Shown piece after piece: positions 1 through 33,695 of a stretch of 33,695 nt of DNA (the first letter of the stretch is position 1; every line of letters begins with the position of its first letter). This stretch comes from a virus. Position numbers and translations under genes: made by a program. The stretch covers positions 1-33,695 of the IMG/VR virus record IMGVR_UViG_3300044712_002671. One strand, written 5' to 3'. The notes beneath the pieces were generated by a model. The model saw nothing but the letters and a program-made list of their open reading frames with translations. It was not told where the DNA came from and ran no database searches.

Positions 1-46
1 GTGGCGTCCAGGATGCAGGCTGCTCCCGCCCCCTCCGCCTTCGGCA

Positions 47-83
47 CCTCCCCCAAATTCGGTGAGGCTGAATTTGGGGGAGG
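47..83. repeat. 14-bp perfect inverted repeat (REP-like)
   Basis: The arms at 47-60 (CCTCCCCCAAATTC) and 70-83 are exact reverse complements separated by 9 nt. No T-run follows, so it is not a classic intrinsic terminator. The C-rich then G-rich design resembles dispersed intergenic palindromes of bacterial chromosomes, and a related design sits inside a gene at 3892-3945. It could be host-derived sequence near an element boundary, but this window alone does not show that. A smaller hairpin (99-104 with 108-113) follows. Confidence 0.6.
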
Positions 84-201
84 AAGAATTGGTCACTTCG
101 GGACGCGGTCCCGTTTGATGTGCGTATCTCTCTCCTTAGCCAGCCTGACCCCACCAGTAATGGGTCTGGTATGGGGAGGGGGCTTATTTTTCGAGGAGAC
201 G

Positions 202-402
202 ATGGCAGATATACGGAAGATCAAATTCGAAACTTTTTGGAAGAAAGACGAAATTTACAAGGGGCAGCAGATATGGGCGATGAGATCCATTTTGCTGGTT
301 CCGCTGTATGGGGTGCGGACCGGGATGGTTGGCTGTGTTTCGGTGAGCCTGGATGATATCCACAAGTATGTGGACGAGTATTACAGGGTCAAACTGAATT
401 GA
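202..402 (+). CDS. Small hypothetical protein (66 aa)
   Basis: The start at 202 is chosen because a GAGGAG ribosome-binding site lies at 193-198. The open frame continues upstream to position 1, but that stretch has low-complexity composition, contains the palindrome and lacks a start signal. The product has a basic N-terminus (ADIRKIKFETFWKK) and ends in an acidic/aromatic stretch. No family was recognised and no function is proposed. It is the first gene of the plus-strand early run and lies 28 nt upstream of the ParB-like gene, so it may share its transcript. Confidence 0.6.
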   Translation: MADIRKIKFETFWKKDEIYKGQQIWAMRSILLVPLYGVRTGMVGCVSVSLDDIHKYVDEYYRVKLN

Positions 403-430
403 TTTTTATTTTGCTTGGAAGGAGCAAACC

Positions 431-2140
431 ATGACAGAGCAATTAGTGAACGTTGAGTTGGTCAAGGACAATCCGTATCAAGGGCGGACGGAGTACAAGA
501 GCATCGAGGCATTAGGACGCAGCATTGCGGCAGAAGATATTCAGGAAAAGCCCAAGGCGCGCAAGATCAAGGGCGGTTTCGAGTTGAAGTTCGGTCATCG
601 CCGACTGCGAGCATTTTTGTGGCTGAGGGACAACTTCAAGGCGGAAGGATTGGCTGACCGCTACAACGGTTACAAGGTTATGCCGCTGGACATCGAAGAA
701 CTTACCGACGAGGAAATGAACCGCGGCGTGATCGTCGAGAATGCGCAACGCGAAGATTTGACCATCATCGAAGAAGCGCGAATGATGCGCGATTATGGCA
801 CACGCTGGAACAAGACCTCGGAACAGGTTGGCGAGGTATTTGGCAAGAGTGGCGCCACGGTGCGCGGGGTCATCCGCCTGTTGGAATTACCAGAGGCTGT
901 GCAGGAGAAGATCGCTTCAGGCGAGATCTCGCAGGGGGCCGCGCGCAAACTGCTGACGATCGCACGGGTCGATGAGAGCCGGATCGAAAGCGCGGTCAGG
1001 AGTTTTGCGGCGGGCGAATCGGCTGAGGATGTCATCGAGGACGCGATGAGGAAGTCTGACAGCGCTTTCCTGATGCACGAGTCCTGGCGGCATGAGACAC
1101 CCAGCGCAGGGCAGGGACTGTGGACGCTGGACACGAAGGCTGAGAAGTTCCCGTCTTTCTATCTTCCAGAATTGAAGGCTGCGGACGTGGCAAAGGCAAT
1201 GGAGCTGGAACTCACAGCCGACCTGAGGTCGAAGATCGAAGATTACATAAAAGCCGCGTTGGGTCATCCCGAATTTATCTCCCAGTTTGGCGAGACCAAC
1301 AAGAACCCCGAAGATGTAGAGCTGATGGAACGCATTGGTCATCTTTTGTATCCGCCTTCCTGTTCGGGCTGTGTGTTTCATGCGGTGGCAAGCCGGTCGC
1401 ATTTCTGCGGCTTCAAGCCATGCCATGCCCGCAAACGCACCGCCTGGGTGCGAAAGGAAATGCAGAAGATCTCGGAGAAGTTGAAGATCTCCATCTACGA
1501 CCCAGCAAAGGATGGCAAAGCGACTCTAGCGCTTCAGGAGTCCACTTACAGCGACGATGGCAAGAAGCATGCAAAACTGGTGGAGTCCAATGATCCTGAC
1601 TTGCGGCTACAACCTCACAAAAACGATTACAGCGAACATAAGTGGACAGGCAGTAACTTAGTCCGCGTGGTCTTGGTCGGGAAAAAGGTAACGGAAATAA
1701 AGGCAAAGAAGCGCGAAGAAAGTTCTTCCGGCTATGCCGAAGAAGAAGCTAGGCGTAAGCAGGAAGAGATGGAGCGCGCACTTCTGGAAGCCTCCCGAAA
1801 ATTCGCAGCAGAGTATGTGTTCAAGATTTTCGCTGTGGCATTCAAGGACATGGAGAACATTCCTGCGCTGTGCGCCCTGGTCAACGTCCATGCGGTCAGC
1901 AAGAAAGCCAAAAAAGCCGACGTGCTGGCAGAGTTGCATGAAGCCCTGGCGCGCAGCGCCATGAACAATATGAATGGATATGACTGGCGCCTGCTCAAAA
2001 AGGGACCTGGTGCGTGCGCGAAATATCTGCAGGGAGTCGCGACGACGTGGGGGGTGAAGCTGCCCGCTGATTTTGCGGAGGTCGCGAAGGGGTATGCGCC
2101 TGTTTCTGCGGAAACGAAGAAGCCCAAAAAGGAGAGATGA
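431..2140 (+). CDS. ParB/Spo0J-like DNA-binding protein with a Cys-rich segment
   Basis: The product is 569 aa. The N-terminal ParB-type nucleotide/DNA-binding domain (about residues 1-115) shows the family boxes GHRRLRAF near residue 55 and ENAQREDLT near 102. It is followed by a KorB/Spo0J-like helix-turn-helix (about 120-180, with GEVFGKSGATVRG and a SGEISQGAARKLL stretch). The C-terminal part is unusual: a cysteine/histidine-rich segment at about 309-335 (CSGCVFH, FCGFKPCHARK) could bind a metal, and a Glu/Lys/Arg-rich coiled-coil-like region lies near 440. Canonical ParB is about 280-300 aa, so this is a long variant. No ParA is present in the window. Phage homologues may partition, regulate or process DNA; the exact role is not known. 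A GGAAGGAG site precedes the ATG. Confidence 0.88.
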   Translation: MTEQLVNVELVKDNPYQGRTEYKSIEALGRSIAAEDIQEKPKARKIKGGFELKFGHRRLRAFLWLRDNFKAEGLADRYNGYKVMPLDIEELTDEEMNRGVIVENAQREDLTIIEEARMMRDYGTRWNKTSEQVGEVFGKSGATVRGVIRLLELPEAVQEKIASGEISQGAARKLLTIARVDESRIESAVRSFAAGESAEDVIEDAMRKSDSAFLMHESWRHETPSAGQGLWTLDTKAEKFPSFYLPELKAADVAKAMELELTADLRSKIEDYIKAALGHPEFISQFGETNKNPEDVELMERIGHLLYPPSCSGCVFHAVASRSHFCGFKPCHARKRTAWVRKEMQKISEKLKISIYDPAKDGKATLALQESTYSDDGKKHAKLVESNDPDLRLQPHKNDYSEHKWTGSNLVRVVLVGKKVTEIKAKKREESSSGYAEEEARRKQEEMERALLEASRKFAAEYVFKIFAVAFKDMENIPALCALVNVHAVSKKAKKADVLAELHEALARSAMNNMNGYDWRLLKKGPGACAKYLQGVATTWGVKLPADFAEVAKGYAPVSAETKKPKKER

Positions 2141-2520
2141 CCATGCGAAGGTATACGGAAGAACAACTGGATCAGGAAGTTTTGGCTTTGCTGCGGCAGC
2201 ATTACGGCAAGACTTCTCCCATTGGGCGGTGGGAGCTGGTGGCGAAGGTCTACGGTCCCGTGGCGGCGCAGGATCAGAACGATGGCAACTATGCCGACCG
2301 CCAGATCCGCGAGGCTGTGGAACGTTTGCGGAAGCGCGGCATGTTGATCTGCGACATGGCAGATGGGGGCGGGCGTTTTATGGCACAGACGGTGGACGAG
2401 TATCAGGCGTTCCGCATGAAATACGGTTCGCGGGCATTTGCCATCATGGACACGCTGCGTGAGATGGATAAGGCAGCCGCAAAGCAATGGGAGAACCCAC
2501 TCCAGCCGAGGATGCTATGA
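2137..2520 (+). CDS. Small winged-helix-like phage protein
   Basis: The product is 127 aa, starting in an ATGA overlap with the ParB-like gene (the ATG at 2143 is an alternative start). It reads as a compact winged-helix DNA-binding fold: an N-terminal helix (QLDQEVLALLRQHYGK), a central recognition-helix candidate (YADRQIREAVERLRKRG), then a hydrophobic strand and a Gly-rich wing (MLICDMADGGGRFM). The C-terminus is helical (EYQAFRMKY ... TLREMDKAAAK). Proteins with this pattern are common in phage early regions, usually unannotated. Translational coupling to the ParB-like gene suggests a shared DNA-binding or regulatory role, but the target is unknown. Confidence 0.7.
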   Translation: MTMRRYTEEQLDQEVLALLRQHYGKTSPIGRWELVAKVYGPVAAQDQNDGNYADRQIREAVERLRKRGMLICDMADGGGRFMAQTVDEYQAFRMKYGSRAFAIMDTLREMDKAAAKQWENPLQPRML

Positions 2521-2807
2521 CATCCGTCAAGCCAGTCTTATGTGCCAAGTGCCATCGGGTGCTGACGGATCCCTTCTCCATTGCGGTGGGGATGGGTCCC
2601 GAGTGCAGGGGCGGGTTGAAGAAGAAGGGCTGGAAGTTTCCGAAGCCGAAGTACAAGGTGAGCAATGGTCGGGTGGTGTACCTGGGCATGGTTGGAAAGG
2701 TGTCACCGCCTGCGCCGATTGGAAATTTGACGAAAGGCAAAAAGGTGAAGCATGGGCAAGCAAAAAGTACAAGTAATGCCAGTAACGGAAGCTCCGAAGC
2801 TGAATAA
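2517..2807 (+). CDS. DUF6011-like small zinc-binding protein
   Basis: The product is 96 aa. The start at 2517 overlaps the previous stop (ATGA); a longer form from 2487 is possible but lacks a better signal. The N-terminus carries the pattern C9-x2-C12-H-R-x-L-T-D-P-x-S...G-M-G-P-x-C30, typical of the short cysteine proteins annotated as DUF6011 in phages and plasmids. The rest is basic, with a Lys-rich middle and a Ser/Asn-rich tail. It probably binds zinc through C9, C12, C30 and a fourth ligand. The function of the family is unknown. Confidence 0.7.
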   Translation: MTSVKPVLCAKCHRVLTDPFSIAVGMGPECRGGLKKKGWKFPKPKYKVSNGRVVYLGMVGKVSPPAPIGNLTKGKKVKHGQAKSTSNASNGSSEAE

Positions 2808-3021
2808 TCCTGCCATCCAGCAGGGTATCCGCGACAGCAAAGCCGCTGAACATTGGGGGGAGAAGAACGGTCATACGGTCGTTTATTACATGGCGAAAAG
2901 GCAGAAGGTTTATGCCGAGCGGCTGTTGACAAAGGTTGACCTGGTGGCTGAGAAGATCGAGCAAGCTTCGGTGGAACTGGTGGAGATGGCGGAGGCGGCG
3001 CTACCCACAGGATACGCTTGA
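2752..3021 (+). CDS. Small hypothetical helical protein (89 aa)
   Basis: The ATG at 2752 is preceded by an AGGTGAAG site. The gene overlaps the previous one by 56 nt, an unusually deep overlap; the internal ATG at 2776 would shorten but not remove it. The product is largely helical, with a probable C-terminal amphipathic helix (LVAEKIEQASVELVEMAEAAL). No family was recognised. The stop overlaps the next start (TGATG), indicating translational coupling. Confidence 0.6.
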   Translation: MGKQKVQVMPVTEAPKLNNPAIQQGIRDSKAAEHWGEKNGHTVVYYMAKRQKVYAERLLTKVDLVAEKIEQASVELVEMAEAALPTGYA

Positions 3022-3188
3022 TGATAGTCAAAGGTGGACGTGTGACCAATGACACGCCGAAGGTGACGATCAACAACAAGCCGACCTTCATGCGGATCTG
3101 CATTCGCTGCGGATGTAAGCAACCGCACGAGTTGGTGGACGGCAAATACATCTGCGTGGCGTGTGGACCTAAATCAAATGCCGTATGA
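3021..3188 (+). CDS. Tiny zinc-ribbon protein (55 aa)
   Basis: This short gene starts in a TGATG overlap with the preceding stop and ends with TGA at 3186-3188. The product has two CxxC knuckles, C27-I-R-C30 (with an extra C32) and C45-V-A-C48, about 15 residues apart, which is the spacing of a minimal zinc ribbon. The preceding residues are basic/polar. The position in a run of coupled genes and the clean cysteine pattern argue that it is real despite its size. The role is unknown; such ribbons often bind nucleic acid or a protein partner. Confidence 0.6.
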   Translation: MIVKGGRVTNDTPKVTINNKPTFMRICIRCGCKQPHELVDGKYICVACGPKSNAV

Positions 3189-3420
3189 CTTACACCACCC
3201 CATTGCCTGGGTCGGGGCGGATTTGTCCGACCGGCTGTTGATCTCGGATGTAACGCGGTTTGGGTTGCATCGGACTGTGGTGGCTCGGAAGGGGGAACTG
3301 ATGGATATTGATGCCTGGTTACAGGCGGCTGCCAGCGAGGCTCGGAAGAACGAGGTGGAGGGCTTCCTCGTGGAAATCGGTGAGTTTTTCGTTTTGTGGT
3401 TACTCTGGAAGGAGAGATAA
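3178..3420 (+). CDS. Small hypothetical protein (80 aa)
   Basis: The ATG at 3178 is the likely start and overlaps the preceding gene by 11 nt; a GTG at 3163 is an alternative. The product contains a short beta-rich segment (AWVGADLSDRLLISDVTRFGL), an acidic helix (DIDAWLQAAASEARKNEVEG) and a hydrophobic end (FLVEIGEFFVLWLLWKER) that could be membrane-associated. No family was recognised. It is the first of three consecutive small genes with hydrophobic segments. Confidence 0.5.
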   Translation: MPYDLHHPIAWVGADLSDRLLISDVTRFGLHRTVVARKGELMDIDAWLQAAASEARKNEVEGFLVEIGEFFVLWLLWKER

Positions 3421-3421
3421 C

Positions 3422-3541
3422 ATGGACTGGTTGGACATACTCGGATACGTAGTGACCGGATTGCTGACGGTTTTTATTGTGATCGTTGGCGGAACCGATG
3501 TGGCGAACGACATTATAGATTTGATAAACAGGGGGAAGTAA
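3422..3541 (+). CDS. Single-pass small membrane protein (39 aa)
   Basis: The ATG at 3422 follows a GGAGAG site overlapping the preceding stop. The protein has an N-terminal membrane segment (about residues 5-23, ILGYVVTGLLTVFIVIVGG) and a short polar tail ending in RGK. Its stop TAA overlaps the next ATG (TAATG). Size and topology resemble small phage membrane peptides such as holin-like or inhibitor peptides, but there is no diagnostic motif. Confidence 0.55.
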   Translation: MDWLDILGYVVTGLLTVFIVIVGGTDVANDIIDLINRGK

Positions 3542-3972
3542 TGAAAGCCGATACATTCGTAAAAATTGGTTTGGTGCTGGCGTTTGTGACCGCGTTGCTG
3601 TTTTGGCAGGACGTGTGGGCATGGATTGACAGCAAGCCGCCGATGGAACTGGCGCTGGATGTTATTGGCTTTGCGCTCAAGTGGTTTTACCTGGCTCTTC
3701 TGGCTTTCCTGGCGGCGAGCGTGCCGCATTACATCAAGCCGTGGCTGAAGTTGACACGGTTGAATGGACGCAGGCGGTTGAAGGCGGCGCGGCGCGGTCG
3801 CTGGCACGGTCAACCGGTGGAGGCGCGGGTGAAGATGCCGAGAATGAACAGGAACGAGGCGCTGGTTTGGATGATGAGCCAGATGGCGAAGAGCAACCCC
3901 TCCCCCCGCCCTTCCCAAACGAAGGGTGCGTTTGGAGAGGGGGCTAAAGACGAAATCCATCTGAGATTTTAG
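3541..3972 (+). CDS. Two-TM membrane protein with basic cytoplasmic tail
   Basis: The product is 143 aa. Two hydrophobic segments are visible at about residues 7-28 and 38-61 (FALKWFYLALLAFLAASVPHY), followed by a strongly basic region (RLNGRRRLKAARRGR) that should lie in the cytoplasm and could bind DNA or phospholipid. The C-terminal 25 or so residues are encoded by a C-rich/G-rich palindrome (3892-3945) and look appended. No family was recognised. The gene is coupled to its neighbours, so it probably acts with the lipoprotein and ATPase downstream; this is inferred from position only. Confidence 0.6.
   Translation: MKADTFVKIGLVLAFVTALLFWQDVWAWIDSKPPMELALDVIGFALKWFYLALLAFLAASVPHYIKPWLKLTRLNGRRRLKAARRGRWHGQPVEARVKMPRMNRNEALVWMMSQMAKSNPSPRPSQTKGAFGEGAKDEIHLRF
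3892..3945. repeat. REP-like palindrome inside a coding region
   Basis: The inner arms CCAAACG (3915-3921) and CGTTTGG (3929-3935) are exact reverse complements around a 7-nt loop. They are flanked by a C-rich left side (3892-3908) and a G-rich right side (3936-3945) that pair imperfectly. The composition differs from the surrounding gene, and the encoded residues (NPSPRPSQTKGAFGEGA) look like inserted low-complexity sequence. The design resembles the repeat at 47-83. Confidence 0.5.
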
Positions 3973-3981
3973 GAGAGACGC

Positions 3982-5007
3982 ATGAATAAATATCTTTTAG
4001 CTTTGCTTCTCTTCCTGCTTACGGCTTGCGCCAGTGAGCCACCGACAACCCCATCAGCGACGCCGACACCGCCTGCAAACCCGGCAGAGATCGGATTGAC
4101 GATGTTTGCCGATAAGGTCAATGCGGAGGCGACACAGGCGGCTGTGAACCAGGTATTTACCGCAACGGCTCAGGTGATCGCGATTACATCGACAAGTCAA
4201 TTTTTGGGCACGCAAGAAGCTGTGACCCAACAAGCGCGCATCGATGCGCAGGCGACATCCGAGCAGGGTCGAAGGGATGCCGCTGCAACTCAACAACGAA
4301 GAGATGATGATGCGGTAGCAACTCAACAGCGGATCGACATAGAAGCGACACAGGCGCAAGCCCAGCGGGTAATGAATGCACTGGCGACACAGGCGCGAGT
4401 GGATCTCGAAGCGACGCAGCGGGCAGAGGCAACTGCAACATCATGGGCAGTGACTGAGGCGGTAATTCCGCTGCATGATAGTTGGACACAACAGGCAGTA
4501 GAGCAGGACATCGTTATCGCGACCAATGAGGTTGAATTGTCAAATATGGCAGTACAGCAGGAGAAGCGCACTTGGGCAATCCCCTGGGTCATTGGACTTG
4601 GCTTATTTGTAGTCGGGTCGTTGATGACCTGGTTCTGGATGCAGGTACGGACAATCAAAAACGAGGATGGCGGTCCCGATGTCATTATTTACAAAAACCG
4701 ACTGACCGTGAGACCTGACCTGTTTGCACTGCCAATGCTCGACCTTGAAACCAATACCATGCCACCGCTCGCGGACCCGAAGGAACAGAGCGCGGTGACG
4801 ATGAGAGCACAGGCGATTCAGGCTCTCAGTGTGATGCCCTCGGCGCCAGCTTCCAACGCGGCAACGGCGTACAACGGTTTCTTCCCAGCGCAAAAGCGAG
4901 ATGAGGCTTTTGATGTCGTAGACGCCGATGAAGTTCCATCCCATTTATTGGATAGTGAAACGAGAAAAGTCTTAGACAAAGATTGGAAGGATGCCAATGA
5001 CAAATAA
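3982..5007 (+). CDS. Lipoprotein with Ala-Thr-Gln repeat stalk and C-terminal TM anchor
   Basis: The product is 341 aa. Residues 1-16 form a lipoprotein signal peptide ending in the lipobox LTAC, with Cys16 as the lipidated residue, followed by a T/P-rich neck. Residues about 85-160 contain imperfect 12-16 residue repeats of the type ATQQRIDIEATQ, likely a long helical or coiled-coil stalk; the DNA repeats GCGACACAGGCG exactly at 4129, 4345 and 4384. A strong TM segment (about 199-220, AIPWVIGLGLFVVGSLMTWF) is followed by a cytoplasmic domain of about 120 aa. Lipid anchor plus TM would tether it twice to the membrane. An AGGAGAG site precedes the ATG. The last 11 nt overlap the FtsK-like gene, suggesting partnership with that ATPase. 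No family was recognised. Confidence 0.7.
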   Translation: MNKYLLALLLFLLTACASEPPTTPSATPTPPANPAEIGLTMFADKVNAEATQAAVNQVFTATAQVIAITSTSQFLGTQEAVTQQARIDAQATSEQGRRDAAATQQRRDDDAVATQQRIDIEATQAQAQRVMNALATQARVDLEATQRAEATATSWAVTEAVIPLHDSWTQQAVEQDIVIATNEVELSNMAVQQEKRTWAIPWVIGLGLFVVGSLMTWFWMQVRTIKNEDGGPDVIIYKNRLTVRPDLFALPMLDLETNTMPPLADPKEQSAVTMRAQAIQALSVMPSAPASNAATAYNGFFPAQKRDEAFDVVDADEVPSHLLDSETRKVLDKDWKDANDK

Positions 5008-6262
5008 TTTTTCAATGCAGGTGGCGTATCGGACGCTTGACCTTCTTGATGAGAGGCGAGCGCGGTTATATGCCGACCGTAAGGCTTTTTATGTGGTGGC
5101 GTTGGGGGACCGCCTGATGCTGATCTTCGACCCCGCGGTTGTGGATGGCAGGAAGGTGAATGAGGATATGGCGCACGGGCTTTCGACGCGGTTGCAGGGG
5201 CGTCCAGTTGTACGGACGAACAGCCGCGGGTTGTTCTTTCAAGTTGGGTATGAGAAGCCGACTGCGACGCGGGAACTTGCAACCCTGCCGCTGGATATGA
5301 GCAAACAGCCGACGCCGTTCGATATGCCGGTTGGAGAGACCAAGCGTGGGGCGTTGTGGGTTTCGTTGGTAAAGGGAGATTCCTTCCTGGTAGCAGGCAC
5401 GCGCGGTTTTGGGAAGAGCGGAATATTGCAAAGTTGGGTGCAGGCTCTTTTGCATGGCGGTCAAACTTTGGTGTATGCGTATGATGGCAAGGGCGGGACC
5501 GAGTTCGTGCGGTATGTAGGGACGAAGAATTTCCACTACATCTCTGACCTAAAGACCACTCTTACAAAGTTATTCGCGGTTGCAGATGAACGCAGGCGAA
5601 TTTTGATCCGCAGTGGATTTCAGAATGTGCAATCTTATAACGCTGCCCATCCGGCAGATCCACTTGCGCCGATTGCGCTGGTCATCGATGAGGCTGCGAT
5701 GGCTTCAGAAGAGGAACGTGAGATGCTTGTGAGGTTGGTTGAGAAGGAACGCTTTACAGGCTTTCACCCGGTCTATGGAACGAATAGACCGACTGCGGCT
5801 GTGTTGCTGGTGAAAAGCAATCTGGCGACGCGCATCTGCCTGCCTGTGCCGTCGTGGAACGACTCGATGATGGTGATCGGGGTGAAGGGTGCGGAGAGTT
5901 TGGAGAAGGTCACTGGGCGCGGGCTAATCGTGTATCAGGCACGTGTGACAGAGTTCCAGTCTTATTCGGTTAGTTGGATCGAGCCGACCGCAGAGGCGAA
6001 GGCGTTCATCGACGCACAGGCTGAAAACGGACAAGAGCCGACTGAGCCGCGCAACGAAATTGCTGAGATGGCGGAGCGGATCCGGGCGGAGTGGTCGCAA
6101 GGGATGAGTAAAAATCGCGTGGCGCAACTGCTTGGCTGGAAACAATATGGCGGCGGAGTTATGCAGACCGTGAATGCCGTCATCGAATATTTGACCTCTA
6201 CTTCTTCTTCTACTACTCAAAATATGCCCCAAAATGGCGTTTTTGGGGCTGTAGAGGCTTGA
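4997..6262 (+). CDS. FtsK/SpoIIIE-like P-loop ATPase with C-terminal HTH
   Basis: The product is 421 aa. The start at 4997 is preferred over 4991 because GGAAGG at 4985-4990 is correctly spaced for it. Walker A is AGTRGFGKSG (about residues 132-141) and Walker B is IALVIDEAA (about 226-234), with an arginine-rich helix (DERRRILIRSG) between them as in FtsK/SpoIIIE DNA-pumping ATPases. There is no N-terminal TM region; membrane attachment could come from the lipoprotein next door. The C-terminus (about 350-405, SKNRVAQLLGWKQYGGG) looks like a helix-turn-helix, recalling the DNA-orienting gamma domain of FtsK. It may move or segregate element DNA; a Tra-like transfer role, as in integrative elements, is an alternative. 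The 3' end lies inside a compound palindrome. Confidence 0.8.
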   Translation: MTNNFSMQVAYRTLDLLDERRARLYADRKAFYVVALGDRLMLIFDPAVVDGRKVNEDMAHGLSTRLQGRPVVRTNSRGLFFQVGYEKPTATRELATLPLDMSKQPTPFDMPVGETKRGALWVSLVKGDSFLVAGTRGFGKSGILQSWVQALLHGGQTLVYAYDGKGGTEFVRYVGTKNFHYISDLKTTLTKLFAVADERRRILIRSGFQNVQSYNAAHPADPLAPIALVIDEAAMASEEEREMLVRLVEKERFTGFHPVYGTNRPTAAVLLVKSNLATRICLPVPSWNDSMMVIGVKGAESLEKVTGRGLIVYQARVTEFQSYSVSWIEPTAEAKAFIDAQAENGQEPTEPRNEIAEMAERIRAEWSQGMSKNRVAQLLGWKQYGGGVMQTVNAVIEYLTSTSSSTTQNMPQNGVFGAVEA

Positions 6263-6286
6263 AAGTAGAAGTAGAAGAAGTAGAGG
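6195..6286. repeat. Compound palindrome at the 3' end of the FtsK-like gene
   Basis: The outer arms at 6195-6208 (CCTCTACTTCTTCT) and 6273-6286 are exact 14-bp reverse complements. The inner arms GCCCCAAAA (6226-6234) and TTTTGGGGC (6241-6249) are exact 9-bp complements around a 6-nt loop. The intervening TAC/TTC and GTA/GAA triplets pair partly. The stop codon of the ATPase gene (6260-6262) lies within the structure, and the next ATG (6291) follows immediately. It could be a cis-acting DNA site for the ATPase or ParB-like protein, or an RNA hairpin limiting read-through; no T-run follows. Confidence 0.7.
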
Positions 6287-6290
6287 CGAT

Positions 6291-6626
6291 ATGGAAATGG
6301 ATTATGACGAGGAAGTCAGGCTAATCTGGCTGGCAGAGGCGCGGGCTGAGGCGGCGGAGCAAAATCCGCTGGTTGGGTATTGCAAGCGGGTCTACTTCGT
6401 GCGGACGCGATGTCTGCGGCGGTCTGGTCCTCAGAAGGGCAAGAAGCGCAAACGCACGACGCATGAGGTGGAACTGTTGAAGATGCCGGGCGGGCGCTGT
6501 GTAACTGTTCGCGACATCAAGACGCCGGGGATTGATATTCTGGCGGAGGAAGTTTTTGCCGGGAGATATGTTCCGCCGGACATCAATCCGGTTCAGTTAT
6601 TCCTGGATTATTTCAGGCAGATGTGA
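6291..6626 (+). CDS. Hypothetical basic protein (111 aa)
   Basis: The start at 6291 follows a purine-rich AGAAGAAGTAGAGG tract that may act as an imperfect ribosome-binding site and is also the right arm of the palindrome. The product has an acidic N-terminal helix, a basic centre (KGKKRKRTTHEVELLKM) and a Pro-rich C-terminus (YVPPDINPVQLFLDYF). No family was recognised. It sits between the ATPase and the initiator module. Confidence 0.55.
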   Translation: MEMDYDEEVRLIWLAEARAEAAEQNPLVGYCKRVYFVRTRCLRRSGPQKGKKRKRTTHEVELLKMPGGRCVTVRDIKTPGIDILAEEVFAGRYVPPDINPVQLFLDYFRQM

Positions 6627-6637
6627 AAGGAGATGCC

Positions 6638-6961
6638 ATGAAGGCAAGAGATTATTTGAAACTGACCGAACTAATGATGACCGCGCAAGCTGATTATTAC
6701 GGGACATCGAAGAAGTTCGGGTCGAGAAGCCAGGAGGCAATTGCCGCGCTCGTCAAGGCGAGGGGACTTGAAAAGCAGGTGTGGGCTGTCATCAAGGAGG
6801 GCAAGTTAGAGCCTGATGAGCCGACGTATACCACGGTGGTGCATACAACGGCAGAATTCCAGGAACAGATGAGTCTTATCAACGAGGCTGAGATCAACCG
6901 GCAGCTTGACTTTACTGCATATCTGCGTCCTACTGATGGCGAAGGAGATCAACCGACATGA
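6638..6961 (+). CDS. Hypothetical small helical protein (107 aa)
   Basis: The start at 6638 is chosen because an AAAGGAGA site at 6627-6634 fits it; the upstream ATG at 6623 overlaps the previous stop and is less well supported. The protein is mainly helical and mixed-charge (ARDYLKLTELMMTAQADYYG, SQEAIAALVKARGLEKQVWAVIKEG), with a TTVVHTT strand before an acidic C-terminal half. No family was recognised. The last bases overlap the following membrane protein gene (ATGA). Confidence 0.55.
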   Translation: MKARDYLKLTELMMTAQADYYGTSKKFGSRSQEAIAALVKARGLEKQVWAVIKEGKLEPDEPTYTTVVHTTAEFQEQMSLINEAEINRQLDFTAYLRPTDGEGDQPT

Positions 6962-7851
6962 AGCGAAAAGCGACGAAACAAAAAGCAGAAGAGCAAAAGA
7001 AACCGCGCACGGCAATCAAGCCGCTGAACTGGATCATGCGGGCGATCCCTGCCCTTGGACCGGTGCCAGCAATGTGGAGCGTATATGCGGCTGCGACTGA
7101 CAAATTGCACTGGCCCGTGCCAGTGGCTGGCGCGGCTGCGCTGGCGGTTGAGGGGTTGGGATTTGCATCGGTCAATTTGGCTGAGCGGATGTACACCCAC
7201 AACAAGAGTTTGCGGCTCGATGAGCGCGCGCAGAAACTGGAAGCGCCAACCGGTAAGGCAATCTTGGCGACTGGTTTTTACCTGGTCGTGGTAATAGCGA
7301 TGATCATCCTTGTGGACGTTGCGCCGACCGCGACCATCTTCCTGCCGTTGGCATTCCCGTTTTTAGGGATTACAGGCGCGGCAGTTTGGGCGATGGGCAG
7401 CGAGCAGGACGAGCGCGAGCGTGTAGTACAAGAGTGGCGAGCGAAGAAGGAAGCAAGCAAGAGCAGCAAGAAAGCGCAAGTTGCAGGCGCAAGCGACAAG
7501 CAACCAGTGCAAGAAACCGACAAGTTGCACGCAAGCAAGACCCGCAAGGGTGACAAGTTGCAGGTGCAAGGGGTGCAAGTTGCAGGTGCAAGGGCTGACA
7601 AGTTGCAGGGTGTTGCAGGCAAGGATGACAAGCAAGTCAGCAAGCAACCAGTGCAAGACGAAGCCTTGCTTGCCATTTGGGGCGACAAGCCAAAGGCAAG
7701 TGACCGACAAGTTGCGGAGCAATTTGGCACGAGCCGACAGGCAATTCAGCAACGGCGTGAGAAGCTAATCAAGCAAGGCTCGATCCGCATGGGCAAGGGT
7801 GGCGTTGAGATTATCGGGATTGAGGTGACTATGCAGGCGGAGGCGAAATGA
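6958..7851 (+). CDS. Multi-TM protein with Lys/Gln repeat linker and C-terminal HTH
   Basis: The product is 297 aa. After a basic N-terminus there are about four hydrophobic segments (about 28-48, 54-74, 101-122, 124-147). Residues about 160-240 form a repetitive hydrophilic linker rich in DKLQ, QVAGA and KQPVQ. Residues about 250-285 contain a helix-turn-helix (SDRQVAEQFGTSRQAIQQRREKL). A membrane anchor joined to a DNA-binding domain could tether element DNA to the membrane during replication or segregation. It is loosely reminiscent of plasmid spread proteins, but no family assignment is made. The linker DNA carries iteron-like repeats. Confidence 0.65.
   Translation: MKRKATKQKAEEQKKPRTAIKPLNWIMRAIPALGPVPAMWSVYAAATDKLHWPVPVAGAAALAVEGLGFASVNLAERMYTHNKSLRLDERAQKLEAPTGKAILATGFYLVVVIAMIILVDVAPTATIFLPLAFPFLGITGAAVWAMGSEQDERERVVQEWRAKKEASKSSKKAQVAGASDKQPVQETDKLHASKTRKGDKLQVQGVQVAGARADKLQGVAGKDDKQVSKQPVQDEALLAIWGDKPKASDRQVAEQFGTSRQAIQQRREKLIKQGSIRMGKGGVEIIGIEVTMQAEAK
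7477..7722 (+). repeat. Iteron-like repeats, consensus CAAGTTGCAGGYGCAAG
   Basis: The 17-mer occurs three times, at 7477-7493, 7554-7570 and 7576-7592 (two copies with T and one with C at position 12). Degenerate or partial copies lie at 7521-7535, 7599-7610 and 7708-7722. All are in the same orientation inside the linker of the membrane-HTH gene. Reading frame differs between copies (7477 and 7576 share a frame; 7554 does not), so protein repetition alone does not explain the conservation. Iterons are binding sites for initiators or partition proteins; that role here is inference. Confidence 0.55.
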
Positions 7852-8852
7852 CGACATTACTACCCACACAGGATTTGGCAATGTTGCGGGCAATAGCGCG
7901 CACGGCATCGGTCTTGCTGGTCGCGCTGAGGGTTGACCAGCTTTATCCAGGGCGCGCAATCTCGGACATGGAAATTGCCGACATCCTCGAAGCGGATCCA
8001 CGCACGGTCAAAAAGCAACTGCGGTCACTGTCTGCGGCGGGGCTGGTTTTGGAGCAACGTGAAAGCCGCTACGTGGTCACCGTGGCGGGGCGGAACACGC
8101 TGTTCGGTTTTGCAGGGCATCAGGAATTTCCCCAGCCGACGAGTCTTTCCATAGAAGAAGGCAAAATTACAGGTGAGACCATCGAATTACGCGCACAAAA
8201 TGTGCTTCATGATGATGATGATGATGATATTAAATCAGAATCTGATTCTGAATCATCATCATCAATCACTGAACGCACAAAATGTGCGAAACTTTTGGAG
8301 GCGACGCATTTGTTGTTTTCCAATGGCTCGGTCAATGCCGATGGGATCACAGCCCGCGACCCAAACTGGGTGCTGGCTTGGATTGCCAAGGCTTACGTGG
8401 ACCGCAGGAATTTGACCAATCCGCAGGGCTTGGTGTATTCACGACTGCTGAAAAACGTCCGCCCGCCTTTGCAGTACCTCAAGAATGCATCAGGGTTTCT
8501 GCCAGAGAAGTACCTGGTCGAGGTTGGGCTGTTGGAAAAGCCAACAGCAGAGCCTGAGCTTGAGATCGTCGCACCAGATAGCGAGTACGACGGCATAGGT
8601 CGCCATCGCGGCTGGTTGGATTTACTGAGCGATCCAGCTATTCCAGGGATCAAAGGCGTTGCGTTCATGGGGAATGAGCGTGTGCAGGTGGTTGGGCAGG
8701 TGATGACAGTGTCTGTACGTCAGTCGTTTTTGCGAGGGATTGCAGAGCATAAACTATCTGAGGTTTTTAGCAAGATATATGCCGAGCAGACTGAGCAGTC
8801 AGACGCACGCGTGGAATTTGTTGCTGCAGAAACAGAGGCGGCGCATGGCTGA
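7848..8852 (+). CDS. Probable replication initiator-like protein with N-terminal winged helix
   Basis: The product is 334 aa, starting in an ATGA overlap. Residues about 35-90 form a winged helix (ISDMEIADILEADPRTVKK then LRSLSAAGLVLEQRESRYVV). A low-complexity acidic/serine linker (DDDDDDIKSESDSESSSS) at about 122-139 separates it from a C-terminal domain with the stretch DPNWVLAWIAKAYVDRR and NPQGLVYSRLL, a pattern I associate with initiator or primosome-like proteins of mobile elements. The linker DNA has an origin-like repeat architecture, recalling phage initiator genes that contain their own origin (as in lambda O). The function is inferred from domain layout and context, not from a catalytic motif. 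Confidence 0.6.
   Translation: MTTLLPTQDLAMLRAIARTASVLLVALRVDQLYPGRAISDMEIADILEADPRTVKKQLRSLSAAGLVLEQRESRYVVTVAGRNTLFGFAGHQEFPQPTSLSIEEGKITGETIELRAQNVLHDDDDDDIKSESDSESSSSITERTKCAKLLEATHLLFSNGSVNADGITARDPNWVLAWIAKAYVDRRNLTNPQGLVYSRLLKNVRPPLQYLKNASGFLPEKYLVEVGLLEKPTAEPELEIVAPDSEYDGIGRHRGWLDLLSDPAIPGIKGVAFMGNERVQVVGQVMTVSVRQSFLRGIAEHKLSEVFSKIYAEQTEQSDARVEFVAAETEAAHG
8192..8287. other. Candidate replication origin inside the initiator-like gene
   Basis: The palindromic 14-mer CGCACAAAATGTGC occurs twice exactly (8192-8205 and 8274-8287). Between them lie 13-bp complementary triplet-repeat arms (8216-8228 and 8252-8264) and an inner palindrome TCAGAATC-T-GATTCTGA (8235-8251), with an A+T-rich centre. 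All of this can fold into one nested cruciform flanked by two identical protein-site-like palindromes. Duplicated sites plus an A+T-rich element inside an initiator gene match the design of some phage origins; the assignment is an inference. Confidence 0.5.
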
Positions 8853-9147
8853 CACCAAAGACAAGCGGCGATATTGGTGCTGTCCACGCGGACACATTCT
8901 GGGTGAGGTTCGCAGGGTAGCTATTGGGGCCGAGAGCGGGATAAAAGTGGGCACGCTTATGTTGTACGAAACCAGTGCAACTTATAAGCCGCAGTCCCTG
9001 CCGGTCTTACGTGGGAAGGTCGTAGGCGAGATGCGCGACATAAAATGCACTGTGCCTGGGTGCGGAGCAATACGAGATTGGATGATCGGCGAAGATGCCA
9101 TGTCCGCGCTGATGGAAAGGATAAGGAGCCGCGAGCCGGTTTCATGA
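8845..9147 (+). CDS. Small cysteine-rich (zinc-finger-like) protein (100 aa)
   Basis: The ATG at 8845 overlaps the preceding stop by 8 nt; upstream codons in the same frame lie inside the initiator gene and are not used. Two metal-ligand clusters are visible: CCPRGH near the N-terminus and CTVPGCG at about residue 69. Together they could form one zinc site. The rest is a beta-rich core followed by a C-terminal helix. No family was recognised. It is the last gene of the early run, just upstream of the first leader element. Confidence 0.6.
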   Translation: MADTKDKRRYWCCPRGHILGEVRRVAIGAESGIKVGTLMLYETSATYKPQSLPVLRGKVVGEMRDIKCTVPGCGAIRDWMIGEDAMSALMERIRSREPVS

Positions 9148-9151
9148 TCGC

Positions 9152-9169
9152 ATGTTGTATAATAAACAT
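9152..9169 (+). promoter_or_regulatory. Candidate promoter -10 box within a palindrome (upstream of leader A)
   Basis: A perfect TATAAT (9158-9163) lies between inverted arms ATGTT (9152-9156) and AACAT (9165-9169). No recognisable -35 hexamer is seen at the right spacing, so activity may need an activator. The same arrangement, a -10 box centred in a palindrome, occurs at 17153-17170 ahead of leader B. An operator for a repressor or a late activator is the natural reading, but this is inference. Confidence 0.4.
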
Positions 9170-9200
9170 TGAAAGGAGGCACACAACTTAATAATCTTTT

Positions 9201-9242
9201 GCAGTCCTGGTACTTGACCGGGACACGTTGTCGGAAATGATG
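9201..9242 (+). ncRNA. Structured leader element A
   Basis: A stem forms between 9204-9211 (GTCCTGGT) and 9217-9224 (ACCGGGAC) around a 5-nt loop. It is followed by the stretch GTCGGAAATGATGC (9230-9243), which is identical in leader B. The stem has the same length and loop size in B, with base changes that keep pairing through G-U pairs, evidence that an RNA structure is selected. GTCGG (9230-9234) can pair with CCGGC at 9246-9250, competing with the terminator stem, as in an attenuator. No known riboswitch class was recognised. Confidence 0.6.
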
Positions 9243-9274
9243 CACCCGGCGCCCTAGTGGCGTCGGGTGTTTTT
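9243..9274 (+). terminator. Intrinsic terminator of leader A
   Basis: The arms 9243-9253 and 9259-9269 pair (CACCCG with CGGGTG, one G-T pair, CGCC with GGCG) around loop CTAGT, followed by five T residues at 9270-9274. It lies between the leader stem and the four-TM gene at 9312, so late transcription must pass it. This suggests attenuation or antitermination. Confidence 0.75.
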
Positions 9275-9311
9275 GTTTCCATTTACATAATCAACTAAGG
9301 AGATAGAAAGT

Positions 9312-9755
9312 ATGAAACTCGATATCGAAACCATTTTGAAGGCGCTTGGATTGCCAGTTGGATTGCTGGCTCTGTTCGCCGCAGTGCTTGGCTTGTTCGG
9401 CGTGTCACTGGATAACATCCTCAAGATTGTGGAAGGACTGGTTGGCACGTTCATGTTGATTGCGCTGGTTATCAACATCCTCAAGTGGGGCGGCGTGGTT
9501 ACTGACGGGACAGCCGGTGTATGGTCAGCAGTTGCGAATCTGGCTGTGCTGCTTGGAGTTGCTATTATCTTCAAGCTTTACCCACAGTTTGATTTCAATA
9601 GCGTTGATGCGCAGATCGCTGAGTTCGCCAAGATTGGCGGGTTGGTGTTTGCCTACATCATTCAGTTTGTTGGCTCAAGGCAGACTCACATTGCGTTTAC
9701 GCGTGGACTGAAACTGCCTGCATTCTCGTACTCGCTGCGATACAACGGCTTCTAA
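9312..9755 (+). CDS. Four-TM holin-like membrane protein
   Basis: The product is 147 aa with four hydrophobic segments (about residues 12-32, 41-60, 70-91 and 107-124) separated by short polar loops, and a polar C-terminal tail. Size and hydrophobicity fit a phage holin or other small membrane protein, but no holin family signature was recognised and no endolysin lies next to it. AAGGAG at 9296-9301 and AGATAGAAAG precede the ATG. It is the first gene after leader A, so its expression should depend on read-through of that terminator. Confidence 0.6.
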   Translation: MKLDIETILKALGLPVGLLALFAAVLGLFGVSLDNILKIVEGLVGTFMLIALVINILKWGGVVTDGTAGVWSAVANLAVLLGVAIIFKLYPQFDFNSVDAQIAEFAKIGGLVFAYIIQFVGSRQTHIAFTRGLKLPAFSYSLRYNGF

Positions 9756-10124
9756 TTGCCCAAGCGACCACCGCGTCCATGCCGCGTGCCTGGATGTCCT
9801 GAGCTATTGTATGACGGTAATGATTGCCCGAGGCACCCACGTCCTCGGGCAATGGATCGTAGACCGAGTGCCACGTCACGTGGGTATGGCGCAGCGTGGC
9901 AGAAAAAGCGGGACGCCTGGCTTGAGAAGCACCCTTGGTGTGTAGACCTATATGGCTATCACTCAGGGAGGCTGGTCAAGGCAAAGATTGTTGATCACAT
10001 AATTCCCAAGAGCCTCGGAGGATTAGACGATGAGACTAACTACCAATCCCTATGTACACGATGCAATAACAAGAAAACCTGGAACGACGGCAGTCATAGG
10101 GGTAGGGGGGTCAAATCTCTGTAG
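9756..10124 (+). CDS. HNH endonuclease (packaging-associated)
   Basis: The product is 122 aa and is read from a TTG codon directly after the preceding stop, so translation is probably coupled; the start is uncertain because no clear ribosome-binding site is visible. The N-terminus has a zinc-knuckle pattern (CRVPGCPELLYDGNDCPRH). The HNH core is VDHIIPKSLGG, with N and LCTRCNNKK supplying the later ligands. In HK97-like siphoviruses a small HNH protein encoded beside the terminase genes stimulates terminase cleavage at cos; the position here fits that role. Confidence 0.85.
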   Translation: MPKRPPRPCRVPGCPELLYDGNDCPRHPRPRAMDRRPSATSRGYGAAWQKKRDAWLEKHPWCVDLYGYHSGRLVKAKIVDHIIPKSLGGLDDETNYQSLCTRCNNKKTWNDGSHRGRGVKSL

Positions 10125-10199
10125 GGTAGGGAGAGTAGACCGCATGGGTAATCGTGCGCATTTACCCGCGAAATTAGGCAGGGGGGGGTAGGCGCATGA
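10092..10199. other. G-rich gap, candidate cos region
   Basis: The stretch from the end of the HNH gene to the small terminase has G runs at 10099-10102, 10105-10110, 10124-10126 and 10129-10131, two of them joined by TA, and another eight-G run at about 10182-10189. Four runs within 33 nt could form a G-quadruplex. In HNH-containing HK97-like phages the cos site lies next to these genes, so this is the best location for one, but no cut site can be read from sequence. Confidence 0.35.
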
Positions 10200-10682
10200 A
10201 TGCAAGGACGAAAGCCAAAGCCTACGGCGCTCAAGTTGCTGGCTGGCAATCCTGGGAAGCGCGCCATAAATCATGCGGAGCCAAAGCCCAGAGTCGTGTT
10301 GCCAAAACCACCCGGTCATTTGAGTGATGAAGAAAAAGAAAAATGGAAAGCAACGGTGCGTGAGTTGCACCCGCTTGGGTTGATCACCGCCCTTGATAAG
10401 GATGCGCTGGCGATGTACTGCGTGATCTTCATGCGCTGGCAGAAAGCGGAACGGATGGTCCGCGAGAAAGGCGAGATCATCAAGACTGCGGCAGGGAACA
10501 TCATCCAAAATCCCTACCTTTCAATTGCCAACCGCGCGCTCGACCAGTTAAACAAGCTGGGCGCTGAATTCGGGATGACGCCGTCGAGTCGTTCGCGCGT
10601 GAAAACAGACGTGGCGGATCCAGATCGAGAATTGGAGCGGATGCTGTTCGGTCCGCGTGTAACGGTAAAAAACTATGACTGA
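10200..10682 (+). CDS. P27-family terminase small subunit (copy 1)
   Basis: The product is 160 aa. It begins GRKPKPTALKLLAGNPGKR, the hallmark N-terminus of P27-family small terminases, and has the family's C-terminal signature GAEFGMTPSSRSRVK. Small terminase recognises phage DNA and recruits the large subunit for packaging. A G-rich tract upstream could serve as the ribosome-binding site. A second related copy (11901-12389, roughly 45 percent identical by eye) follows the methyltransferase. The gene overlaps the methyltransferase by 8 nt. Confidence 0.88.
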   Translation: MQGRKPKPTALKLLAGNPGKRAINHAEPKPRVVLPKPPGHLSDEEKEKWKATVRELHPLGLITALDKDALAMYCVIFMRWQKAERMVREKGEIIKTAAGNIIQNPYLSIANRALDQLNKLGAEFGMTPSSRSRVKTDVADPDRELERMLFGPRVTVKNYD

Positions 10683-11937
10683 CGAACTTAACTACATTAC
10701 TGAGGGGCTTCGAGGGTTGGCTGTGCCGATTGACAGCCTGCACGAGGATGCCGCGAATGCCCGCGTGGGGCATGACGTGGCGCGCATTGCTGCCTCGCTC
10801 AAGGCATACGGTCAGCGCAAGCCCATCGTCGCCAACCGTTTGCAGGATGGCAAGGTCGAGGCTGGGAATGGAACCTATCGCGCCGCGAAATCTTTAGGTT
10901 GGAGTCATATTGCCGTCGTGTTCGTAGATGACGACCCCGCGACCGCGGCAGCCTTTGGCATTGCTGATAACCGCGTCGCTGAGTTCAGCCGATGGGACGA
11001 AGAGGTCTTGCGCGAGATCGCCAACACCACCGGTGATCTGTTTACCGGCTTCGAGCCTGCCGAGTTGGACGACCTGGTGGGCGTTTCTACAGCAACAGAA
11101 CCCACTATCGAAGATCCCGGCGCCGAGCCAGAGCGCGCCGAGGAGCTGCTCGCCAAGTGGCAGGTGCGGGTCGGGCAGGTGTGGCGGCTGGGCAAGCATC
11201 GCATTATGTGCGGGGATTCCACCCGACAGGCGCACGTGGCGCAGCTGATGGGCGCTGATCGCGCCTGGATGATTTGGAGCGACCCACCCTGGAACGTCAA
11301 CTATGGTGGAAGTGATCATCCATCCTATAAACAACGCTCCATGAATAATGACAACCTCGGCGATAAGTTCCCTGAATTTGTCAAAGCATTCTGTCAAAAC
11401 TTTTTTATATTCAGCCAGCCAGGCGCACCGATCTATTTGGTGATGGGTGCGCAGGAATGGCCGGTGATTGATCAGAAATTGCGTGAGGCTGGTTTTCATT
11501 GGTCATCCACCATCGTATGGGTCAAGGATCAGCTGGTGCTTTCCCGCAAGGATTATCACACCCAGTACGAACCGATGTGGTACGGCTGGAATGCAGATGC
11601 TGCGCGCCTGATTGGTGTCGAGGACCGCAAGCAGTCGGACACGTGGTTTATTGACCGCCCGAAAAAGAGTGACGAACATCCCACCATGAAGCCGCTGGAG
11701 CTGGTGGAACGATCGCTGAAAAATTCCAGCAAGGCGGGGGATGTCGTGCTCGATCTTTTCTCAGGATCCGGCACGACATTGATGGCGTGTGAACGCCTGG
11801 GCAGAGTCTGTCGCACGATGGACAATGACCCGAAGTATGTATCGGTGGCGCTCGAACGTTGGAGTGTTGCCACGGGGAAAACCCCTGAACTGGAGGAGAC
11901 GTGGGCCGGGGAAGAAAACCTAAACCAACAAAGCTAA
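10675..11937 (+). CDS. ParB-like domain fused to N4/N6-type DNA methyltransferase
   Basis: The product is 420 aa. The N-terminal ParB-like domain (about residues 12-110) has the pattern EAGNGTYRAAKSLG. The methyltransferase domain carries the catalytic motif SDPPWN (about 201-206) and the AdoMet-binding motif DLFSGSGTT (about 360-368), in the order of beta-class amino methyltransferases that methylate N6-adenine or N4-cytosine. No restriction endonuclease is adjacent, so it is likely an orphan enzyme protecting phage DNA or marking packaging or replication sites. It sits between two small terminase genes and overlaps both. The recognition sequence cannot be read from the protein. Confidence 0.9.
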   Translation: MTDELNYITEGLRGLAVPIDSLHEDAANARVGHDVARIAASLKAYGQRKPIVANRLQDGKVEAGNGTYRAAKSLGWSHIAVVFVDDDPATAAAFGIADNRVAEFSRWDEEVLREIANTTGDLFTGFEPAELDDLVGVSTATEPTIEDPGAEPERAEELLAKWQVRVGQVWRLGKHRIMCGDSTRQAHVAQLMGADRAWMIWSDPPWNVNYGGSDHPSYKQRSMNNDNLGDKFPEFVKAFCQNFFIFSQPGAPIYLVMGAQEWPVIDQKLREAGFHWSSTIVWVKDQLVLSRKDYHTQYEPMWYGWNADAARLIGVEDRKQSDTWFIDRPKKSDEHPTMKPLELVERSLKNSSKAGDVVLDLFSGSGTTLMACERLGRVCRTMDNDPKYVSVALERWSVATGKTPELEETWAGEENLNQQS

Positions 11938-12389
11938 AAGAACTGGAAGGCAATCCAGGTAAGCGGGCGCTGAACAAGAAAGAACCGAAGGCGGAGTCTG
12001 CAATACCTCCATGCCCCAATCATTTGACGGGCGCGGCGAAAACCGAATGGAACAACCTGACCAAGGAATTGCACGCGCTGAAATTACTTGCGAAGGTAGA
12101 CCGCGCGGCGCTGGCGATCTGCTGCACCGCCTGGGCTGATTATGTACAGGCAGTGAACAAGTTGAAGAAGGAAGGCAGTGTCATCATTTCGGATAAAGGC
12201 GGCATGTACCAAAATCCCTGGGTGGCGATCAAGAAGCGCAGCATGGATCAGGTTGTAAAGTTTTATGCCGAGTTTGGAATGACGCCCAGCAGCCGGTCGC
12301 GCGTGAAGGTGGACACGCCCGGCGAAGAAGACGAGATGACCGCGTTCCTTTTTGGAAACCGAAACGTGAAAGTGAAAACAGATCAGTGA
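11901..12389 (+). CDS. P27-family terminase small subunit (copy 2)
   Basis: The product is 162 aa and starts at a GTG, preceded by a strong GGAGGAG site inside the methyltransferase gene, giving a 37-nt overlap. It shows the same N-terminal (GRKPKPTKLKELEGNPGKR) and C-terminal (AEFGMTPSSRSRVKVD) signatures as copy 1 and has a similar length. Its position 1 nt upstream of the large terminase gene makes it the conventional packaging partner. Both copies appear intact. Confidence 0.88.
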   Translation: MGRGRKPKPTKLKELEGNPGKRALNKKEPKAESAIPPCPNHLTGAAKTEWNNLTKELHALKLLAKVDRAALAICCTAWADYVQAVNKLKKEGSVIISDKGGMYQNPWVAIKKRSMDQVVKFYAEFGMTPSSRSRVKVDTPGEEDEMTAFLFGNRNVKVKTDQ

Positions 12390-12390
12390 A

Positions 12391-14166
12391 ATGGCAAAAC
12401 CCCAGAAGGAGACCTTGCATCCCGCAGAGCAATATGCGCGAGATGTGATCAGCGGGAAAATCGTCGCGTGCAAGTGGGTGCGCCTGGCGTGTGAGCGTCA
12501 TGTGCATGACCTGGCTCACGCGCATGAACGCGGTTTTGTTTTTGATGCGGAAGCTGCCGAGTATACGCTGCGTTTTATCGGCATGTTGCGACATTCAAAG
12601 GGCAAGTGGGGACGCGGCAAAGGGGAATTTCTCAAGCTCGAACCGTGGCAACAATTTATTATCTGGGTTGCATTTGGGTGGAAACGTGATAATTCAGATC
12701 GCTGGATCGAGAAATCACCAGACGGCATGGTGCAGGATACGCGCGGTATGCGCCGCTTTCGTATGTTGTACGAAGAGGTGGCTCGCAAGAATGGAAAGAG
12801 CACAAAGGCAGCTGGGCTGGGATTGTTTCTCGCTTTTGCAGATGGTGAGCCAGGCGCAGAAGTTTATTCCGCAGCCACCAAGCGCGACCAGGCACGTATT
12901 GTGCATAAAGAAGCCATCCGCATGGTTAAGAAAAATGCGGGGCTAAAAAAGCATATACAGGTTTATAAAGACAACCTCAACCTCGAACAAACAGCCAGTA
13001 AATATGAACCATTGGGCGCTGATTCTGACAGCACTGATGGTTTGAACGTACATGCTGTTATTGCCGATGAACTACACGCGTGGAAAAATCGTGAACTTTG
13101 GGACGTGCTGGAAACCGCGACCGGGTCCCGCGAACAGCCGATGCTGATCGCTATCACCACCGCAGGACTGGACCGGCGCAGTGTGTGCTTCGAGAAGCAC
13201 GAATATACCCGCAAGGTGCTCGAAGGCTGGAAGGATGGAACGTTCGAGGATGATACCTGGTTCGGAATTATCTTCACGCTCGATGATGGCGACGATTGGC
13301 GCGACGAAAGCGTATGGATCAAAGCCAACCCGAACCTGAATGTTTCCAAGTACCTCGAAGACATGCGGATGAAATCCAAGCGCGCAGGGCAGATGGCTGG
13401 GGCATTGAACAACTTCCTGCGGCGCGAGTTGAATGTTTGGGTGCAGGGCAGCTTCAAGTGGATGAATATGGACAAATGGCGCGCGTGCGGCGGGGACGTG
13501 CCTGCGCTGCAAATGCTGCGGCATCTAAAAGGACTCACTGGTTATGGCGGATTGGATCTATCGAGCAATTCGGACATCACCGCGTGGGTGCTTGCGTTCA
13601 TCGATGAGGACGACGAGCTATATGTGCATTGCAGATTTTGGGTGCCAGAGGATGCGCTCGAAGTTCCTCCGCATTACCGCTCACCGGACGATGCAAAGCA
13701 GTTACAGCAATGGGTAAAGGATGGATACGTTGAGGCGACGCCCGGGGCTGTGATCGACCATGATTTTATTTATGCGCAGGTCGAAAAGGATGCTGATGGA
13801 ATTGATATCGATCAGATTGCCTTCGACCGTTGGGGGGCGTCGAGCGTGGTGCAAAATTTGGAGAAGCAAGGCATGACAATGGTAAATTTTGGTCAGGGCT
13901 ATCAAAGCATGAATCCGCCCATGAAGGAACTGGAGCGGCTTGTGTTGAGCAAAAAAATACACCACGGCAACAACCCAGTATTAACATGGATGGCTGATAA
14001 CCTGGTGGCGCGTCAGGACCCGGCAGGCAACATCAAGCCGGATAAGGAAAAGAGCCGCGATAAGATCGACGGTATGGTGGCGCTGATCATGGCGCTGGAT
14101 TTGGCGCTGCGGCATCCAGAGAAGAAATCAGTTTATGAAAAACGCGGTATTCGGACACTTGGATAG
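12391..14166 (+). CDS. Terminase large subunit (HK97/YmfN type)
   Basis: The product is 591 aa. The ATPase domain has a Walker A-like motif EEVARKNGKST (about residues 128-138) and Walker B VIADELHAW (about 222-230). The nuclease domain shows the acidic motif GLDLSSNSDIT (about 387-397) and the C-terminal acidic site DKIDGMVALIMALDLA (about 556-571). It cleaves the concatemer and pumps DNA into the prohead. Length and motif order are those of a complete enzyme. The usual next gene, portal, is 4 kb downstream because a cargo region is inserted. Confidence 0.93.
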   Translation: MAKPQKETLHPAEQYARDVISGKIVACKWVRLACERHVHDLAHAHERGFVFDAEAAEYTLRFIGMLRHSKGKWGRGKGEFLKLEPWQQFIIWVAFGWKRDNSDRWIEKSPDGMVQDTRGMRRFRMLYEEVARKNGKSTKAAGLGLFLAFADGEPGAEVYSAATKRDQARIVHKEAIRMVKKNAGLKKHIQVYKDNLNLEQTASKYEPLGADSDSTDGLNVHAVIADELHAWKNRELWDVLETATGSREQPMLIAITTAGLDRRSVCFEKHEYTRKVLEGWKDGTFEDDTWFGIIFTLDDGDDWRDESVWIKANPNLNVSKYLEDMRMKSKRAGQMAGALNNFLRRELNVWVQGSFKWMNMDKWRACGGDVPALQMLRHLKGLTGYGGLDLSSNSDITAWVLAFIDEDDELYVHCRFWVPEDALEVPPHYRSPDDAKQLQQWVKDGYVEATPGAVIDHDFIYAQVEKDADGIDIDQIAFDRWGASSVVQNLEKQGMTMVNFGQGYQSMNPPMKELERLVLSKKIHHGNNPVLTWMADNLVARQDPAGNIKPDKEKSRDKIDGMVALIMALDLALRHPEKKSVYEKRGIRTLG

Positions 14167-14224
14167 GGCTTGACTTCCTGTGCGTTCAGCGGCGTAATGA
14201 AGGCATACAGCAAAGGAGATCAAG

Positions 14225-14497
14225 ATGAAAAAATCAATTTTGGAAATCAAAAAAGCAAATGCCAAAAAACGCAATATTGCCAGCAGGGAGTGCAGCCTGC
14301 AAAAATACGAAGAAAAACAGGCAGAGATCGAGAAACTTTTGAAGGAAATCAAAGTAGGCTTGCAGGCGCATGATCGCAACGCCAGCGGGCTGGGTGGGCA
14401 CCATTGGGGGCACGTTGGGGATTTGAACCGAATTACGGAGGAACTACGGGACATCAGCAACCGATTGCACAGTAAGGGCGAATACGCAAAAGGGTAG
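14225..14497 (+). CDS. Small coiled-coil protein (90 aa)
   Basis: An AAAGGAGA site at 14212-14219 fits the ATG at 14225. The product is Lys/Glu-rich and mostly helical (SLQKYEEKQAEIEKLLKEIK; RITEELRDISNRLHSKG) with a Gly/His-rich hinge (GLGGHHWGHVGD). No family was recognised. It lies between the large terminase and the disrupted gene at 14503, so these may once have formed a pair of small accessory genes. Confidence 0.6.
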   Translation: MKKSILEIKKANAKKRNIASRECSLQKYEEKQAEIEKLLKEIKVGLQAHDRNASGLGGHHWGHVGDLNRITEELRDISNRLHSKGEYAKG

Positions 14498-14502
14498 CCG
14501 CC

Positions 14503-14716
14503 ATGAAAGCAAAATACACAACTGACCCGAAGGAAATTTACACGCTGGAGCTTCTCAAGCTCCAGCGTGTAAATTTCAGAACTTCAACAGGTGGGAGAAA
14601 GTGTCAGTGAATTAAATAAGGTCGGATGGCGGCAGGTAGAACATTTGCGGCATTTGAATTTCATCATACAGGAAGCAGTCATGACGGGAGTTGTTCTATT
14701 GAAAATTGGCACTTGA
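14503..14716 (+). pseudogene. Small gene disrupted by a palindrome-forming 19-nt insertion
   Basis: From the ATG at 14503 the frame encodes KAKYTTDPKEIYTLELLK and then runs through the right arm of a perfect palindrome to stop after 35 aa (TGA at 14608-14610). In another frame, 14579-14716 encodes a well-formed helical sequence (ELQQVGESVSELNKVG and on to LLKIGT). Removing 14560-14578 (19 nt, essentially the right arm) joins LELLK to ELQQV and restores a 64-aa coiled-coil-like protein. This looks like a foldback template-switch mutation. Assembly or amplification error is the main alternative. No function was recognised. Confidence 0.5.
14533..14577. repeat. Perfect 21-bp palindrome
   Basis: The arms at 14533-14553 and 14557-14577 are exact reverse complements around a 3-nt loop (CTC). 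No T-run follows, so it is not a standard terminator. It lies inside the frame of a small gene and coincides with its frame break. Such long perfect arms with a 3-nt loop are typical of foldback template switching. Confidence 0.85.
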
Positions 14717-14741
14717 CAAAATAGCACGCATGTTCTAAAAT
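14713..14741 (+). promoter_or_regulatory. Sigma70-type promoter of the cargo operon
   Basis: A perfect -35 box TTGACA (14713-14718) and -10 box TAAAAT (14736-14741) are separated by 17 nt. It drives the A+T-rich two-gene operon independently of late phage transcription, as expected for a lysogenically expressed moron. The sequence around the -10 (GTTCTAAAATAAA) resembles those at 9155 and 17154. Confidence 0.75.
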
Positions 14742-14751
14742 AAATCTCGAT

Positions 14752-14792
14752 AGACGCTTGGGTGCCCCCCTCACCCCGGCGTCTGTCATTTT
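14752..14792 (+). terminator. Leader hairpin with weak terminator character
   Basis: The arms AGACGC (14752-14757) and GCGTCT (14779-14784), then GGGTG (14760-14764) and CACCC (14772-14776), form an interrupted 11-bp stem with a C-rich loop. TTTT follows at 14789-14792 after a 4-nt gap. It begins about 11 nt after the -10 box, so it would sit at the very start of the cargo transcript. It may attenuate the operon or terminate upstream late transcription. Confidence 0.45.
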
Positions 14793-14814
14793 CCCATTGA
14801 TTAATTCATATATT

Positions 14815-14863
14815 TCCTGTATAGTTGCACTGATAAAAGTGGAAATCAGAAAACCGTACAGGA
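14815..14863 (+). promoter_or_regulatory. Inverted repeat covering the ribosome-binding site of the cargo operon
   Basis: TCCTGTA (14815-14821) can pair with TACAGGA (14857-14863), which overlaps the AGGAGG ribosome-binding site of the gene at 14871. Pairing would hide the site; alternatively it is an operator. Seven base pairs over a 35-nt loop are weak alone, so this is tentative. Confidence 0.3.
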
Positions 14864-14870
14864 GGATATT

Positions 14871-15893
14871 GTGAATGCAAAAAAGATCATCGTTCATTTT
14901 TTGATAAAAAATGAAAATCAACAAAAAGCGACTATTGATTTATCACAAGAATTGTTAGAAATAAACGAGAAGTCCCTGGATCTTATTGAAAGATTAAATC
15001 TTAGTTATAAGAACACACAAATAACATATGCCTTTTTTAACGATGATGGTCAAAATGTATTTCCCATTGAATTCGAAAAATATTATAATAAATTTAGTGA
15101 AAAATCTTTTTTAGAATTTTCCCAGAAGACAGCCATAAACTTAAAAGAAAAAATTGAAAACATATCCCCGGCGAAGGGGGGATATTTAGTATTTTGCGAA
15201 TATGAAGTTCTAAATCGAAGCTATATAGCAGTCTATCTCATCAGAGATACTATTGGAATGTTGTTCAGAAAGGATAATAACAAATCTGCATTTGTAATTA
15301 GATCAGCTGAACATCTCGACTTAGACAAATTAGCGATGGCTTGCAGAATCAACTTAGAGCAATATAAAGCTGGAGGCGGAAAATATCTCAGTTTTATGAA
15401 AAGAAAGATGTATGACATTTCCGAATACTTTATTAATTGGATTTCCATACAAGATAGAGAAAACAACAAGACATTGACAGAGAGCTTATATGAATTAATA
15501 AACACAGTCGATTTACCTGAAGATGAAACAGGGCAGGAAATATCCAGAGATATATTTAGAGAAAGAGTGTTTAATTATATTAGCACGCTGGACACCAAGA
15601 TTGTTAACATCAACGATCTAAGCGAGCACTTCTATTCAAATGAAACATTCTTGAGAGATTACGCTGAAACAAATAATTTGAGCATTAATACAGAGTTTGT
15701 GCCCGACAACAGAATTATGAAAAAATTTATTCGTATTGATCTTGATTCAGACGGTATTCATGTCAGATTTTCTCGTGAAGACTTGAAAACAAAAATCTGG
15801 TTTGACGAAGATCACCCTAATAGGGTTATTATTGAATCTGAAAAATTTGTTGGCGACCTAAAAAGAGAGGTAGAGCAAGGTGAAGTTGATTGA
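14871..15893 (+). CDS. yejK: YejK/NdpA-family (NA37) nucleoid-associated protein
   Basis: The product is 340 aa, starting at GTG behind a strong AGGAGG. The sequence follows the Escherichia coli YejK pattern along its length: GGYLVFCEYEVLNRSYIAVYL, then a conserved ARINL-like segment (CRINLEQYKAGGGKYLSF), YFINWI, and a C-terminal block ending in KIWFDEDHPNRVII; YejK is 335 aa. The family binds DNA at the nucleoid; E. coli YejK has been reported to interact with type II topoisomerases. GC content is about one third, far below the flanking phage genes, which indicates recent acquisition. It is translationally linked to a membrane protein gene, suggesting a DNA-sensing and membrane pair. Confidence 0.85.
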   Translation: MNAKKIIVHFLIKNENQQKATIDLSQELLEINEKSLDLIERLNLSYKNTQITYAFFNDDGQNVFPIEFEKYYNKFSEKSFLEFSQKTAINLKEKIENISPAKGGYLVFCEYEVLNRSYIAVYLIRDTIGMLFRKDNNKSAFVIRSAEHLDLDKLAMACRINLEQYKAGGGKYLSFMKRKMYDISEYFINWISIQDRENNKTLTESLYELINTVDLPEDETGQEISRDIFRERVFNYISTLDTKIVNINDLSEHFYSNETFLRDYAETNNLSINTEFVPDNRIMKKFIRIDLDSDGIHVRFSREDLKTKIWFDEDHPNRVIIESEKFVGDLKREVEQGEVD

Positions 15894-17115
15894 TGTTGTA
15901 AAAACGCTGAATGATTTAGCGAGCAAATCAATTAGTTTCAATTTGGATTACTCTTCAGGAATATCCATAAATTACAAATTTAATAACCGTGCTGAATTCG
16001 AAGAAAAGTTTCTTGGAATTCCATTTGTCAGACTTGGTAAAAATGATGTTCAAGTAGATATACGCAAATACCCAGGATTGTATTACAACAAAGAACAGTT
16101 TTTGAAAGACTGCAACATCAACAGCTTAGAATGTGATGTGGCTATCATTTTTTATAATGAAGGATACTTATTTTACGAATCAAGTTCTGGAAAAGTAGTT
16201 ACTAATACCAAGGTGTCAGATGAAGGTCGTTTTCTTAAAAATGCCATTTATTATTTAAGGTTTAGAGAAGAATTTAAGAATTCAAAAATTGTTTCTTATC
16301 ATAGCTCTGCAGGCCGTGAATATGTAGTTCTTTCTCCTGAAAAGGGTAAGATGTTAATAGGATATCCGCCCGTGCCTCCTGAGTTTATGCCTGAATACGA
16401 CTTGGTTGATTTATTTAATAAGTATCAAAAAATTAACGGATCGCAAGAGTACCAAGCCTTCTTTAAGGGGCATGTTATTGATGTACTAGTTACATACGAC
16501 AAGGATCAAAAATTCCCTGAATTTATTAAAAATTTAGAGCATTTAATTGACTTGAGCGACAGAGATTATGAGGTGTATATTAGCAAATTCTCGTTTGAGA
16601 AACTAAAAGAGAATTTCAAGAAAGAACGCAATGAATATTTTTCTAGGGTTAGGGGGATTATAAGTCAGTTACTAAGCAAGGTTGTTTCAATACCAATTTC
16701 CATATCTGCTTCTGCTCTGGCTGTTTACAATCTCAAAGATGACCCAGGTAATGCATTTGTAGTAGTAGTTGCCTTTATTATTTATTCTTACTTCACGTCA
16801 TTTTTATTACGTTTATTGCACTATGATGTTTTTGAACTACAGCATGATTTCGACAAAGAAATTGAGATGGTAGCAAAGTATTCAAACATTCCAAAAAACG
16901 ATCTAAATATAGAAACGTCAAAGGTTTTCAAGAGAATTGACATGCTACAATTCTCGTTTGTGTTATTCCAAATTGTATTGGCTATATTATCAGTTACTGT
17001 TTTATTTGTGTTTTCTCAACTCCTTTCAGTGTCAACGAAGTCGTTGCTTTTGATTCTTGCTTCTGTTTTAGATGTGCAATTAATTATATCTTTTTGGAAG
17101 CTAGATAAAAATTAA
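15880..17115 (+). CDS. Uncharacterised protein with soluble N-terminal domain and four C-terminal TM segments
   Basis: The product is 411 aa, starting at a GTG 14 nt inside the preceding gene (GAGAGG at 15865-15870 as ribosome-binding site). Residues 1 to about 250 form a mixed alpha/beta soluble domain with no motif I recognise. Residues about 260-283, 291-312, 355-383 and 387-406 are hydrophobic and form a four-TM C-terminal domain with a cytoplasmic-type loop (about 313-353) that is acidic and then lysine-rich. GC is low, like its partner. A sensor or adaptor domain on a membrane module beside a nucleoid-binding protein fits the design of many two-gene anti-phage systems (compare Kiwa in concept), but no homology to a known defence protein is claimed. 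Confidence 0.6.
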   Translation: MKLIDVVKTLNDLASKSISFNLDYSSGISINYKFNNRAEFEEKFLGIPFVRLGKNDVQVDIRKYPGLYYNKEQFLKDCNINSLECDVAIIFYNEGYLFYESSSGKVVTNTKVSDEGRFLKNAIYYLRFREEFKNSKIVSYHSSAGREYVVLSPEKGKMLIGYPPVPPEFMPEYDLVDLFNKYQKINGSQEYQAFFKGHVIDVLVTYDKDQKFPEFIKNLEHLIDLSDRDYEVYISKFSFEKLKENFKKERNEYFSRVRGIISQLLSKVVSIPISISASALAVYNLKDDPGNAFVVVVAFIIYSYFTSFLLRLLHYDVFELQHDFDKEIEMVAKYSNIPKNDLNIETSKVFKRIDMLQFSFVLFQIVLAILSVTVLFVFSQLLSVSTKSLLLILASVLDVQLIISFWKLDKN

Positions 17116-17134
17116 TAACCGCAGTATTTTATGC

Positions 17135-17170
17135 TTGACAATTTACTTTGCGCGTTCTATACTTAGAACG
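17135..17170 (+). promoter_or_regulatory. Sigma70-type promoter with operator-like palindrome (upstream of leader B)
   Basis: A perfect -35 TTGACA (17135-17140) and -10 TATACT (17158-17163) are spaced by 17 nt. The -10 lies in a palindrome CGTTCTA-TACT-TAGAACG (17153-17170), a likely repressor or activator site. It would restart transcription of the head and tail genes downstream of the inserted cargo operon. The design matches the palindrome-embedded -10 at 9152-9169. Confidence 0.75.
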
Positions 17171-17190
17171 TAAGAGCGAATAATTTAGGC

Positions 17191-17229
17191 AGTCCTGGTC
17201 TTGTGCTGGGACGTTTGTCGGAAATGATG
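17191..17229 (+). ncRNA. Structured leader element B
   Basis: The stem 17192-17199 (GTCCTGGT) pairs with 17205-17212 (GCTGGGAC) through Watson-Crick and G-U pairs around a 5-nt loop. It is followed by GTCGGAAATGATGC (17217-17230), identical to leader A. The 3' stem strand differs from that of A at two positions yet pairing is kept. GTCGG (17217-17221) can also pair with CCGAC (17233-17237), which is part of the terminator's left arm, so two exclusive folds are possible. Confidence 0.65.
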
Positions 17230-17269
17230 CGCCCGACGATTCTCGAAAGAGAGTCGTCGGGCGTTTTTT
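17230..17269 (+). terminator. Intrinsic terminator of leader B
   Basis: A 10-bp perfect stem (CGCCCGACGA at 17230-17239 with 17254-17263), extended by about five further pairs (one of them G-T), closes on a GAAA tetraloop and is followed by six T residues (17264-17269). It lies only about 65 nt after the expected transcription start and 20 nt before the next gene, so it should stop most transcripts unless antitermination occurs. Confidence 0.88.
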
Positions 17270-17289
17270 GTTACCCCAAGGAGATGGGC

Positions 17290-17634
17290 ATGGAAACAGC
17301 AAAATACCTCTTGATTGTTACAGCACCGCTTGGCGTGATCATACGCGATATGCCGGGCGCCGAAAGTGAAGGCGCAAAAAAGCTGCGCACCGAACGACGC
17401 GGCAATAAGATCATGTGCGCGCGCATTATCGAGATCAACGGCGTGCCGTATGGAGAGGTGATCAACCCATCCAAACCAAACGCGAACGAGTGGGTGCGTG
17501 TTGCCGAGGCAGACAACAACACAAAGTATGTCGAGGTGATCGATCTCAGCACATCAGGTAATTCTGCGGATAGCAGTTTGGTTGCTGCGATCAAAGAACT
17601 GACTGCCGTGCTTGAGAAGATAGCTACAAATTAG
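17290..17634 (+). CDS. Small SH3-like protein (114 aa)
   Basis: The start at 17290 is chosen because AAGGAG at 17278-17283 is well spaced; an in-frame ATG lies at 17284, and the same frame stays open back through leader B. The middle (about 41-80: MCARIIEINGVPYGEVINP, EWVRVAEADNNTKYVEVIDL) resembles a bacterial SH3-like beta barrel, and a C-terminal helix follows. No known family is assigned. It is the first gene after leader B and precedes two small membrane protein genes. Confidence 0.6.
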   Translation: METAKYLLIVTAPLGVIIRDMPGAESEGAKKLRTERRGNKIMCARIIEINGVPYGEVINPSKPNANEWVRVAEADNNTKYVEVIDLSTSGNSADSSLVAAIKELTAVLEKIATN

Positions 17635-17647
17635 CGGGGAGTTGATT

Positions 17648-17998
17648 ATGCCGTCAGAGTCCATTTGGTTACAGTTTACCGTTGTCGCTATTTTGATATT
17701 GGCGGCTGGTGTCATTTGGCGCGAAGTCAAGAAGTTCGTCGATGAACAGGACAAAAAACGTGAGGACGAACGCGAGAGACAGCGCATTTGGCAGGAAAAG
17801 CAGGACAAGCTGCGCGATGAACGCTGGCAGCAATTCCTGCAATCGATGCAGGATCAGTGGATCAAACAGGACGGGCGCAACAATCAGACCATCAAGGACC
17901 TGATTGTGCGCATGGAAGACTTGATTGAGAAGATCGACGACCACGATAAGTTTACACGCGAAGCCATCAGCGCCATGCGCGAGAGGACAAGCAAATGA
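17648..17998 (+). CDS. Single-TM, coiled-coil holin-like protein (BhlA-like topology)
   Basis: The product is 116 aa. The start at 17648 is supported by a GGGGAG tract about 7 nt upstream. One N-terminal TM segment (about residues 7-24, LQFTVVAILILAAGVIW) is followed by a long charged helix rich in Glu, Lys, Arg and Gln. This topology matches BhlA/UviB-type holins, though those are usually shorter. It overlaps the next small membrane gene (ATGA), so the two may work as a pair. Role in lysis is inferred only. Confidence 0.5.
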   Translation: MPSESIWLQFTVVAILILAAGVIWREVKKFVDEQDKKREDERERQRIWQEKQDKLRDERWQQFLQSMQDQWIKQDGRNNQTIKDLIVRMEDLIEKIDDHDKFTREAISAMRERTSK

Positions 17999-18189
17999 AC
18001 TTTTTGAAGTCTCTCGACCCCAATCAACTGACGTATTGGCTCGGTATGCTGATGCTGTTTGTGGGGCTGAGTCTGTCTGTTTCTGTGGCAACGGCGCTCG
18101 TGACGGTCGGGGCTGCGATCGCGGCGGAGTCTGTGGTTACGTCTTACCTGGCGACGTGGGTGGCTGAAAAATCCACAAGGAAAAAATAA
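17995..18189 (+). CDS. Small membrane protein (64 aa), holin-like
   Basis: The start overlaps the preceding stop (ATGA) and the stop overlaps the portal start. A long hydrophobic stretch (about residues 14-48, WLGMLMLFVGLSLSVSVATA and on) can form one or two TM segments, with a basic C-terminus (EKSTRKK). Size and charge fit a class II or III holin or a holin partner. No family match was recognised. Confidence 0.5.
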   Translation: MNFLKSLDPNQLTYWLGMLMLFVGLSLSVSVATALVTVGAAIAAESVVTSYLATWVAEKSTRKK

Positions 18190-19781
18190 TGCCATTAACT
18201 TCGCGCATGATCGCAGAAAGGCGGTCAGACAGCTTCCATGTTTCGCAAAGCCCGCCTGGCTGGGTTGTGCGAGGATATGGTCAAGAGTCCTATAGTGGTG
18301 AAACTGTGACCGTGGAAGGCGCGCTCAGCGTGGCGTCCGTCCTCTCAGCGTTTACGATTTTGATGGAGGACACTGCCAGTCTGCCGTTGATTACCTATCG
18401 ACGATTGACCCGGGGCAAGGAACGCGATGTCAACAGCCCATATTACATCCTGCTGCACGACATGCCCAACCCCGAGCATACGAGCATGGTCTACCGTGAA
18501 TTCATTATGGGGCATTTGCTGGGTTGGGGCAATCATTTCAGCCAGAAGATATGGGATCGACGCGGTGTTCTGCGCGAGCTGTGGCCCTTACGCCCTGATC
18601 GGATGGTTGTGAGCCGCAAAAATGGACAGCGGCAATACACCTACACCGAACTGAACGGTAATAAGCGCGTGTTCCGTCAGGAGGATATTTGGCACATCCC
18701 CGCCTTTGGCTTTGACGGGTTGATCGGCTACAGCCGGATTACATTGGCGCGAAATGCCATAGGTTTGGCGATTGCTGCCGAGAAATTTGGCGGTAGTTTC
18801 TACAAAAACGGCGCGAACTTTGACATTGTGATCAAGCATCCGGGGGAGTTAAGCGATGATGCGTATGATCACTTGCAAGAGTCAGTCGATAAAAAGCACG
18901 TAGGCGTTGAGAACAGCCATAAACCAATGATCCTCGAAGAGGGAATGAGCATCGAAAAGATCGGTATCCCGCCCGATGATGCCCAGTTTATCGAGACCAG
19001 ACGCTTCCAATTGGGCGAAATTGCGAGAATGTTCCGCGTTCCGCCGCACATGATGGGTGACGTGGAGCGCACGACCAGCTGGGGCAGCGGCATCGAACAA
19101 CAGGAACTTGGGTATCTGTCGCACACATTGCGACCCTGGCTCAAGCGCATCGAGCAGGGCGCGCATAAGGATTTGCTGCTTGAGTCGGAGCGTAAAGACA
19201 CGGTCATCGAGCATTTGGTCGAGGATTTCCTGCGCACAGACATTGGCGCACGCATGACTGCTTATGTTGCCGCCATTACAAACGGAATTTTCACCCGTAA
19301 CGAGGTTCGCGAACGTGAAAACCTAATCCCGATAGACGGCTTGGACCGCATGTTGATGCCTTTGAATATGACCACGGTCGATGGCGTAGAGAAAAAGCCG
19401 GTCAATACAAAGACAAATCGCTCGGATTTCGACCCTCGTCCGTTTATTTTGGATGCCGCTCAACGGGCTGTACGACGCGAAACGAAGGAATTATCGGACG
19501 CAGCCAAGCGCTGGATCGAAAAAGATAAGCCTGAAAAATTCTCCGCCTGGCTTGAACAGTTTTATAAGGCGGACCACCGCGAATTTCTGCGGAGAACTTT
19601 CAACCCTGTCATGGATGTGCGCGTTGAGCAGTTGATCGTGGATTATTGCGAACTGCACGGCGAGGTAATCCTGGGTGCTGTGTCTGGTGAAGAAGATCTT
19701 GAATCGTTGATGCGGGCATGGTCTGAAAATATCCCGCTTGAACTTACCGAAGCCATATTGATGGAGAATGACGATGACTAA
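18189..19781 (+). CDS. Phage portal protein (HK97 family)
   Basis: The product is 530 aa. It shows the conserved portal features: LSVASVLSAFTILMEDTASL near the N-terminus, a central PLRPDRMVV, DIWHIPAFGFDGLIGYS, and QLGEIARMFRVPPHMMGD before the clip and stem regions. The portal is the dodecameric ring at one capsid vertex through which terminase drives DNA and to which the tail attaches. Upstream come small membrane proteins rather than the terminase, showing the packaging block was split by cargo. The start overlaps the preceding stop (TAATG). Confidence 0.92.
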   Translation: MPLTSRMIAERRSDSFHVSQSPPGWVVRGYGQESYSGETVTVEGALSVASVLSAFTILMEDTASLPLITYRRLTRGKERDVNSPYYILLHDMPNPEHTSMVYREFIMGHLLGWGNHFSQKIWDRRGVLRELWPLRPDRMVVSRKNGQRQYTYTELNGNKRVFRQEDIWHIPAFGFDGLIGYSRITLARNAIGLAIAAEKFGGSFYKNGANFDIVIKHPGELSDDAYDHLQESVDKKHVGVENSHKPMILEEGMSIEKIGIPPDDAQFIETRRFQLGEIARMFRVPPHMMGDVERTTSWGSGIEQQELGYLSHTLRPWLKRIEQGAHKDLLLESERKDTVIEHLVEDFLRTDIGARMTAYVAAITNGIFTRNEVRERENLIPIDGLDRMLMPLNMTTVDGVEKKPVNTKTNRSDFDPRPFILDAAQRAVRRETKELSDAAKRWIEKDKPEKFSAWLEQFYKADHREFLRRTFNPVMDVRVEQLIVDYCELHGEVILGAVSGEEDLESLMRAWSENIPLELTEAILMENDDD

Positions 19782-20427
19782 AGATATTGCCAATCCCGAT
19801 TTCGAACGCCGCTACGCATCCCTGACAATGCGCGCCGCTGGCGATCAGCAAAAGCCAATCATCGAGGGCGAAGCCGCAGTTTTCAACGTGGAAACCGTGG
19901 TGGGGCGGTGGTTCCGCGAAAAAATCATCCCTGGCGCATTCAGCAGAGTCTTGTCTGAAAAGCCAGATGTCATTGGCGCATTCAACCATGACTGGTCTTT
20001 TGTGCTTGGGCGTACCACCGCGGAGACGTTGACGCTCGAACAGACCGATAAGGGGCTGCGCTATTCGATTGACGTCAACCCAAACGACACGCAAGCCATG
20101 AGTGTGTATGAAAAAGTGAAGCGCGGAGACGTGAGTCAGTCGTCCTTTGCCTTTACGGTCCGCAGTGAGAAGTGGACAGAACCTATCGACGATGAAACGC
20201 TGGCTCTGCGCGAAATTCTCGAAATCGGAAAGTTGTTTGATGTCGGACCTGTGCCTTTTGCCCAATATCCCGAGGCAAGCGCACAAGCCCGTTCGAAGTC
20301 AGAAACGTTTATGCAGGGACCGCCTCCTCAGGCTGCATCAGGCGATGCAGAAGAGATCGGCAAGCGCCAGAAGGCGCTCCGCCGTCAGGTTGACCTTGCG
20401 GAACGATCCATATACTCAAAATTGTAG
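19774..20427 (+). CDS. Prohead protease (HK97 family, S78)
   Basis: The product is 217 aa from the ATG at 19774, preferred over 19768 because GGAG at 19763-19766 is better spaced. Catalytic-site motifs are visible: His in FNHDW (about residue 71) and Ser in SQSSFAF (about 120-126). GEAAVFNVETVVGRWFREKIIPGAF is the typical N-terminal core and is described here by its position, residues about 32-56. It cleaves the capsid delta domain during maturation. The gene order portal-protease-capsid is standard. The C-terminal tail after about residue 180 is basic. Confidence 0.92.
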   Translation: MTKDIANPDFERRYASLTMRAAGDQQKPIIEGEAAVFNVETVVGRWFREKIIPGAFSRVLSEKPDVIGAFNHDWSFVLGRTTAETLTLEQTDKGLRYSIDVNPNDTQAMSVYEKVKRGDVSQSSFAFTVRSEKWTEPIDDETLALREILEIGKLFDVGPVPFAQYPEASAQARSKSETFMQGPPPQAASGDAEEIGKRQKALRRQVDLAERSIYSKL

Positions 20428-20436
20428 GAGAGACCC

Positions 20437-21642
20437 ATGAACGAACGTGATTTGTTAGCCAAACGCGCGACTCTGATTGCGCAGGCACGCGCCATGATCG
20501 AAAAGTGCGAGGCAGAAAAACGCGATTTCGACGCTGGCGAGCAGTCCAATTACGACGCCATTTTTGCAGATGTCGCCAAGATCGATGTCAAGATCGAAAA
20601 TCTGCGCAAGCTCGGCTCCGTGGATACCGAAGAATTCCGCTCCAGCGAGCCTTCCCGCCCTGATTCTGGGCGCAGTGCAGCCGAAGTGGATGCCGAAAAG
20701 CAGTCCCGCGCCACGCAAGCGTACATACGCACAGGCGCAATCGCTCCTGAGTTGCGCGCATTGCAGGCGGATTCGGATGTTGCGGGCGGTTTCATTACCA
20801 CGCCCCAGCAATTCGTCAACCGCCTGATCCAGGCAGTTGATAACCAGGTGTTCATCCGCCAGTGGGCTACCCCGAACCCTGTAACCACCGCTCAGTCGCT
20901 GGGGATGCCGTACCTTGCGAATGATCCAGACGATGCCGACTGGACAAGCGAACTTAAGACCGGGAGCGAGGATGGAGGCATGAAATTTGGCAAGCGCGAA
21001 TTGTTCCCGCACCCCCTGGCGAAGCGCATCAAGATCAGTAACAAGCTCCTGCGCCTCAACCCCGACGTCGAACAGCTGGCAATCACCCGCCTGGCGTACA
21101 AGTTCGCCGTGTCTTTTGAAAAGGCCGCCATGACTGGCTCGGGCGCGAGCAAGCCGCTCGGTATCTTCACAGCCTCCGCCGATGGCATCAGCACCGGGCG
21201 CGATGTCAGCGCCGACAACACCACAACCGCGTTTACAGCCGATGGACTGAAGAACGCGAAATATTCGCTTAAGGGCGCATATTGGCCGCGCGCGAAGTGG
21301 ATGTTCCATCGCGATGCTGTCAAGATGCTTGCCAAACTCAAAGACGCTGAAAACCGCTATTTGTGGCAGTCTTCTGTGCAGCTTGGTCAGCCCGATATGC
21401 TCGAAGGCATTCCGCTCTTCACCAGCGAATATGCCCCGAACACGTTCACTGCGGGCCTGTATGTGGGCATCTTGGGCGATTTCAGCTATTACCACACGGC
21501 TGATGCGCTCGACTTCGGTCTCCAGCGCCTGAACGAACTGTATTCCGAAACCAACCAAACCGGTTTCATCGGTCGCCTTGAGTCTGACGGTATGCCCGTG
21601 CTCGAAGAAGCTTTCGTGCGCGTGAAATTGGCTGCCTCGTAA
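20437..21642 (+). CDS. Major capsid protein (HK97 fold)
   Basis: The product is 401 aa with an AGGAGAG site before the ATG. Residues 1 to about 70 are a charged coiled-coil scaffold-like delta domain (LLAKRATLIAQARAMIEKCE), expected to be removed by the protease. The rest has conserved HK97-type features, including GGFITTPQQFVNRLIQA, KISNKLLRLNPDVEQL, AMTGSGASKPLGIF and WMFHRDAVKMLAKLKD. It forms the icosahedral shell. It is complete in length. A hairpin follows in the short gap before the next gene. Confidence 0.93.
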   Translation: MNERDLLAKRATLIAQARAMIEKCEAEKRDFDAGEQSNYDAIFADVAKIDVKIENLRKLGSVDTEEFRSSEPSRPDSGRSAAEVDAEKQSRATQAYIRTGAIAPELRALQADSDVAGGFITTPQQFVNRLIQAVDNQVFIRQWATPNPVTTAQSLGMPYLANDPDDADWTSELKTGSEDGGMKFGKRELFPHPLAKRIKISNKLLRLNPDVEQLAITRLAYKFAVSFEKAAMTGSGASKPLGIFTASADGISTGRDVSADNTTTAFTADGLKNAKYSLKGAYWPRAKWMFHRDAVKMLAKLKDAENRYLWQSSVQLGQPDMLEGIPLFTSEYAPNTFTAGLYVGILGDFSYYHTADALDFGLQRLNELYSETNQTGFIGRLESDGMPVLEEAFVRVKLAAS

Positions 21643-21660
21643 GACATACAACTCGTGAAA

Positions 21661-21686
21661 CTTGCCGTCTTGTAAAGGGCGGCAAG
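21661..21686 (+). other. Intercistronic hairpin after the capsid gene
   Basis: CTTGCCGTC (21661-21669) pairs with GGCGGCAAG (21678-21686) with one G-T pair around an 8-nt loop. It is followed by AAAAA, not T residues, so it is not a terminator on this strand. It may protect the capsid mRNA 3' end or limit expression of the next gene. Confidence 0.5.
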
Positions 21687-21715
21687 AAAAACTTGCAACA
21701 AGGAGTAAGTAAGAC

Positions 21716-22126
21716 ATGAAAGATTTACACAATTCAATCAAAGTGTCACGCGCGATCAGCCCTGTTTCAGTGGCTGATACCACGCCCGCGGTAAGTGAGA
21801 TCCTGGATACAGCCAACTTCAACGCGAACGAATTGCTGATTGCAACAGGTTCAATCGCCGATGCAGACGCCACATTTGCCGTGCTGATCGAAGATGGCGA
21901 CAATTCGGCGTTGAGCGATGCCGCCGCTGTGGCTGATGCCGATCTGCTCGGCACAGAGGCGCAGGCGAGCTTTCAGTTCGATGACGACAATGAGACCCGC
22001 AAGATTGGGTACATTGGCTCGAAGCGTTATATCCGCGCCACCATTACCCCAACTGGGAACGCGAGCGCAGCGTTGCTTTCTGCGGTATGGGTGCAGGCTG
22101 GGGCGCGCGTCGCACCGCAAGCGTAA
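21716..22126 (+). CDS. Putative capsid decoration/head protein (136 aa)
   Basis: The product begins MKDLHNSIKVSRAISPVSV and alternates short beta strands with Ala-rich turns, a pattern often seen in small unannotated proteins encoded directly after HK97-type capsid genes. It has an acidic core (DADATFAVLIEDGDNSALSD) and no cysteine. An outer-shell decoration or head-fibre role is inferred from position and composition. AAGGAG lies about 12 nt upstream of the ATG. Confidence 0.6.
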   Translation: MKDLHNSIKVSRAISPVSVADTTPAVSEILDTANFNANELLIATGSIADADATFAVLIEDGDNSALSDAAAVADADLLGTEAQASFQFDDDNETRKIGYIGSKRYIRATITPTGNASAALLSAVWVQAGARVAPQA

Positions 22127-22138
22127 GCAGGTGATGAC

Positions 22139-22408
22139 ATGAGAGTCAATTTGTCATCCCTGTATGCAGGTCCGCGCGGCTGCTGGGGACCTGGACTTTG
22201 CGACATTCCGGCTGACATCGGCAAGGAGTTGATCGAGGCTGGTGTGGCAATCCCCGTGGGGATGGAAACGCGTAAAGAAAGTTTGGAGCCATTGCGTGAG
22301 GCTAAGCGCAAGCCTCGATCTGGCGCACGTAACCGTAAGGCTGTCGAGCCTAAACCCGCAGAAGATGGCGAACCCTCTGATGAAGAGGATGAGGAAGACT
22401 CAGCCTAA
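22139..22408 (+). CDS. Small head-region protein with acidic tail (89 aa)
   Basis: The N-terminal 40 residues have the pattern LYAGPRGCWGPGLCDIPADIGKEL (residues about 8-31 by position) that recurs in small phage proteins encoded between capsid and connector. The C-terminus is first basic (RKPRSGARNRK) and then strongly acidic (DGEPSDEEDEEDS). No function is established; a head-completion or assembly role is inferred from location. AGGTG lies upstream of the start. Confidence 0.55.
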   Translation: MRVNLSSLYAGPRGCWGPGLCDIPADIGKELIEAGVAIPVGMETRKESLEPLREAKRKPRSGARNRKAVEPKPAEDGEPSDEEDEEDSA

Positions 22409-22420
22409 CCCTGTGGAATC

Positions 22421-22492
22421 GCGGGCGCCTTTACTGGTGCTTGCCCGCCCGCTTTCGTGTGTCCGCCAGGCGACCTTCCACGTCTGGCGGAC
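22421..22492 (+). other. Two intercistronic hairpins
   Basis: GCGGGC (22421-22426) pairs with GCCCGC (22443-22448), with inner pairs between the CGCC and GGTG segments. Then GTCCGCCAG (22461-22469) pairs exactly with CTGGCGGAC (22484-22492). No T-run follows. They fill the gap before the connector gene and may be processing or stability elements. Confidence 0.5.
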
Positions 22493-22507
22493 CTCCAAGA
22501 GAAACTT

Positions 22508-23053
22508 ATGAACCTGCGTTTGATTACCCCGCCCGCTGTTGAACCTGTTTCCGTGGAAACGGCAAAGTTATTTTTGCGCGTGGACGGCACGGCGGAGGAT
22601 GCTGCCATCACGTCCCTGATCGCGGGGGCACGCGAGACTTGCGAGGAGATTTCACGCCGCGCGTTTATTACCCAGACCTGGGAGATGATCCTGGATGCGT
22701 GGCCGCGAGACCTGCATCTGGAGCTTTACCGTCCGGCGCTGCAGAGCGTGACTTCGGTCAAGTATCTCGATAGCTCCAATGTGGAACATACGTGGACGGA
22801 TTACGTGGTGGATAACCGCAGTGAGCCGGGCATGATCCTGTTCAATAGCCTGCCTTCGAGTAGCCTGTTGGAGTCGGGCGCGATCACTGTGCGCTTTGTG
22901 GCTGGGTATGGCAGTTCCGCTGAAGCTGTGCCGCAGCGGATCAAGGACAATCTGCTTGGGTTGATTGCGTACCGTTACGAGAATCGCGAAGCGCCAGGCG
23001 TGCCCGCCTATGTGCGGGTGGCGATGATGAACGAGCGCGCGAGGTGGTTTTGA
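22508..23053 (+). CDS. Head-tail connector (gp6/phiE125 gp8-like)
   Basis: The product is 181 aa, starting at the ATG at 22508; the upstream in-frame codons lie in the hairpins. Typical features are PVSVETAKLFLRVDG near the N-terminus (helix for portal contact), ITSLIAGARETCEEISRRAF, and a later RPALQSVTSVKYLDSS strand region. These match the family of HK97 gp6-like adaptor proteins that form the first connector ring under the portal. It is TGATG-coupled to the next gene. Confidence 0.8.
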   Translation: MNLRLITPPAVEPVSVETAKLFLRVDGTAEDAAITSLIAGARETCEEISRRAFITQTWEMILDAWPRDLHLELYRPALQSVTSVKYLDSSNVEHTWTDYVVDNRSEPGMILFNSLPSSSLLESGAITVRFVAGYGSSAEAVPQRIKDNLLGLIAYRYENREAPGVPAYVRVAMMNERARWF

Positions 23054-23409
23054 TGGCGGACTTGAATGTTTCCATTTCTGATTTGAACGTGCGGATCACG
23101 TTCCAGCAGCCAACCATCAGCAAGGATGCGGGCGGGGCGCAGAGTGCGTCGTACGCCAATGTGGCTGTCAATCCAACTGTGTGGGCAAAGATCGTTTATG
23201 ACCACGGGCAGGAGTTGGTGCAGGGAGATGCGGCAAAAGCTGTGGAGCGGGCGACTATTACTGTGCGCTACCGCAGTGATATTTCGAGCGTGCGGCAGGT
23301 CGTCCTCGATGGCGCAAACTGGAGGATTATCAGCCCGGCGGAGAATGTTCAGCACCTCAACCGGTGGAGTGTGTTCCGTATCGAGAAAACAAAGGGAACC
23401 GTGCAATGA
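23053..23409 (+). CDS. Head closure/head-tail joining protein
   Basis: The product is 118 aa from the ATG in the TGATG overlap. It has the all-beta pattern of phage head-tail joining proteins: VRITFQQPTISKDAGGAQSA, VWAKIVYDHGQELVQGD, ATITVRYRSDISSVRQVVLD and WRIISPAENV. The fold forms the stopper ring that retains DNA and docks the tail. Placement between connector and HK97 gp10-like gene supports this. Coupled by ATGA to the next gene. Confidence 0.8.
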   Translation: MADLNVSISDLNVRITFQQPTISKDAGGAQSASYANVAVNPTVWAKIVYDHGQELVQGDAAKAVERATITVRYRSDISSVRQVVLDGANWRIISPAENVQHLNRWSVFRIEKTKGTVQ

Positions 23410-23813
23410 AATCAAACTTTGTCACAAGCGGCATCGATACCTATCTCGATGTGCTTCAAAGAGCCGGTAAGGATATCGATCTTGTTTCGCGCCAGGCGCT
23501 GGCGGAGGTTGGAGTCATCCTGCAAGAGGCGATGACCAGCCGTGCAGAAGGGTCTTTGAAGGAGCTGATAAAGATCAAAACTCCGTCGGGAGAAGGTCAC
23601 TATAACTACCTTGCCGTTGGCGTGCTGCACGATCTCTCTTATACAAGCAAAGAGGAAATGGTCAAGGCGCTGTCTGTGGAGTTCGGTCATATCAACGCTA
23701 ACGGAACTTTTACGCCCGCACATCCATACATCCGCCCTGGTATTTCATCTGTGCGCGCGCGATGCAATAACCTGATCAAGGAGCGCCTGAAGGCTGCCGG
23801 GTTGGTGGATTGA
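23406..23813 (+). CDS. HK97 gp10-like minor tail/connector protein
   Basis: The product is 135 aa. The signature VEFGHINANGTFTPAHPYIRPGI near the C-terminal half (residues about 92-114) is characteristic of the HK97 gp10 family, following a helical N-terminus (LDVLQRAGKDIDLVSRQALA). The family takes part in head-tail joining or tail completion. It is complete and coupled on both sides. Confidence 0.85.
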   Translation: MKSNFVTSGIDTYLDVLQRAGKDIDLVSRQALAEVGVILQEAMTSRAEGSLKELIKIKTPSGEGHYNYLAVGVLHDLSYTSKEEMVKALSVEFGHINANGTFTPAHPYIRPGISSVRARCNNLIKERLKAAGLVD

Positions 23814-24157
23814 TGAATATTTTCGAGCGTGTGGAAGCTGCGCTTAGTTCGATTACGCCTGCCGTGCCTTATGGCATGGATACCTATGAAAGCACAGGCA
23901 ATCTGCCGGATCAATATATGGCGTATCAGGTTGTTGTTTCCGACGCAGAAGATCATGCCGACAACCTTGAGATTGCGCGATCTTATATGGTGCAGGTTTC
24001 CATCTTCAGCTGCGCTGGATTGGCAACTTTGCCCAACGTCGATGCGGCGATGACCGCGCAGGGATTTGTAAAAGGTCCCTTCCGTCAAATTCCAAAGGAT
24101 GCGCTTTCCGGTCACTATGGTTTGGCGAAGGATTATTTGTATCTCGAATTTGCATAA
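23813..24157 (+). CDS. Tail terminator/completion protein
   Basis: The product is 114 aa from the ATG at 23813, in a TGATG overlap. It has the pattern of DUF3168-like tail terminators: an N-terminal helix (IFERVEAALSSI), then strands including YMAYQVVVSDAEDHADN and SYMVQVSIFS, then a helix and C-terminal strands. Tail terminators cap the tail tube and stop polymerisation. The family assignment rests on position and secondary-structure pattern, so it is moderate. Confidence 0.7.
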   Translation: MNIFERVEAALSSITPAVPYGMDTYESTGNLPDQYMAYQVVVSDAEDHADNLEIARSYMVQVSIFSCAGLATLPNVDAAMTAQGFVKGPFRQIPKDALSGHYGLAKDYLYLEFA

Positions 24158-24171
24158 ATAAGGAGAAACCC

Positions 24172-25062
24172 ATGACTTACACAATGTACAAGGGAGCTGA
24201 CAAGCTGTTTTTCGCGCTTGTTACGCAAGACGATGCAAGCGCATACGCAGCCGGAACACCGGTCGCTTTATCGCCGTTGAAGGTAGCGAAGCAAACCCCT
24301 GCGGCGAACAGCAAGACCGAATATTTCGACAACCAGCCATTCCTGACGATGAACTCGGAAGGCGAGACTAAGATCAAGATCGACGTTGCCGGTCTACCGC
24401 TCGATATCCAAGCCCAGATATTGGGTAAGGTTTACGACTCTGTTACCGAGAGCCTCTACGACAACGGTGGGACACCGCCAGATTGCGCGCTGGGCTGGAG
24501 GGCAAAGAACAGCAATGGGACCTATACACTGTATTGGTATCTGAAGGGAACCTTCAAGCCCTTCGAAGAAGAAGCCGAAACTGAAGCAGATACACCCGCG
24601 GCCAAGGGTTTGAGCCTTGAGTTTACCGCTGTAAGAACCGTGCATCAGTGGGCTTTGAGCGCATCCGTGACAGATTCCATCAAGCGCCGCGTTTCGCGCC
24701 TGGCTGGTGATGTGGCAACCTGGTTCGACAATGTCCAGGTGCCGGAGTACGTCGCTCCAAGCGCGTTGACATGCACGCCTTCACCGGCAGATGGAGCAAC
24801 CGCGCAAACCACCGGCGTGGCGATTACGTTGACTTTCAACAATGCGCTGGCGGGCGACGCCGAAAAGGGAATTGGGTTGGTACGCGAGGATACGCAGGCT
24901 GCAATTGCCGTGACCAGGTCGTTGAATGCGGCAAGGACTGTTGTGACATTGACCCACCCAATACTGACCTCGGCAACCACGTACCTGATCGCTGTAAACG
25001 GCGTGCGCGATGTGTTTGGGCAGACGCTGGTCGATACTGTTTACGATTTCGATACTGCGTAA
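24172..25062 (+). CDS. Major tail tube protein with C-terminal Ig-like domain
   Basis: The product is 296 aa behind AAGGAG. Residues 1 to about 190 look like a phi13-type tail tube protein (KGADKLFFALVTQDDAS; GLSLEFTAVRTVHQWA). Residues about 195-296 form a bacterial Ig-like (SbsA/Big_5-type) domain with the pattern PADGATAQTTGVAITLTFNN and LIAVNGVRDVFG. Ig domains on tail tubes usually decorate the tail surface and may bind cell-surface carbohydrates. In some phages the domain is added by frameshifting; here it is encoded in frame. Confidence 0.82.
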   Translation: MTYTMYKGADKLFFALVTQDDASAYAAGTPVALSPLKVAKQTPAANSKTEYFDNQPFLTMNSEGETKIKIDVAGLPLDIQAQILGKVYDSVTESLYDNGGTPPDCALGWRAKNSNGTYTLYWYLKGTFKPFEEEAETEADTPAAKGLSLEFTAVRTVHQWALSASVTDSIKRRVSRLAGDVATWFDNVQVPEYVAPSALTCTPSPADGATAQTTGVAITLTFNNALAGDAEKGIGLVREDTQAAIAVTRSLNAARTVVTLTHPILTSATTYLIAVNGVRDVFGQTLVDTVYDFDTA

Positions 25063-25081
25063 ACGTCGAGAGTCAAATAGA

Positions 25082-25108
25082 CCTTCTCCCATGCTTCATG
25101 GGAGAAGG
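25082..25108 (+). other. Intercistronic hairpin after the tail tube gene
   Basis: CCTTCTCCCATG (25082-25093) pairs exactly over 12 bp with 25097-25108 around a 3-nt loop. Only ATTTAT follows, so termination would be weak. It could partially attenuate transcription or stabilise the mRNA of the highly expressed tube protein. Confidence 0.6.
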
Positions 25109-25131
25109 ATTTATGAAAGCGGAAGGAAGAC

Positions 25132-25467
25132 ATGGGCACACCTGTAGAAATTATTTTTTATAACGATAAAGACGAAGAGACCGCGCGATTTTCAGCGCCG
25201 CGCATCAGGATGAAGTTTTTGAAAACAGCCATCCGGCTGGCGCGTGAATTCGGCGATGTAAGTAACCTGACAGAAGAGCAGGCTGATACCTTATTCGATT
25301 TCATCGTTGATTTATTCGGCGGCAAGTTCACAAGGGAGGAACTGGAGGAAAACGTTGACCTGTTCGAGGGAATGGCAGTGCTGCAAAGTGTTCTGATGCG
25401 CGCCAACAATTTTGCAACTCAATATGCGCGGACAAACCCTACCCTGCAGTCGCCGAAGCCGAAATAG
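25132..25467 (+). CDS. Tail assembly chaperone (gpG-like)
   Basis: The product is 111 aa when read to its own stop. It is mainly helical, acidic and lies between tail tube and tape measure, the invariant position of tail assembly chaperones. These proteins bind the tape measure during tail polymerisation and are absent from the virion. A long open stretch in the -1 frame follows, so a second, longer product by ribosomal frameshift is expected. The ATG is preceded by GGAAGGAAG. Confidence 0.8.
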   Translation: MGTPVEIIFYNDKDEETARFSAPRIRMKFLKTAIRLAREFGDVSNLTEEQADTLFDFIVDLFGGKFTREELEENVDLFEGMAVLQSVLMRANNFATQYARTNPTLQSPKPK

Positions 25468-25655
25468 ACGATCACGGCGACTGGGTACTTGATCTCGAAA
25501 TCCAACTGGTGGATATGTTCCACTGGTCGATCTTTGAGATCGACGAAACAGAGATGGAGAGTTTGATCCCGTTTATTTTTAGATATCCGCAGTGGAAGAG
25601 CGAGAAGAAAAAGCCAAAAGAGAAATCAGCTTACGCGGATGAAATAGATGCTTAG
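25434..25655 (+). CDS. Frameshift extension of tail chaperone (gpT-like)
   Basis: The heptamer AAACCCT (25434-25440) fits the X XXY YYZ slippery rule in the chaperone frame. A -1 shift there continues into an open frame ending in TAG at 25653-25655 and gives a fusion of about 174 aa. The extension (YPAVAEAEIDDHGDW, then FHWSIFEIDETEMESLIPF) looks like a real domain rather than chance sequence. It has no start codon with ribosome-binding site of its own. Lambda-like phages use the same scheme for gpG-T. The exact slip site is inferred. Confidence 0.72.
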   Translation, partial: KPYPAVAEAEIDDHGDWVLDLEIQLVDMFHWSIFEIDETEMESLIPFIFRYPQWKSEKKKPKEKSAYADEIDA

Positions 25656-25664
25656 GAAAATCAC

Positions 25665-27869
25665 ATGACCAGCACACTCGGCGCAAAACCAACAATTGAC
25701 ACCACTGACTTTCAGAATGGTATCAAAAAAATGAATAGCGAGCTGCGAGTGCTTGAAAGCGGGTTCAAGGCTTCGGCGGCTGGATTATCGAATTGGAGAG
25801 ACACCGCCAGCGGGCTGGAGGCGAGAATGCAATCTCTGACCGCGCAAATTCCATTGCAACAGCAGAAGGTGGATTTGTTGCGCGCGGCGTGGGAGAAGGA
25901 AAAAGCAGAAAACGGGGAAGGCACTGCGGCGGCGAACAAGCTGGAAGTTGAATTGAATAAAGGGACCGAGACGCTCAACCGGATGACCACCGAGTTGACA
26001 GACTCGACCACGTCACTAGCAAAAATGTCTGAAGAGGGCGATGATACAAGCGAGAGCGTGGATGATCTTGGAAACAGCGCAGATGAAGCCAAGGGCAAGT
26101 TGTTTTCATTTGGCGATGTGCTAAAAGGGATTGGAACCGTAGCAAAAGTTACGGTAGCCGGAATTGTGGCGGTTGGTACTGCCGCAATTGCCACTGCAGG
26201 ATTGATTGGCGCACTGGCGTTGAATACGGCGGATGTTGGGTCAAAGTTCGCCGATTTATCGGTACAGACAGGCATCAGCGCCACAAGCCTGCAAGAGATG
26301 GAATATGCCGGGGGAATCCTTGGCGTTTCGTTGGATACGATTACAGGGGCGCAAGCGCGGCTTATTCGCTCGATGTCTGGCGGGGCAGATGGGACAGGGG
26401 CGCAGGCTGAAGCGTTCAAATCACTGGGCGTGTCCATTACAGACGCGAATGGAAACCTGAGGGATAGCCAGGATGTTTTCAACGAAACTATCGACGCGCT
26501 GGGACGGATCGAAAATCCCACCGAGCGGGACGCGGCATCGATGGCGCTATTTGGCAAATCGGCGCAGGAGCTCAATCCGCTGATCAAGGCTGGGTCTGGG
26601 GAGCTGGCGAAATTAGCAGATGAGGCTCACAGAATGGGCGCTGTCATGTCTGAAGAGGATGTGGCGGCGGCTGATGCGTTTGGGGACAAGATAGCTGGCT
26701 TGCAGATGGGATTACAAGGCACCGTAGCGCAGATTGGGCTAGCGTTCATCCCGGCGCTTTCAGGGCTGGCTGACCAGGCTGGCGGGTACCTGCAACAATT
26801 GGTTGGCGTAGTGCAGGGGGCGGATGGCGATATTGGGAAGATGGCGCAGGGGATGGGGACATTGTTTGGGCAGATCGTGACTGACCTTGCCGCCCAGGCT
26901 CCAGCGATGCTGGATGCGGGGCTGGGCATGGTTAGGAGTTTGTTGGACGCAATCACCTCCTCGCTGCCTGTCATTTTGCCAGCGGCGGTGTCGATCATAA
27001 AGTCACTGATCGGGTTTATCGCGCAGAATTTACCAATGCTTATTTCCGCGGCAGTGGATATTATTTTGACGCTGGTCAATGCGTTGGTTGCGAACCTGCC
27101 AATGCTGGTCGGGGCAGCGATGCAGGCTGTAATTGCGCTGGTAAATGGGCTGGCGATTGCCATGCCGACCTTGATCCCAGCCATCGTAGAGGCAATTATC
27201 CTGATCGTCAATACGCTGGTGAATAATGCGCCAATGCTGATCGATGCGGCGCTGGCTCTGATACTGGGACTGGCTACTGGTCTGGTGGCAGCCATCCCGA
27301 TTCTGATCCCAGCCATCCCGCAAATCATCGAGAGTATTTATAAGGCGCTGATCGCAGCGTTGCCCAAGATTGGCGCAGCTGCGCTGCAACTGCTCAAAAC
27401 CCTGGGAGCAGGTATTGTTTCGAATCTGCCACTTCTAGGCTCTTCCATTGAGAAGCTGGTCAGCGTTGTAATAAGCGGGATGAGCCAACTGTATAGTGCT
27501 GCCATCGAGGCAGGCTCAACCCTGGTTGAGGGGATATGGGATGGGATCGACGGGAACCTGGATTGGATATTGGGCAATGTGATGGATTTTGCGCAATCCA
27601 TCATCGATGCCATAAAGGAAGTGCTTGGGCTAGTAACTCCAAGCCCAAAACCAAAAAGCCTTTCATCATCCATACAGCAGGAGGTAATGGCGAGCCTCGA
27701 AACCGCGATGGCTGGAGTTTCGCTACAGATGGAAATGGCGATGAATGGGGCGCGCCCCGGGATTGCATCTGCTACGAATTCTGAAAGTTACGCATTCTAC
27801 GGTCCAACTTATGTAGGCGGACCGCAGGGAGAGTCGTTGAGAAAAATAGTGAAAGGAAGAAGGTACTAA
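25665..27869 (+). CDS. Tail tape measure protein
   Basis: The product is 734 aa. The N-terminal part is a long charged coiled coil (about residues 15-150). Hydrophobic segments follow at about 165-190, and residues about 415-570 contain roughly five repeats of about 37-40 aa, each with a hydrophobic helix and an AxLPMLI-type turn. Such repeats are typical of tape measure proteins of phages of many hosts. At about 0.15 nm per residue it would set a tail near 110 nm, which is an estimate. It is the largest gene in the window. Confidence 0.9.
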   Translation: MTSTLGAKPTIDTTDFQNGIKKMNSELRVLESGFKASAAGLSNWRDTASGLEARMQSLTAQIPLQQQKVDLLRAAWEKEKAENGEGTAAANKLEVELNKGTETLNRMTTELTDSTTSLAKMSEEGDDTSESVDDLGNSADEAKGKLFSFGDVLKGIGTVAKVTVAGIVAVGTAAIATAGLIGALALNTADVGSKFADLSVQTGISATSLQEMEYAGGILGVSLDTITGAQARLIRSMSGGADGTGAQAEAFKSLGVSITDANGNLRDSQDVFNETIDALGRIENPTERDAASMALFGKSAQELNPLIKAGSGELAKLADEAHRMGAVMSEEDVAAADAFGDKIAGLQMGLQGTVAQIGLAFIPALSGLADQAGGYLQQLVGVVQGADGDIGKMAQGMGTLFGQIVTDLAAQAPAMLDAGLGMVRSLLDAITSSLPVILPAAVSIIKSLIGFIAQNLPMLISAAVDIILTLVNALVANLPMLVGAAMQAVIALVNGLAIAMPTLIPAIVEAIILIVNTLVNNAPMLIDAALALILGLATGLVAAIPILIPAIPQIIESIYKALIAALPKIGAAALQLLKTLGAGIVSNLPLLGSSIEKLVSVVISGMSQLYSAAIEAGSTLVEGIWDGIDGNLDWILGNVMDFAQSIIDAIKEVLGLVTPSPKPKSLSSSIQQEVMASLETAMAGVSLQMEMAMNGARPGIASATNSESYAFYGPTYVGGPQGESLRKIVKGRRY

Positions 27870-27871
27870 AA

Positions 27872-29812
27872 ATGCAGCCCAATCAGACAAAAACCTTCAA
27901 CAGTCACAATATCAATGACGGCGTGAACTACGAAGCGACGATCATGAATGCCGGTGTTTTACCGTCCGCGTCGAATGTTTTTATCCAACAAGCGCAAGCT
28001 GACGCGGTGGACAGCGGCGGGTACAGTGTGGCGGTCAGGACTCCGCTGGTATATATTCGCATAAAAAATTATGCAAACCGTCATGCATTAGGGGAACAAT
28101 TGAAACGCTGGTTTCGACCGGGAACGCGAGGACGATATGTCACCACGTTCAAAGACGATGGCATGGATTATTTCCTAAATTGCGCGGTGGTCAATATCGT
28201 GCAAGAGCAGGGCAATCCCGTTGCATATGTGGCTCAACTTGAAAGCCCGGACACGAACTGGCGGGCGGTGGTGGCTGATACGGATACCTGGCATGTGACC
28301 GGGACCGGTGGCACGAAGACGATCAACGTGCTGGGCGGGGATGAGACGCGATTGAGCGTGGCGCTGACATCGACCACGAGCGGCGTGATCGGCTACGATT
28401 TTCAGAACATCCTACAGCTGCCAGCCGTGGCTGGCAGAAACTATGGAACGCGCCCGTGGTGCATCAACATCAATAGCGCTGCGCTGGTTACAGCGGGGAA
28501 GTTGCGCGCAGATATGAACGATTATCGCATCCTGATCGATGGGGCGCAGACCAACCGCTGGATCGTTGGGAAAAACACATCGAACACAAAAATCTGGTTT
28601 AACGCGCCGATTGGCAGGGGAGAGCAGTTTGCGCTGAAGACAGCGATTGCCGCGACCGGGGCAGTCACCTATATTCAGTTTGATGTGACCAACGCAAACA
28701 AGGCGGCGCTGGCGAGGATGCCAGTCAAGAGCATTGTCAATCATGGTACGGAGTGGTTTTCTTATAACGGAGTAGACACTGTAAACTGCCGCCTGAAATT
28801 GATAGGACGCAGTTTGTATGGCACGACACCTCAGCTGCACGCGGTTGGGTCTGTTTTTACGATTATCCCGCACATGATTGCTACAAAATACGGGAACGCA
28901 ATCGCCACTGATCCAAGTTTGGCTGATGTAAATTATGACTACACAAAACCAATCTTTGACCTTTCACTGAGCGATAATACGCAGTGGGTCTATACTGCCG
29001 CCACTAAATTTTATGATCCGGCAAGACCCTATGCTCCCGGGTCGTGGCGTCCTGTGCTACAGCGATTGGGGGATGTGAGTAATTACTACTCGATCAAGGG
29101 GAACGCAGAAAGCGGGGACCCTGCGCTTGGCAGTCTTTTGGCGTGCTTCCTGAAGAATGGGGCAGCACAAACCGAAACAGGAAAGGTTGGATTTCTGTTG
29201 ACTTGCCCCGGTGGATTCAGCGAGATCAGCATGACCGGAAGGAAATATAGCAATCGCTCTTCCGGGCGCTGGCCTGCAAAAGCTGGTTGCCAGCGCAGTG
29301 ATACAGGCGCGACCTATTATCCCGTATTCAACGAGGCGGCGCCTGCAACGCTGTCGACGTATATAACGTTTACCCAGACCGCCGTTGCTGTAGCAACAAC
29401 CAGTACAATTTTGTTTATTGGCTTGGAGGGGACAATCAGCGCATCAGCGGGCGCCCTTGCCATGCTGGAGGGGTTGACGGTTACTGTAAAGTTTTTTTCC
29501 GCCAACCTGCCCAGCGCGGCGTTGCTGGGCGAGACCGGAAACTATTCGTTGGATGAGACTTTGGAAAATACCACCATCGGAGACCAGATCTTGCTGGATT
29601 ACCCGATGTTGCGAAACGCCCAGATGGTTTTGGATGGCGAGAATTTCACCGTGACCTATTACGGGCATCCGATGAGCGGCGCGATGCGGCTGGATGACGA
29701 GGGGCGCAGTGTCTGGATGCGGCTGCAACCTGGTAACAACGTGCTGAGCCTGACGTCGCCGGACCTGGGGACGCAGGACCTGGCACTCAGCTGGTATCGG
29801 AGGCGGACATAA
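27872..29812 (+). CDS. Distal tail (Dit-like) protein with extended C-terminus
   Basis: The product is 646 aa. The N-terminal half has the expected pattern of a distal tail protein that follows the tape measure: short strands, a segment HALGEQLKRWFRPGTRGRYV and AQLESPDTNWRAV. The C-terminal half is longer than classical Dit proteins (about 250 aa) and rich in beta structure (VWMRLQPGNNVLSLTS at the end), so it may carry an evolved Dit domain with carbohydrate-binding extensions. The assignment rests on position and pattern. Confidence 0.65.
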   Translation: MQPNQTKTFNSHNINDGVNYEATIMNAGVLPSASNVFIQQAQADAVDSGGYSVAVRTPLVYIRIKNYANRHALGEQLKRWFRPGTRGRYVTTFKDDGMDYFLNCAVVNIVQEQGNPVAYVAQLESPDTNWRAVVADTDTWHVTGTGGTKTINVLGGDETRLSVALTSTTSGVIGYDFQNILQLPAVAGRNYGTRPWCININSAALVTAGKLRADMNDYRILIDGAQTNRWIVGKNTSNTKIWFNAPIGRGEQFALKTAIAATGAVTYIQFDVTNANKAALARMPVKSIVNHGTEWFSYNGVDTVNCRLKLIGRSLYGTTPQLHAVGSVFTIIPHMIATKYGNAIATDPSLADVNYDYTKPIFDLSLSDNTQWVYTAATKFYDPARPYAPGSWRPVLQRLGDVSNYYSIKGNAESGDPALGSLLACFLKNGAAQTETGKVGFLLTCPGGFSEISMTGRKYSNRSSGRWPAKAGCQRSDTGATYYPVFNEAAPATLSTYITFTQTAVAVATTSTILFIGLEGTISASAGALAMLEGLTVTVKFFSANLPSAALLGETGNYSLDETLENTTIGDQILLDYPMLRNAQMVLDGENFTVTYYGHPMSGAMRLDDEGRSVWMRLQPGNNVLSLTSPDLGTQDLALSWYRRRT

Positions 29813-30846
29813 TGAGCAGGATCATTGTGTTTGGACTGGACCGCATTGCCGCCGGGGAATTCCGCGCGCCTGTGACGCGCGGCTATGGGTTGGATGGTTC
29901 GGCATTACAGCAGGGCGGCATGAGCACGCTTGTCACCCTGCCGACCTCGGCGCTGGGCAATGACTGGATGCAATTTGGGCGGATGGTGCTGGTGCATGAC
30001 GAGGGCGACCTGGTGCCGCCGTGGGTGGGGATGATCGATGCGCCGTGGACGCCGACCCTGCCAGCGCAGGCAACGTTTTACGGACCAGAATATTTGATGC
30101 AGCTGAGGACGCCGGATACACAGATAGTATTGAGCGGTGTGTTTACGACTGTACTTACCAAACTGATCAATATGGTCAACTCGCTGGGAGACATGGGTTT
30201 GCAGTTGGGGGAGATGGGGGAGCTGCCGGACGGTCAGCAGCAATTGACTGTAAAGCAAACCGCGCTATGGGGGCAGATCAACGATTTTGCAAAGCGCGAG
30301 AGCGTTGAATTTGCACTGCGACCGACCTATGACTCAAGGGAAAAACTTATCATCTACCTGGATGCAGATCAAAACATGGGCGTTTATACAGGCACGTTTT
30401 TGCACGACGGCAAAGGTGCAAACATCAAGATATTGAGCGCATCTGTCATTGGTCCGGTATGGAACCGTGTGATCGGGGTGGGGAAACAAAGCACGAAACA
30501 GGGGCAGTTGAAAACCATCCCCATGTCTGACGAAGACTCCAGCGATGTGTACGGTCTGCGAAGCACGGTGATGCAGTTCGGCACGCTGACTGTTCAGTCT
30601 TCGCTGGATGCAGCGACGCGCAATTACCTGGAGGGAAAGAAGACGCCGAACCTGAGTATGAATATCGAGATCACCGACCAGACGATATTTCCCGATTGCC
30701 GGTTGGGAAATGTCTTTGATTTACATGCGGCAGAGCTTTACCTACCGGGCGGGAAAAAGGGATGGAGAGGATATGCGCGGTTGAAGCAAATGGTGTACGA
30801 CGAGGCAAAAAACACCATCACGGCTACCGTGGTGTCAAAACTATAA
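29812..30846 (+). CDS. Tail hub/baseplate protein (ReqiPepy6 gp37-like)
   Basis: The product is 344 aa, starting in a TAATG overlap. It begins with a beta-rich portion (ITARGEF-like; SALGNDWMQFGRMVLVHDEG) and has a central QINDFAKRESVEFALRPTYD region, similar to siphovirus ReqiPepy6 gp37-type proteins that follow the distal tail protein. It probably forms the hub at the tail tip. No peptidoglycan hydrolase motif was recognised. Confidence 0.7.
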   Translation: MSRIIVFGLDRIAAGEFRAPVTRGYGLDGSALQQGGMSTLVTLPTSALGNDWMQFGRMVLVHDEGDLVPPWVGMIDAPWTPTLPAQATFYGPEYLMQLRTPDTQIVLSGVFTTVLTKLINMVNSLGDMGLQLGEMGELPDGQQQLTVKQTALWGQINDFAKRESVEFALRPTYDSREKLIIYLDADQNMGVYTGTFLHDGKGANIKILSASVIGPVWNRVIGVGKQSTKQGQLKTIPMSDEDSSDVYGLRSTVMQFGTLTVQSSLDAATRNYLEGKKTPNLSMNIEITDQTIFPDCRLGNVFDLHAAELYLPGGKKGWRGYARLKQMVYDEAKNTITATVVSKL

Positions 30847-30856
30847 AGGAGACAAG

Positions 30857-32131
30857 ATGACAACGATAACAGCACAGGAAATCATAGACTTGAATGACCC
30901 CGAAAACCTAGTCAACGTAGTACTCGAATTAGGGAGGAGGGTGGAAGCTTTGGAGCGCAGTCCGCTCGAAGTAGATAGGTTGGACGAGTTGACTCCGACC
31001 GCAGGAGACCTTACGGCAACATCCACTGTATATCCAGGCATGATCGAGAACGAGGACGGGATTGCCTTCCCGCAGGTTGGAGATGGCGTATTGCTTGGCG
31101 GCACTGCGCGCGTTGCCAGCGAAACAAACAGCGCAGGCGTGAACGGCGGGGTGATCGAGTCGTTTGACGTGGATAATGCCATACGCATCGAGACCAACGG
31201 CGATTTCGAGACCGGCGACCTGACCGGGTGGACGGTCAACGCCGGCGGCGATGTGTCTGTTGTTACAGATGACGTGCATGGCGGCGCTTATGCCTGCCAG
31301 ATAAATGGACCGTACCTGGGCGGACCCTATCCGCCCGGGTATCACTCGCAACTATCGCAAGTCATTACATTATCGGCGGCGACCCGGTCGGTGTTTGTTC
31401 GCCTGCGCTGCCGGTCTGAGCAGGGACTGAATGTGTCGTTGATCTATCTCGATGCGGCAAATGCAGAAGTTTCCAGCAAAGCATACCGTTTCAAGAACCG
31501 GACTACGGTCGAGGATGATGGAAGCTGGCGGCTCTATACCTGCGGAATCAACCCGTCTGGCGCGGGAATTGCGAAGATAAAAGTTTTGATCACCGCCTTC
31601 AGCCTGACCACTGGCAGCGTAGTCATCGATGATGTCGAGATTTACGAGGGGAATTCTTCTGCTGTGCGTTATTCTCGGATTACGATGGACGGCAGCGGCA
31701 TTGTCAACGTGTATGGGGCACTGGCGGCTGATAACCTGAGCGGAATGAACACTGGAGATCAAACGCTTTTGGGGTTGGGCGCGATCGGAAGCGTTTACAC
31801 GCCGACCCCTACGCTTCCCGCCGGGTCCAATGTTTCTGCCGCGACATCAACGGTTGCATGTATTCATATCAAGATGGACGGCGTTGTGTTAGTAGCTGGA
31901 TATTTTACCGCTGACGCCATAGCAGTTGGCGCGTGCGAGGTGCAAATCACCTTGCCTGTCAGTAGTAATTTCACGACTGGGTTTCAGGCGCTCGGGATTG
32001 TCACTATGGCTAATGGTGACGTGGGGCGTGTGCTTTCGGACGCGACCACTAAGAAGGCTCGCCTTGTGTGGAATTCAACAATAACCGCAAATCAAGCCGG
32101 AAATTTCGTGTTTGGGTATAGAATTTTTTAG
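30857..32131 (+). CDS. Tail fibre/receptor-binding protein
   Basis: The product is 424 aa behind AAAGGAGA. A short N-terminal helix (about 10-40, LVNVVLELGRRVEALER) suggests trimerisation. Residues about 110-265 resemble a beta-sandwich carbohydrate-binding module (ETNGDFETGDLTGWTVNAGG, VVIDDVEIYEG). A C-terminal beta-rich tip domain starts at about 310 (SVYTPTPTLPAGSNV) and would contact the host surface. As the last structural gene before the terminator it is the likely host-range determinant. Confidence 0.7.
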   Translation: MTTITAQEIIDLNDPENLVNVVLELGRRVEALERSPLEVDRLDELTPTAGDLTATSTVYPGMIENEDGIAFPQVGDGVLLGGTARVASETNSAGVNGGVIESFDVDNAIRIETNGDFETGDLTGWTVNAGGDVSVVTDDVHGGAYACQINGPYLGGPYPPGYHSQLSQVITLSAATRSVFVRLRCRSEQGLNVSLIYLDAANAEVSSKAYRFKNRTTVEDDGSWRLYTCGINPSGAGIAKIKVLITAFSLTTGSVVIDDVEIYEGNSSAVRYSRITMDGSGIVNVYGALAADNLSGMNTGDQTLLGLGAIGSVYTPTPTLPAGSNVSAATSTVACIHIKMDGVVLVAGYFTADAIAVGACEVQITLPVSSNFTTGFQALGIVTMANGDVGRVLSDATTKKARLVWNSTITANQAGNFVFGYRIF

Positions 32132-32159
32132 TTTTCGTAGCCAGGCAAGAAGAAAAAAA

Positions 32160-32207
32160 AACAGATCAAAAAGACCACGCTCATGGGCGTGGTCTTTTTG
32201 ATCTGTT
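32160..32207. terminator. Strong bidirectional terminator
   Basis: The 21-bp arms 32160-32180 and 32187-32207 are exact reverse complements around a 6-nt loop. Each arm contains a run of five A or T residues, so the stem is followed by T-rich sequence on either strand. It separates the plus-strand tail operon from the minus-strand integrase genes, which end 10 nt beyond it. Confidence 0.92.
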
Positions 32208-32217
32208 GATTGTGGGG

Positions 32218-33285
32218 CTATGAGTTTTGTTTGAGCAGTGCGAGGAGTTCAATAATCCTGGCTTCGATGTCTTCCTTTCTCTCCAGATGCGCGCCGGCAG
32301 AGGTAGATTTGCTTCCAAGAGTGGTGATGATGTTTCGCACCTGGTCGGTCGCGAGTCCGCTGTAGATTTGATCTGTGATGATGGTATTGGCGTGCATGAC
32401 GTTTTGGGATATTGCCTTGACCTGCTCCATGTTTTGCGCGCGGCTGCGGGCGTAGACGATATGTCCGTGACGGAACTTGTGCGGGGACTTGTATTCGATA
32501 CCCGCCTTTTTGCAGATCAAGATCGTATCATCCCGAACGATCGTGCCGCGCTCCTGGATGGCGTGGGTGGATTCACGCATTTGCATGCCGTCATGATTGA
32601 GGGGCGCAAACCAGAGCGCGTTGGGTGAAAAGTTTTTAGCGCGAAGGCGCTGGTCCCAGGCGGTGACGATTGACAGCAGATCGGGGATGTCCAGCAGATA
32701 AGTGATGGCAGCCTTGTTGTTCTTGGTACGAGGTCCCATCGACGGCACCTGAAATATACGCATATTGGGCAGGTCAATACATTGAAGGGGCAGCGAGGAC
32801 AGGGTGTCGTCCCGCATCCCGGACAGGTAGAGCAAACAGGCTGCCGCCTGGGCGCGGGCTTCGCGCAGCGTTTCTACAGAAACAGAGGCAATGATGCGCA
32901 GTTCTTCGAGGGTGTAGTATTTGTGATCATCGAGCCGCGGCTGGGGTTTGGTCAGCCGACTGGGATACAGCGAATCCACCCATGAGTCTGTGACCTTGTT
33001 GTAGCGTGACCAATTGCGATGGGCGTAGGTAAAGAACATGCGCGTGGTGGCAAGGGTTTTATAGATGGTGGTATAGCTGAGCGGCGTTTGTTTGCCATCG
33101 TTGCGGGCAGTGATGAGATACGCGGGAAAGGTTAAGTCCATACTGCGGGCATTGGGCAGCGGCGTCTCGTCTGCCCATTCGATGAGGTGGCGCAAATAGA
33201 TGCGATATTTCTGAATGGTTTTCGGGGAACGATCAAGGGTGGCAAGCCAGGCGCGGACGTCGAGCCAGTTTTGTCTGTTTATCAT
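32218..33285 (-). CDS. Tyrosine recombinase / integrase
   Basis: The product is 355 aa. The N-terminal SAM-like core-binding domain (about residues 1-105) is followed by the catalytic domain. Catalytic residues are Arg158 (SGMRDDTLSSL), the HKFRH box with His269 and Arg272, His298 (NVMHANTIIT) and nucleophile Tyr308 (DQIYSGL). All of R, H-x-x-R, H and Y are present, so it should be active. It integrates and excises the element. It is ATGA-coupled to the HTH-zinc ribbon gene upstream. No attachment site was identified. Confidence 0.93.
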   Translation of the reverse strand: MINRQNWLDVRAWLATLDRSPKTIQKYRIYLRHLIEWADETPLPNARSMDLTFPAYLITARNDGKQTPLSYTTIYKTLATTRMFFTYAHRNWSRYNKVTDSWVDSLYPSRLTKPQPRLDDHKYYTLEELRIIASVSVETLREARAQAAACLLYLSGMRDDTLSSLPLQCIDLPNMRIFQVPSMGPRTKNNKAAITYLLDIPDLLSIVTAWDQRLRAKNFSPNALWFAPLNHDGMQMRESTHAIQERGTIVRDDTILICKKAGIEYKSPHKFRHGHIVYARSRAQNMEQVKAISQNVMHANTIITDQIYSGLATDQVRNIITTLGSKSTSAGAHLERKEDIEARIIELLALLKQNS

Positions 33286-33695
33286 TACGTGACTCCTGGA
33301 GTCTTGCTGCGCGCGCGGGCACGATTGACCAGGCGTTCACAGCGCGGACATTTGGATTGCACGATCTCGATGTAGCGATTGGTGTACTTGACCTTTGGTT
33401 CGATCATCTCAACCGCCTGATTGCACTTCATGCACCAAGCTTGGTGGTCCGGGAGTCCACTGCGGATGCGACGATGTTTGGTGATGGTCTCTTTTGCCCA
33501 GGCGACAAATGCCGGTCCGTAGATCCAAATACCTTTGTGGTCGCGGGTATGAGGTAAGCCTGCGACCAGATAGGATCTGTAAATGGTATCAGGTGTGACG
33601 CCGATCTCTTCGGCCAGTTCCTTGGGTTTATACATCATGTTGAGGATGCGACCGAGGCGGACGATCTGGGTATGCTTTAGTAACGGTTCTCTCAT
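33285..33695 (-). CDS. HTH plus zinc-ribbon protein upstream of the integrase (possible excision factor)
   Basis: The product is 136 aa as read from an ATG at the window edge, so it may extend further; an internal ATG at 33638 would give a shorter form. Residues about 21-70 look like a MerR/excisionase-type helix-turn-helix with wing (YKPKELAEEIGVTPDTIYR). Residues 88-91 (CMKC) and 116-119 (CPRC) form a zinc ribbon, and the tail is Arg-rich. The stop overlaps the integrase start. A recombination directionality or regulatory role is inferred from coupling. Confidence 0.75.
   Translation of the reverse strand: MREPLLKHTQIVRLGRILNMMYKPKELAEEIGVTPDTIYRSYLVAGLPHTRDHKGIWIYGPAFVAWAKETITKHRRIRSGLPDHQAWCMKCNQAVEMIEPKVKYTNRYIEIVQSKCPRCERLVNRARARSKTPGVT

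Follow-up and report, generated by a model that had tools for sequence, protein, structure and literature searches.

A divergent gene pair of putative DS-1 type occupies a cargo slot between the terminase and portal genes of a temperate phage

According to the available portion of PMC13092281, DS systems were cloned in Escherichia coli MG1655 and validated against 24 phages; the YejK nucleoid-associated domain was the first-named of the new defence domains, and DS-1 was validated as an anti-phage system in E. coli in 2026. The same portion of the text does not spell out DS-1 gene by gene and gives no mechanism for it. Judging from the order of this domain list and from the names of NCBIfam models, DS-1 (DefensePredictor discovered system 1) appears to be the YejK system: model NF053868 (DS1_1) is named "nucleoid-associated anti-phage protein", and its partner model NF053869 (DS1_2) represents the second DS-1 protein. 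Here, a phage-encoded pair of overlapping genes, A and B, was compared with this system. With a probability of roughly 0.55, the pair was interpreted as a divergent anti-phage operon of the DS-1 type that is carried as lysogenic-conversion cargo and acts by membrane-tethered silencing.

The window, as the whole analysed stretch of 33,695 nucleotides is called here, is IMG/VR record IMGVR_UViG_3300044712_002671, a 33.7-kb phage record. The pair lies between the genes for the large terminase (TerL; 12391-14166, plus strand; 56 relatives in viral contigs) and the portal (18189-19781, plus strand; supported by tblastn to sister phages), and small backbone genes are also present in this gap. Because an integrase gene is encoded (32218-33285, minus strand; phrog_1 integrase, E 6e-17), the phage was considered temperate. 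Its capsid protein shares 48% identity with the capsid protein of Streptomyces phage Chymera. Two small-terminase-like genes that are 45% identical to each other (10203-10658 and 11901-12389) were found in the window and likewise in several sister phages; in the window, a ParB-methyltransferase fusion (10675-11937) lies between them. The early region encodes a ParB-like protein and an FtsK/SpoIIIE-like protein (431-2140, 4991-6262), which is unusual for a 34-kb phage.

Gene A (14871-15893, plus strand) encodes a protein of 340 aa and gene B (15880-17115, plus strand) a protein of 411 aa, both from GTG start codons. Gene A is preceded by the Shine-Dalgarno sequence AGGAGG (14860-14865, plus strand), and the two genes overlap by exactly 14 nt (15880-15893, plus strand), an arrangement that likely couples their translation. 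The pair is located in an insert (14792-17132, plus strand) delimited by empty-site alignment with the sister phage L002. The GC content of the insert is 0.322, compared with 0.537 in the remaining phage, and no other phage stretch of this length falls below 0.507. The first-pass annotation of the window had described a low-GC two-gene insert between TerL and portal with a 14-nt overlap, and this description, including both open reading frames, was confirmed. Chance open reading frames, phage structural genes and a housekeeping pair were also considered as identities of A and B and were rejected.

Sister phages, about 20 in number, were collected from terminase relatives and by a pattern scan, and two conserved backbone elements were found to frame the insert. 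The first of these, E1 (14713-14791, plus strand), consists of a strong promoter (TTGACA-N17-TAAAAT, 14713-14741) and an RNA hairpin (about 14749-14790). The hairpin core, GGGTGCCCCCCTCACCC, is near-invariant, and the stem carries compensatory changes among the sisters. E1 is conserved in ten sister phages, the majority of them without genes A and B (copies at L002:8256-8334, L055:8253-8332, L008:4297-4375 and elsewhere), and was found in 29 viral DNA stretches, some of them without any other sign of the window phage family. The promoter and leader hairpin that had been assigned to the pair as its own thus belong to the phage backbone. Within the insert, the stretch preceding gene A holds a single promoter-like match (14797-14825); it is weak (9/12), and such matches are no more frequent in this region than in shuffled sequences.

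The second element, E2 (17135-17264, plus strand), is located just ahead of the portal-capsid genes and comprises a promoter (TTGACA-N17-TATACT), a transcript of about 100 nt that contains a small hairpin and, at its end, a strong intrinsic terminator (17229-17264), the stem of which covaries among sister phages. This arrangement is reminiscent of the late promoter of lambda, from which a small terminated RNA is made. Copies were found at L005:5689, L010:5824, L057:8729 and elsewhere, and L006 carries two (4030 and 7764). Neither E1 nor E2 matched an Rfam family. Upstream of both elements, a backbone gene of about 70 codons (window start 14503) is intact in L002, L003, L007 and L055; in the window, a perfect 21-bp inverted repeat with a 3-nt loop (14533-14577) replaces sequence inside this gene and shifts the frame. 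This change resembles the outcome of template switching or an artefact of assembly.

In about 15 cargo-free sisters, E2 begins 23-41 bp from the end of the E1 motif. The alignment of L002 with the window runs to 14791 and resumes from 17133, with 5 bp between, which places the pair exactly between E1 and E2. Other sisters carry other genes in this slot. In L055 (8384-9614) and L207 (2773-4000), it holds genes for a 250-aa unknown protein and a PIN-domain protein (Pfam PIN, E 3e-6) with a GC content of 0.36-0.40, a candidate toxin-antitoxin or defence module. The slot of L183 (8556-9928, minus strand) contains an overlapping pair encoding 303 aa and a hydrophobic 154 aa (GC 0.35), with no significant match in Pfam or PADLOC, and that of L188 contains a small ORF. 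The E1-E2 slot is a cargo hotspot of temperate phages, as the term is applied to P2 and P4 in the available part of PMC9122126.

Gene A had been assigned to YejK/NdpA (NA37), and this assignment held. The protein matched Pfam NA37 (PF04245) over residues 7-316, i.e. the whole domain, with E 1.1e-39 and 137 bits, above the curated cut-off of 24.6 bits. It also matched NCBIfam YejK (E 1.7e-40, under the equivalog cut-off) and PHROG 3767, nucleoid associated protein (E 8e-47). The AlphaFold model had a pLDDT of 90.7, and its best PDB match in Foldseek, over the whole length, was E. coli YejK (9be2; E 6e-19, TM about 0.68). By these profile and model comparisons, the protein is an NA37 family member with a YejK fold, and it may bind DNA. 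It gave no match to the DS1_1 model (NF053868, cut-off 330 bits) at E up to 0.001 or even up to 1. In a quick tree of NA37 proteins, it was placed on a very long branch (2.9 changes per site) whose position was not firm, and the solitary YejK proteins formed one group with modest support (72).

Gene B had been described as having an unrecognised soluble domain and four C-terminal transmembrane segments. Hydropathy indeed indicated a soluble part of about 260 residues followed by four hydrophobic helices (264-282, 292-310, 360-378 and 388-406), with a helical hairpin between helices 2 and 3 that was also present in the predicted model. The orphan status did not stand, since the C-terminal half matches DS1_2: residues 200-338 matched NCBIfam NF053869 (DS1_2_antiphage) with E 1.6e-9 and 37.4 bits, far under the curated cut-off of 315 bits, and residues 199-378 matched phrog_5023 with E 6e-14. 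A family profile built without the window protein recognised gene B with E 1.2e-18 (for a database size of 100,000), and the match was limited to residues 174-384; none was obtained with the reversed gene B sequence. The same profile detected no sequence relation to other family members before residue 174. No Pfam match to gene B was found, and neither A nor B matched any PADLOC model at E up to 1.

In the family core, FS--K is followed by a long helix, by L-IP where TM1 begins, by TM2, by a helical hairpin on the cytoplasmic side and finally by TM3. The C-terminal membrane helices with a cytoplasmic hairpin, by which the DS1_2 superfamily is recognised, were found in gene B by hydropathy and in the model; relative to its relatives, gene B adds a fourth C-terminal helix. 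Since the conserved soluble helix (FSxEK ... LxIPxxxxA) continues straight into TM1, it is compatible with a membrane-anchored stalk in the cytoplasm. The K, D and Q residues conserved before TM1 in the relatives (HK--SDIQNQ) are gone in the window protein.

Structure prediction, which the first-pass annotation had suggested for the second protein, yielded a helical model, a long helical bundle across the membrane, in which the N-terminal domain had low confidence (pLDDT 50-75). Structure searches with it returned generic helical bundles only, under the background for helical proteins. These data bear on the main rival to silencing, abortive infection, in which the NA37 protein would sense either DNA of the phage or a disturbance in host DNA topology, and B would permeabilise the inner membrane, so that the cell is killed or arrested. 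The membrane-spanning bundle and the combination of a soluble sensor with a multi-TM effector in a single overlapping operon are consistent with such a role. However, no conserved charged residues were found in the hydrophobic segments of B, no pore family was matched, and the structural matches did not exceed the helical-bundle background. Killing through the membrane was therefore regarded as possible but rather unlikely.

Single-protein scans of viral contigs detected no close relatives of either A or B. A tblastn search with gene B found nothing in plasmids and one weak match in phages, MT836560, directly downstream of an NA37 gene, and this match opened the way to the family. NA37-bearing phage records supplied four more pairs (MT836560, MT835580, Klebsiella phage Kp4865-4 and Sinorhizobium phage phi2LM21), and scans with their alignment yielded 75 bacterial and 40 viral loci. 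An NA37 gene immediately preceded B on the same strand, in most cases with an overlap, at 115 of 120 B-like loci, some of which are copies of one contig; because the loci were found through B, this fraction is the chance of NA37 given B. The other five are contig ends, truncated copies or loci with a broken NA37 gene. As a rule, the overlap in homologous pairs is about 4-59 nt. In a systematic model search of 296 genomes of one order, 18 of 19 hits were paired with NA37, and the 19th was a pseudogene with an internal stop; many of these genomes also carry a separate, higher-scoring NA37 gene, the housekeeping YejK. All 65 sampled B proteins matched NF053869, and all but one of 59 paired NA37 proteins matched NF053868, the sole exception being gene A of the window.

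The pairing of NA37 with a B-type membrane protein is nearly obligatory. The first-pass annotation had regarded two findings as arguments against its proposal, namely homologues that are never paired and a confident match of B to a housekeeping family. The neighbourhood analysis refuted the former, and no match of the latter kind was found. Thus, gene A very probably encodes an NA37/YejK-fold protein that acquired an obligate membrane partner, and gene B that partner, a member of the DS1_2 superfamily. Two small overlapping genes on mobile elements could also form a toxin-antitoxin or prophage stabilisation module without an anti-phage role, but A and B exceed typical toxin-antitoxin partners in size, and cloned DS-1 protects against phages according to the available text of PMC13092281; this explanation seems highly improbable.

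The genomic context of the relatives was also informative. One E. coli pair (L219:12001-14203), present in 14 of 5426 genomes, is located between the holin and antiterminator Q genes of a lambdoid prophage, antiparallel to the phage genes. A second, DS-1-like pair (L267:8537-10929, strain CREC-544) occupies the identical holin-Q slot, again antiparallel to the phage genes; over 104 aa of B, the two types are only about 28% identical. A relative of the NA37 gene of the CREC-544 pair gave a partial match in 105 genomes, and neither of the second genes in E. coli has an annotation other than "hypothetical protein". Elsewhere, the immediate neighbours of pairs include Hachiman HamA, AbiJ, DNA methylases, resolvases, transposases and phage Q. 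The prophage location, a cargo slot common to two prophage pair types and the membrane protein itself would suit superinfection exclusion, in which B alone blocks injection or the injection machinery at the membrane and NA37 is a regulator or chaperone. A plain exclusion protein, however, needs no conserved partner of DNA-binding type, and the pairing is almost without exception; nor is it expected to adjoin defence genes outside prophages. Superinfection exclusion was therefore considered unlikely.

Pairs were also found in bacterial chromosomes without phage structural neighbours. This argues against a role of the pair in serving the DNA of its own phage (replication, packaging or nucleoid attachment), as does its absence from most sisters, in which the flanks are otherwise collinear, and the strong GC contrast of the insert with the phage. 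Such a role would accord with the adjacent terminase and portal genes and with the solitary NA37 genes of phages, for example F116-like phages, which lie among recombination genes and may act in this way, but it appears very unlikely for the window pair.

The reading of A and B as defence cargo is well supported because B belongs to the DS1_2 superfamily, its homologues are practically always paired with NA37, and the slot is variable in temperate phages; within this superfamily, activity against phages is reported for DS-1 alone (PMC13092281). This part of the earlier proposal, a candidate for a new defence or superinfection-exclusion system, therefore stood; the novelty of the system type did not. 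The proposed plan of a DNA-binding sensor and a membrane effector is one among several candidate mechanisms. "New defence system" is too strong because a combination of NA37 with a membrane protein has already been described (NF053868, NF053869, and PMC13092281 as far as its available text goes).

Because of the analogy with Kiwa (PMC12904381, available part), the silencing of incoming phage DNA by a membrane-tethered DNA-binding complex was tentatively favoured as the mechanism, with somewhat less confidence than the operon reading as a whole. Three or four helices would anchor B in the inner membrane, leaving its N-terminal domain and helical hairpin on the cytoplasmic side; B would also bind the NA37 protein, which may coat or bridge DNA. 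Expressed in the lysogen, the A-B complex would wait at the membrane. Injection of DNA by another phage, or a membrane disturbance, could then load NA37 onto the incoming DNA and block its transcription and replication, as described for Kiwa with unrelated proteins; in this way, the window copy might confer anti-phage activity. A more far-reaching reading would make the window pair a separate NA37-membrane defence class in which the N-terminal part of B serves as a trigger domain of its own; the E1/E2-framed slot would be a hotspot for defence cargo in an unclassified family of temperate phages, and E1 a novel structured phage RNA that governs expression of the cargo. This reading was considered doubtful.

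The near-obligatory pairing at more than 100 loci, the conserved stalk-TM1 core and a naturally occurring variant whose N-terminal domain has been exchanged provide handles on how a nucleoid-associated protein turned immune. The E1/E2-framed slot, with differing low-GC pairs in individual sisters, is a place to seek further unknown systems. This site with exchangeable cargo is the more original part of the findings, and the pair is a divergent variant of a validated system.

Among known systems, Kiwa, according to the available part of PMC12904381, has a similar two-gene plan of a membrane protein (KwaA, four-TM) and a DNA-binding protein (KwaB). The window pair differs in the large soluble domain on its membrane protein, in a DNA-binding-type protein from another family (NA37) and in the lack of a match to any PADLOC model. 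KwaB was absent among the Foldseek matches of gene A listed, which is no proof of a fold difference. The likeness to Kiwa appears to be one of plan and not of homology. E. coli YejK (NdpA, 9be2) has an identical fold across the full length of gene A; however, it is about 20% identical to gene A, and its gene stands alone on the chromosome, with no membrane partner. The Pseudomonadota prophage pairs of the DS1_2 superfamily (for example phi2LM21 p68/p67 and Kp4865-4) are alike in gene order, overlap, length and the C-terminal half of B, whereas window B is only 14-19% identical to theirs and does not keep their HK--SDIQNQ residues. With DS-1, the window pair has in common an NA37/YejK gene whose downstream neighbour, overlapping or adjacent, encodes a membrane protein of about 400 aa, as well as the FS--K and L-IP core of the second protein; the E. 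coli relatives are likewise prophage-located. It differs from DS-1 in the score of B (37 bits against a cut-off of 315), in gene A without a DS1_1 match, in the unrelated N-terminal part and extra C-terminal helix of B, and in a host phage unlike lambdoid phages. Because B scores below the cut-off, its homology is confined, gene A does not match DS1_1 and the NA37 branch is long and unplaced, it may be concluded that the window pair belongs to the DS1_2 superfamily as a very divergent branch and is not DS-1 itself.
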